A stretch of DNA of 42,683 nucleotides from an uncultured Ruminococcus sp. (GTDB lineage Bacteria > Bacillota > Clostridia > Lachnospirales > Lachnospiraceae), in contig CAJFQC010000021.1 of NCBI GenBank assembly GCA_904418845.1, positions 1-42,683 of the forward strand. Reading direction: 5' to 3'. How positions within the stretch are numbered: position 1 is the stretch's first letter; each line of letters starts with the position of its first letter. The notes under the pieces were generated by a model that was not told where the DNA came from, ran no database searches, and saw only the letters and a list, made by a program, of their open reading frames with translations. Of this stretch, positions 1 to 42,683 are shown one piece after another. The position numbers and the translations under genes were made by a program.

Positions 1-66
1 GGTGAGGACGGAAGCCGGGAACAGGAGGTAGAAATCTTTTACCGCTTCATCGGCAAAATTGATTGA
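1..66 (+). CDS. C-terminal fragment of a site-specific recombinase (partial, runs off window)
   Basis: Frame 1 is open from the first base to a TGA at 64-66 and encodes 21 residues ending EVEIFYRFIGKID. This resembles the C-terminal end (DUF4368-like region) of large serine recombinases carried by conjugative and integrative elements of Clostridia. The identification rests on recall of that tail pattern, not on a search. It faces the truncated permease gene at 86-691, as expected if the recombinase gene lies at the end of an element that inserted into that gene. It could instead be an assembly join, because it sits at the window edge. Confidence 0.45.
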   Translation, partial: GEDGSREQEVEIFYRFIGKID

Positions 67-95
67 ATGACACCAATATCTTTAACTATGTGATA
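60..95. mobile_element. Putative junction between an integrated element and chromosome
   Basis: Between the recombinase-like stop codon (64-66) and about position 95 the sequence changes from non-permease to permease coding sequence. On the minus strand the permease reads in frame through VVIPGIT and then meets TAG at 86-88. The family continues for roughly another 70 residues. The break therefore lies within a few codons of 86-95. The exact attachment core cannot be fixed without the other end or an empty site. Confidence 0.4.
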
Positions 96-691
96 CCGGG
101 GATAACCACCCCGAACAACGTCCGCATACGTCCACAACCGTCAACCCTGGCCGCCTCTTCGAGCTCGCGGGGTATCCCGTCAAAAAACGATGCCATTAAA
201 GATACCGTAAAAGGCACCTGCGTAGCGCTGATTGCCAGAACAAGTCCGATATGAGTGTCAACAAGGCCTATCCTCTGCAATATCCCATATAACGAGATCA
301 GACGGCTGATAACAGGCATCATCTGGGCAAATACAAAAGTGGATATGATCCATTTATTCCATTTAAAATGAAATCTGCTTAGTGCATAGCCAGCAAAAAC
401 AGAAACAAAGCAAATCAGGATCATTGCCAGAGCCGACACGACCAGATTATTCTTATAATATGCGAAAAACACTCCGTCCCGGAACAAAGTAATATATCCG
501 TCAAACGACAAGACCTCTGGCCAGAGCGTGGGGACTACCTGGTAAGATTCTGCATTCAGCTTCAGAGACGTTACAAGCATCCAGTAGACCGGAAAAAGCA
601 AAAACAGAAAAATCAGGATCAGGGCCACATATTTTCCAAAAACTGCCGCGATCTTTATTCTTCTTTTTCTTACAGTGATATTTTGATTCAT
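86..691 (-). pseudogene. Carbohydrate ABC transporter permease, MalG type, truncated at its 3' end
   Basis: Inner-membrane permease of a CUT1-type sugar importer. It would pair with the MalF-type protein upstream and receive substrate from the lipoprotein at 1736-3053. The 201 residues include an N-terminal membrane helix, the periplasmic P3-type segment and several further helices. They end inside the EAA loop (EEAARVDGCGRM...VVIPGIT), which normally contacts the ATPase and is followed by one or two more helices. The family is about 270-280 residues. The start at 691 has AAGGAGGATAAGC directly upstream. The missing third is explained by the apparent element junction at 60-95, so the gene is probably non-functional here. 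A spliced or alternative 3' end beyond the window cannot be excluded. Confidence 0.85.
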
Positions 692-709
692 GCTTATCCT
701 CCTTGTCAG

Positions 710-1651
710 TCAATCAGTATCCGTACGGAAAACGCGCTTAAATACGAAGACCACTATAATCATCAAGAGCAGCCATACCGTTGTCACTGCCGCGCCCGAA
801 CCATAATTATAATTTACAAATGCCTCGTCATATGACAGCACGGCCAGGGTCGTCGTAGCTCCTGTCGGTCCGCCGTTCGTCAATGTAGCGAACAAGGGAT
901 ACTGTTTGAAATTCTCAATGATACACATGGATACAGAAACTGAGATTACGCTCTTCATATAAGGAATCACAATATAAACCAGACGCTGTATATAGTCGGC
1001 TCCATCGATTTTTGCTGCCTCTACAATATCATCCGGAACATTCTGCATACCGGCAAGCAGCAGAAGCGCCATCAGCGGGATCTGCTTCCACAGCGCAGCG
1101 ATAATGACTCCCCACAACGCTGTATCAGTATTGCTTAAAATACTGAAATCCGTAACATGTCCCCCTGTAAAAACACTCACCAAGTACTGGAGCAGACCAT
1201 ACGGGTTGGCAAAAATCCACATCCACAGCAAGCCGGCGATAACTGTTGGAACCACCCAGGGGATCATCATGATGCTCCTCAACAGCCTTGCTCCTTTGAT
1301 CTTTGAATTCAATATCAGAGCCAGTATCAAAGAGATCAAAAAGGTGAGTACAACCGTCACGAAGACAAAGAACACCGTGATCAGGATCGAAGACTGTAGA
1401 CGCCCGGATTTCCACAACCGTGTATAATTACCGAAATTGTTCCATTCACCCGGAATATTCTGTGTAAGATTTACCAGCCTGTAATCTTGAAAGCTCATGA
1501 TAACAGAATCAATGATAGGAATAATGATAAATGTTATACACAGTACAACCGCTGGAAGCAAAAGCAGCAAACAGAACAACACGTCTTTTCTTTTCTGATT
1601 ATGTAATGCCGGTCTTTGTGTTTTCTTGCCGGCCTTAACTGGAAAAGTCAT
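710..1651 (-). CDS. Carbohydrate ABC transporter permease, MalF type
   Basis: Partner membrane subunit of a CUT1 sugar importer, 313 residues with six predicted membrane segments. The first helix (about residues 25-50) follows a basic, Gln/Lys-rich N terminus. The EAA loop is visible as IVEAAKIDGADYIQRLVYIVIPYM at about residues 210-235, the coupling site for the ATPase. No ATPase gene is in the cluster, so a shared MsmK/UgpC-type ATPase encoded elsewhere is inferred. The gene lies between the binding protein (upstream) and the truncated MalG-type permease, with 18 bp to the latter. A hairpin at 1698-1724 separates it from the binding-protein gene. Confidence 0.92.
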   Translation of the reverse strand: MTFPVKAGKKTQRPALHNQKRKDVLFCLLLLLPAVVLCITFIIIPIIDSVIMSFQDYRLVNLTQNIPGEWNNFGNYTRLWKSGRLQSSILITVFFVFVTVVLTFLISLILALILNSKIKGARLLRSIMMIPWVVPTVIAGLLWMWIFANPYGLLQYLVSVFTGGHVTDFSILSNTDTALWGVIIAALWKQIPLMALLLLAGMQNVPDDIVEAAKIDGADYIQRLVYIVIPYMKSVISVSVSMCIIENFKQYPLFATLTNGGPTGATTTLAVLSYDEAFVNYNYGSGAAVTTVWLLLMIIVVFVFKRVFRTDTD

Positions 1652-1697
1652 TTTCTTTCCCCCTTTTATGCCATATTTTACCGTATCCTTTATAATA

Positions 1698-1724
1698 ATA
1701 AGGGCGGATGTCCACCGCCCTTAT
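1698..1724 (-). terminator. Stem-loop between binding-protein and permease genes
   Basis: A 10-bp perfect stem (ATAAGGGCGG pairing with CCGCCCTTAT) lies just after the binding-protein stop. On the minus strand it is followed by an A/T-rich TATTATAA rather than a clean U-run. Such intercistronic hairpins commonly act as partial terminators or 3' stabilisers that keep binding-protein mRNA above permease mRNA. That role is inferred. Confidence 0.6.
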
Positions 1725-1735
1725 AAAGCGTTCAT

Positions 1736-3053
1736 TTACTGGTTAAGATAATATTCTGCTTCTGTAATATAACTGTTGACCGAGTCTTCCGGGCTGCCTC
1801 CATTGTTCACATAATTCAGCACCATACTGGCCAGTTCTGTCTGCACGCTCGTCGCCGCGCTGATCAGAGGCTGGTTTATAACATTGTCTTTTCCTGAAGA
1901 GGCGCCGTCCAGAATCGGGGATATCTGACAGTCTTCCATATTTTCATGGGCTACATAAGCAAGCCCGATATTATTAAGATAGTCTTCCATTGTGCCTGTT
2001 GACGTACAATACTGGATGAAAAGATCCACTGCTTCTTTCTGCGCGTCACTCAGGGCGGAACCGATCATAAAGCAGTGAGATTCTACCAGAGACTCTCCTT
2101 TTCCGTTCGTCCCCATCGTAGCAGGCAGGGATGCAGTTACTGTAAAGTCTGCCGTATTATCTGCCACTTCCGCAATCTGTGCATACCCCCATGACTGATC
2201 TACATACATCACAACATTGCCCGCTCCAAAAGAAGAACGGTAATCTTTCAGTTTCAGATTTTCCTGTGTATAACCATTGCCGATCAAGTATTTATAAAAA
2301 TCCAGCATTTCTGTCATTGCTGTCATATTGTCGCCGGATGTCAGGTCGTCCAGTTCACCCTGGTCATTGATCAGCGTGCCGCCAAATGCATTGTACATTG
2401 CGTTTATGTTAGCCCCTGTCGCCGATACTTCCGCTGTAGTAAGACCAAAAATTGATGTCACGCTGGAATTTCCCTCGTAATAAGCAGCCAGTGTTTCAAT
2501 CCATTCTTTAAGCCCATCAAGCGTCGTCGGGAAATTATCCATAGACAGCCCCCCCCGCTTCTACCAGATCCTTGTTCACAAAGATCAGAGACGGACTGTA
2601 ATAATGCGGAACAGCATAAACTGTATCCTGATACTTTAACTGATCCAGGACATAGTCATAATACCCGGAATAGAAATCTTCACTCAGCACATCTGTCGGG
2701 CTCTGGATAAATCCACTTTCCGCCAGCGCCGGTATCCAGCTTACTTCACCATACACCATATCGACAGCAAGACCAGAAGCAAGGTCGTTTGTAAAAGTCT
2801 GTATCATACTATTGTAATCCACTGTAACCGTCTCAATATCAATCCAGTTATTCTCCGTTTCAAAAGCCTCAACCGTAGAATTCCACCAATCCGCTTTTGC
2901 TGTTTCTGACAGAGCATAGTTGTAAAACCTTAATGTAACATTTTCCTTTTCTTCATCGGCGGATGACGTTGTCGCATCATCTCTGCCTCCACCACAAGCT
3001 GTCAGGCTAAATGCCATAGCCATTGCCAGAAATGCTGTCATCTTTTTTTTCAT
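1736..3053 (-). pseudogene. Extracellular sugar-binding lipoprotein, frameshifted at a G8 tract
   Basis: Family 1 extracellular solute-binding protein that would capture a sugar for the adjacent permeases. The N terminus is a lipoprotein signal peptide with lipobox LTAC at about residues 17-20, so the mature protein would be lipid-anchored outside the cell. Two overlapping reading frames (2535-3053 and 1736-2542) each hold part of the protein. They join in a run of eight C on the plus strand (2549-2556). Removing one base gives NKDLVEAGGLSMDNFPTTLDGL, which fits the family, and yields 438 residues, a normal length. Either the gene is phase-variable, recently inactivated, or the tract was misread. 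The start at 3053 is preceded by a GGAGAGTAG-like site. The promoter at 3109-3137 drives it. Confidence 0.85.
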
Positions 3054-3108
3054 AATCTACTCTCCTTTGCTTTTTAATTGTAAACTCGTGTGTATATCTG
3101 GTGATTTT

Positions 3109-3137
3109 ATTTTATATAAACGCTTCATACAAGTCAA
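3109..3137 (-). promoter_or_regulatory. Promoter and LacI-type operator of the sugar ABC operon
   Basis: On the minus strand, TTGACT (3132-3137) and TAAAAT (3109-3114) are separated by exactly 17 bp, a good sigma-A promoter. The spacer contains ATAAACGCTT (plus-strand 3116-3125). The same ten bases recur at 4327-4336 in front of the lacI-type gene. Sharing by both promoters makes this the likely operator, and binding in the spacer would block RNA polymerase. Confidence 0.7.
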
Positions 3138-3244
3138 TTTATTTTTCAATTTTCAGCATATTCTATACTTTTTTATTTTTATTTTGTGCACATTGTATAT
3201 TATTTTTTCATTAATATTATATTATTTATACGTGTATATATTTT

Positions 3245-3289
3245 GTAAAAACAATACAGACATCTGCAGCTGTGCCGTCAGATGTCTGT
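3245..3289 (-). terminator. Rho-independent terminator overlapping the LacI-family stop codon
   Basis: An 11-bp stem (ACAGACATCTG with CAGATGTCTGT, 3256-3289) is followed on the minus strand by TATTGTTTTTAC. The stem includes the stop codon of the regulator at 3278. It separates the regulator transcript from the ABC operon promoter downstream. Confidence 0.7.
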
Positions 3290-4297
3290 ACTTTTCCTGT
3301 AAATGATCTTTGTAGATACATTCACGGGCTCTGGTACTTGATGCTGCTCTATCATTGTCTGAAGCATGTTGATCGCCACGCGCGCAATTTCCGGTCTTCT
3401 GATCTCAACGCTCGTTAATGTAGGCATGACATACTGGCCTAGAGTGGAATTGTCAAAACCGATCACCGCGATATCCTCCGGGATGCGGTATCCCGATTCC
3501 TGGGCGGCCTGCATGGCGAGGCAGGCCACTTTATCGTTCCTTCCAAAAAACGCATCCACCTCTTCCCTGCTGTGGAGATACTCTACAACTCTTTGTTTCA
3601 GGGTTTCCGGACTCTCGCATTCTGTGATAACTCTCGCCGCAGGATTAATACTATAACCGCTTTCCTTCATCTGATGAATAAACCCGCGGTAACGGAGGTC
3701 GTTCATATCACTAAAGTGTCCTCTTGCGCTGTATCGATCTATGTATAGGATATTTCGTCGTCCAAGGCTTCCCAAGTAACGGACGCACTCTCTGGCTCCT
3801 TCATAAAGGCCGTTGTTGATCCGCCCTGCCCCATGGATCTCCGAGTAGTCCCTGTTTTCCAGAAGGACCACAGGAATATTTGCATCTATGAACATCTGTA
3901 TGAAACTCTTGGTAAAACTGATCGAACTGATGATAATCCCATCACAGCAACGTCCAATAATCTCCCTTACAAATTCTTCTGTATTCCTGTTGGAACAAAG
4001 AGACACCATGTATCCTTTGTCATAAGCATATTTATCCAGTTCACTGATCAACAGACTGAAATGCTCGGTTACAATCTGATCCGCTATGAAAACGATATGG
4101 TTGCTGCTTTTACCTTTCAAGGTGCGGGCAATGTTATTCGGGCGGTAATTCAACTTCTTGATCGCCTCTTGGACACGAAGCCTTTTATCCTGTGACACAT
4201 ATCGGTTATTATTTATCACATACGACACAACCGTCTCACTGACTCCCGCCAGCTTTGCCACGTCTTTCCGGGTAGGCCTTACAAACTTAGAATCCAT
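3278..4297 (-). CDS. LacI-family transcriptional regulator
   Basis: DNA-binding sugar-responsive regulator of 339 residues. Residues about 8-60 form the LacI helix-turn-helix and hinge (TRKDVAKLAGVSETVVSYV, then NYRPNNIARTLKG). The rest is a periplasmic-binding-protein-like effector domain, including the typical DIAVIGFDNSTLGQYVMPTLTSV segment near residue 280. The start at 4297 has TAGGAGAT at good spacing. The gene lies directly upstream of the sugar ABC operon in the same orientation and shares a candidate operator with it. The likely role is local repression of sugar uptake plus autoregulation; the sugar cannot be told from sequence. Confidence 0.93.
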   Translation of the reverse strand: MDSKFVRPTRKDVAKLAGVSETVVSYVINNNRYVSQDKRLRVQEAIKKLNYRPNNIARTLKGKSSNHIVFIADQIVTEHFSLLISELDKYAYDKGYMVSLCSNRNTEEFVREIIGRCCDGIIISSISFTKSFIQMFIDANIPVVLLENRDYSEIHGAGRINNGLYEGARECVRYLGSLGRRNILYIDRYSARGHFSDMNDLRYRGFIHQMKESGYSINPAARVITECESPETLKQRVVEYLHSREEVDAFFGRNDKVACLAMQAAQESGYRIPEDIAVIGFDNSTLGQYVMPTLTSVEIRRPEIARVAINMLQTMIEQHQVPEPVNVSTKIIYRKSTDI

Positions 4298-4326
4298 ATC
4301 ATATCTCCTACATTTTATATTACATC

Positions 4327-4373
4327 ATAAACGCTTATGTTTACACTATAACATGGATTTTTCCAATGGACAA
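4327..4373 (-). promoter_or_regulatory. Promoter and operator of the LacI-family gene
   Basis: TTGTCC (minus strand, 4368-4373) and TATAGT (4345-4350) are spaced 17 bp. Immediately downstream, over the start of transcription, lies ATAAACGCTT (4327-4336) within an AAAC...GTTT imperfect dyad. The match to the operator in the ABC promoter suggests autoregulation. Confidence 0.6.
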
Positions 4374-4383
4374 AATCTTTTTT

Positions 4384-4438
4384 TGGCAAGCGGAAGATTT
4401 TATCATTATTTCCATTCCGCCCTTGCAGCTCGATTCCG
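4384..4438. other. Imperfect hairpin downstream of the NSS transporter
   Basis: GCAAGCGGAA and TTCCGCCCTTGC form a stem with one bulged base, 41 bp after the end of the NSS gene. No U-run follows on the minus strand, so a terminator role is uncertain. It may protect the 3' end of the transporter mRNA. Confidence 0.35.
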
Positions 4439-4478
4439 CTTCGCTTCATCTCTCTTTTATGTTACCTGTGGCTTAAGC

Positions 4479-5849
4479 CTAGCCTGCAAATTTGCTCCAG
4501 TATCCTTGTATGAACAGGAATATGACGATGAGAGGGACGATAAAGGTGACGTAGAGCCTCACCCATTTGGGGAATCTTGGCCCTTCCCCGGTGTTTGCTT
4601 CTGACAGGAAATTTTTCCAGCCCCAGCCGTAGCGTGTGGTGCAGAACAGGACATACACCAGGCTGCCCAGCGGCAGGAGGTTATTGCTCACGATAAAGTC
4701 TTCCAGGTCAAGAATCACCGTCCCTTCCCCTAACGGGGCGAAGCCGCTCAGTACGTTATACCCGAGCACGCACGGCATGGACAAGAGGATGACCGCCACC
4801 AGGTTGAACGCCACCGCTTTTTTTCTGGAGCATCCTGTCAGATCCATCGCAAATGCGATGATATTCTCGAACACAGCGATGATCGTTGACGCTGACGCGA
4901 AAAACATGCACAGGAAGAAGATCGCTCCCCAGAGCCTTCCGCCTGCCATGGAGTTAAATATATTCGGCAGCGTGATAAAGATCAGGTTCGGCCCGCTGTC
5001 CGGGTTAACGCCAAATGCAAAGCTTGCCGGGAAGATAACTAGGCCCGAGATCAGGGCTACGCTCGTATCAAGCACAGTGATAGCCGCCGCTTCTCCCGCC
5101 ATCCTCCTTTTTTTATCTATATAGCTTCCGAAAATCGCCATCGCTCCAATCCCTAGGCTCAAAGTGAAAAACGACTGGTTCATCGCCGCGGATACCACTT
5201 CCATAATCCCCGCTTCCTTCATCTTTCCAAAATCCGGCAAAAGATAAAACCTCAGCCCTTCTCCGGCTCCGGGCAGCATGATAGAACGTACTGCGAGCAC
5301 GATCAACAGCGCCAGCAAAAGAACCATCATCACTTTCGTGATCCCCTCCACGCCTTTCTGAAGTCCCAGGCTCACGATTCCAAAACACATGACCACAACG
5401 ATCGCCATAAATACAGTCATCAGAATCGGCTGACCCATCAGTTCACCGAATTCTCCCTCAATCTGTACGGCGTCCATCCCCTCAAAGCTGCCGGCCGCCA
5501 TTTTCCCTAGATAAATCAGAAGCCAGCCTCCAATCGTCGTATAGAACATCATCAACAGGTAATTCCCCGCGATGCCAAACCATTTATACCAATGCCATTT
5601 CGTTCCCGCCGGTTCCAGCCTATCAAAAGCTTTTGCAATGCCGCAGCCCGCCGCGCGCCCCACGGAAAACTCCATAATCATGATAGGCAGTCCCAGCAGC
5701 ACCAGGCAGACCAGATAAATCAGGACAAAGGCGGCGCCTCCGTACTGCCCCGTAATATAAGGGAACCGCCACACATTCCCCAGCCCGATTGCACAACCCG
5801 CTGAGATCAGGATAAACCCAAGCCGGGTGCCGAATTTTTCTCTCTTCAT
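4479..5849 (-). CDS. Sodium-dependent transporter, NSS (SNF) family
   Basis: Integral membrane sodium:solute symporter of 456 residues, the size of bacterial NSS members. The N terminus carries the hallmark GFILISAGCAIGLGNVWRFP (TM1 with the unwound sodium/substrate site) followed by TGQYGGAAFVLIYL. At least eleven hydrophobic segments follow. The likely substrates are amino acids or related amines, by homology to LeuT/TnaT/MhsT; specificity cannot be read. The start at 5849 is preceded by GAGAGGAAAGTGTAG. Only 13 bp separate it from the DUF362 gene upstream, so the two are probably co-transcribed. Confidence 0.92.
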   Translation of the reverse strand: MKREKFGTRLGFILISAGCAIGLGNVWRFPYITGQYGGAAFVLIYLVCLVLLGLPIMIMEFSVGRAAGCGIAKAFDRLEPAGTKWHWYKWFGIAGNYLLMMFYTTIGGWLLIYLGKMAAGSFEGMDAVQIEGEFGELMGQPILMTVFMAIVVVMCFGIVSLGLQKGVEGITKVMMVLLLALLIVLAVRSIMLPGAGEGLRFYLLPDFGKMKEAGIMEVVSAAMNQSFFTLSLGIGAMAIFGSYIDKKRRMAGEAAAITVLDTSVALISGLVIFPASFAFGVNPDSGPNLIFITLPNIFNSMAGGRLWGAIFFLCMFFASASTIIAVFENIIAFAMDLTGCSRKKAVAFNLVAVILLSMPCVLGYNVLSGFAPLGEGTVILDLEDFIVSNNLLPLGSLVYVLFCTTRYGWGWKNFLSEANTGEGPRFPKWVRLYVTFIVPLIVIFLFIQGYWSKFAG

Positions 5850-5862
5850 CTACACTTTCCTC

Positions 5863-6987
5863 TCATTTTACTTTAATCAGCTCATATTCTCTGCTGCCGA
5901 GCCCGATCTTCTCTGCGTGCTCAAGGCACGTCTCCCACTCGCTTTCCGGCGTTGTGTTCACAAAATGGTCGTGATGGTCGCAGAATCCCTCTTCGTGTAT
6001 ATGCTCATAGAGCAGGCTTCCCGGCATAGGTTCCCGCGCGTTGCATGCGTCCGCGCACGCCTGATCCAAAGCTACCGGGTCAAAACTTGCAAACATCCCC
6101 ACATCTGGAAGGATCGGTGCGTCGTTTTCTGCATGGCAGTCACAGTAAGGTGATACATCGATGACAAGATTGATGTGGAACGCCGGGCGGCCGTCAACGA
6201 CCGCTTTTGTATACTCTGCCATCTTCATATTCAGTTCCTTGACCGCTGACGAATTTTCATTATAAACAGCGTCAAAATTGCACGCTCCGAGGCATCGTCC
6301 GCATCCTACGCATTTATCGTGGTCGATCACTGCTTTCTTCTCCGGAAATGAGATCGCGCCGTGAGCGCAGTTCCTGGAACAGGCGCGGCAGCCTACGCAC
6401 AGCGACTGATCCACTGACGGCTTTCCGCTGTTGTGCTGTTCCATCTTCCCGGCACGGCTTCCGCAGCCCATACCGATATTTTTGATACATCCGCCAAAGC
6501 CCGCCATCTCGTGTCCTTTGAAATGACTCAGACTGATGAATATATCCGCATCCATGACAGCACGGCCGATCTTCGCCTCTTTCACCAGCTCGCCGCCCTC
6601 AACCGGAACAGCCACATCGTCCGTCCCTTTCAGACCGTCTCCGATAATGATATGGCAACCTGTAGAGAGGATATTAAAACCGTTCTCATAAGCTGAACTT
6701 AAGTGCTCAAGAGCATCTTTCCTCCTGCCCACATACAGCGTGTTGCAATCCGTCAGGAAAGGGCGCCCTCCCAGCTCTTCCACCACGTCTGCCACCGCTT
6801 TCGCATAGTTCGGACGCAGGAAGGACAAATTCCCCGGTTCACCGAAATGAATCTTGATGGCTGTCATTTTCTTTTCGAAATCAATACCGCTGATCCCTGC
6901 TTTCTTGATCAGCTTTTTGAGTTTATCCGGCAGACTTGTGCCCGGAAGAGCTCTCATATCTGTAAAAAATACCTTTGATCTTTCCAT
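5863..6987 (-). CDS. DUF362 domain protein with two 4Fe-4S ferredoxin motifs
   Basis: A 374-residue protein of the DUF362 family, whose reaction is not established. The N-terminal half is the DUF362 fold (KIHFGEPGNLSFLRPNYAK, DADIFISLSHFKGHEMAGFGG). A bacterial ferredoxin insert lies at about residues 190-240 with two cysteine clusters, CVGCRACSRNC and CVGCGRCLGAC, each able to hold a 4Fe-4S cluster with more distal Cys. The C-terminal part has conserved Cys/His/Asp (DVSPYCDCHAENDAPILPD). No signal peptide is seen. The gene precedes the NSS symporter by 13 bp. An electron-transfer role is inferred. Confidence 0.9.
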   Translation of the reverse strand: MERSKVFFTDMRALPGTSLPDKLKKLIKKAGISGIDFEKKMTAIKIHFGEPGNLSFLRPNYAKAVADVVEELGGRPFLTDCNTLYVGRRKDALEHLSSAYENGFNILSTGCHIIIGDGLKGTDDVAVPVEGGELVKEAKIGRAVMDADIFISLSHFKGHEMAGFGGCIKNIGMGCGSRAGKMEQHNSGKPSVDQSLCVGCRACSRNCAHGAISFPEKKAVIDHDKCVGCGRCLGACNFDAVYNENSSAVKELNMKMAEYTKAVVDGRPAFHINLVIDVSPYCDCHAENDAPILPDVGMFASFDPVALDQACADACNAREPMPGSLLYEHIHEEGFCDHHDHFVNTTPESEWETCLEHAEKIGLGSREYELIKVK

Positions 6988-7014
6988 ATCTTTTCCACTC
7001 CTTTTATACTGAAC

Positions 7015-7410
7015 TTATTTTGCCGCACAGAACGTTGTAGCTGTCACCGCGGCGGTCAGATTTCCATAGCCGTCTTTCACATCAATCCTGTAATAGCTTG
7101 TCGTTCTTCCTTTTTTAATACAGACAGCCTCCGCGGTCAGCCGCTCACCCTTCGCGGCAGTCAGATATGTAATCTCCGAATTCAATGAGACATTACCCAT
7201 TTCCTTCCAATTACCCGCCACTGCAAGGGCGAAATCCGCAAGGGTAAAATAAACGCCGCCCATAACCGCGCCCATGGCGTTCCTGTGCCTGTCTTCGATC
7301 TTGAGACTGCATTTTGCATAATGATCGTCCACTTCATCAATGACCGCGCCGTTATCCGTGGCGAAGCGGTCATTCTGAAAGAGACGCTTCGTTTCTTCTG
7401 ATGGTTTCAT
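7015..7410 (-). CDS. PaaI-family hotdog thioesterase
   Basis: A 131-residue hotdog-fold protein. The motif HRNAMGAVMGGVYFTLADFALAVAGN at about residues 42-67 matches the PaaI/phenylacetyl-CoA thioesterase type, with the Gly-Gly turn and the acidic residue on the central helix. Such enzymes hydrolyse acyl-CoA thioesters, often aromatic ones. The true substrate is unknown. A possible weak ribosome site GAGGAGACGG lies before the start at 7410. It lies 27 bp upstream of the DUF362 gene in the same orientation. Confidence 0.85.
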   Translation of the reverse strand: MKPSEETKRLFQNDRFATDNGAVIDEVDDHYAKCSLKIEDRHRNAMGAVMGGVYFTLADFALAVAGNWKEMGNVSLNSEITYLTAAKGERLTAEAVCIKKGRTTSYYRIDVKDGYGNLTAAVTATTFCAAK

Positions 7411-7442
7411 ATCGTCCGTCTCCTCGCATACTTATTTAAGAA

Positions 7443-7478
7443 AAGCGCAATCCCCTGGAAACACTAGGGATTACGCTT
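7443..7478. terminator. Bidirectional-looking terminator after tRNA-Thr
   Basis: AAGCGCAATCCC and GGGATTACGCTT form a 12-bp stem with one wobble pair. On the minus strand TTTTCTT follows, on the plus strand TCTTTATT. It lies 12 bp beyond the 3' end of the tRNA and would end its transcript. Confidence 0.8.
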
Positions 7479-7489
7479 CTTTATTCTAA

Positions 7490-7562
7490 AGCCGGAAATC
7501 AGACTTGAACTGACGACCCCTTCATTACGAGTGAAGTGCTCTACCGACTGAGCTATTCCGGC
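7490..7562 (-). tRNA. tRNA-Thr (anticodon CGU)
   Basis: The minus strand folds as a standard cloverleaf. The acceptor stem is GCCGGAA with TTCCGGC, the D-loop starts TAGCTCAGTCGGTAGAGC, and the anticodon stem CTTCA/TGAAG encloses loop CTCGTAA. The T-loop is GTTCAAGTC. Anticodon CGT reads ACG threonine codons. The discriminator base is U and CCA is not encoded, so it must be added after transcription. The gene stands alone with its own promoter and terminator. Confidence 0.95.
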
Positions 7563-7593
7563 TTATGGCTCCCCTCATTGAAGAACCTTAACT

Positions 7594-7622
7594 ATTATAT
7601 CTCGTTTCACATAAAATTTCAA
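7594..7622 (-). promoter_or_regulatory. Promoter of tRNA-Thr
   Basis: TTGAAA (minus strand, 7617-7622) and a consensus TATAAT (7594-7599) are separated by 17 bp and lie about 30 bp upstream of the tRNA 5' end. The promoter begins 9 bp after the mscS stop codon, so the tRNA is transcribed independently. Confidence 0.8.
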
Positions 7623-7631
7623 CTATTTTTT

Positions 7632-8618
7632 TCAGCCATGATCCCCATGTATTTCATTCGCATTTTTTATCTGCACGGCAAGATGATTGTATGGAATCTC
7701 TATCCCCTCTTTATCAAAAATCATTTTGATCTCTTCCAGAAGACGCCACCTGGTATTCCAGTATTCTTCCGTGCTGACCCACGCCCGAAGCCCAATCACT
7801 ACAGCGCTTTCAGCCAGAGAGTGGACAAATACACGTATCTCTTCCTCTTGTATGACCGACGGATCGTGAAGAAGCATATCTTCCATCAGAGATTTCGCTT
7901 TCTTCAGGTCCGCGTCATAGGATATCCCCACTTTCAGATCCAGCTTGCGCTCTGGTCTTGCCGTCACATTGGTCAGGCTGTTATTGGTCAGGATACTGTT
8001 CGGCACGACCACGGTCTGATTATCCACAGTCGCAAGCTTTGTATAAAATATCTGTATCTCCTTCACCGTGCCTTCGATATTTTCCTGTGTAACAACCACA
8101 TAATCGCCGACTGAAAACGGTTTGAGAAGAAGGATCAGGATACCGCCTGCAAAGTTGGAAAGGCTTCCCTGAAGAGCGAGCCCGATCGCCACGCCGGCAG
8201 AAGCGATAAGCGCTGCCACTGAGGAGGACTCCACCCCGAACTTAGTGGCAATTATGAAGATCAGTATTGCATACAGACCGAATTTCAGCATAGAATCAAC
8301 AAACTGGGTGACCCCCGCATCCGCCCCGGTTCGTTCAAAAGACTTTTTGACAATCTTGCGGAACCATTTGATAACCTTGCTTCCTGCAAAGAAAAATATG
8401 AGTGCAAAGAGTACCTTCAGTCCAAACGCAACCAGATCCGGAATATGATCCTGAAAATAGCGGACGAACTGGTTGACCTCTTCCGTCGCCTGAGAAGTCA
8501 CTTCGCCCACAGATTCCTGGACGTCTGTTCCCAGCGATTCATCTGTTACATCCGTGATGTCTGCCGCCATCACCGGAAATATTTTCTGCTCCATAAATGA
8601 TAAAAATTCCCCGACCAT
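7632..8618 (-). CDS. Small-conductance mechanosensitive channel, MscS family
   Basis: Membrane channel of 328 residues that would open under membrane tension and release solutes during osmotic downshock. Three membrane segments are predicted at about 65-85, 105-125 and 130-160. The pore-lining helix is ASAGVAIGLALQGSLSNFAGG with alternating Gly/Ala. It is followed by the beta domain (GDYVVVTQENIEGTVKEIQIFYTKLATVDN, VVPNSIL) and the C-terminal vestibule. The start at 8618 follows AGGAAAGGGGAAGGT. It lies downstream of pgeF on the same strand with 93 bp between, and could be in the same transcript. Confidence 0.93.
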   Translation of the reverse strand: MVGEFLSFMEQKIFPVMAADITDVTDESLGTDVQESVGEVTSQATEEVNQFVRYFQDHIPDLVAFGLKVLFALIFFFAGSKVIKWFRKIVKKSFERTGADAGVTQFVDSMLKFGLYAILIFIIATKFGVESSSVAALIASAGVAIGLALQGSLSNFAGGILILLLKPFSVGDYVVVTQENIEGTVKEIQIFYTKLATVDNQTVVVPNSILTNNSLTNVTARPERKLDLKVGISYDADLKKAKSLMEDMLLHDPSVIQEEEIRVFVHSLAESAVVIGLRAWVSTEEYWNTRWRLLEEIKMIFDKEGIEIPYNHLAVQIKNANEIHGDHG

Positions 8619-8711
8619 ACCTTCCCCTTTCCTGATGGCGCATTTTTGTGATATTCCCCATACTTTGTTTTCTCTTAATGTTTCCCTGTGTCCTTACTGT
8701 TCTCAGCCAGA

Positions 8712-9560
8712 TTATTTCAGCGCAAGGAACGCGCACAGGTTTCCTCTCTTATCCCCCTGCGTCCGGTGGGAATAAAGGATGCGGCTGTTGCAGTGAGTGC
8801 ATACATTTGTGACCGCTATGTGTTCCTGCAGTATCCCTGCCTCCAGGAATACCTCTTCGTTTGCTTTCCAGAGATCAAGCTGATATTTTCCGTTCCCTTT
8901 TTCATAGAAGAGACGGTCCCAGAGCGTGCGGTCAAATGCTTCCCGAATTTTGTCGATGACATCCTCGCTCACCTCGTAGCAGTCCACGCACACAGAGGGG
9001 CCGACACAGGCAAGGATATCTGCCGGATCTGATCTGAAACGCTCTGTCATGAGTTCCACTGTCTTTTTCCCGATCTTTCCCACAGTTCCCCGCCAGCCGG
9101 AATGACTCAGACCGATGACATTTTTCACCGGATCTGCAAAATAAAGAGGAACACAGTCCGCGTAGGAAGTCACGAGACAAAGCCCCCTTACATTCGTAAC
9201 AAAACCGTCCACATCTGTATAATCTCTCTCCCGGACAATTCCTTTCCCGCGGTCGTCCTCAGTCACGACACGCACATTCGTGGTGTGGGTCTGTTTTGAC
9301 ATGACCATATCTTCCACATCTACGCCGATGGCTTTTCCTATACGACGAAAATTCTCCCGCACGGCTTCCGGGTCGTCCCCCCTGTCAAAACTTAAATTCA
9401 TAGAAGCATAATATCCTTCGCTGACACCTCCAAGCCGGGTAGAAAATCCGTGGCGCACGATTCCTGTTTCCCTCAGTATCGGATACTCCAGAAAAGGGAC
9501 AGCATCTCCCGCCTCGTCAAAGATATGCTCGTCATTTTTATAGATCAGGCCTAAACTCAT
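8712..9560 (-). CDS. pgeF: Peptidoglycan editing factor, multicopper-oxidase-like (YfiH/YlmD family)
   Basis: A 282-residue Cu-oxidase_4 family protein. The E. coli YfiH homologue hydrolyses a wrong L-Ser from UDP-MurNAc and related enzymes act on purine nucleosides. Conserved metal/active-site segments are QTHTTNVRVVTEDDRG, DVDGFVTNVRGLCLVTSYADCVPLYF, GLSHSGWRGTVGKIG and NVCTHCNSRILYSHR, containing the His/Cys/His set of the family. The start at 9560 was chosen because AGGGGTGAACAG precedes it. The longer frame to 9581 would overlap yraN by 17 bp and lacks this spacing. It is the distal gene of the rnhB-yraN-pgeF block. Confidence 0.9.
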   Translation of the reverse strand: MSLGLIYKNDEHIFDEAGDAVPFLEYPILRETGIVRHGFSTRLGGVSEGYYASMNLSFDRGDDPEAVRENFRRIGKAIGVDVEDMVMSKQTHTTNVRVVTEDDRGKGIVRERDYTDVDGFVTNVRGLCLVTSYADCVPLYFADPVKNVIGLSHSGWRGTVGKIGKKTVELMTERFRSDPADILACVGPSVCVDCYEVSEDVIDKIREAFDRTLWDRLFYEKGNGKYQLDLWKANEEVFLEAGILQEHIAVTNVCTHCNSRILYSHRTQGDKRGNLCAFLALK

Positions 9561-9564
9561 CTGT

Positions 9565-9915
9565 TCACCCCTCAAATGCATTTTTAATATGTGTCACTTT
9601 GCCGCCTTCTATCCCGATCACGTCAAACCGGCACGGCACATCTTCCATCCCCCGCTCTGTCAGATAATACATTGCGCAGCGGAAGATCGTCTGCTGTTTT
9701 CTGACGCCTACAGCCTCGATCGGACTCCCTTTTCTGCTGTCCGCCCGGTATTTCACCTCGCAGAACACAAGACAGCTCCCGTCTTTAGCGATCAGGTCAA
9801 TCTCGCCCATCCTGCATCTGTAATTGTATTCTAGCACAATATATCCGAACTGTTCCAGATAATATGCCGCGGCACGTTCATAATTTGTGCCGAGCCGTCT
9901 GCGGTTTTTCTCCAT
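9565..9915 (-). CDS. YraN-family (UPF0102) endonuclease-like protein
   Basis: A 116-residue restriction-endonuclease-fold protein of the UPF0102/YraN family. The active-site-like pattern is RMGEIDLIAKDGSCLVFCEVKYRA at about residues 36-60, with the E-D-ExK arrangement seen in the fold. Its cellular role is not settled; a link to DNA processing is suggested for the family. It sits between rnhB and pgeF, a common neighbourhood for it in Firmicutes, with 4 bp to the pgeF start. Confidence 0.9.
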   Translation of the reverse strand: MEKNRRRLGTNYERAAAYYLEQFGYIVLEYNYRCRMGEIDLIAKDGSCLVFCEVKYRADSRKGSPIEAVGVRKQQTIFRCAMYYLTERGMEDVPCRFDVIGIEGGKVTHIKNAFEG

Positions 9916-9942
9916 GCCTTTCTCCTCTGCCGGCGCGCAAGG

Positions 9943-10710
9943 TTAAATAAAATTCTTGATAAACGACTGTCTGTGTATAGGAGAAGCTCCCATCCGTCGG
10001 ATAGCAGCGATGTGCTCCTGCGAGCCATAGCCCTTGTGCTTTGCAAAACCGTATCCGGACAGGATCTCATCATACTGTACCATGAGGCGGTCTCTTGTCA
10101 CTTTGGCAATGATGCTCGCCGCCGCGATGGACACGCTCTTCGTATCCCCTTTGACGATCGGTACCTGAGGGATGTCGATACCCGGTATGGTGACCGCATC
10201 GTTTAACAGGATATCCGGCCGCACTTGCAGTTTTGATATTGCTTCCCTCATAGCCTCGTAAGTCGCCTGCAGGATATTGATCTCGTCAATGCGTGCCGGA
10301 GACGCCATCCCAACACCTGCGGCAAGCGCTTTCTCCATGATCTCATCATACAGAGCGTCCCTCTTTGCCGAGGAAAGCTTCTTTGAATCATTAAGATACA
10401 GAATCTCGCAGTCAGTGGGAAGGATCACTGCTCCTGCCACTACCGGTCCTGCGAGAGGGCCTCTGCCAGCCTCGTCAATCCCGCATATAAAGCGGCAGTC
10501 CCCGTATTTTTGCTCATAACTTCTCATAGCCGAAAGGCGCTCCCTCTCTGCCCGGAGCGCCCATTCTTTTTTACGGTATGAGTCGATCAGTCTGCGCACG
10601 CCCACGCGCTCATCCGACGCATACATTTCAGACAGCGCCCTTTTCTGCATTGAGGATGCCTGTTCAAATTCTTTTTTTATCTCTGCAAGGCTTTTAATGC
10701 TTTTACTCAT
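9943..10710 (-). CDS. rnhB: Ribonuclease HII
   Basis: Cytoplasmic nuclease that cuts RNA strands in RNA:DNA hybrids and removes misincorporated ribonucleotides. The 255 residues carry an N-terminal helical extension of about 70 residues typical of Firmicute RnhB. The catalytic core CGIDEAGRGPLAGPVVAGAV at about residues 75-95 follows, with the DEAGRG acidic pair. Further Asp residues lie at LLNDAVTIPG and SIIAKVTRDRLM. The gene start at 10710 overlaps the end of the first signal peptidase gene by 8 bp, so translation is probably coupled. Confidence 0.95.
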   Translation of the reverse strand: MSKSIKSLAEIKKEFEQASSMQKRALSEMYASDERVGVRRLIDSYRKKEWALRAERERLSAMRSYEQKYGDCRFICGIDEAGRGPLAGPVVAGAVILPTDCEILYLNDSKKLSSAKRDALYDEIMEKALAAGVGMASPARIDEINILQATYEAMREAISKLQVRPDILLNDAVTIPGIDIPQVPIVKGDTKSVSIAAASIIAKVTRDRLMVQYDEILSGYGFAKHKGYGSQEHIAAIRRMGASPIHRQSFIKNFI

Positions 10711-11239
10711 GCTTTATCACCCCGAAATCACTGAGCGGCCATATCCTCACCCAGGCACGGCCCAGGATCTCATCTCTGTGAATTACTCCTACATTTGCTG
10801 TGCGGCTGTCCTGACTGTTGTTCCTGTTGTCGCCCAGCACAAAATATTCATCTGCCCCGAGAACAACCGGCTCGGCCGCAAGCCCGGCCTCATTCATGGC
10901 TTCGTTTCCATAATGTTCATCAAGCCGCACTCCGTTTATGTATACATAGCCATCCACTATCTGCACAGTCTCTCCCGGAAGCCCGATGATACGTTTGATA
11001 TAATAAGTATTCTTTTCCAAACGGTAGGGGAACACAATAATGTCATAACGCTTCGGCTCGTTGAAACGGTAGGAGATCTTATCCACGATAAGATGATCCC
11101 TGTCAGAGAGTGTCGTTTCCATGGATTCTCCGCTGACCTGCGTTCTCTGGCCTACATAAGTGACGACCAGATAAGACGCCGCCACGCCGACGGCAATGAC
11201 CATCAGCCAGGCCAACAGCTCTTTTAATATGCTTTTCAT
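10703..11239 (-). CDS. lepB: Signal peptidase I (first copy)
   Basis: Membrane-anchored serine protease of 178 residues that removes Sec/Tat signal peptides. A single N-terminal helix (about 8-28) is followed by the catalytic Ser in SGESMETTL (about residue 38) and the general-base Lys in YIKRIIGLPGETV (about residue 80). The conserved GDNRNNSQDSR box comes near residue 140. It is of Gram-positive size, with one anchor. A second copy is at 12155-12817, on the other side of rbgA. The two differ in length and in the N-terminal extension. Confidence 0.95.
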   Translation of the reverse strand: MKSILKELLAWLMVIAVGVAASYLVVTYVGQRTQVSGESMETTLSDRDHLIVDKISYRFNEPKRYDIIVFPYRLEKNTYYIKRIIGLPGETVQIVDGYVYINGVRLDEHYGNEAMNEAGLAAEPVVLGADEYFVLGDNRNNSQDSRTANVGVIHRDEILGRAWVRIWPLSDFGVIKHE

Positions 11240-11298
11240 AAAATGTCCTTTCCCATGTCTGCCATTTTACATGCCAGTCACTTTAGAGACCTGTTCTT

Positions 11299-12138
11299 TT
11301 ATGGTCTTTCCAACGTAATACGTCCCAGCCTTCCGCCGCGGAAATCATCCAGCAGGATCGCCGCCGCTTTTCCGGCATCAAGCTCATTCCCGCGTACAAG
11401 ACAATGCCGGCTCTTGGCAATATCACGCAGACATCCGTAAATATCTTCTGCTGCCGGAATATCATACTTTTCTTCCAGTACACCTGGATAAGCGCTGTTC
11501 ATGAATTTTATAAGTTCTGCTGCCAGTTCTTCTGTCTGTAGGATCTCATCCTTGATAGATCCGATAAAGGCCAGTTTGAGCCCCACCTCCTGATCCTCAA
11601 ACTTCGGCCAGAGAATACCCGGTGTATCCAGAAGCTCTACATTCTTGTTGAGACGGATCCACTGTTTTCCCTTTGTCACCCCCGGTTTATTACCTGTCCT
11701 GGCGCACGCCTTGCCTGCCAGTGCATTGATGAATGTTGATTTTCCTACATTGGGGATACCTGCGACCATCGCGCGGACGGGACGGTTTAAAATACCGCGC
11801 TTTCGGTCTCTCTCAGTCTTTTCCTTACATGCCTCCTGGATGACAGACTGGATGGACTTGATGCCGCCGCCTTTCTTAGAGTTGACTTTTACCGCAGAGT
11901 ATCCTTGTTCTTTAAAATAACCGATCCACTCGTCATTGAGCGTGTCCTCTGCCATATCCGCCTTATTCAGCAGGATCAGGCGCGCTTTGTTTTTTCCGAG
12001 CTCATCAATATCCGGATTCCTGCTGCTAAGAGGTATCCTCGCGTCCACCAGCTCGATGACCAGATCAATAAGTTTGATATTTTCCTGCATCATCCGGCGC
12101 GCCTTTGTCATGTGCCCCGGATACCATTGAAAATGCAT
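11299..12138 (-). CDS. rbgA: Ribosome biogenesis GTPase RbgA (YlqF)
   Basis: GTPase needed for late 50S subunit assembly. The 279 residues show the circularly permuted GTPase order: G4 LLNKADM (about residue 65) precedes G1 GIPNVGKSTFIN (about 130), then the G2/G3 region with LDTPGI (about 175). The start MHFQWYPGHMTKARRMM is the family N terminus, so 12138 was chosen. GGGGGAATGAC precedes it, and the reading frame extending to 12351 is overlap with the upstream signal peptidase gene. It stands between two signal peptidase genes and near rplS and rnhB, the usual Firmicute setting. Confidence 0.96.
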   Translation of the reverse strand: MHFQWYPGHMTKARRMMQENIKLIDLVIELVDARIPLSSRNPDIDELGKNKARLILLNKADMAEDTLNDEWIGYFKEQGYSAVKVNSKKGGGIKSIQSVIQEACKEKTERDRKRGILNRPVRAMVAGIPNVGKSTFINALAGKACARTGNKPGVTKGKQWIRLNKNVELLDTPGILWPKFEDQEVGLKLAFIGSIKDEILQTEELAAELIKFMNSAYPGVLEEKYDIPAAEDIYGCLRDIAKSRHCLVRGNELDAGKAAAILLDDFRGGRLGRITLERP

Positions 12139-12154
12139 GTCATTCCCCCTGTTC

Positions 12155-12817
12155 TCAGATAAATCCCATATTTTCCCACGGTCCGGCGATGAACCACACC
12201 TTCCCGTAAATATCGTCTGTTTTAATATTTCCCACTCCCGGAACACGGCTGTCGTCGCTGGCGGTATGATTATCTCCCATGACAAAATATTCCCCGTCTG
12301 AAAGTTCCACCGGTTCTTCCGCCAGTCCTGCGTACTCAATATCAGACACATTTATATCTTTTGTCAGTTCCACCCCGTCGATCAGGATCTCCCCGTCTTT
12401 GATCTGCACGGTCTCCCCCGGCAGACCTACTACTCTCTTCACAGAATAATGCGAAGCTCCGCTCTGCGAAAAGACAATGATATCTCCTCTGGCAGGCTTC
12501 GCAAAGCGGTAGACAAGACGGTTGACGAGCGCTACATCCCCATTTTTGAGCGCCGGCGACATAGAATCACCCGCCACGCTCACTCTTTGTCCGAAAGCAG
12601 CAATCAAAAATACTGCCATCATACAGACAATCAGTATCTCCACAGCCCAGAGAACTATACTTTTTATTCCCGCCGAACTGCCAAGCCTCTCCATTGCGAA
12701 ATGAAGCTTCTCTCTTTTATCTTCAAACCTCAGCCCTTTCCGGGCAGATCTGCCTTTTTGTACGCGGGGTCTGTTTGATGATCTCCTGCGTTTCTTACGA
12801 AAATCCAAGCCCTGCAT
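12155..12817 (-). CDS. lepB: Signal peptidase I (second copy)
   Basis: A 220-residue signal peptidase I. It has a strongly basic N-terminal cytoplasmic segment of about 50 residues (FRKKRRRSSNRPRVQKGRS), one membrane helix (about 55-80), catalytic Ser in VAGDSMSPALKNGD and Lys in YSVKRVVGLPGETV. The conserved MGDNHTASDDSR box follows. The start at 12817 follows GGAGGAACT; the open frame continues upstream to 12877 without a comparable site. It lies between rplS and rbgA. The long basic tail is absent from the first copy and may affect membrane placement; different substrate sets are inferred only. Confidence 0.93.
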   Translation of the reverse strand: MQGLDFRKKRRRSSNRPRVQKGRSARKGLRFEDKREKLHFAMERLGSSAGIKSIVLWAVEILIVCMMAVFLIAAFGQRVSVAGDSMSPALKNGDVALVNRLVYRFAKPARGDIIVFSQSGASHYSVKRVVGLPGETVQIKDGEILIDGVELTKDINVSDIEYAGLAEEPVELSDGEYFVMGDNHTASDDSRVPGVGNIKTDDIYGKVWFIAGPWENMGFI

Positions 12818-12882
12818 AGTTCCTCCGTCTATGATAGAAAAAGGGACAATATACAACTCTGTAATTGTCCCTCTCATTGTTA

Positions 12883-13230
12883 CTATTTTACTAATTCTTT
12901 TACCTTTGCAGCTTTTCCGACACGTTTTCTTAAGTAGTTCAGTTTCGCTCTTCTTACTTTACCTCTGCGGACAACCTCTACCTTTTCAACATGCGGAGAG
13001 TGAACCGGCCATGTCTTCTCAACGCCGATTCCGTTGGATGTCTTTCTTACTGTGAAAGTCTCTCTTGCGCCGCCGCCCTGTCTTTTCAGGACTGTTCCTT
13101 CAAAAACCTGGATTCTCTCGCGGTTACCCTCTTTAATCTTAGCGTATACCTTTACTGTATCGCCAACATTAAATTCCGGTGTCTGCTCTTTTAACTGCTC
13201 AGCTTCGATCTTTTTAATGATCTCGTTCAT
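12883..13230 (-). CDS. rplS: 50S ribosomal protein L19
   Basis: Ribosomal protein at the 30S-50S interface, 115 residues and full length. Family sequence [28 protein letters not shown] at about residues 18-46 and [31 protein letters not shown] are clear. The start at 13230 follows AAGGAGGTCACACAAA. It has its own promoter and leader (13237-13340) besides transcription from trmD. Confidence 0.98.
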
Positions 13231-13236
13231 TTTGTG

Positions 13237-13305
13237 TGACCTCCTTCATATTTGACGTTCTTAACACATTTTGTGCCAGAGGACCATCGCTCTTCTTTTC
13301 ACAAC
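13237..13305 (-). promoter_or_regulatory. Probable L19 leader region
   Basis: About 70 nt between the rplS promoter and its ribosome site are G/C-mixed and conserved-looking (AGCGATGGTCCTCTGGCACA). The GTGTTAAGAACGTC stretch follows. Many Firmicutes have an autoregulatory L19 leader at this place. The position is seen; the function is inferred from the family and was not tested against an Rfam model. Confidence 0.4.
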
Positions 13306-13311
13306 TGTTGT

Positions 13312-13340
13312 AGTTTACCATATTTCAGCAAGATTTGCAA
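13312..13340 (-). promoter_or_regulatory. Promoter of rplS
   Basis: TTGCAA (13335-13340) and TAAACT (13312-13317) are spaced 17 bp on the minus strand. They lie between the trmD stop and rplS, giving L19 transcription independent of the upstream operon. Confidence 0.6.
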
Positions 13341-13350
13341 GACCTTTTCA

Positions 13351-14109
13351 CTATTCTCCGTCCAGATACTCTTTAAACCATTTTTCTTCTTTCTTTGTTA
13401 ACCGGCATTTCTCAAACAGATCCGGCCGTCTCTCATAGGTGCGGATAATGGACTGTTCCCTGCGCCATTTCTCAATATTCGCATGATGCCCCGACAAAAG
13501 CACCGGCGGGACTTTCTTTCCGTGCCACTCCTCAGGTCTGGAATACTGGGGATATTCCAGAAAATTGTCCTGGAAGGATTCAAATTCCGCAGACACATCG
13601 TTGTGAAGCACTCCGGGGACAAGGCGGGAGACAGCGTCCACCATGACCATAGCAGGAAGTTCCCCGCCCGTAAGCACATAATCTCCGATGGACACATAAT
13701 CTGTCACGATCTCCTCAAGGACACGCTCATCGATCCCTTCATAATGCCCGCAGAGCAGAATCAGATCTTCTTCCCGCGCCATTTCCTCCGCCATATTCTG
13801 ATCAAACACAGCTCCCTGCGGAGAGAGATAGACCACGCGGAGCTTCTTCTCCGCCGGGACTGAGCCTGTCTGTCGGATTTTCTCTGCCACCGCTTCATAT
13901 GCAAGATACACCGGTTCCGCCTGCATAAGCATTCCCGCTCCGCCTCCGTATGGATAATCATCCACGCTCTGATGCTTATTGAAAGCATAGTCACGGATAT
14001 TCACCGCCTCAATCGAGAGCAGCCCCGCGTTCACCGCGCGCCCGATAATGCTTGTGTTCAGACCGTCCATGACCATGTCCGGAAATAATGTAAGTATATG
14101 AAAGTTCAT
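13351..14109 (-). CDS. trmD: tRNA (guanine-N1)-methyltransferase TrmD
   Basis: SPOUT-class enzyme that makes m1G37 in tRNAs with S-adenosylmethionine. The 252 residues include the knot segments LLCGHYEGIDERVLEE (about 110-125) and SIGDYVLTGGELPAMVMVDAVSRLVPGVL (about 135-165). The N terminus MNFHILTLFPDM and the loop DYPYGGGAGMLMQ are typical. The start at 14109 has AAGGAGAAGGATGAC. A hairpin (CTTTGC...GCAAAG) lies just upstream of that site. The gene follows rimM. Confidence 0.97.
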   Translation of the reverse strand: MNFHILTLFPDMVMDGLNTSIIGRAVNAGLLSIEAVNIRDYAFNKHQSVDDYPYGGGAGMLMQAEPVYLAYEAVAEKIRQTGSVPAEKKLRVVYLSPQGAVFDQNMAEEMAREEDLILLCGHYEGIDERVLEEIVTDYVSIGDYVLTGGELPAMVMVDAVSRLVPGVLHNDVSAEFESFQDNFLEYPQYSRPEEWHGKKVPPVLLSGHHANIEKWRREQSIIRTYERRPDLFEKCRLTKKEEKWFKEYLDGE

Positions 14110-14168
14110 GTCATCCTTCTCCTTTGCAGGAGTCCGCCCCTGCCCTCCGGCAAAGCCGTACCCTCGCT

Positions 14169-14672
14169 CTATATCAAACCTTCTATCAGGTGTATCTTCA
14201 TCTTCTTTTCCTTGATATCCACATCAAGGATACACTGCCTGATCGCCGGAATGAGCACCTCTCCATGTTCGTCGGAATCAACGATATACACTTCATTCGC
14301 CCCGGTTTCCATAACGTCGCTCAAGACGCCGAACCTTCCCGCTTCCGTAAATACTTCCATACCGATCAGATCGGCGATATAATACTCGTCTTTCCCAAGA
14401 GCCACTGCGTCTTCTCTTGGAATAAACAGGCTTTTGCCCTTATACATCTCAATATCATTTATGTTGTCAATGCCCTTGAACTTCACGATCACAAACTGCT
14501 TGAAAAACTTTACTGACTGGATCTCTAATCCAAGCCGTTCCCTTCCCGTGTCAAGAAGCACTTTTTTCAGTGTTTTAAACCGTGCCGGGTCGTCCGTTGT
14601 CGGAAATATTTTCACTTCACCCCGGATGCCGTGTGTGGAAGAGATCACTCCCACCTGAAGAAACTGTTCCAT
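14169..14672 (-). CDS. rimM: Ribosome maturation factor RimM
   Basis: 30S assembly factor of 167 residues that binds S19. The N-terminal RimM domain begins LQVGVISSTHGIRGEVKIFPTTDD and the C-terminal PRC barrel includes EYYIADLIGMEVFTEAGRFGVLSDV and EVLIPAIRQCILDVDIKEKKM. The start at 14672 (MEQFLQVG) was preferred to the one six codons upstream because AAAGGGATC precedes it and the family starts there. It is followed by trmD. Confidence 0.94.
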   Translation of the reverse strand: MEQFLQVGVISSTHGIRGEVKIFPTTDDPARFKTLKKVLLDTGRERLGLEIQSVKFFKQFVIVKFKGIDNINDIEMYKGKSLFIPREDAVALGKDEYYIADLIGMEVFTEAGRFGVLSDVMETGANEVYIVDSDEHGEVLIPAIRQCILDVDIKEKKMKIHLIEGLI

Positions 14673-14699
14673 CTTTCTGATCCCTTTCATGAATGAAAT

Positions 14700-14725
14700 G
14701 AAGAGTTCCGCTTGCGGAACTCTTC
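14700..14725. other. Perfect 26-nt palindromic hairpin between khpA and rimM
   Basis: GAAGAGTTCCGC and GCGGAACTCTTC form a perfect 12-bp stem around a two-base TT centre. There is no U-run on the minus strand, so simple termination is unlikely within this operon. It may be an RNase processing site or an attenuating hairpin. Confidence 0.6.
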
Positions 14726-14758
14726 TTCCAGTTCATCAAACGCATGGCTGAACTGTTG

Positions 14759-14986
14759 CTATACGATATCGACAACCACTCTTTTGTCTTCTTTTGCCGC
14801 TGCCGCCTTCACAACGGAACGGATCGCTTTCGCAATGCGGCCCTGTTTGCCGATCACTTTTCCCATATCGCCGTCTGCGACATGAAGTTCAAGCACCGTT
14901 GTCCGTCCTTCTTTTTTCTCATTGACTGATACTTCGTCAGGATGATCCACGAGCGCCTTTGCGATTACTTCAACTAATTCTTTCAT
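14759..14986 (-). CDS. khpA: KH-domain RNA-binding protein KhpA
   Basis: A 75-residue RNA-binding protein made of one KH domain with the GxxG-type loop in [20 protein letters not shown] at about residues 45-65. KhpA works with KhpB/EloR in RNA binding and cell-elongation control in Firmicutes. It lies between rpsP and rimM, its standard place. The start at 14986 is preceded by a GGAGGTGCGCGTAA site. Confidence 0.95.
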
Positions 14987-15011
14987 TTACGCGCACCTCC
15001 GCGGAAATATC

Positions 15012-15257
15012 TTATTTCTCGATGCCTGCGATCTTGAAGATCTTTCCAACAACCTCTGTCGGCTGCGCACCATTATTAAGCCATTTCTTAGCTGCTTCCT
15101 CGTCAACTTTGATCGCGCTCGGCTCGCAATTCGGATCATATGTTCCGATCTCTTCAATAAATCTTCCGTCTCTCGGGGATCTTGAATCAGCTACCACGAT
15201 TCTATAAAAAGGAGCTTTCTTCTGTCCCATTCTTCTTAATCTGATCTTTACTGCCAT
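15012..15257 (-). CDS. rpsP: 30S ribosomal protein S16
   Basis: Ribosomal protein of 81 residues with the family N terminus [19 protein letters not shown] and [16 protein letters not shown]. The ATG at 15257 was chosen, with AGAGGTGACAAAA in front; the GTG nine bases upstream lies in that ribosome site. It is followed closely by khpA. Confidence 0.97.
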
Positions 15258-15348
15258 TTTTGTCACCTCTGTTTTTTATTTTTGTTTCTTGGTTCTTATG
15301 CCTTTGACGCGGCTTATTCTGCCCGCTGTCTTTGGCATGATCTATGTG

Positions 15349-16710
15349 TCAAAAGGGAAGTCTGAACCTGCCCTTCTTGCCACCTCTGCCGCCCATCATT
15401 CCCGGAAGCTTCTTCATCATCTTCCGCGACTCATTGAACTGCTTTACCATGCGGTTCACTTCTGAAATATCCACACCTGCGCCACGCGCGATACGGTGCT
15501 TTCTGGATGGATTTAAAAGATCCGGATTCTGTCTCTCCTCCGGAGTCATGGAATGAATCATGGCCTCCATCCTTGCCATCCTCTTCTCATTTTCCTCGGA
15601 ATCAAGATCCGGCATCCTTCCTTTACCGCCTAGCCCGCCAAGACCGGGCATCAGGTTCATGATGCCGGACAGGCCGCCCATCTTGCGCATCTGCTCCATG
15701 CTCGTCAGATAGTCGTCGAAGTCGAACTGAGCTTTTTTCATCTTGTCAGCCATCTGCATGGCTTTCTCTTCATCCAGTTCTGCCCCCGCTTTCTCGATAA
15801 GGCTTAGGACGTCTCCCATGCCAAGGATACGGGACGCCATCCTGTCAGGATAGAACTGCTCCAGATCGGACAGCTTTTCTCCCATACCGACATAGAGGAT
15901 CGGTCTTCCTGTCACTGCCTTGATAGACAGTGCGGCACCGCCTCTTGTATCACCGTCCAGCTTCGTGACGATGACTCCGTCGATACCGATCTTATCGTTA
16001 AAGGTTCCGGCTACGTTCACCGCATCCTGTCCTGTCATAGCATCTACAACAAGGATTGTCTGGTGGACATCCACCGCTTCTTTAATCTCCAGAAGCTCTG
16101 CCATCATGTCCTCGTCAATATGCAGTCGTCCCGCTGTATCGAGGATCACGAGATTATTGCCGTTCTTCTCCGCATGGCTGATCGCTGCTTTAGCGATATC
16201 TGCCGGGCGCATCTTGTCCCCCATAGAGAATACTTCCACACCCTGCTTTTCACCATTTATCTGTAATTGTTTGATCGCCGCCGGGCGGTACACGTCACAC
16301 GCCACAAGCAGCGGTTTCTTGCCTTTTAATTTAAACTTCCCTGCCAGCTTTGCCGTGGTAGTCGTCTTACCTGCGCCCTGAAGACCTGCCATCATGATGA
16401 CAGTAGTAGCACTTCCCGGCTGGAGCTTGATCTCTGTTGTCTCGGAGCCCATGAGCTTTATCAGCTCTTCATTTACGATCTTGATGACCATCTGCCCCGG
16501 ATTCAGACCGTTCATCACGTCCTGACCCACTGCGCGCTCCTGGACATCCTTTATAAAACCTTTCACGACCTTGAAGTTGACATCCGCCTCAAGAAGAGCC
16601 ATCTTGACTTCTCTTAACGCGGCTTTTACGTCGTCTTCCGTAAGCCTTCCCTTACTGCGCAGGTTTTTAAAAACATTTTGAAGTTTCTCTGTTAAGCTGT
16701 CAAATGCCAT
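15349..16710 (-). CDS. ffh: Signal recognition particle protein Ffh (SRP54)
   Basis: GTPase that binds SRP RNA and signal sequences for co-translational membrane targeting. The 453 residues comprise the N domain (MAFDSLTEKLQNVFKNLRSKG), the G domain with GLQGAGKTTTTAKLAGKF, DTAGRLHID and TKLDGDTRGGAAL, and the Met-rich M domain from about residue 320 (MEQMRKMGGLSGIMNLMPG). The start at 16710 (MAFDSL) has GGAGTTATAGA. One base separates it from the ylxM stop, so translation is coupled. Confidence 0.98.
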   Translation of the reverse strand: MAFDSLTEKLQNVFKNLRSKGRLTEDDVKAALREVKMALLEADVNFKVVKGFIKDVQERAVGQDVMNGLNPGQMVIKIVNEELIKLMGSETTEIKLQPGSATTVIMMAGLQGAGKTTTTAKLAGKFKLKGKKPLLVACDVYRPAAIKQLQINGEKQGVEVFSMGDKMRPADIAKAAISHAEKNGNNLVILDTAGRLHIDEDMMAELLEIKEAVDVHQTILVVDAMTGQDAVNVAGTFNDKIGIDGVIVTKLDGDTRGGAALSIKAVTGRPILYVGMGEKLSDLEQFYPDRMASRILGMGDVLSLIEKAGAELDEEKAMQMADKMKKAQFDFDDYLTSMEQMRKMGGLSGIMNLMPGLGGLGGKGRMPDLDSEENEKRMARMEAMIHSMTPEERQNPDLLNPSRKHRIARGAGVDISEVNRMVKQFNESRKMMKKLPGMMGGRGGKKGRFRLPF

Positions 16711-16711
16711 T

Positions 16712-17062
16712 CTATAACTCCTCAATGATCGTGGCTGATATGCCGCGGATCTCTTTTATGATCTCTTTCGGATCCTGCTTCTTGTCTTCCCACTTCTTGA
16801 GTATCCTGTCGATCTCACTGACCTTTTCCTTCACCGCAAGAAACCGCTCTACCAGACGGAGCTTCTCCTCATATCCTTCCAGCGCCTTCTGGCACCGTCT
16901 GACAAGGTCATGCACGCCCTGGCGGCTGATGCCCTCACTCTCCGCAATTTCACTCAAAGAAAGATCATCGAGAAGAAACTGCTCGTAGACCTCCTTCTGG
17001 TGTGGGGTCAGTAATTCACCATAGAAATCATATAATAATGCCTGCTCTAAAATCTTATCCAT
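16712..17062 (-). CDS. ylxM: YlxM-type DNA-binding protein (SRP-associated)
   Basis: A 116-residue helix-turn-helix protein of the UPF0122/YlxM family. The HTH is LSLSEIAESEGISRQGVHDLVRRCQ at about residues 34-58. YlxM associates with SRP components in streptococci and is nearly always encoded just before ffh, as here. The start at 17062 (MDKILEQ) follows AAAGGTGACAGCA. The strong promoter at 17079-17107 lies directly upstream, making this the first gene of the long ribosome/SRP operon. Confidence 0.95.
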   Translation of the reverse strand: MDKILEQALLYDFYGELLTPHQKEVYEQFLLDDLSLSEIAESEGISRQGVHDLVRRCQKALEGYEEKLRLVERFLAVKEKVSEIDRILKKWEDKKQDPKEIIKEIRGISATIIEEL

Positions 17063-17078
17063 TGCTGTCACCTTTGCT

Positions 17079-17107
17079 ATCATACACGAACCGGGACAGA
17101 GTGTCAA
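17079..17107 (-). promoter_or_regulatory. Promoter of the ylxM-ffh-rpsP operon
   Basis: TTGACA (17102-17107) and TATGAT (17079-17084) are spaced exactly 17 bp on the minus strand, close to sigma-A consensus. They lie 16 bp before the ylxM start codon, so the mRNA leader is very short. Confidence 0.85.
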
Positions 17108-17182
17108 GGCTTTTTTCTTTACACTTCAGACATACGCCAACTATGAATGCAGCGCGGCTTTACGAATGTCGCTCATTCTATT

Positions 17183-18091
17183 TTACGCTCTCATCAGCCT
17201 TTCTACGTTCAGCATCCCCCATCCTGCTTCTGTCCCCGGAATCTTCACGCAGGATTCTCTAAGTCTTAGCTTCACTTCCACATTCGTCATATCGGGATAC
17301 TTTGACAGCAGACAGGCGATCGCCCCGGAGACGACCGGAGTCGCCATGGATGTGCCTGTCTTCATTATATAGGGATGCTCTCCCGGGCGTCCGTATTTCC
17401 CGTTGCAGCTTATGATTCCTGTTCCCGGGGCAAATACATCCGGCTTCACTACGCACTCTTTCGTCGGTCCACGGCCGGAATAATTTATATTCTTCTTTCT
17501 CCTCTGAACAGGCGGGAGCTCTGTGTCCGGCACTCCCACAGTGATCACTTTCCTGCTGCTGCCAGGCACCGCCACAGTGCCCCGGCCCGGCCCGTAATTC
17601 CCGGCAGATACGACCACCACAAGTCCATTATCCCACATTCTGTCCACTGCATTTAAAAAAAGCTCCTTCTGGCGCTCCGCAAGATCAGTCTGCGTGCCCA
17701 CTGAGATATTCACGATGCGCACGCCATACCGTTCCTTCTCTGACAGCACCCATTCGACTCCTTTTAGTACATTATCGACATTTCCATTACCTTCCCGGTC
17801 CAGTACCTTACCGATCAGCAGACCTGCACGGGGCGCCATTCCCGCGTACAGCCCGCCGGATACTTTTCCGCTTCCCGCCAGAATCCCTGCGACATGGGTC
17901 CCATGCCCGCTGTCATCATGATATTTCATGGCCCCGCCTGTAAAATCTTTAAATCCTACAGTCCGTCCTTCCAGATCAGGATGCCATGAGATCCCTGTAT
18001 CCAATATCGCGGCGCAGATCCCTTCTCCCAAGTATTTACTTCCTATTATGTCATTACAGCTCCAGCCGACTGTCTGTTTTACCCATCTCAT
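17183..18091 (-). CDS. Subtilisin-like serine protease, S8 family, without signal peptide
   Basis: A 302-residue S8 peptidase. The triad is visible: Asp31 in AAILDTGIS, His63 in DSGHGTHVAGILAG and Ser248 in GTSMATPVVSGAIACL. The oxyanion Asn lies in VVSAGNYGPG. The protein begins almost at the catalytic domain, with no export signal and no long propeptide, like intracellular subtilisins. A short N-terminal stretch (MRWVKQTVGW) may serve as an inhibitory segment, which is inferred. The start at 18091 follows AAAGGGATTTATT. It is divergent from the high-cysteine gene. Confidence 0.92.
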   Translation of the reverse strand: MRWVKQTVGWSCNDIIGSKYLGEGICAAILDTGISWHPDLEGRTVGFKDFTGGAMKYHDDSGHGTHVAGILAGSGKVSGGLYAGMAPRAGLLIGKVLDREGNGNVDNVLKGVEWVLSEKERYGVRIVNISVGTQTDLAERQKELFLNAVDRMWDNGLVVVVSAGNYGPGRGTVAVPGSSRKVITVGVPDTELPPVQRRKKNINYSGRGPTKECVVKPDVFAPGTGIISCNGKYGRPGEHPYIMKTGTSMATPVVSGAIACLLSKYPDMTNVEVKLRLRESCVKIPGTEAGWGMLNVERLMRA

Positions 18092-18164
18092 AATAAATCC
18101 CTTTTTAATCAGAATATTCCCATATCCCGGTTTCGGTCCATAAGGAACACTTTTCCTGCCCCTG

Positions 18165-18173
18165 CATACTATA
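18165..18173 (+). promoter_or_regulatory. Possible sporulation-type -10 element
   Basis: CATACTATA matches the SigK -10 pattern CATANNNTA, and an AC-containing -35-like AACA lies about 15 bp upstream. It would place the high-cysteine gene under mother-cell sporulation control. A weak sigma-A reading (TATAAC) is also possible. Confidence 0.3.
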
Positions 18174-18208
18174 ACACTGTAAACAATAACCTAATTGGAG
18201 GATTTAAC

Positions 18209-18415
18209 ATGAGTGATTTAACTGCTACAAACTGTGGATGCGGATGCGACAACGGAAACGGGATGTCTTCCTGCCTGTGGCTCATCGTTCTTCTTTGCTG
18301 CTGCGGCGGATCCGGCAGCACATTCGGCGGCAACGGCTGTGGCAACGACAGCTGCCTGTGGATCATCCTGCTTCTCTTCTGCTGCGGCGGATTCGGAAAC
18401 AACGGATGCTGCTGA
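18209..18415 (+). CDS. Chorion-class high-cysteine small protein (HCB 13-like)
   Basis: A 68-residue protein very rich in Cys and Gly. Two copies of a unit, SSCLWLIVLLCCCGGSGS and DSCLWIILLLFCCGGFGN, are separated by a Gly/Asn linker, and the C terminus ends NGCC. It matches the small Lachnospiraceae proteins annotated as chorion class high-cysteine HCB protein 13, whose role is unknown. Each repeat has a short hydrophobic core, so membrane or coat association is possible. GGAGGATTTAAC precedes the start. It is monocistronic, with a strong terminator after it. Confidence 0.8.
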   Translation: MSDLTATNCGCGCDNGNGMSSCLWLIVLLCCCGGSGSTFGGNGCGNDSCLWIILLLFCCGGFGNNGCC

Positions 18416-18450
18416 TCGTATTTCAGCCAATTCTGAGAGTTTAACCCAAA

Positions 18451-18486
18451 AGGGCGGGCGCTTTTTACAAGCGCCCGCCTTCTTTA
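18451..18486 (+). terminator. Terminator of the high-cysteine gene
   Basis: GGCGGGCGCTT and AAGCGCCCGCC form an 11-bp GC-rich stem around a five-base loop, followed by TTCTTT. Confidence 0.85.
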
Positions 18487-18529
18487 ATTTCACTTAGAGC
18501 AGAAGAATTCACAGGGCTTTCCTGTGATA

Positions 18530-18566
18530 AAAGAGAGGATGTGCGGGCAGTGCACATCCTCTCTTT
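18530..18566 (-). terminator. Terminator of the small minus-strand gene
   Basis: AAAGAGAGGATGTGC and GCACATCCTCTCTTT form a perfect 15-bp stem with a seven-base loop, followed on the minus strand by TTATC. It lies just after the stop of the 54-residue ORF and supports that ORF being expressed. Confidence 0.75.
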
Positions 18567-18575
18567 ATCTTTGAT

Positions 18576-18740
18576 TCATCTTATATCTTCTTTTTTTACT
18601 TTATTTACCGTCTTTTGCTCTTTATCGGGAGCTTTTTCGTCCTCTTTTATATCCAGACGATTCCTGAGCATACATTCTTCATCAATCTCATACACGGCGT
18701 TCCCGTCAATGATCAGTTTTCTTGACACGGTCTTTTCCAT
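18576..18740 (-). CDS. Small hypothetical protein, 54 residues
   Basis: An ORF starting MEKTVSRKLIIDGNAVYEID and ending in a highly charged Lys/Glu/Asp tail. A GAGAAAGGA site lies close to the ATG and the 15-bp terminator at 18530-18566 follows. No domain is recognised. The composition suggests a soluble folded N terminus with a disordered tail. It points away from the gene at 18899, so the two are divergent. Confidence 0.55.
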   Translation of the reverse strand: MEKTVSRKLIIDGNAVYEIDEECMLRNRLDIKEDEKAPDKEQKTVNKVKKEDIR

Positions 18741-18898
18741 TCCTTTCTCTTTGTTCTCTATTATTTTATGAGCCGTGCCCTAAAAGGCTACGAAGCTTCC
18801 TTGTCCCACAGGCTCAGCCCTTATTTACAGCTTTTCCATGTTTCATAATTTTATCCACGGACGCATATATATTTACAACGCTATGTGCAGGAGCGCTT

Positions 18899-19549
18899 AT
18901 GGATAATAATTCTCCCGGACCTATGACGCCTTTTGACGAGCTTATCTCTTCGCCGCAGCTTCAGATCATGAAGCTTATGATCCCCTATGCTCCTGCGCGC
19001 GGGCGGCGTACGCTGGCAGCCTGTGTAAAATTTATGGAACTAAGGGAGACACTCCGGATCTTCGACAGCGGATACGGCGGCATCCGGGCACAGATGTTCG
19101 GGGAGGAGGAACCCCTCACTCCCCTGGATATGCTCAACAGTTTCCGTCCTTATCTGGGCCCCCGAGAAACCGCCGCACTTGATATGATCATCAATCTGAG
19201 GGAAATGATGTCTGTTATGCAAATGATGCAAAATGCTCCATCGCCGGAGGCATCCGGTGAAGAAGGCTCTGCCTTTAACCCGATGGATCTTCTGGCAGGG
19301 ATGCTCTCCCCGGAACAGCAGGAAATATTCCATACGTATAGTGAGATGTTCTCCCAGACAGCAGACAATGCCACAGAGGAAAATGATGTCAGCGCTCAAG
19401 CAGAAAATGAGGCAAATTGTCCGACAGAAATGGAAAACAGCCTTTGGAAAGGAGATGATACAGATGGAAGAATGGATGAACAATCCGGCGATAAAGAACT
19501 TAGACCCGGCGAAGCTGGAACTGATCAAGATGGCGGCCTCCCGGACTAA
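18899..19549 (+). CDS. Hypothetical protein, Met/Glu-rich C terminus
   Basis: A 216-residue protein that I do not recognise. The first 100 residues look folded and helical (SSPQLQIMKLMIPYAPARGRR, FMELRETLRIF, MLNSFRPYLGPRETAALDM). From about residue 105 it is Met-, Glu- and Asn-rich and probably disordered. AGGAGCGCTT precedes the ATG at 18899; the frame is open further upstream without such a site. Its last 86 bp overlap the next gene in another frame, and its odd acidic tail may simply be read-through of that gene's coding DNA. No signal or membrane segments are seen. The overlap implies co-transcription with 19464-19748. Confidence 0.7.
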   Translation: MDNNSPGPMTPFDELISSPQLQIMKLMIPYAPARGRRTLAACVKFMELRETLRIFDSGYGGIRAQMFGEEEPLTPLDMLNSFRPYLGPRETAALDMIINLREMMSVMQMMQNAPSPEASGEEGSAFNPMDLLAGMLSPEQQEIFHTYSEMFSQTADNATEENDVSAQAENEANCPTEMENSLWKGDDTDGRMDEQSGDKELRPGEAGTDQDGGLPD

Positions 19550-19748
19550 CGGTAAATCCGGCAAAGATCTCGCCCCGGTCATGCTTGCCCTCATCACCGG
19601 GGCCAATAAGCAGGGAATCCGCTTTTCGCCTGATGAAGTCACGCTGATCCTGGAGATCATGAAACAGGGGAAGAGCAAGGAAGAGCAGGAACAGATAGAC
19701 CGGACAGTAAAGATGACAAGTTCGCTGCTAAAAAAACATACCAAATGA
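19464..19748 (+). CDS. Hypothetical small helical protein
   Basis: A 94-residue protein of unknown function, predicted almost wholly helical (DPAKLELIKMAASRTNGKSG, DEVTLILEIMKQGKSKEEQE), basic at its C terminus. The start at 19464 follows AAAGGAGATGATACAG, a good site inside the previous gene. Some of its wording (aligned helices, KMAAS...TNGKSGKDLAPVM) resembles the start of its neighbour's helical region (IMKLMIPYAPARGRRTLAACV), so the two could be related, but this is a guess. A strong terminator follows. Confidence 0.7.
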   Translation: MEEWMNNPAIKNLDPAKLELIKMAASRTNGKSGKDLAPVMLALITGANKQGIRFSPDEVTLILEIMKQGKSKEEQEQIDRTVKMTSSLLKKHTK

Positions 19749-19778
19749 ATATAGATATCTGACACGGAGGTAAAAACG

Positions 19779-19813
19779 ACAGCCGGGGAGACAGGTGGTC
19801 CCCGGCTGTTTTT
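19779..19813. terminator. Bidirectional terminator
   Basis: ACAGCCGGGGA and TCCCCGGCTGT form an 11-bp stem. TTTTT follows on the plus strand and CGTTTTT on the minus strand. It separates the plus-strand pair from the convergent RNHCP gene. Confidence 0.85.
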
Positions 19814-19889
19814 CATACCCGCGGCCGTCTGCAAGCCGAAAAAGCACCGCAGAGAGATCTGTAAATCCCCCTCTGCTTACACATTATAT

Positions 19890-20318
19890 TTACCAGCTTA
19901 TTTTCCCATCTCCCGCCATCAGTTCTGTCATTTCTTCGATCTTTTCCAGTGGAAACGGCGGCAGACATAATGGTTTCATCGCAATGGACATCAGCTTCAT
20001 AGGATTATCGTCCGCTGCCACGCGGTTGGAGCTCAATTCTCCGCACCGTCTGCAGCGGTGTATGACCGCCCATTCTCCGTTCTTTCTTACCCACACGGCA
20101 ACGGGATCCATGATACTGCCGCAGCCAGATTCTCTGTCTCCCGGTTCGTTATCAACGTGCATGCTGCACAGACAATTAGGGCAGTGATTACGGTGATCAC
20201 TCCCTGCTCCTGCCGAGACGACCGGCCGCCCACAGTTTCTGCAGACAAAACTTTCTGTGCATGGATTCTTTTTATAGTAACCTTTTTCGTATTTTCTTTT
20301 CTTATTTTCCCGATTCAT
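19890..20318 (-). CDS. RNHCP-domain zinc-ribbon protein
   Basis: A 142-residue protein with the signature RNHCPNC at about residues 43-49, which names the RNHCP domain. Cysteine pairs occur at FVCRNCGRP, HCPNCLCS and RCRRCGELS and could bind two zinc ions. The N terminus is strongly basic (NRENKKRKYEKGYYKK), consistent with nucleic-acid contact. The biological role is unknown. It converges on the hypothetical pair at 18899-19748 with a shared terminator between. Confidence 0.85.
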   Translation of the reverse strand: MNRENKKRKYEKGYYKKNPCTESFVCRNCGRPVVSAGAGSDHRNHCPNCLCSMHVDNEPGDRESGCGSIMDPVAVWVRKNGEWAVIHRCRRCGELSSNRVAADDNPMKLMSIAMKPLCLPPFPLEKIEEMTELMAGDGKISW

Positions 20319-20370
20319 TTTTATTTTCCTTTACTTTCTTTTAGTCTTTTTATTTTTTCATCAGGACAAT

Positions 20371-20404
20371 AAAAAAAGATAACCCTTATGAATGGAGAGT
20401 TATC
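20371..20404 (-). terminator. Terminator of a small minus-strand transcription unit
   Basis: GATAACTCT and AGGGTTATC form a 9-bp stem (one wobble) followed on the minus strand by TTTTTTT. No full-length gene ends here, so it closes the short unit that starts at 20639-20667. Confidence 0.75.
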
Positions 20405-20638
20405 CTGCTGATACTTATATATACTGTCCAAGAGGTATTTTGGCAGCGTTAATTATCCCTGATGAACATATTTAAACACCAAAAATACACCATCTTTATT
20501 ATAAAGGCAGCTCACACGATCATACGCAATTTAAGTACAACAAAAAAACTATCCATTACTCATGAATATCCTAATTCATTGTCCTATTATTTACGTACGG
20601 CCGTCATCAAGCCACCTCCCTTTCTCTTCTCTTTTTTC
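20405..20638 (-). other. Body of a roughly 260-nt transcription unit without a recognisable gene
   Basis: The 442 bp between the GNAT and RNHCP genes contain a promoter, a strong ribosome site with a six-codon ORF, about 180 nt of AT-rich sequence and a clean terminator. Another short frame (MDSFFVVLKLRMIV) is hydrophobic but has no obvious ribosome site. A small RNA, a decayed type I toxin gene or an attenuator are all possible. Nothing else is seen in this gap. Confidence 0.4.
20587..20607 (-). CDS. Six-codon mini-ORF with a very strong ribosome site
   Basis: GGGAGGTGGCTTG precedes ATG, which encodes only MTAVRK before TAA. The strength and spacing of the ribosome site resemble those of short type I toxin (holin-like) genes in Clostridia. 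No hydrophobic peptide follows in frame. It is either a leader peptide or the stub of a decayed small toxin. Confidence 0.35.
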   Translation of the reverse strand: MTAVRK

Positions 20639-20667
20639 AAAATAGCATAAACGAGTGAAAATGTAAA
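20639..20667 (-). promoter_or_regulatory. Promoter of the small transcription unit
   Basis: TTTACA (20662-20667) and TATTTT (20639-20644) are spaced 17 bp on the minus strand, about 30 bp before the strong ribosome site. Confidence 0.5.
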
Positions 20668-20760
20668 GATATAACTTGATTTTCATGATCCTCATACTCT
20701 GCGCCGGAGCGCCATTTGCAAGGCCCTTACATGCAGACTGCGGCTGCACCGCTTCTTTGT

Positions 20761-21270
20761 TCACATCCCGAACTCTTTTGCATAGCTGACTTTCCCGCTG
20801 ACAGGTTTCGCATTTTCCTGCAGCCTGACTGCCATGAAATTTTCACCGGGTATGCCATCGGGAACCTCAATGCCAAACTGTTCTGCGGGCGTATATCCTG
20901 TCTGAGGATAATATGTCTCGCTTCCCAATACTAATGAATACTGATACCCCAGCTCTTTTGCAATCTTATGCCCTTCCATGATCAGCGCCTTTCCGATCCC
21001 CTGCCTCTGATATCGGGGCTTTACCGCCAGTGGCGCCAGAACAAGCACTTCATCATTACCTGCTTTTGCTTTTGTGAACAGAATATGCCCCACGATCTTC
21101 CCATCAAACACAGCCACTAAAGACAATTCCGGAATAAATGCGTCCCCTTTTCTTAAGGCATTGACCAGATCCTGCTCATTCCCGTCGGAATGCTCTGCCG
21201 AAGCAAATGCCTCTTCAATAAGTTCATATACCTCTCTGTAATCCTCTGGCATCTCTTGTCTGATGAACAT
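20761..21270 (-). CDS. GNAT-family N-acetyltransferase
   Basis: A 169-residue acetyltransferase of the GNAT fold. The acetyl-CoA pyrophosphate loop is RYQRQGIGKALIMEG (about residues 92-106), preceded by VLAPLAVKPRY. The ending YYPQTGYTPAEQFGIEVPD resembles YhbS-type members, which have a product-binding tyrosine region. The acceptor substrate is unknown. The start at 21270 follows GGAGGGTGAA. It is downstream of the membrane protein gene at 21310 with 39 bp between, likely one transcript. Confidence 0.88.
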   Translation of the reverse strand: MFIRQEMPEDYREVYELIEEAFASAEHSDGNEQDLVNALRKGDAFIPELSLVAVFDGKIVGHILFTKAKAGNDEVLVLAPLAVKPRYQRQGIGKALIMEGHKIAKELGYQYSLVLGSETYYPQTGYTPAEQFGIEVPDGIPGENFMAVRLQENAKPVSGKVSYAKEFGM

Positions 21271-21309
21271 TTCACCCTCCTTTTCACCGCCTTTAAAACC
21301 AACGGAATT

Positions 21310-22017
21310 TTATAAAGACCTCTCTCTGTATAAATACATTCCCGCCCGCAGATCATAGCTTTTCCCATCCACTATTTCCAACGCTGCATGGCAGTCCGCT
21401 GCCTGTATCGCCGGCTTTCCGCCCTCTGTCTCAATCCTTCCGACCACAGCGGCAATTTGCCCTCTATGCGGGTCATTTTTGTCGGTTATAAAAACAGAAC
21501 GCCCTTTTACGATCAAGCCGTGGACAAAGCCTGTGACAACAATATTGCCGCTGTTTTCCAATTTAAAGGCATCTTCTATCTGCATTGAAAACGGTAACTG
21601 CTGAGACGGCCTTTCGGCAGCCGCTTTTCCGCTTATGATCATCTCGTACCCATACAACATTTCCAGCTCAGGATATCCTGCTTTCAGACATTTTGCAAAC
21701 TGTCTCGGTATCCTTGTCACCACAGCATAATAAATAGTGGTGAATATTACGATCCCCATGGCCGCAAGACAGCCAAGCGATATAACGGCCGCCTTTACGC
21801 TTCCCGCCGAGGCCGCAGGGCTTAAGAAAGTCATGGCCATTAGCAGAGCTGCTGCTGTATAGAGGATGACCGCCCTTCTAAACGCCTTTCTGTGCCGCAA
21901 GAATTTCTCACTCACCTCTCTTGCCAGACGGTCTATCGTCCCTTTCGTCAGAGCCCGTTCACACAGTTTTTTGCGATATTCTTTTGATAAGCTTTCAACA
22001 TATATTTTCCCAATCAT
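21310..22017 (-). CDS. Membrane protein with a C-terminal EF-Tu domain-2-like barrel
   Basis: A 235-residue protein with no recognised family. A basic cytoplasmic N terminus (about 1-45) is followed by two membrane helices at about 48-70 and 76-98. The C-terminal part, from about residue 143, reads MQIEDAFKLENSGNIVVTGFVHGLIVKGR and ends SYDLRAGMYLYR. This closely imitates the second beta-barrel domain of translation GTPases (DVF..GRG.VVTGRVE.G..K.GD ... GMVL). No GTPase domain is present. The barrel is predicted to face the cytoplasm. A role as a membrane-tethered interaction module is inferred only. GNAT follows downstream. Confidence 0.75.
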   Translation of the reverse strand: MIGKIYVESLSKEYRKKLCERALTKGTIDRLAREVSEKFLRHRKAFRRAVILYTAAALLMAMTFLSPAASAGSVKAAVISLGCLAAMGIVIFTTIYYAVVTRIPRQFAKCLKAGYPELEMLYGYEMIISGKAAAERPSQQLPFSMQIEDAFKLENSGNIVVTGFVHGLIVKGRSVFITDKNDPHRGQIAAVVGRIETEGGKPAIQAADCHAALEIVDGKSYDLRAGMYLYRERSL

Positions 22018-22078
22018 AATCTATATTCTTTTCATTATCTCTGCTGACAAGGTATTTTGAGTCCAGGCGGCGTCACGG

Positions 22079-22558
22079 TCAAAATCCTTCTTTTTTCCTC
22101 ATCATCCGGATCTGGCGCCGTTTCTTTCCTGCTTCCCATTCTGCTTTTTCCGATTCCGTCTCTAAAATAAGTCCCGGTACTTTCTTCGGCTTATCATTTT
22201 CATCCAGCGCCACCATGGTAAAATACGCCCGGTTGATGGGATGGCGCATTCCGTCCTCTAGATGTTCCACATAAGTATCTACCCGCACTTCGAGAGAAGT
22301 ATTTCCCACATAAGTTACCTTTCCGATAATAACCACCATTTCTCCCTGATAAGCTCCGTGCATGAAATGCAGATTATCCACGGAAGCTGTAATAATGTTT
22401 GATCTTGTATGGCGTTTTGCCACCAGCCCTGCCACCTCGTCGAGCCACTGCATAAGCATGCCGCCAAACAGTCTGCCCGCCGCGTTCATATGGTTCGGAC
22501 GCACCATATGCACGGTCTCCACGATGGAATCTGATACTCTTCTCTCTTCTGCTGTCAT
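22079..22558 (-). CDS. Acyl-CoA thioesterase, YciA/BACH hotdog type
   Basis: A 159-residue hotdog thioesterase. The signature HMNAAGRLFGGMLMQWLDEVAGLVA at about residues 22-46 contains the Asn and Asp that form the active site. The family cleaves a broad range of acyl-CoA. The RKKR-rich C terminus is unremarkable. The start at 22558 lies three bases after the stop of a 52-codon ORF, with the ribosome site GAGGTGAGA inside that ORF's end, suggesting translational coupling. Confidence 0.9.
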   Translation of the reverse strand: MTAEERRVSDSIVETVHMVRPNHMNAAGRLFGGMLMQWLDEVAGLVAKRHTRSNIITASVDNLHFMHGAYQGEMVVIIGKVTYVGNTSLEVRVDTYVEHLEDGMRHPINRAYFTMVALDENDKPKKVPGLILETESEKAEWEAGKKRRQIRMMRKKEGF

Positions 22559-22561
22559 GTC

Positions 22562-22720
22562 TTATCTCACCTCTGCTCCGCCCCACTCTACTACGGCAAA
22601 GTCCTCTCTGTCAAATGTTTGTAATGCCTGCACGGGAACTTCCACCGGCTTATCTATCGCCTTATATACCCGCAGGATACTGTCCGGATCGGGCGTAATA
22701 TGAAGCTCTGCACAAACCAC
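22562..22720 (-). CDS. Small hypothetical protein coupled to the thioesterase gene
   Basis: A GTG-started frame of 52 residues with convincing protein-like composition (CAELHITPDPDSILRVY, KPVEVPVQALQTFDREDF) ending in GGAEVR. A stop codon lies two codons upstream of the GTG, so the frame cannot extend. A TTTAGT/TACAAT promoter with 17-bp spacing lies just upstream, giving an almost leaderless start. No ribosome site is visible. The stop is followed at once by the thioesterase ATG. Confidence 0.45.
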   Translation of the reverse strand: MVCAELHITPDPDSILRVYKAIDKPVEVPVQALQTFDREDFAVVEWGGAEVR

Positions 22721-22802
22721 ATTTTATATGAGCATTGTATCATAAATTATGCTGAAACTAAACATCCTTTATTCTCTCTGCAGAAGATATACCTTATCCG
22801 CT

Positions 22803-22854
22803 CTAAGGAAACTGCCGAAAAAAAGGTTCTTTTGTTTGGCAGCACAGTTTCCCT
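22803..22854. other. Imperfect hairpin between divergent genes
   Basis: CTAAGGAAACTG and CAGTTTCCCTTG pair around an A/T-rich centre that itself contains CTGCC and GGCAG. It lies just upstream of the truA -35 box. It could be a regulatory site or a relic of a repeat. Confidence 0.35.
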
Positions 22855-22882
22855 TGTTGTGTATTTGCAAAAGTGGTAAAAT
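22854..22882 (+). promoter_or_regulatory. Promoter of the truA-like gene
   Basis: TTGTTG (22854-22859) and TAAAAT (22877-22882) are separated by 17 bp, 50 bp before the start codon. Confidence 0.6.
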
Positions 22883-22932
22883 CAGAACATAAATGTCCGA
22901 CTTGCCGGTTCCCCTTAAGAAAGGAAATTATC

Positions 22933-23739
22933 ATGCAGAACATAAAACTCACCCTGCAATACGACGGCGCCCGCTATCTTGGGTGGCAGCGTCCGCAAAA
23001 GGACGGCTGCGAGAAAACCATCTCTCATAAACTCGTCTCCATCCTCCAGAAAATGACCGGGGAGAGTATCCTTCTACACGCCGGGGCAAAAACAGAGCCG
23101 GGCGTCCACGCCTCAGGGCAGACAGCCAGCTTTCAAACGAAGGCTGTTTTTTCTCCGGATCATTTCCGCACCGAATTGAACCGTTATCTGCCGCATGATA
23201 TCGCTATCTTAAGCGCCTCGGAGGTACCCGGACGATTCCGCGCGGATTTAAGCGCTGTCAGCCGAACCTACGAATACCTCGTCTGCACAGCAAAAGTATA
23301 TGATGTATTTACCGCACCTTATACAGCTCATTTTCCTATTCCGCTCGATGAAAATGCCATGAAGGAAGCCGCCTCGCTTCTTATAGGCAGACACGACTTC
23401 CTCGGCTTTTCCGGAGCTCGGGCGAAAAAGAAAACGGAAAAAGAGATCTATGATATCCGTATAATATGCGGTTTGCAAAATCCCAGACAGTATCCTTCCA
23501 GTGCCCGCCCATATACGCTTGGCCCGGAACAGTCAGCGCATTTTTTTGCGATCACAATAACCGCCAACGATTTTCTCTTTCGCATGCCTTCCCTCATCAT
23601 GGGGACCCTCCTGGAAGTCGGAGCCGGAAAAAGAACTCCTGGCAGCCTCCGTGACATTTTAGAAGGCAGAGAAAAAGCAGCATCCCTCTGCAATACAAAA
23701 GGGCTGCTGCTTAAATCTGTCTCATATGATAACGCCTGA
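22933..23739 (+). CDS. truA: TruA-like tRNA pseudouridine synthase with Glu at the catalytic Asp position
   Basis: TruA-family protein of 268 residues; the family isomerises uridines 38-40 in the anticodon arm. The N terminus MQNIKLTLQYDGARYLGWQRPQ is typical. The catalytic motif, usually GRTDAGVHA, reads AKTEPGVHA, so the essential Asp is Glu55 and the preceding Arg is Lys53. The rest, including VSRTYEYLV, HDFLGFSGA and FLFRMPSLIMGTLLEVGAGKR, is conserved. The start at 22933 follows AAAGGAAATTATC. It is alone on the plus strand. It may be a divergent paralogue with altered activity, with a canonical copy elsewhere. Confidence 0.88.
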   Translation: MQNIKLTLQYDGARYLGWQRPQKDGCEKTISHKLVSILQKMTGESILLHAGAKTEPGVHASGQTASFQTKAVFSPDHFRTELNRYLPHDIAILSASEVPGRFRADLSAVSRTYEYLVCTAKVYDVFTAPYTAHFPIPLDENAMKEAASLLIGRHDFLGFSGARAKKKTEKEIYDIRIICGLQNPRQYPSSARPYTLGPEQSAHFFAITITANDFLFRMPSLIMGTLLEVGAGKRTPGSLRDILEGREKAASLCNTKGLLLKSVSYDNA

Positions 23740-23780
23740 TTAAGGTATCCCAGTCTGTTTAAAACAACTCTGCCGCTCGT

Positions 23781-25826
23781 TCAGAAAAACAATCCCGCCA
23801 CATGAAACGCAATGAAGCTTACGACCCACGCTACTGCAAGCTGGAAGCAGATGATCCCGGCTGTGATCCTCTTGCTTCCCACCTCCCGGTAAATGGTCGC
23901 GATAGTCGCTGTGCAGGGCACATACAGCAGACAGAACACCATCAGCGCATATGCATTTGCCGCGCCGAATCCCATTGTCCCCAGCATAGTGACAAAACTG
24001 TCCATGCCGTGTGCCGTAGTGATATTCTGAATGCCGAAGAGCACGCTGCAGCTTGACACCACCACTTCTTTCGCCGCAATCCCCGCGATGAGCGCCACCA
24101 CGATCTGCCAGTATCCAAGTCCAAGCGGCCTGAAGAATGGAACGATCAGCTTTCCCGCGATAGAGCCGAAACTCTCACCGATCTCCGTCACATATCCCGA
24201 TGGGCCGAAATTTAAAAGCAGCCACATCACGATCGAGGCAAGGAAAATGACTGTTCCTGCTTTCGTCAGGTAATCCTTTACCTTTTGCCACACATATACT
24301 GCGATCGTCCTCGCATTGGGTGTCTTGTACTCCGGAAGTTCAATGAGCAGGGCGTGTTCCGCCTTGCTTCCGTCGATCTTGGACAGGATAAATGCCGTCA
24401 GAATCGCCACCGCGATTCCCAGAATATACATAGAATAGCAGACGATCATCGCGCGTTTTCCGAAGAACATGGACGAAAACAGCACGTAGATAGGAAGCCT
24501 TGCGCTGCATGACATAAACGGCGTCACAAGAATCGTCTTTAACCGGTCTTTCCTGTGTTCCAGCGCGCGGGAAGCCATGACCGCGGGCACAGAACATCCA
24601 AAACCTAAGAGCATCGGAAGAAATGCTCTGCCCGACAGCCCCAGATGCCCCATGATATCATCCATCACATACGCCACCCTCGCCATATATCCGCTGTCCT
24701 CAAGGAACGCCAGCGCCAGGAAGAGAATGAAGATATTCGGCAGGAACGTAAGTATCCCGCCTACGCCGGAAATGATTCCGTCCACGATCAGCGAGTTCAG
24801 CACGGGCGATATCCCTGCCGCCTCAAGACCGCCGCCCACTGTTCCGGTCAGCCACTCAAGTCCCGTCTCAAAGTACCCTTTCAGCCAGTCCCCCACGGTA
24901 AACGTCAGGAAGAATACAAGCGCCATGATAACGAGAAATATAGGAAGTCCCAGCCATTTCCCGGTCATGAAGCGGTCCGCCCTCTCCGTGCTTTCCTCCT
25001 TTGCGCTTTTGTTTACAAGCGTCTCCTCGATCACTTCTTCTATGAAATCATATTTTTCGTTGATGATATCTTTTTCATAGCTGCGGTCCACGATCCCCGT
25101 CAGATCCACCGGATGGTTGTCCAGCACACTTTTGTCCTGCTCCAGCGCCTTGATCGCATGCCAGCGGGGATTCTCCATCTCCGGGTATTCTCTGCGAAAC
25201 AGTTCCATGACCGCGTCGATCTTATCCTCGATCTCGTCACTATACACCATGGCGTACTCACTGTGATGGTCATGCTTATGTCCTGTCTTATCCTCGTGAT
25301 GATGGATGAACGGTCCCTGATTCGCGTACTCGTTATGGTGTGCCACCGCGTGCATCAGGATCTCAAGCCCGCTCTTCTTTCTGGCAGACACCGGGATCGC
25401 CGGGATACCGAGCATCTCCGGCAGACGGTGAAGATCAATCTCCATGCCCCGCTCCTCAACGATATCCATCATGTTGAGCGCCAGCACTACCGGCTTACCA
25501 AGCTCGATAAGCTGCAGTGTGAGGTAGAGATTTCGCTCCAAGCAGGACGCGTCCACCACGTCCACGATCACATCTACCTCGTCGCTCATGATACACTCTC
25601 TCGACACTTTTTCCTCCATTGTGTAGGAGGTCAGGCTGTAAATGCCGGGCAGGTCAATCAGCTTAAACTCCTGCCCCTTATATGTAGCTTTTCCTTCTTT
25701 CTTCTCCACCGTAACGCCGGGCCAGTTGGCAACTTTCAGGTTTGCCCCTGTATAGGCGTTAAAAAGCGTTGTTTTTCCGCAGTTGGGATTACCGATAAAC
25801 CCGACATTGATCACTTCTTTACTCAT
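23781..25826 (-). CDS. feoB: Ferrous iron transport protein B
   Basis: Inner-membrane Fe2+ transporter with an N-terminal G domain, 681 residues. G1 is GNPNCGKTTLFN (about 11-22), G3 DLPGIYSLT and G4 LNMMD; the GDI helical domain follows. About ten membrane segments fill the C-terminal half, with two gate motifs (LLGFGCSVPAVMASR and IAAKEVVVSS). A His-rich loop lies at about residues 175-190 (HHHEDKTGHKHDHH) in the cytoplasmic region. feoA ends inside its start (4-bp ATGA overlap), so translation is coupled. Confidence 0.97.
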   Translation of the reverse strand: MSKEVINVGFIGNPNCGKTTLFNAYTGANLKVANWPGVTVEKKEGKATYKGQEFKLIDLPGIYSLTSYTMEEKVSRECIMSDEVDVIVDVVDASCLERNLYLTLQLIELGKPVVLALNMMDIVEERGMEIDLHRLPEMLGIPAIPVSARKKSGLEILMHAVAHHNEYANQGPFIHHHEDKTGHKHDHHSEYAMVYSDEIEDKIDAVMELFRREYPEMENPRWHAIKALEQDKSVLDNHPVDLTGIVDRSYEKDIINEKYDFIEEVIEETLVNKSAKEESTERADRFMTGKWLGLPIFLVIMALVFFLTFTVGDWLKGYFETGLEWLTGTVGGGLEAAGISPVLNSLIVDGIISGVGGILTFLPNIFILFLALAFLEDSGYMARVAYVMDDIMGHLGLSGRAFLPMLLGFGCSVPAVMASRALEHRKDRLKTILVTPFMSCSARLPIYVLFSSMFFGKRAMIVCYSMYILGIAVAILTAFILSKIDGSKAEHALLIELPEYKTPNARTIAVYVWQKVKDYLTKAGTVIFLASIVMWLLLNFGPSGYVTEIGESFGSIAGKLIVPFFRPLGLGYWQIVVALIAGIAAKEVVVSSCSVLFGIQNITTAHGMDSFVTMLGTMGFGAANAYALMVFCLLYVPCTATIATIYREVGSKRITAGIICFQLAVAWVVSFIAFHVAGLFF

Positions 25827-26050
25827 GCCGCATCCTCCTTTACGAGGATGTTTTCAGCGATGCGTCTGCCGATGGCAAAACGGGTTCCCCGGAAACGAAC
25901 GGTCATCGCCCCTTTTTTATCGTTATTCAATACTGTAATCTTCGAACCTTCTGTCAGCCCGAGAGCTTCCAGCCTCCGTTCCACATCCAGTTCGATCTCA
26001 ATCTTCTCTACCACATAAGTGTGACGGTTCTTTCCCTCTTTCAGCTTCAT
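25823..26050 (-). CDS. feoA: Ferrous iron transport protein A
   Basis: A 75-residue SH3-like cytosolic protein that associates with FeoB. It has VERRLEALGLTEGSKITVLNN and MTVRFRGTRFAIGRRIAENI, the standard FeoA pattern. The start at 26050 is preceded by GGGAAAGAAGTGACATC. Its stop overlaps the feoB start. Confidence 0.95.
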   Translation of the reverse strand: MKLKEGKNRHTYVVEKIEIELDVERRLEALGLTEGSKITVLNNDKKGAMTVRFRGTRFAIGRRIAENILVKEDAA

Positions 26051-26098
26051 GATGTCACTTCTTTCCCCACATGTTCTTGATAATTTTTCTCAACTGCT

Positions 26099-26127
26099 AT
26101 TATATACGCATGAAAGAAAGAAGTCAA
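26099..26127 (-). promoter_or_regulatory. Promoter of feoAB
   Basis: TTGACT (26122-26127) and consensus TATAAT (26099-26104) have a 17-bp spacer on the minus strand. No clear Fur box was recognised by eye. Confidence 0.8.
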
Positions 26128-26172
26128 TTTTCATATCCGAACAGACACGGCACAAAACGAAGATTTTTTGTC

Positions 26173-26802
26173 TTATCTTGTTTCCCACTTATGATAGATT
26201 GCTTCCAGAGCCTCCACCACTCCGTCGATACCCAGAAGGCTTGTGTTAAACATCATGGCGTTGGCCTCGATTCCTCCCCACTCTCTGCCCGTGCGCGCCT
26301 CGTAGTAAAGCTTCCTGTCACGGTCCATCCTCTTTACTTTGTCCGCAGCCTGTTTCTCCTCCAGCTTATAGAGCTTCATGATACGCCGGATGCGGTCTTC
26401 TTTATATGCATAGATGAAAGTATTGACGCAATTAGAATAATCGCCCAGTATGTAATCTGCGCACCTTCCCACAAAGATGCCCGGCCCGCGCTCCGCAAGC
26501 TTACGGATAATGGCTGACTGCCTTTCAAATACTCTGTCGCTCAAGGGCTTTCCCGCTTCCTCGCCGCCCATAAACGCGGTGTAATCGCCCGTGCTCACCA
26601 CATATGCGGAAAGAAAACGCCCAAGGATCGTCTCATCCACTTTTGTCGCTTCTTCATTGCTTATACGAAGTTCCTGTGCCGCCATACGGATCAGGTTATG
26701 GTCATAAAGCGGAATATCGAGCCGCTCCGCCAATCGGTTGCCAACCTCATGTCCCCCGCTGCCAAACTGTCTGCCGATCGTAATTATCGTGTGCTGCATC
26801 AT
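26173..26802 (-). CDS. Cytidylate kinase-like family protein
   Basis: A 209-residue P-loop protein of the cytidylate-kinase-like family common in Clostridia. The nucleotide loop is modified (ITIGRQFGSGGHEVG, about residues 6-20) and is followed by LAERLDIPLYDHNLIRMAA. The later Arg-rich lid (DRIRRIMKLYKLEEKQAADKVKRMDRDRKLYYE) is seen. The physiological substrate is not established. The ATG at 26802 follows GAGGAGTGACAGAT. A hairpin (GGCTGCCG...CGGCAGCC) lies in its leader at 26843-26865. Confidence 0.88.
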   Translation of the reverse strand: MMQHTIITIGRQFGSGGHEVGNRLAERLDIPLYDHNLIRMAAQELRISNEEATKVDETILGRFLSAYVVSTGDYTAFMGGEEAGKPLSDRVFERQSAIIRKLAERGPGIFVGRCADYILGDYSNCVNTFIYAYKEDRIRRIMKLYKLEEKQAADKVKRMDRDRKLYYEARTGREWGGIEANAMMFNTSLLGIDGVVEALEAIYHKWETR

Positions 26803-26842
26803 ATCTGTCACTCCTCTCTGCGGACCACTGTATTTTTCTGGC

Positions 26843-26865
26843 TGCCGAAAGATCCGGCAGCCTGT
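26843..26865. other. Leader hairpin of the cytidylate kinase-like gene
   Basis: GGCTGCCG and CGGCAGCC-type arms pair around a short loop in the 5' leader. No U-run follows on the minus strand. It could be an attenuating or stabilising structure. Confidence 0.4.
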
Positions 26866-26902
26866 TGTTTCAGCATTTCTCTCCCGCTGATCTTATACAT
26901 AT

Positions 26903-26931
26903 AGTATACCATCCATAGCTTATAATTTGAA
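26903..26931 (-). promoter_or_regulatory. Promoter of the cytidylate kinase-like gene
   Basis: TTCAAA (26926-26931) and TATACT (26903-26908) are spaced 17 bp. They lie between the permease stop and this gene. Confidence 0.55.
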
Positions 26932-26960
26932 CAGATAATTTTGCATTTTATCAGAATATT

Positions 26961-29021
26961 CTATTTTCTATTGCTAGAATTAACAATTATATAATAATTT
27001 TTCGACGTCACCATGTAAACAACTACATAGAAGAAGGCAAATATCAGGTAACATCCTATCGTCACATTTATTAAGAGCTTCACTGTTCCTCCCGTCGCCA
27101 TCAGCCCCAGTATCTTCGATATAAGCGGGAAGGCAAATCCAAGGTGAAGCCCTGCCACAAGAAGTGGAAGAAAAAATACCGTAAGCACCTGTGAATTGAT
27201 GCTTTTCTTCACTTCTCTGCGGGTCATGCCGACTTTCATCAGGATACCAAAGCGCCCCTGATCCTCATATCCCTCGGATATCTGTTTGTAATAGATAATA
27301 AGCACTGTGCCGAAGAGGAACACTGCCCCAAGGAGCATACCAAGGAAGAACAGCGCGCCGTACAACGCCGTAATGTCGCCTCTGCCCTGTGCGCGCGACT
27401 CGAGCATATAGCTCACCTGATCCTGTGACTCCTCTGCGGTCTGTGCGATACGTTCATAAAGATCATTATATATCTCAATCTGTGTATCCTCATCACATCC
27501 CAGATCAAAATCATAGCACTGGAACAGAGGCTGGGCATATCCTGCATTATTTTTTTCGGTCAGCTCGATCTCGTACTGATAAACCTCGTCGATGACTGAT
27601 GTATCTCTCACCACCACAAAGAGTGTTCCGATCATATCTACCGCGGCGTCTTCCAGACTGATGGGACTGGACTTTAAGCGTTCCGCCTTCCATGTACCGA
27701 AGTGCTCCATGCTGAGAGTGTCCCCGTCGTAATTCATGTTGTGGGGATAGTACAGCACTTCGCCCTCTGCCAGTTCCCTGTCCTCTCCGCTGAGACGGTT
27801 ATAATCCTCCAGAGGGATTATATTCACACTGACCGCTTTTGTGTAATCCCAGTCTCCCGTCTCATCTAAACCGTAAATATCGAGCAGGATTTTTTCGCCC
27901 GACTGCATGGCTGAAATTGTATAGGAGCGGTACTGTTCGGCATTTTCCGGTGTCTGCCCGTACTCCGCGAGCACTTCATCCACTGCGCCGAAATAGGAAT
28001 CCATGGCGCCACTGTCAAACATCATCCCTCCCCCTGCACTGAGCCGGACAGAAATGTCATGGGGATACCGAGCGTTAATGGCATTTTCATTCTGCGCATA
28101 CAGGCATACCGTGGAAGATATGGTTACCAGCATCATGGTGGACAGGATACAGATGGACGCGAGTCCCGCCCCGTTTCGCTTCATCCTGTATATCATAGAG
28201 GAGAGCGATACGAAATGGTTCGTCTTATAATAATATTTTTTATTCTTCTGGAGAGTCCTGCACAGAGCCACGGAACCCGCGATAAATAAGAGGTAGGTAG
28301 CAACGATGACCATGATAACCGCAATAAAAAAGGTCAGCATCGCCGTCATGGGATCTTCAATGGATACCGCAAGGTAATAAGCCACAGCCATAATCGCCAG
28401 ACCGATGAGAGCCAGCGCCCAGTTGGTCTTCGGCGGCTTTTCACCGGCGCTTTCACTTTTGAGCATTTCTACCGGGCGGAGCCTTAAGATAGCATACAGC
28501 ATCCGCACCATAATCAGCATGAAAATAAGCAGGAATAACGCTATCGTATAGAGAACCGGAGCCGCCGCCACATGGATGTCGAATCCGATCTCCCCGCCCA
28601 GCATCTTCATAGCCGCCATCTCCGCCAGCTTCGAGAACAGTATGCCCAGCACAAGCCCCGCCGCGATGGAGACGGCCGACAGAATTAGATTTTCACAGAC
28701 AAGCAGCTTGACCAGGCTGCGTTTCCCCATACCGAGAATGTTATAAAGCCCGAACTCCTTCTGCCTCCTTCGGATGAGAAAGGAATTCGTGTAATACAAA
28801 AATATAAGTGAAAAGACACCAATCACAGACACGCCGAACCCAATCACCATCTGCACCATCTCCCCGCCGTAAACCTCCCGAAAGTCAGCACCCATAGCAA
28901 GATAGCATACAATGTAGAACATCATAACCATACAGATGCAGGTCAGGATATAAGGCACATAGAGCTTCCAGTTTTTTGACATGCCGTTCCTTGCCAGCTT
29001 GAGATAAAATCCGCCCTTCAT
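26961..29021 (-). CDS. FtsX-like ABC transporter permease (BceB type)
   Basis: A 686-residue membrane protein with the ten-helix layout of peptide-resistance permeases. One helix pair lies near 18-75, a four-helix FtsX block at about 105-255 and the last three helices near 575-680. A large extracellular domain of about 200 residues (roughly 310-530) is the presumed peptide sensor. The QKEFGLYNILGMGKRSLVKLL segment and MKVGMTRREVKKSI are typical coupling regions. It overlaps the ATPase gene by 4 bp. The family removes or shields bacitracin-like or lantibiotic peptides and signals to its kinase. Confidence 0.93.
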   Translation of the reverse strand: MKGGFYLKLARNGMSKNWKLYVPYILTCICMVMMFYIVCYLAMGADFREVYGGEMVQMVIGFGVSVIGVFSLIFLYYTNSFLIRRRQKEFGLYNILGMGKRSLVKLLVCENLILSAVSIAAGLVLGILFSKLAEMAAMKMLGGEIGFDIHVAAAPVLYTIALFLLIFMLIMVRMLYAILRLRPVEMLKSESAGEKPPKTNWALALIGLAIMAVAYYLAVSIEDPMTAMLTFFIAVIMVIVATYLLFIAGSVALCRTLQKNKKYYYKTNHFVSLSSMIYRMKRNGAGLASICILSTMMLVTISSTVCLYAQNENAINARYPHDISVRLSAGGGMMFDSGAMDSYFGAVDEVLAEYGQTPENAEQYRSYTISAMQSGEKILLDIYGLDETGDWDYTKAVSVNIIPLEDYNRLSGEDRELAEGEVLYYPHNMNYDGDTLSMEHFGTWKAERLKSSPISLEDAAVDMIGTLFVVVRDTSVIDEVYQYEIELTEKNNAGYAQPLFQCYDFDLGCDEDTQIEIYNDLYERIAQTAEESQDQVSYMLESRAQGRGDITALYGALFFLGMLLGAVFLFGTVLIIYYKQISEGYEDQGRFGILMKVGMTRREVKKSINSQVLTVFFLPLLVAGLHLGFAFPLISKILGLMATGGTVKLLINVTIGCYLIFAFFYVVVYMVTSKNYYIIVNSSNRK

Positions 29022-29782
29022 GGTCTCTCACCGCCTGTCGCCAGCATTGTCAGCGTGTCGGATATCTTCTGATAGAGCTGTTCATCCGCCATGCCGCCTC
29101 TGTAAACCTGATGGAACACCTCGCCGTCGCGGATAAACAGGACGCGGCCCGCGCGGCTTGCAGCCTTGACGGAATGTGTCACCATAAGGATAGTCTGTCC
29201 TCTCTTGTTGATCTTGGCAAACAGAGAAAGAAGCTCATCCGTTGAGCGAGAATCCAGCGCTCCCGTAGGCTCATCCGCTAAGATCAGCCTCGGGTCCGTA
29301 ATCAGTGCCCGGGCAACCGCGGCCCTCTGCTTCTGTCCGCCTGATATCTCGTAAGGATATTTGTCCAGAAGAGTAAAAATGCCCAGCTCCTTTGCAATAG
29401 GATTGACCAGACCTGTCATCTTCCTGTGGGACATTCCCTTGAGTACCAGTGGAAGAAGGATATTATCTCTTACATTGAATGTGTCCAGCAGGTTAAATTC
29501 CTGAAACACGAATCCCAAATTGTCACGGCGGAACTCCGAGATATCTTTATCTTTGATCCCGGATAACGGTTTCCCGTCCAGATACACGTCTCCTTCCGTT
29601 GGTTTATCCAGAGCTGCCATGATGTTGAGAAGCGTCGTCTTTCCCGAACCGCTCTCTCCCATGATCGCCACATACTCCCCTTCCTCCACAGAGAAATTCA
29701 CACAGGACAACGCCTGCACCTGATTCCCTCCGAAGCGGGGTCTGTATATCTTCTTCAGATTCTTTACTTCCAAAACAGCCAT
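29018..29782 (-). CDS. ABC transporter ATP-binding protein (BceA type)
   Basis: A 254-residue ATPase of the MacB/BceA type. Walker A GESGSGKTTLLNIMA (about 44-58), the Q-loop FVFQEFNLLDTFNV, signature ISGGQKQRAAVARALI, Walker B LILADEPTGALDSR and the switch His in VTHSVKAAS are all present. The start at 29782 (MAVLEVKNLKKIY) follows AAAGGAGATGAAAAC; an open frame continues upstream but lacks family sequence. It is coupled to the permease by a 4-bp overlap. Confidence 0.95.
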   Translation of the reverse strand: MAVLEVKNLKKIYRPRFGGNQVQALSCVNFSVEEGEYVAIMGESGSGKTTLLNIMAALDKPTEGDVYLDGKPLSGIKDKDISEFRRDNLGFVFQEFNLLDTFNVRDNILLPLVLKGMSHRKMTGLVNPIAKELGIFTLLDKYPYEISGGQKQRAAVARALITDPRLILADEPTGALDSRSTDELLSLFAKINKRGQTILMVTHSVKAASRAGRVLFIRDGEVFHQVYRGGMADEQLYQKISDTLTMLATGGERP

Positions 29783-29883
29783 GTTTTCATCTCCTTTTAC
29801 TGATATTGTCCGGCGCTTTTTAAGGCGCTCCCTTGAACTGTACCCAGTATAACAAAGACAGGCAGAATGCTGACATCGAATCC

Positions 29884-29911
29884 TGTGACATTCCGCCTGT
29901 CCCATGTGACA
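29884..29911. promoter_or_regulatory. Candidate response-regulator binding region upstream of the ABC transporter
   Basis: The 220 bp between the kinase and ATPase genes contain TGTCCCATGTGACA (29898-29911), a TGTC/GACA inverted repeat, beside another TGTGACA (29884-29890). On the minus strand a TATACT box without a good -35 follows. Bce-type operons are usually activated by their regulator at such a promoter. The assignment is inferred. Confidence 0.4.
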
Positions 29912-30002
29912 ATATTGTAATAGAGTGGCGATATCCACGATCAGCATGCAGTGCGGTTTTACCAACGGCGCCCGCTGAACTGTATTTTATCTTTCCGGCT
30001 GC

Positions 30003-31000
30003 CTACTCTGTCACGAGCGGATAGCTCTCCAGATCAACTGTAAACCGGCTTCCTTTCCCCGGCTCTGACTGTGCCGCCAGCTTATGTCCCAGCTTATCTG
30101 CCGCCATCCTGCACAGATACAGCCCGATACCTGTGGACTTTTTATCCAGTCTCCCGTTATATCCGGTATATCCTTTTTCAAAGATACGCGGCATATCCTC
30201 CGGTGATATACCGATGCCCGTGTCTGTGACAGACAGCCGTTTCCTGTCATCCACTGAGATTGTCACAGAGCCTTCTGATGTATATTTGACAGCATTTGAA
30301 AGGAGCTGTTCAATGATGAATCCAAGCCATTTCTCATCTGTAATCACACGGACATCCGTGCCCTCATAAACGAGACGTATCCTGCGCCGTATGAACTGCC
30401 CCGCAAATTTGCGCACGGCCTTTCTCACGATATCATCCAGTGCATACTCCTGTATGAGCAGATCTGACGCGCCTTCTCCAAGACGGACATAAGACAATGC
30501 CATGTCCGCATACTGCTCTACACGGAACAGTTCCGCTGACAGCTCCCGGTTTTCCAAGGTATCCTCCTGCTGGAGCAGAACCTTCATAACTGCAATAGGC
30601 GCCTTGATCTGGTGCACCCACACAGCATAATAGTCATTCATATCCCGGCGGGCTGCCTCCCATTCTCCTTTCTCCGCCCGGTATGCCGACTCAATCCGGG
30701 AAATGAGCGACTGATAATCCTCTTCGGCAAGTGTTTCCACCGGCGGGAGCACACCCGTGATATCCGAAAGCGCCCCTTTTGCTACGATGATATGATCTAA
30801 TTCCCGGTGTTTCTTACCATGGCGGATAAATCCCAGTGTCAACAGAATGACACCGAACACGCCTGAAATAATGAGAGGATACCATACTGCTTTCAATTCG
30901 ATTCCATAAAGTGCAAAACCACTGTAAATACAACACCGTTCAATACTGCCCAAAGGCATACATATCTATGGTCGTATAAATATGTGAATAATCGTTTCAT
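30003..31000 (-). pseudogene. Sensor histidine kinase (BceS type) with N-terminal frameshift
   Basis: Intramembrane-sensing kinase partner of the response regulator and ABC transporter. The ATG at 31000 begins MKRLFTYLYDHRYVCLWAVLNG and first-helix sequence, then meets a stop after 35 codons. Adding one T to the TTTT run at plus-strand 30915-30918 restores FALYGIELKAVWYPLIIS and joins it to the rest, giving 332 residues. H-box HQIKAP (phospho-His), N-box LLSNAVKYTSEG, G boxes DTGIGIS and STGIGLYLC follow. Without correction the kinase lacks its first membrane helix. A sequencing error, a true mutation or restart downstream are possible. GACAGGA is the weak ribosome site. Confidence 0.85.
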
Positions 31001-31099
31001 TCCTGTCTATCCTGCCTTTCTGCCCTTCATTGGCAGGGACCTCCGTGCCACAAGAACACGACGCTTTCCCCTTTTGCCGGAATCCTGAGGCTTAGAGCA

Positions 31100-31777
31100 T
31101 CATCCCTGCTGTATGATATATCCTTCCCCCACCTTTGTAGCGATAAAGTCCGTAAGCCCTGCCTTCTCCAGCTTTTTTCTGAGACGGGCGATATTTACAG
31201 TCAGAGTATTCTCCTCAATATAATTGTCCGTCTCCCACAGTCTTGTCATCAGCGTATCCCTGCTCACAAGGCGCCCTTTATTCTCCATCAAAGTCTGTAA
31301 GATTCGAAACTCATTCTTCGTCAGGTCGATCTTCAGGCCATTATATATCAATGTTGTGTCATTCAGATTGAGGAGCGCGCCGCGGTGCTCCAGTACCGGG
31401 ATCTTTCCTGCCAGATCATATGTCCTTCTTAAAACCGCCTGAACCTTTGCCGTCAGGACACTCAAGTCAAAGGGCTTTGCCACAAAATCATCTCCACCCA
31501 TATTCACCGCCATGATAATATTCATGTTGTCCGAAGCCGAGGAAATAAAAACGACCGGAATATTCGAGATCCTGCGTATCTCACTGCACCAGTGATATCC
31601 GTTATAAAACGGAAGTGTGATATCCATAAGGACCAGATGGGGATCATATTCTGTAAAAGCGGCAAGTACGTTCTGAAAGTCCTGAACATAGTACGCCTCA
31701 TTGCCCCACATGGTCATTTCCTTTTGTATCGCCTGCGCCATCGGCAGGTCGTCCTCTACGATGAGTATTTTATACAT
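31100..31777 (-). CDS. OmpR-family response regulator (BceR type)
   Basis: A 225-residue regulator. The receiver domain has acidic residues VEDD (8-10), phospho-acceptor Asp52 in LVLMDITLP and the switch Lys in FVAKPFD. The winged-helix DNA-binding domain occupies about 125-225 (LTKNEFRILQTLMENKGRLVSRDTLM, NTLTVNIARLRKKLE). The start at 31777 follows CGGAGGGACAAGGC. The order regulator, kinase, ATPase, permease is the Bce arrangement for antimicrobial-peptide response. Confidence 0.94.
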   Translation of the reverse strand: MYKILIVEDDLPMAQAIQKEMTMWGNEAYYVQDFQNVLAAFTEYDPHLVLMDITLPFYNGYHWCSEIRRISNIPVVFISSASDNMNIIMAVNMGGDDFVAKPFDLSVLTAKVQAVLRRTYDLAGKIPVLEHRGALLNLNDTTLIYNGLKIDLTKNEFRILQTLMENKGRLVSRDTLMTRLWETDNYIEENTLTVNIARLRKKLEKAGLTDFIATKVGEGYIIQQG

Positions 31778-31830
31778 GCCTTGTCCCTCCGATCGTCTGT
31801 CATATATCATTTTTATCACAAAGCAGAAAG

Positions 31831-31875
31831 ACTGGCAACTGAAACAACAAGATGCACAACCTTGTGCAAGCTTTT
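31831..31875. other. TGCACAA dyad in the response-regulator leader region
   Basis: TGCACAACCTTGTGCA is a 16-bp near-perfect dyad about 75 bp upstream of the regulator gene. It may be a binding site, but no matching copy was found before the ABC genes. Confidence 0.3.
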
Positions 31876-31963
31876 CACTTTACTTTTTTCGCTGTTGCAT
31901 AATAAAATTTCAGTAATACCTTACGACATTCCATCTGATATGCTCTATATTACAGACGCAAAA

Positions 31964-32047
31964 GGGAAACCATAAGCGGCTTACCCCAAATGATCAGGCT
32001 GACGTTTATACATCAGCCGTCACTATCGGCGCTTGCTCTGGTTTCCC
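31964..32047. repeat. 84-bp element bounded by inverted repeats with an internal hairpin
   Basis: The ends are GGGAAACCA (31964-31972) and TGGTTTCCC (32039-32047). Inside each lies AAGCG/CGCTT at slightly different spacing. The centre holds GGCTGA/TCAGCC (31997-32018). On the minus strand TTTTGC follows, so it could end the antiterminator transcript as a branched terminator. Otherwise it is a small mobile or repetitive element. It fills most of the 331-bp gap between the regulator and antiterminator genes. Confidence 0.45.
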
Positions 32048-32108
32048 ATGCGTAAAATTTAACATGTTCCTTTTCTGTTTTACTTATAATTACCATTTCA
32101 ACTATTTT

Positions 32109-32942
32109 TTAAACCGCGTCCGGATCGATCACTCTCTGAATGTGGATGGCGAGAAATCCAATCTCTTCCCTCCCCACTTCTTTTTTCAAAGCCTTTCCCA
32201 TAAAGCGGCACACTTCCTCAGCCGTCTTTCCCGTTTCAGGATAATTGCTGAAGATAAAATCATTGAAGTCTACTTTCGTAGATTCCCCGTTTCGTGTCCT
32301 TGCTACCATATAATACAGATGGCTCATCAACCTTGTGTAAGCCAGTGAATTCTCCGCGATTTTCTGTCCAAAGGCTTCTTCGATCATATGGACCCCTTCG
32401 TTGATGATACGCGTCGTGTCAAGGGTCTGGGATACCTGCTCGTCAGACAGCCCTGCGTGGATATGAAGAGTAATAAACCCCACCTCGTCATCCGATATCT
32501 CATAGCCCATCATCTCACGGATGATGTCTCTTCCCCGCAGTGCCACAGCGTATTCCCTGGCAAAGAGCACACGGATGTCCGGGGTAAACGGATTCGGTAT
32601 CTGACGGTTCCCAGCGGCCCGTTTTGCGGCAAGCGCGATATGGTCAGCCATGGGAAGAAGGATGTCCCGGTTCATATTTTGAAACACCTTCTCCGCCTCT
32701 TCAATGATCTGCCCCGCCGCCTCAATGAATCCGGGCTGTATCCCGTTGACAGCCTTAAGGACAGACTGGTCTTTCTTTCTCGTGACAAGGGAATATACCT
32801 TAGCTCCGGGAATACGGTCGATCTGCTGGGTGGGACGTTTGCCGAAACCAACGCCGTTCCCCAGAAGGATCATTTCTCTCCCGGTCTCATTGTGATAGAC
32901 CAGTATTCCGTTATTATTCAATACTTTTATCACTCGATACAT
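32109..32942 (-). CDS. PRD-domain transcription antiterminator, GlcT/LicT type
   Basis: RNA-binding antiterminator of 277 residues. The N-terminal CAT domain (about 1-55: MYRVIKVLNNNGILVYHNE, GNGVGFGKRP) binds a RAT hairpin. PRD1 (about 70-165) and PRD2 (about 175-275) carry conserved His residues for PTS-dependent phosphorylation, e.g. DHIALAAKRA, LHIHAGLS and LAIHIQRVI. The start at 32942 follows AAGGAGTACAGGGGA. It lies just after the PTS gene whose leader contains a RAT/terminator pair, so control of that gene is the obvious role. Confidence 0.93.
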   Translation of the reverse strand: MYRVIKVLNNNGILVYHNETGREMILLGNGVGFGKRPTQQIDRIPGAKVYSLVTRKKDQSVLKAVNGIQPGFIEAAGQIIEEAEKVFQNMNRDILLPMADHIALAAKRAAGNRQIPNPFTPDIRVLFAREYAVALRGRDIIREMMGYEISDDEVGFITLHIHAGLSDEQVSQTLDTTRIINEGVHMIEEAFGQKIAENSLAYTRLMSHLYYMVARTRNGESTKVDFNDFIFSNYPETGKTAEEVCRFMGKALKKEVGREEIGFLAIHIQRVIDPDAV

Positions 32943-33018
32943 TCCCCTGTACTCCTTCTGCCCCCGGTTTCTTACTCCGCTGCATTTCTCATCGTTTTCG
33001 GATGGCGTATATTTCTTC

Positions 33019-35232
33019 TTAGTTAAAAGAAATGATCTCTGCCGCCTCATCCAGTTTATCTACCTTACCTGCTTTTGTCAGGCGAATTTCCTCACCCTCC
33101 TGCAGACTGGTAAATACGATGATGCACTCATCTGACTTGGCATGCTCTTTAATATATTGTATATCAAACCCAATGAGCTTGTCACCCTTTTTCACTCGGT
33201 CGCCGTCTTTTACAAATGCCTCGAATCCTTCGCCATTTAAATTTACAGTGTCAACTCCGATGTGGATCAGATATTCCACTCCGTCGTCGCTCATCAGACC
33301 TACCGCATGTTTTGACGGGAACACAAAGGATACCGTAGCGTCTTCCGGGGCGTAAGCCATCCCTTCCTCCGGGCGAACGATATAGCCGTCTCCCATCATC
33401 TTTCCTGCAAACGCTTCATCACAAGCCTCTGCGATGGATGCCGCCTCACCCTTAACCGGACTTGCAAGTGTCTTTTTCACAGTCCCCGTATCCGCATTTT
33501 CTGCTGGCACGCCGGATTTCTCCGTTGAACCTGCTGTCGTACCTGCTCCCTGATCACTCTGTCCTCCATCTGCCGAATCCTCCGGAATATATTCCTCATC
33601 AGGAGCTGTCTCAAGGTAATCTTCAAGCTCTGACTTGATCACGGCCACAGAGGGGCCGTAGATAACCTGGATGCTCTGACCTTTTCTCAGAATTCCGGAT
33701 GGGGAAGTCGCCTTTAACAAGTCTTCATTTATCAGTTCCGGTTTCACAACATTGACACGTAACCTTGTTGCACAGCAATCCACGTCCGCGATATTCTTCT
33801 TTCCGCCAAGGCCGCGTGTGATCAGGACACTCTTCTCATTCGCTGCTCCGCCTGCCTGCCCCCCGGCTCCTTCTATACCTGCGCCCTGCTTCGCCTGATA
33901 ATCCGCTTTTGTGAACAGCTTCGTCTCTGCATCATCATCCTCACGTCCCGGTGTTTTTAAGTTAAACTTCTTGATCAGGAACGTAAAGATCACATAGTAC
34001 AGGATAAAGTAAATGATACCTACCGGAATGATCAAAATCCAGCTTGTTTTCTCATTTCCCTGAAGGATGCCAAAGAGGAACAGATCTAAAAGCCCGCCTG
34101 AGAAGGTCAGCCCTACCGCGATATTTAACATATGAGCGATCATATAGGCCGCTCCTGCCAGTACAACCTGTACTACAAACAGCATCGGCGCTACGAATAA
34201 GAAAGAAAACTCGATCGGCTCTGTGATACCTGTCATCATACATGCCAGCGCCGCGGAAAGCAAAAGTCCGCCCGCCTGCTTCTTCTTCTCGGGTTTCGCG
34301 CAGCGATACATAGCCAGTGCAGCGCCCGGAAGTCCAAAGATCATGAAAATGAACTCACCGGAGAAATATCTGGTCGCGTCCGCACTGAAATGTACGGTGC
34401 TCGGATCAGCAAGCTGTGCAAAAAAGATATTCTGTCCGCCCTGCACGAGCTCGCCTGCCACTTCCATAGAACCGCCCACTGCCGTCTGCCAGAACGGGAG
34501 ATAGAATACATGATGCAGTCCGAAGGGGATGAGCGCACGTTTGATGATACCGAAGATCAGTGTTCCTAAATATCCTGTCCCTGTCACCAGACCGCCCAGG
34601 GCATAAATACCGTCCTGCACAAAAGGCCAGAGGAAGTACATCAGGATTCCTACACCTACATATGTGATCGTGGAGATAATCGGCACGAATCTGGAGCCTC
34701 CGAAAAATGACAGCGCGTTCGGAAGCTGGATTTTATAAAATCTGTTGTGCAGTGCCGCCACTCCAAGGCCGACTATGATACCTCCGAACACACCCATCTG
34801 CAATGTCTGAATACCGCAGATGCTTGAGATCGTACCGCCCAGTACATGCTCCGCTATCGTTCCGTCTGCAAGGATATCTCCCTGAAGAACAAGCATGGCA
34901 TTGATAGATACATGCATAACAAAGAAAGAGATCATTGCCGCCAGCGCAGCTACTTCCTTCTCTTTCTTTGCCATACCGATGGCAACTCCCACCGCGAAGA
35001 TCAGCGGCAGATTGTCAAAAATTACGCTTCCGGCTTTGCTCATGATTGTGAGCAGAGCATGAAGGATCGTTCCGTCTCCGAGAACGGACTGAAGCCCGTA
35101 TGTCTCGATCATTGTCGCATTGGTAAATGAGCTTCCGATACCAAGCAGAAGTCCTGCCACCGGAAGGATTGCGATGGGGAGCATGAAGCTTCTCCCGACT
35201 CTCTGCAATACTCCGAAAATTTTGTCTTTCAT
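33019..35232 (-). CDS. ptsG: PTS glucose-type transporter, fused EIICBA
   Basis: Phosphotransferase permease of 737 residues that imports and phosphorylates glucose or a close analogue such as N-acetylglucosamine. EIIC fills about 1-430, with ten hydrophobic segments and the signature GITEPIEFSFLFVAP. EIIB (about 465-550) has the phospho-Cys in DVDCCATRLRV. After an Asp/Gly/Ser linker, EIIA (about 600-737) has KHAVGL and phospho-His in YLIHIGVDTV. The start at 35232 follows AAGGAGGAAAACAG. A 215-nt leader with promoter, RAT and terminator precedes it, and the GlcT-like gene follows. Confidence 0.94.
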   Translation of the reverse strand: MKDKIFGVLQRVGRSFMLPIAILPVAGLLLGIGSSFTNATMIETYGLQSVLGDGTILHALLTIMSKAGSVIFDNLPLIFAVGVAIGMAKKEKEVAALAAMISFFVMHVSINAMLVLQGDILADGTIAEHVLGGTISSICGIQTLQMGVFGGIIVGLGVAALHNRFYKIQLPNALSFFGGSRFVPIISTITYVGVGILMYFLWPFVQDGIYALGGLVTGTGYLGTLIFGIIKRALIPFGLHHVFYLPFWQTAVGGSMEVAGELVQGGQNIFFAQLADPSTVHFSADATRYFSGEFIFMIFGLPGAALAMYRCAKPEKKKQAGGLLLSAALACMMTGITEPIEFSFLFVAPMLFVVQVVLAGAAYMIAHMLNIAVGLTFSGGLLDLFLFGILQGNEKTSWILIIPVGIIYFILYYVIFTFLIKKFNLKTPGREDDDAETKLFTKADYQAKQGAGIEGAGGQAGGAANEKSVLITRGLGGKKNIADVDCCATRLRVNVVKPELINEDLLKATSPSGILRKGQSIQVIYGPSVAVIKSELEDYLETAPDEEYIPEDSADGGQSDQGAGTTAGSTEKSGVPAENADTGTVKKTLASPVKGEAASIAEACDEAFAGKMMGDGYIVRPEEGMAYAPEDATVSFVFPSKHAVGLMSDDGVEYLIHIGVDTVNLNGEGFEAFVKDGDRVKKGDKLIGFDIQYIKEHAKSDECIIVFTSLQEGEEIRLTKAGKVDKLDEAAEIISFN

Positions 35233-35311
35233 CTGTTTTCCTCCTTGTTTTTCCCCGCAAGACCATGTGTCATGCGTCACTGTCACCTCTCGGCTCAATG
35301 TTTTCGCACAT

Positions 35312-35376
35312 AAAAAAAGCATAAACGTATCCTTTCTGTCATGTTGGTTATTCAACATGAAAAGGATAGTTTATGC
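35312..35376 (-). terminator. Conditional terminator in the PTS leader
   Basis: On the minus strand GCATAAAC pairs with GTTTATGC, ATCCTTT with AAAGGAT and ATGTTG with CAACAT, ending in TTTTTTT (plus 35312-35318). Its 5' arm overlaps the RAT at 35365-35399, so the two folds exclude each other. Confidence 0.85.
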
Positions 35377-35399
35377 CTGCCTGACAGTAACACACTATC
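35365..35399 (-). promoter_or_regulatory. RAT antiterminator hairpin (GlcT target)
   Basis: GATAGT and ACTATC close a 35-nt element with internal GTGTTACTG and GGCAGGCAT, as in ptsG-type RATs. The 3' half is shared with the terminator. Binding by the GlcT-like protein would keep the terminator open when sugar is present. Confidence 0.75.
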
Positions 35400-35422
35400 T
35401 TGCGTATTTAATTTCTTTGTTT

Positions 35423-35452
35423 AGTATAAACAGGTTTCAGCAAAATAGTCAA
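35423..35452 (-). promoter_or_regulatory. Promoter of the PTS operon
   Basis: TTGACT (35447-35452) and TATACT (35423-35428) are spaced 18 bp, directly upstream of the RAT. Confidence 0.75.
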
Positions 35453-35506
35453 TCCAGAAATATTACCTAAATTTGCACAAAAAATTTGTGCATTATCCAC
35501 AGCGTC

Positions 35507-35941
35507 TTATCTTGTGTCGATCTGATCCAGTATTTTCATCGCCGTGTCGCCGTTTCCACTCAGGGAGAATCCAATTTTCTCATAGAAACCTGCCATCAAT
35601 TCTTTGTATTGATCCGGCCCTGTATAACCCAGAGGAGCCAGTTTATATCCTGCGGGAGCCGTGATCAATGTGATTCCTTTCTTCTGGAATTGATCTGTGA
35701 TCTCGTACATGCACACAGTTCCATAGCCCTTTCCCCGCAGACCGAAATCTGTAAGGTAGAACTCCACGATATTGATCTTTGTCTTTGTCTCCAGCGCATA
35801 CTCCATATGAAATACAGAGAAACCATTTTCATACACCTCAATCATTCTCGGAAGGTAATGAAACTCTAATATATGAGCGCTTTTATCTTTGAGATCGACT
35901 GCCCGGAAATATTCTTTTCTAATGTATACTGGTATTGACAT
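35507..35941 (-). CDS. GNAT-like acetyltransferase-family protein
   Basis: A 144-residue protein with a GNAT-like pattern: TKINIVEFYLTDFGLRGKGYGTVCMYEITDQF contains the RGKGYG acetyl-CoA loop and FYEKIGFSLSGNGDTAM the usual C-terminal strand. The N-terminal part is shorter than in standard members. The substrate is unknown. It is about 22 bp downstream of the SseB-type gene, probably in its transcript. Confidence 0.65.
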   Translation of the reverse strand: MSIPVYIRKEYFRAVDLKDKSAHILEFHYLPRMIEVYENGFSVFHMEYALETKTKINIVEFYLTDFGLRGKGYGTVCMYEITDQFQKKGITLITAPAGYKLAPLGYTGPDQYKELMAGFYEKIGFSLSGNGDTAMKILDQIDTR

Positions 35942-35963
35942 GTCCTTTTCCTCTCACATCTGC

Positions 35964-36734
35964 TTATGTATCTGCTTTTTGGGGTATCTGCTTTTCTATC
36001 TTAAGCTGCACATTCACTCCAAAAGGATTAATGACCACACCCTTTGCCTGTTTGGCAAGCAAACCGGGGATCTGCGCCGCAGTCACAACCGCTGTCTTGA
36101 TCTTCTGCCCCCTGGCAAACCGCTGTACCTCCAGCATGTCCGTAAATACAGGCTGATATACTGTCCCATCCTTCTGTTTGAGCATAGGAATCTGTCCGTC
36201 TTCCTGCACGACCATCAGAAATGTGCCTTTTTTATAGTGTGCCAGCAGTTCCTCCTGAAGTTCCTTTAATTCTTCTGTTGGCTGCGGCGACGCCTGACGG
36301 CGCAAGTCCTGCATAAAATAAGCCGCTGTCAGTTGCAGTGCGGGATTTTCCACAAGTTTCTGCCCATTAGGAAGCTTATCGGGAATCTTTCTCGCGACCA
36401 GATCAGAGAGCTGAATGCTGATCTGCGTGTCTGTCCCGTGATTGACGGCAAGACAATTCACTCCCATTGTATAGAGACTTGTATAAAAGGACAGGAGCTG
36501 CTTATTTTCCATCTTTGCAACTGCTGTAGCATACTTTTCTTCTGCAAGGCGCTTTGTCTTTTCCTTTGCGTCCTCTTCCCTGTAATACAAGAATACCTCA
36601 TCATCATATGTTTCGCCGTCACAGCAGACAAACGGCTGTTTCGTCGCGCCGGATATAATCACATAAAGCTCTCCGGGATTCCGAAGCGCGGCAAGTGTCT
36701 CCTGTTTGGTCACTGTTGTATTCTGATCGCTCAT
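35964..36734 (-). CDS. SseB-family domain protein
   Basis: A 256-residue cytoplasmic protein. The C-terminal half (about 165-245: GTFLMVVQEDGQIPMLKQKDGT, FTDMLEVQRFARGQK, GVVINPFGVNV) matches the SseB N-terminal domain family, of unclear function outside secretion systems. The N-terminal half (YVIISGATKQPFVCCDGETYDDEVFLYY) looks like a second diverged copy of the same fold. No other type III secretion genes are nearby, so a secretion role is unlikely. Confidence 0.75.
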   Translation of the reverse strand: MSDQNTTVTKQETLAALRNPGELYVIISGATKQPFVCCDGETYDDEVFLYYREEDAKEKTKRLAEEKYATAVAKMENKQLLSFYTSLYTMGVNCLAVNHGTDTQISIQLSDLVARKIPDKLPNGQKLVENPALQLTAAYFMQDLRRQASPQPTEELKELQEELLAHYKKGTFLMVVQEDGQIPMLKQKDGTVYQPVFTDMLEVQRFARGQKIKTAVVTAAQIPGLLAKQAKGVVINPFGVNVQLKIEKQIPQKADT

Positions 36735-36773
36735 TTTTGTGTCTTTCCTTTCTCGTTTATATTGGCTATTGTA

Positions 36774-37154
36774 TCATAACTTTCCCAACAGTTCCAACAA
36801 ATATGGAGCAAATATAATACACCCGGCGAGCACAGATATGATTGCAGAAAACAGTACTGCTCCTGCGGCTGTATCTTTGGCGATCTTCGCAAGAGGCTTT
36901 TTCTCCTCTGTAACGAGGTCAACTACCGCCTCCACTGCCGTATTTACAAGTTCCAGAGACGCTACAAGGGCAAACAGAAGCAGACAGATACACCACTCCA
37001 CCGCCGTAATATGAAACAATGTCCCCGCCAGCGTCACACATATGATAGCCAGACAATGGATTTTCATATTGCGCTCTTTTCGTATCCCAGTCCAGATCCC
37101 CTCAAAGGCATAGCCAAAACTGTCCGCCAGGGAATTTTTCTTTTCATTTTTCAT
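36774..37154 (-). CDS. dgkA: Undecaprenol/diacylglycerol kinase (DgkA family)
   Basis: Small integral membrane kinase of 126 residues; Gram-positive members phosphorylate undecaprenol for cell-wall lipid carrier recycling. Three membrane helices are seen. The signature ELVNTAVEAVVDLVTEEKKPLAKIAKDTAAGAVLFSA at about residues 67-103 holds the catalytic Glu and Asp residues. The start at 37154 follows GGAGATCATA. It lies 21 bp downstream of the UbiB-type gene. Confidence 0.93.
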   Translation of the reverse strand: MKNEKKNSLADSFGYAFEGIWTGIRKERNMKIHCLAIICVTLAGTLFHITAVEWCICLLLFALVASLELVNTAVEAVVDLVTEEKKPLAKIAKDTAAGAVLFSAIISVLAGCIIFAPYLLELLGKL

Positions 37155-37175
37155 TATGATCTCCGTTTCATTTAT

Positions 37176-38759
37176 TTATTTTCTCGAGAATAAATGCCTG
37201 ATGAACACATACATCACAATAAGGAACGCCAGCATGTACCCGAACGCGCCGATCGCCGGTATACCTAATATCTTCGGTGTCATATCTGTTGTGCAGATGA
37301 TGCTTGAGCTGATCAGAAGGGCCATGACCCAAAGCCCCATCACAATATTCCTGACCAGCCGGCGCAGGAGCTGCGCCAGATCATCCGTAACCTGAAGATC
37401 AAGGTTGACCTTTGCCTGTCCCTTCAGATATCCACTCATCATATCAGAGATCATGGACGGAATATCCAATGCCTTGCGGAAGGATTTCAGCACACTCTTT
37501 CCACTGCTCTTTAGTTCCTTTTTCACATCAAGATTGCGGAAGAACTGCCCCGATACATGGGCTGTGGCGATCTCCACCATATTGATATCCGGGGCGATAT
37601 CCGCCAGCACGCCCTCCATATGGGTCAGGCCTCTCGCCAGCATCGTCAGGCCATGCGGCATCTTAATCTTGTTGTTCTTCATCACATCCATGAGGTCCGT
37701 CATGACCTCTCCCACATTGATGCTCCCCATATCCACATTTCCGTATTTCATGAGAAGTCCGTCAATATCCTCATACAGTTTTCTCTGATCCGGGCGCTCT
37801 TTGAACTCTCCGATGCCCAGCACTGCCTGCTGTATCAGCCCCACATCGCCCAGAGCCACACCCTGTACTGCTTTTCCGATCATCTCTCTGTCATGCTCTG
37901 TGAGACGGCCCATCATTCCCATGTCAATCCAGATGATCTTCCCCTCTCTGATCTTCACATTCCCGGAATGTGGGTCCGCGTGGAAGAAGCCGTCATCCAT
38001 GACCTGTTTGATATAGTTATCGACCAGCTTGCTGCCGATTTCTTTCAGATCATATCCCCGCCCGATAAGTTCCTCTTTGTCATCGATTCCGCACCCGTCG
38101 ATATATTCCATCACAAGCACATTTACCGTTGTGTACTGCTGGTACAGCCTCGGTGTGCCCACAAAATTTATATCCTTATTTCTCCGGGCAAACTCCTCCA
38201 TATTGGAGGCTTCTGTCAGGAAATTCATCTCATCCCGGGTAACAGACCACATCTCATCCAGCACAAGATCCAGATCTGCCATACCCTTGATACTCACTGG
38301 CGGCATCAGCTTTACTGCCTTGTGAAGAAGGGCGATATCCCGCGCCATCTTCTCATGAATCCCTCTCCGCTGAACCTTTACGACCACTTCCTCACCGCTT
38401 CTCAGCGTCGCCCGATGTACCTGAGCAATAGAAGCAGAGCCCTGCGGCTTCTCTTCTATGGAAGAGAACACTCTCTTCCACGATCTGCCATAGGACTCTT
38501 CTATCACGGATACTACATCCTCAAAGGGCATGGGAGTCACTTCCGTCCGGAGAAGCATCAACTCATCACAGTACCTCTTAGGCAGGATGTCCGAGTGCAT
38601 GGACATGATCTGCCCCAGCTTGACGAACGTGGGGCCAAGATCCTCAAGGATCACCCTTAACTTTTTCGGCGTCACGCCTTTTGTGATATTGTGTCTGCGC
38701 AGTACAGCAGTTATCTCACGCAGCCTTGAATTGTATTCGATCGGTTCTCTTGTACTCAT
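37176..38759 (-). CDS. ABC1/UbiB (AarF) atypical kinase family protein
   Basis: A 527-residue member of the ABC1/ADCK/UbiB family. Conserved parts include the KxGQ motif in PTFVKLGQIMSMHSDILP (about 50-67), the Ala-rich loop GSASIAQVHRATLRSGEEVVVKVQR and the DPHSGNVKI catalytic loop with IWIDMGMMG. Two membrane helices close the C terminus (about 460-525). In aerobes the family supports ubiquinone synthesis; in an anaerobe without evident quinone genes its role is unknown. It overlaps the phasin-like gene by 4 bp (ATGA), indicating coupling. Confidence 0.93.
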   Translation of the reverse strand: MSTREPIEYNSRLREITAVLRRHNITKGVTPKKLRVILEDLGPTFVKLGQIMSMHSDILPKRYCDELMLLRTEVTPMPFEDVVSVIEESYGRSWKRVFSSIEEKPQGSASIAQVHRATLRSGEEVVVKVQRRGIHEKMARDIALLHKAVKLMPPVSIKGMADLDLVLDEMWSVTRDEMNFLTEASNMEEFARRNKDINFVGTPRLYQQYTTVNVLVMEYIDGCGIDDKEELIGRGYDLKEIGSKLVDNYIKQVMDDGFFHADPHSGNVKIREGKIIWIDMGMMGRLTEHDREMIGKAVQGVALGDVGLIQQAVLGIGEFKERPDQRKLYEDIDGLLMKYGNVDMGSINVGEVMTDLMDVMKNNKIKMPHGLTMLARGLTHMEGVLADIAPDINMVEIATAHVSGQFFRNLDVKKELKSSGKSVLKSFRKALDIPSMISDMMSGYLKGQAKVNLDLQVTDDLAQLLRRLVRNIVMGLWVMALLISSSIICTTDMTPKILGIPAIGAFGYMLAFLIVMYVFIRHLFSRK

Positions 38760-39127
38760 ACTGCCTCTTGTCTGTCGCTTTGTGCCTGTTCTCGATCAGT
38801 GTCTGCATCATCTGCCGTATGCTTTCCGGATGCCGCTTCCTTCTTTAAGATCTGTTCTTTAAGAACTGCGATCTGCTCCGGCGTCATCTTGTCAAGAAGC
38901 TCTGAAAGGTCTTCCTCTGACAAAGGCTTTGCTGCATTTACTTTTTCCTTGACTGTCTTTTTGATATTATGCTTTAACTCCTCGTTGAGCACCTTGCCTT
39001 GCTCTACGGTCAGCTCTCCCTTTTCTACCATCTCCTCCAGCAGGTCTTTGGACTTCTCCGCTGTAACGGCAACGGCGCCGATCCCTGCGAGGATCACTTT
39101 TTTTATGTTATCACTAAATTTTTCCAT
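38756..39127 (-). CDS. Phasin-like small helical protein
   Basis: A 123-residue protein. Residues 1-30 form an amphipathic/hydrophobic helix (MEKFSDNIKKVILAGIGAVAV), followed by charged helices rich in Lys/Glu (DLLEEMVEKGELTVEQGKV) and a disordered Asp/Glu tail. It resembles phasin-family polyhydroxyalkanoate-associated or PhaF-type proteins that often precede UbiB-type genes. No PHA synthase is in the window. GGAGGGGACATC precedes the ATG at 39127. It ends in the start of the UbiB-type gene. Confidence 0.75.
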   Translation of the reverse strand: MEKFSDNIKKVILAGIGAVAVTAEKSKDLLEEMVEKGELTVEQGKVLNEELKHNIKKTVKEKVNAAKPLSEEDLSELLDKMTPEQIAVLKEQILKKEAASGKHTADDADTDREQAQSDRQEAV

Positions 39128-39140
39128 GATGTCCCCTCCT

Positions 39141-39689
39141 TTATTTCTCTTCTGCTTTATCTCCGTATTTCTCTTTGTATCGTTCAATGCACTCTTCGAT
39201 CACCTGAACAGCGCCCAGGGCGCCTTCGAACTCGTTTACGGCAGTCTTTTTGCCCTCCAGATCCTTATACACGGTAAAGAAATGGCGGATCTCATCAAAG
39301 ATATGCTTCGGCAGTTCGGAAATATCTGTGTATGCCTCATATGTAGGATCTGCCCAGGGGATTGCAATGACTTTCTCATCTCCTGCCTCTCCATCTGTCA
39401 TCTTCATCACGCCGATCGGATAACAGCGCACCAAAGTAAGAGGCTCCAGCGGCTCGGAACACATAACAAGCACGTCCAGAGGATCGCCGTCATCGCCTAG
39501 GGTACGCGGAATAAATCCATAGTTCATCGGATAGTGGGTGGACGTATAAAGCACCCGGTCAAGTATGATATATCCAGTCTCCTTGTCCAGCTCGTATTTT
39601 TTCTTGCTTCCCTTGGATATCTCGATCACAGAGACAAAATCCGTAGGAAATATCCTCTCTTCGCTGATATCATGCCAAATATTTCCCAT
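39141..39689 (-). CDS. ppa: Inorganic pyrophosphatase (family I)
   Basis: Cytosolic Mg2+-dependent enzyme that hydrolyses pyrophosphate, 182 residues. The signature [12 protein letters not shown] at about residues 64-75 holds the catalytic Asp cluster. [35 protein letters not shown] precedes it, and a helical C terminus follows. It sits between the HPr-like and phasin-like genes on the same strand, with short gaps. Confidence 0.96.
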
Positions 39690-39708
39690 AAATAACGTCC
39701 TCCATGTT

Positions 39709-39966
39709 TTACAAATATTCTTTCAGCACCGTCTCCATAGCTTCACAAGCCGCTTCCTCGTCAGCGCCCCCTGCTTCCACCATAAGTTCATCCCCGCACT
39801 TTATTCCCATGGACATAAGCTCTGTCAGCTTTTTGGCATTCGCTTTCTTCCCCTCATAGGAAAAAATGATCTCCGCTCCGTATTTCTTTGCTTCTTTCGC
39901 TACGATTCCCGCGGGTCTTGCATGTATCCCCGCTCTGTCTTTGATCACATAGACAAACGATCTCAT
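39709..39966 (-). CDS. HPr-family phosphocarrier with Lys at position 46
   Basis: An 85-residue HPr-like protein. The phospho-His is His15 in AGIHARPAG, so EI could phosphorylate it and pass phosphate to PTS EIIA domains such as that at 33019-35232. At position 46, where Firmicute HPr has the regulatory Ser in NAKSIMG, it reads NAKKLTE with Lys46. It should not be a target of HPr kinase at that site. The start at 39966 follows GGGAGATGACCGT. It is likely a paralogue with the regulatory HPr elsewhere. It lies 19 bp upstream of ppa. Confidence 0.88.
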
Positions 39967-40043
39967 ACGGTCATCTCCCTTCTCCGGCGCGCCGGTTTCA
40001 TACTTTGATTTTACAACTTCCCGGGCTCTGCGTCCAGTCCTAA

Positions 40044-40099
40044 AAGACCTGCTCCGGCTTTGCAAATCGCAAATGTCTGCTTTCGCCGGAACAGGTCTT
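40044..40099 (-). terminator. Terminator of the alcohol dehydrogenase gene
   Basis: AAGACCTGTTCCGGC and GCCGGAGCAGGTCTT form a 15-bp stem with one wobble, with an internal GCAAA/TTTGC hairpin, followed on the minus strand by TTTAGG. It lies 64 bp after the fucO-type stop. Confidence 0.75.
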
Positions 40100-40163
40100 A
40101 TATACTTTTTTCTGTGTAAAATATGTCTCCGCTTGCCTTACCTGTTACATGTTGATGATCTTC

Positions 40164-41309
40164 TTACATGATTTTTCTGAACAGAGCTTTTAAGTCCTCC
40201 ACACTTGCTTCTTTGGGGTTGCCCGGAGCACATGCGTCCGCGTAAGCGGATTCCGCAAGGAACTGCAGATCTTCCTCTTTGACAGCCTCCAGCCTGGTCG
40301 GTATCCCAACATCAACAGAAAGCTGCTGAACCGCATCTACTGCCGCCTTTCTGTACTCTTCCACGGACATCTCGTCCACACCTTTTACTCCCATTGCCCT
40401 CGCAATCTCAAGATACTTCTCGCCTGTGCAGTCTGCGTTGTACGCCATAACGATCGGAAGCATCATCGCACACGCGACGCCGTGCGGTGTATCATAGACT
40501 GCTCCCAGCGTGTGTGCCATAGAGTGAGCGATGCCGAGCCCTACATTGGAGAAGCCCATACCTGCTATGTACTGTCCAAGCGCCATTCCGTCCCTTCCCT
40601 CTTTTTCATTTGCAACAGCCCCTCTAAGGGATCTTGAAATGATCTCAATGGCTTTGAGATGGAACATGTCTGTCATCTCCCACGCCGCCTTTGTGGTATA
40701 TCCCTCGATCGCGTGCGTCAGAGCGTCCATTCCTGTTGAGGCCGTCAGATCCTTCGGCATGGAAGCCATCATATCCGGATCCACGATGGCAACGACCGGC
40801 ATATCGTGCGGGTCAACACATACAAATTTTCTTTTCTTCTCCACATCTGTGATCACATAGTTGATTGTAACCTCAGCGGCCGTTCCCGCTGTCGTCGGAA
40901 CTGCGATGATGGGCACACATGGATTTTTCGTCGGAGCCACACCTTCAAGGCTTCTTACATCTTCGAACTCCGGATTGGTGATGATGATGCCGATCGCCTT
41001 TGCTGTATCCATAGATGAGCCGCCGCCGATAGCAATGATATAATCCGCGCCCGCATCCTTAAATGCTTGTACGCCATGCTGCACATTTTCGATCGTCGGA
41101 TTTGCTTTGATATCAGAATAGACTTCATAAGCAAGTTTTTCATTATCAAGCACATCTGTAACTTTCCCTGTTACTCCGAATTTAATCAAATCAGGATCCG
41201 AGCATACAAATGCTTTCTTGAATGCCCTTGCCTTCACCTCCGCCGCGATCTCCTGAACTGCGCCTGCCCCATGGTAGGATGTCTCATTGAGCATGATTCT
41301 GTCTGCCAT
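40164..41309 (-). CDS. fucO: Iron-containing alcohol dehydrogenase, lactaldehyde reductase type
   Basis: Group III (Fe-dependent) NAD(H) oxidoreductase of 381 residues. GGGSSMDTAKAIG (about 96-108) binds the nucleotide. The iron ligands lie at DALTHAIEGY, IAHSMAHTLGA and DTPHGVACAMMLP, i.e. the Asp and three His residues of the family. It resembles FucO, which reduces lactaldehyde to 1,2-propanediol in fucose or rhamnose fermentation. Butanol- or other alcohol-dehydrogenase activity is an alternative. AAAGGAGAATTGATACA precedes the start. It is monocistronic. Confidence 0.9.
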   Translation of the reverse strand: MADRIMLNETSYHGAGAVQEIAAEVKARAFKKAFVCSDPDLIKFGVTGKVTDVLDNEKLAYEVYSDIKANPTIENVQHGVQAFKDAGADYIIAIGGGSSMDTAKAIGIIITNPEFEDVRSLEGVAPTKNPCVPIIAVPTTAGTAAEVTINYVITDVEKKRKFVCVDPHDMPVVAIVDPDMMASMPKDLTASTGMDALTHAIEGYTTKAAWEMTDMFHLKAIEIISRSLRGAVANEKEGRDGMALGQYIAGMGFSNVGLGIAHSMAHTLGAVYDTPHGVACAMMLPIVMAYNADCTGEKYLEIARAMGVKGVDEMSVEEYRKAAVDAVQQLSVDVGIPTRLEAVKEEDLQFLAESAYADACAPGNPKEASVEDLKALFRKIM

Positions 41310-41392
41310 TGTATCAATTCTCCTTTTCTCTTAAATTTGCACCGGGACCGGGTATGCTGCATCTCTGCCTGTCCCTTGCATCCACTGCTTAT

Positions 41393-41421
41393 ATTTTATC
41401 TCTCTTTTTTACTTTGCACAA
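41393..41421 (-). promoter_or_regulatory. Promoter of the alcohol dehydrogenase gene
   Basis: TTGTGC (41416-41421) and TAAAAT (41393-41398) are spaced 17 bp. The leader to the start codon is about 80 nt. Confidence 0.6.
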
Positions 41422-41478
41422 CCCAAAGTCGAATATTTATCCAATATCCGTCCTATTTGTCCAACATTTAACCCTCGT

Positions 41479-41883
41479 TTATTCTATGATCCTGATCTTT
41501 CTGTTTTCTGCGTCATATACAATAGAGAAAACAGCCGGCTTCTGTCCTATATCACTCTTTCTCAAATACACAGACATATACACCTGCCGCGGAAGATTCT
41601 TACAATCTCTCGAAAATCTTGTTGTGTAAAATGCATTGTCTTCATATTTACGCACTGTCTCTTCCGCAAAAACCTGCTCATCTTCTATCCTGTCCGCATT
41701 TGCCACGACAATCAGCATACACTCATCACCGTCTGTCCTGCTGCTCACCACATCCGGTATCCCCAAATGTTCCTGTTCCCACTGTGTATACGATCTCATA
41801 CTCCTGGAAAAGATGCATACTACAACAGTCAAAAAGATCAGTCCCGCACTTACCGCAATCATCCTTTTACTGACGCCTTCCAT
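41479..41883 (-). CDS. Hypothetical membrane-anchored protein
   Basis: A 134-residue protein that I do not recognise. One membrane helix lies at about 9-26 (IAVSAGLIFLTVVVCIF), followed by an extracellular domain with strands (ECMLIVVANADRIEDE, QVYMSVYLRKSDIGQK, AVFSIVYDAENRKIRI). One Cys in the helix and two outside occur. It stands just upstream of the alcohol dehydrogenase gene, without evident functional link, and is divergent from the XRE gene. Confidence 0.7.
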   Translation of the reverse strand: MEGVSKRMIAVSAGLIFLTVVVCIFSRSMRSYTQWEQEHLGIPDVVSSRTDGDECMLIVVANADRIEDEQVFAEETVRKYEDNAFYTTRFSRDCKNLPRQVYMSVYLRKSDIGQKPAVFSIVYDAENRKIRIIE

Positions 41884-41986
41884 ATTTGCCTCATTCCGTT
41901 ACATTTAACAGTCCTGCTTCTTTTGTATCACTTTTATAACCGATTATATCCCTCAACGAATTTAAAATCAATATAGAGTGGTGCAA

Positions 41987-42001
41987 AAAACGATACGTTT
42001 T
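41987..42001. promoter_or_regulatory. Candidate operator of the XRE regulator
   Basis: AAAACGATACGTTTT is an inverted repeat with 6-bp arms and a three-base centre, six bases before the ribosome site of the XRE gene. Autoregulation is inferred from position. Confidence 0.5.
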
Positions 42002-42020
42002 AAAATGGAGGAACAGATCT

Positions 42021-42266
42021 ATGCCAAAACCAAGGACTAAGACCGGACAGAAAAATCTGATCGCAGACAATCTCATTGAACTTAGGAAAAGAAATCACTT
42101 TTCCCAGAGAATGCTTGCTTACAAACTTCAACTGGCAGGCTACGACATGGATAAAAACGTTATCACAAGGATCGAGACGAACAAACGATATGTGACTGAT
42201 ATTGAACTCAAGGCGTTGTGCGAGGTATTCGGCGTCTCATATGAAGAACTGATCGAAGAGAAATAA
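42021..42266 (+). CDS. XRE-family (Cro/CI) transcriptional regulator
   Basis: An 81-residue DNA-binding protein formed by one helix-turn-helix domain. IADNLIELRKRNHFSQRMLAYKLQLAG at about residues 14-40 contains the HTH and VITRIETNKRYVTDIELKALCEVFGVSYEELI completes the domain. No extra domain is present. The start at 42021 follows TGGAGGAACAGATCT. It is monocistronic, with a terminator after it. The target is unknown beyond probable autoregulation. Confidence 0.9.
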   Translation: MPKPRTKTGQKNLIADNLIELRKRNHFSQRMLAYKLQLAGYDMDKNVITRIETNKRYVTDIELKALCEVFGVSYEELIEEK

Positions 42267-42299
42267 AGCCATACGTATGCAAATGTGCAGGAGACAAAG

Positions 42300-42345
42300 C
42301 AGGGCAAAGAATCGTAGCATTTATACGTTTCTTTGCCCTGTTCTA
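42300..42345 (+). terminator. Terminator of the XRE gene
   Basis: CAGGGCAAAGAA and TTCTTTGCCCTG form a 12-bp stem with inner CGTA/TACG, followed by TTCT. Confidence 0.75.
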
Positions 42346-42480
42346 TCTTAATTGCCGCATGTCTTGCCGTATAGGCTTCGCAGTATGCGCCTTGCCTGTG
42401 CCCCGACACCGGATTCCCCGGAATGTATGATAACCCAGACTCTAATCCCTGTCTGTTCATTCTGCTGTCTTTCAGCAGAA

Positions 42481-42514
42481 AAAACAACGCCCTGTTCCGA
42501 AGAACAGAGCGCTG
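42481..42514 (-). terminator. Terminator of the minus-strand gene at the right edge
   Basis: CGCTCTGTTC and GAACAGGGCG form a 10-bp stem with a four-base CGAA-type loop, followed on the minus strand by TTGTTTTTTCTG. It closes the gene whose stop is at 42563-42565. Confidence 0.8.
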
Positions 42515-42562
42515 GTCATTTTGAAATTATATCTGCTTTAGTATACGGTATATGTCTGCTTA

Positions 42563-42598
42563 TTAAGCGTTCTTTTTAGCGATAGCTGCCTGTGCAGA
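42563..42598 (-). CDS. C-terminal end of an unidentified minus-strand gene (partial)
   Basis: In the minus direction the frame ends AQAAIAKKNA and TAA, followed by a good terminator, so it looks like the 3' end of a real gene. Upstream of about 42598 the same frame becomes unlike protein (QRFHKKPHCFFLS) and hits a stop at about 42640. The gene is therefore probably interrupted by different sequence near 42598, or the window edge is misjoined. Too little is left to name it. Confidence 0.35.
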   Translation of the reverse strand, partial: SAQAAIAKKNA

Positions 42599-42683
42599 AA
42601 GGAAAAAACAATGGGGTTTTTTATGAAATCGCTGTTACTCTCATTCTCTTTCCTATGTAATGAGGAAATCTGCTCGATTTCCT
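42599..42683. other. Unexplained right-edge sequence ending in a hairpin
   Basis: After the break at about 42598 the last 85 bases contain ATG GGG TTT... preceded by AGAAAGGA, an open plus frame of about 24 codons to the window end, and AGGAAATC/GATTTCCT (8-bp arms) at 42663-42683. It could be the end of an inserted element or the start of a gene. The data do not decide. Confidence 0.3.

Follow-up and report, generated by a model that had tools for sequence, protein, structure and literature searches.

A probable integrative mobilizable element that interrupts a sugar permease gene belongs to a family with an apparent preference for one codon block of XRE-type regulator genes

Integrases are usually described as using either one gene or loosely chosen sites. 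In the main text of Durrant et al. 2022, DUF4368/TndX-like recombinases are presented as multi-targeting enzymes whose close relatives insert in many genes, with complex target motifs for some clade members, and the terms XRE, HTH and helix-turn-helix have no occurrences in that main text (PMC10083194). The portion of PMC5704250 covered here describes the Tn4451/Tn4453 family of integrative mobilizable elements (IMEs), which use the recombinase TnpX, and reports for Tn4451 a MobV relaxase and hosts among the Clostridia. According to the covered portion of PMC12904643, IME_Rho_tet is an IME of gut Bacillota of about 10 kb with a serine recombinase, 21-bp terminal inverted repeats, tet genes and mobC, and its commonest targets are MAFF2 genes (116 of 256 sites). 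The element family analyzed here appears to address a protein family and not a gene. Its recombinase would be tuned to the DNA of a K-W-E-x-G turn of XRE-type regulators, with wobble positions tolerated, and the family would knock out regulators of distant hosts on arrival and spread resistance genes without one conserved gene; we put the probability of this reading at about 0.6.

The window analyzed is one whole contig of 42,683 nucleotides (G000:C21:1-42683) from an assembly of 51 contigs with a completeness of 95.28%. Its first 66 bases, which the first-pass annotation had read as the end of a recombinase gene, translate to GEDGSREQEVEIFYRFIGKID followed by a stop, and this peptide is 100% identical to residues 520-540 of a 540-residue recombinase from a related element. 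The full-length relative contains Resolvase, Recombinase, zinc-ribbon and DUF4368 domains (Pfam), and its best sequence match among solved structures is TnpX (chain 2mhc, E 2.5e-29). The proposed relationship to DUF4368 was borne out by Pfam for the two proteins scanned, the full-length relative (E 2.4e-23) and a longer tail on contig C36 (E 7e-20). These 66 bases are the only element coding DNA inside the window, and the content of the element is deduced from its relatives. The terminal arm reads ATCTTTAACTATGTGATACC, and the boundary between element and host falls at 97/98. The dinucleotide GG stands directly after the right arm in 77 of the 80 loci listed from named genomes and after the left arm in 37 of 40 left ends. 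A search with the 20-base arm pattern (up to three mismatches) gave six matches in this genome including that of the window, and the reversed control pattern gave none. It is highly probable that an integrated element has its right end in bases 1-97 and that its last gene encodes a TnpX-like large serine recombinase with DUF4368.

Table 1. Features at the left edge of the window (positions in the window).
Feature	Position	Strand	Remark
DUF4368 large serine recombinase, last 21 codons and stop	1..66	+	remainder off the contig
Non-coding right end of the element	67..97	+	terminal arm inside at 78-97
GG core, common to element end and target	98..99	+	putative crossover point
MalG-type sugar ABC permease, 5' part, 198 codons	98..691	-	cut by the insertion
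First permease of the operon, 313 aa, intact	710..1651	-	
Substrate-binding protein gene, split over two frames around 2529-2560	1736..3053	-	
LacI-type regulator of the operon, 339 aa, intact	3278..4297	-	family name by eye

The reading frame of the cut permease is open over 86-691. Beyond base 98 it reads G-I-T-stop from element DNA, the TAG (86-88) lying within the element end. In the same-genus genome G010 the corresponding permease is intact and 91% identical, and DNA similarity of G010 to the window begins at base 95. The earlier proposal, in which the permease was interrupted by an integrative element situated to the left and ending in a recombinase gene, agrees with this intact gene and with the presence of the same end on contig C19. 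Its measurements needed correction: the permease lacks the last 87 of 294 residues (by comparison with the G010 protein), not about 70, and the bases between the recombinase stop and the junction are non-coding element DNA. The frame of the binding-protein gene is split when compared with the intact G010 protein, which may be real or a sequencing error.

The window copy is not the only one in this genome. Using the arm pattern, right ends were located on contigs C21, C19 and C36 and left ends on C8, C18 and C16. Contig C19 starts with the window's first 99 bases with three differences, and its flank and that of C18 make up one XRE regulator gene, cut between KWET and G. When this joined gene was used as a query, it matched over nearly its whole length in G012 (76% identical) and G033 (75%); 35 of 58 genomes (own included) passed E 1e-15, many of them over the XRE part only. 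The right end near the end of C36 (16293-16403, L003) has diverged, with three mismatches and the final arm bases missing, which may prevent this copy from leaving. Together, the flanks on C36 and C8 form one glycosyltransferase gene, which is uninterrupted in 24 of 57 other same-genus genomes. That each of the two flank pairs brackets one host gene upholds the first-pass view of an inserted element. A remnant on C16 (C16:1690-5081, L026) has its left end inside a further XRE gene and retains a truncated recombinase; it also holds transposase pieces by eye, and an ANT(6)-like frame (by eye) lies outside it at about 6139-7026. Besides the window copy, the genome has two further insertions and one remnant, and two of its four recognizable targets are not XRE genes.

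The element interior was not found in the assembly, where other large serine recombinases are present and the close matches are fragments only. A comparison of 400 bases at each of the 102 contig ends revealed several pairs with exactly 99 bases in common, as in a repeat-broken assembly, and the interior is probably missing because the element is a collapsed repeat. Elsewhere in the genome, three large serine recombinase genes stand next to each other, in the same orientation, on contig C11 (C11:66579-71460, L311-L313), with frames of 528-582 aa that are 31-33% identical to the element's recombinase.

The nature of the element was assessed from its relatives. The right-arm scan of named genomes, in which GATACC was required in the right arm, found at least 117 stretches, and the 80 listed ones were analyzed. 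Their hosts are mostly gut Clostridia, and the recombinase tail is visible in 73 of the 80 loci; six of the other seven have at most 30 bases upstream and L133 has other sequence there. Both arms were sought in 20 genomes, from which 12 regions were taken, nine of them two-ended. In these nine relatives the two ends are 4.1 to 11.4 kb apart, with a near full-length recombinase in seven and a MobV relaxase in eight; no MobV is visible in the window genome itself, where the element interior is unassembled. The shortest, L269 (4.1 kb), has kept both ends but neither MobV nor the beginning of the recombinase gene, and L266 encodes RepA_N and XRE proteins (Pfam). A length of 4.1-11.4 kb leaves little room for conjugation machinery (open frames of seven of the nine relatives, read by eye). 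The first-pass annotation had suggested an ICE or an IME to the left; the size of the relatives together with their MobV favors the second over the first, and judged from their sequences the element is most likely an IME.

Cargo was analyzed with nine cargo or transposase proteins chosen from three relatives and the NCBIfam cut-offs. Above these cut-offs were Lnu(C), ANT(9), ANT(6) and AAC(6')-Ie/APH(2'')-Ia (L266, L270), as well as an IS1595 transposase, and two relatives examined have aminoglycoside or lincosamide resistance genes. A third relative has cargo (L274:2175-3540) with similarity to a riboflavin kinase and to an ECF-type vitamin transporter component, both below the NCBIfam cut-offs, which is unusual given that other relatives carry resistance genes. 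Of 397 genomes sampled within the window's family, 24 have left ends, this genome among them. Parts of the element backbone are found in 43 plasmid records, none of which has 80% of the element in one place. Campylobacter plasmids account for 28 of the 43 matching records and carry backbone pieces with aminoglycoside resistance genes. The recombinase end of L266 had no matches in 50,697 phage records, and viral contigs gave one arm match, after which GG did not follow.

The far side of the window's copy was traced through the left ends. These belong to the C36/C8 pair, the C18/C19 pair and the C16 remnant, and the left flank of the window copy is therefore unassembled. C8 was considered as the carrier of the permease end and rejected, as it pairs with C36. 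The missing permease end, for which the first-pass annotation had proposed a search, was not found at the DNA level, the outcome which that annotation had named as refuting its proposal: a stretch of 2,661 bases of G010 with the permease end, an aldolase gene and some of the gene after it gave no DNA match in this genome. One explanation is that the far side was lost or rearranged after the insertion, the permease end, aldolase and neighbors having been removed or relocated, for instance when copies of the element recombined. In line with this, other DNA of the same G010 stretch does match C16 at 80-82%, queH on C16 of this genome is followed by different genes, and the best aldolase relatives in this genome are 34-36% identical. 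However, at 95.28% completeness and with repeat-broken contigs, a piece left unassembled or unbinned would give the same picture. Later loss or rearrangement is a serious candidate at somewhat under even odds; it is compatible with the insertion explanation and concerns the far side only.

The target site was derived from the flanks of the listed loci. The 79 usable right flanks (the 80 listed minus one at a contig end) are all distinct at 90% over 60 bases, and most have one domain motif in common. Of these listed right flanks, 69 open in frame with G-x-x-x-P, a few of which could be chance; another three look XRE-like but have an AG or GA core, and seven have other sequence. Among 40 distinct left flanks, which in part belong to elements already represented by their right ends, 29 end in [KRHQ]WEx, five in NWEx, one in KCEx and five in other sequence. 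The preferred site is the codon block (K/R/N)-W-E-x followed by G-x-x-x-P of XRE-type genes, found in 72 of the 79 right flanks and in 35 of the 40 left ones, the XRE assignment being made by motif and eye, not by HMM. Most left flanks show the XRE helix-turn-helix by eye, and seven of nine empty sites are XRE-like, the other two not. Bases fixed by the amino acids are conserved and the fourfold wobble positions are nearly free. In the available genome stretches, uninterrupted KWE sites numbered zero with a strict motif and one, not clearly in an XRE gene, with a looser motif; with so few, DNA recognition and protein conservation are inseparable position by position. The last bases of the left arm vary between copies (GATACC, GAACCC, GAAACC, GAATCC and others).

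Against this preferred site, the right half-site in the permease gene is a weak target, which ranks in the top 4.3% of the window's 4,971 GG sites and below about 90% of true targets. The C19 half scores above every background GG site, and the fit of the C36/C8 site is poor. The permease counts as an off-target with a weak match. The element layout recurs in the annotated record NZ_AP023421.1 (L323, 314117-327656), with the cut between KWES and GTAVPE. In that record the two halves of the cut XRE gene are annotated as two separate regulators, and gene tables can therefore hide such insertions. Off-targets, which make up seven of the 79 right flanks and five of the 40 left flanks, would also be expected of a recombinase of little specificity that hits XRE genes mainly because they are dispensable, and relaxed specificity is on record for some members of the recombinase clade (PMC10083194, main text). 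The insertions nevertheless have a codon and a register in common, which dispensability alone does not explain, and such a recombinase is a very unlikely source of the pattern.

The neighborhood of the insertions was analyzed using 77 neighboring frames (from 128 listed, mostly short ones dropped). ABC transporters were the commonest Pfam match (6 of 77), and no conjugation family was present among the 25 listed of 91 Pfam families. PHROGs, with 25 of 40 families listed, gave single matches to a DNA polymerase and a tail protein. The idea that the element wakes a helper by breaking the repressors of resident phages or ICEs found no support in these frames.

The first-pass annotation had also proposed that the transporter is disabled while the element is integrated, as in known phage or element switches. 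In such a reversible switch, the element would excise precisely under some condition and make the permease whole again. Excision is within the capacity of serine recombinases (PMC5704250, covered portion) and the junction at the permease is clean. Set against these points, the element usually targets a regulator gene, occupies different sites in different genomes and is multi-copy in this one, and the permease end was not found at the DNA level in an assembly that is incomplete. Furthermore, the operon also has its binding-protein gene broken over two frames and thus gives the impression of decay, not of switching. A reversible switch is accordingly doubtful in the extreme. A chimeric contig end, the case that would have undone the earlier proposal, is the least credible alternative: the junction does lie less than 100 bases from a contig end and several contig ends share exactly 99 bases, but the same boundary between arm and GG recurs in 77 of the 80 loci listed from other genomes and this genome holds two independent flank pairs.

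For the reading that the family addresses XRE-type regulators, we propose the following mechanism. The recombinase would join a circular form of the element to the host DNA by crossover at the GG core between two inverted arms of ~20 bases, in the manner in which TnpX acts for Tn4451 (PMC5704250, covered portion), and the element would move between cells with a helper. The preferred DNA would code for the turn that follows the recognition helix in XRE-type regulators, with the sequence S-(K/R/N)-W-E-x followed by G-x-x-x-P. As the K, W and E codons vary little, many regulators in many hosts would offer a usable site, which in turn could make the element multi-copy and wide in host range. In the window, one copy entered a weaker match in the sugar permease gene and truncated the permease, with the stop codon supplied by the element.

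A codon block common to a large regulator family could explain copy number and host range together. In gut Clostridia, relatives of the element have resistance genes as cargo, and every insertion of this type breaks a regulator. With arms, core and target defined to this degree, a direct recombination test has become feasible.

Compared to known systems, the element resembles Tn4451 in its TnpX-like recombinase, the MobV relaxase of its relatives and its Clostridia hosts. It differs from Tn4451 in its core, which is GG here (77 of 80 right and 37 of 40 left ends) and GA in Tn4451, and in having a defined target, whereas Tn4451 has low specificity; no chloramphenicol gene was among the selected cargo proteins scanned from three relatives. 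Its DUF4368 domain (Pfam) is shared with the multi-targeting clade, but nearly all targets here are one codon block of one domain family. Like IME_Rho_tet, as presented in the covered portion of PMC12904643, it is most likely a gut Bacillota IME with a serine recombinase, terminal inverted arms, intragenic insertion and, in relatives, resistance cargo; unlike IME_Rho_tet, it shows no MAFF2 preference, and 72 of 79 right flanks have the XRE motif. Searches of the text of open-licence papers turned up no element of this sort for which XRE genes are named as the target. The kind of element is known, being IME-like with a multi-targeting serine recombinase, and what appears to be new is the target.
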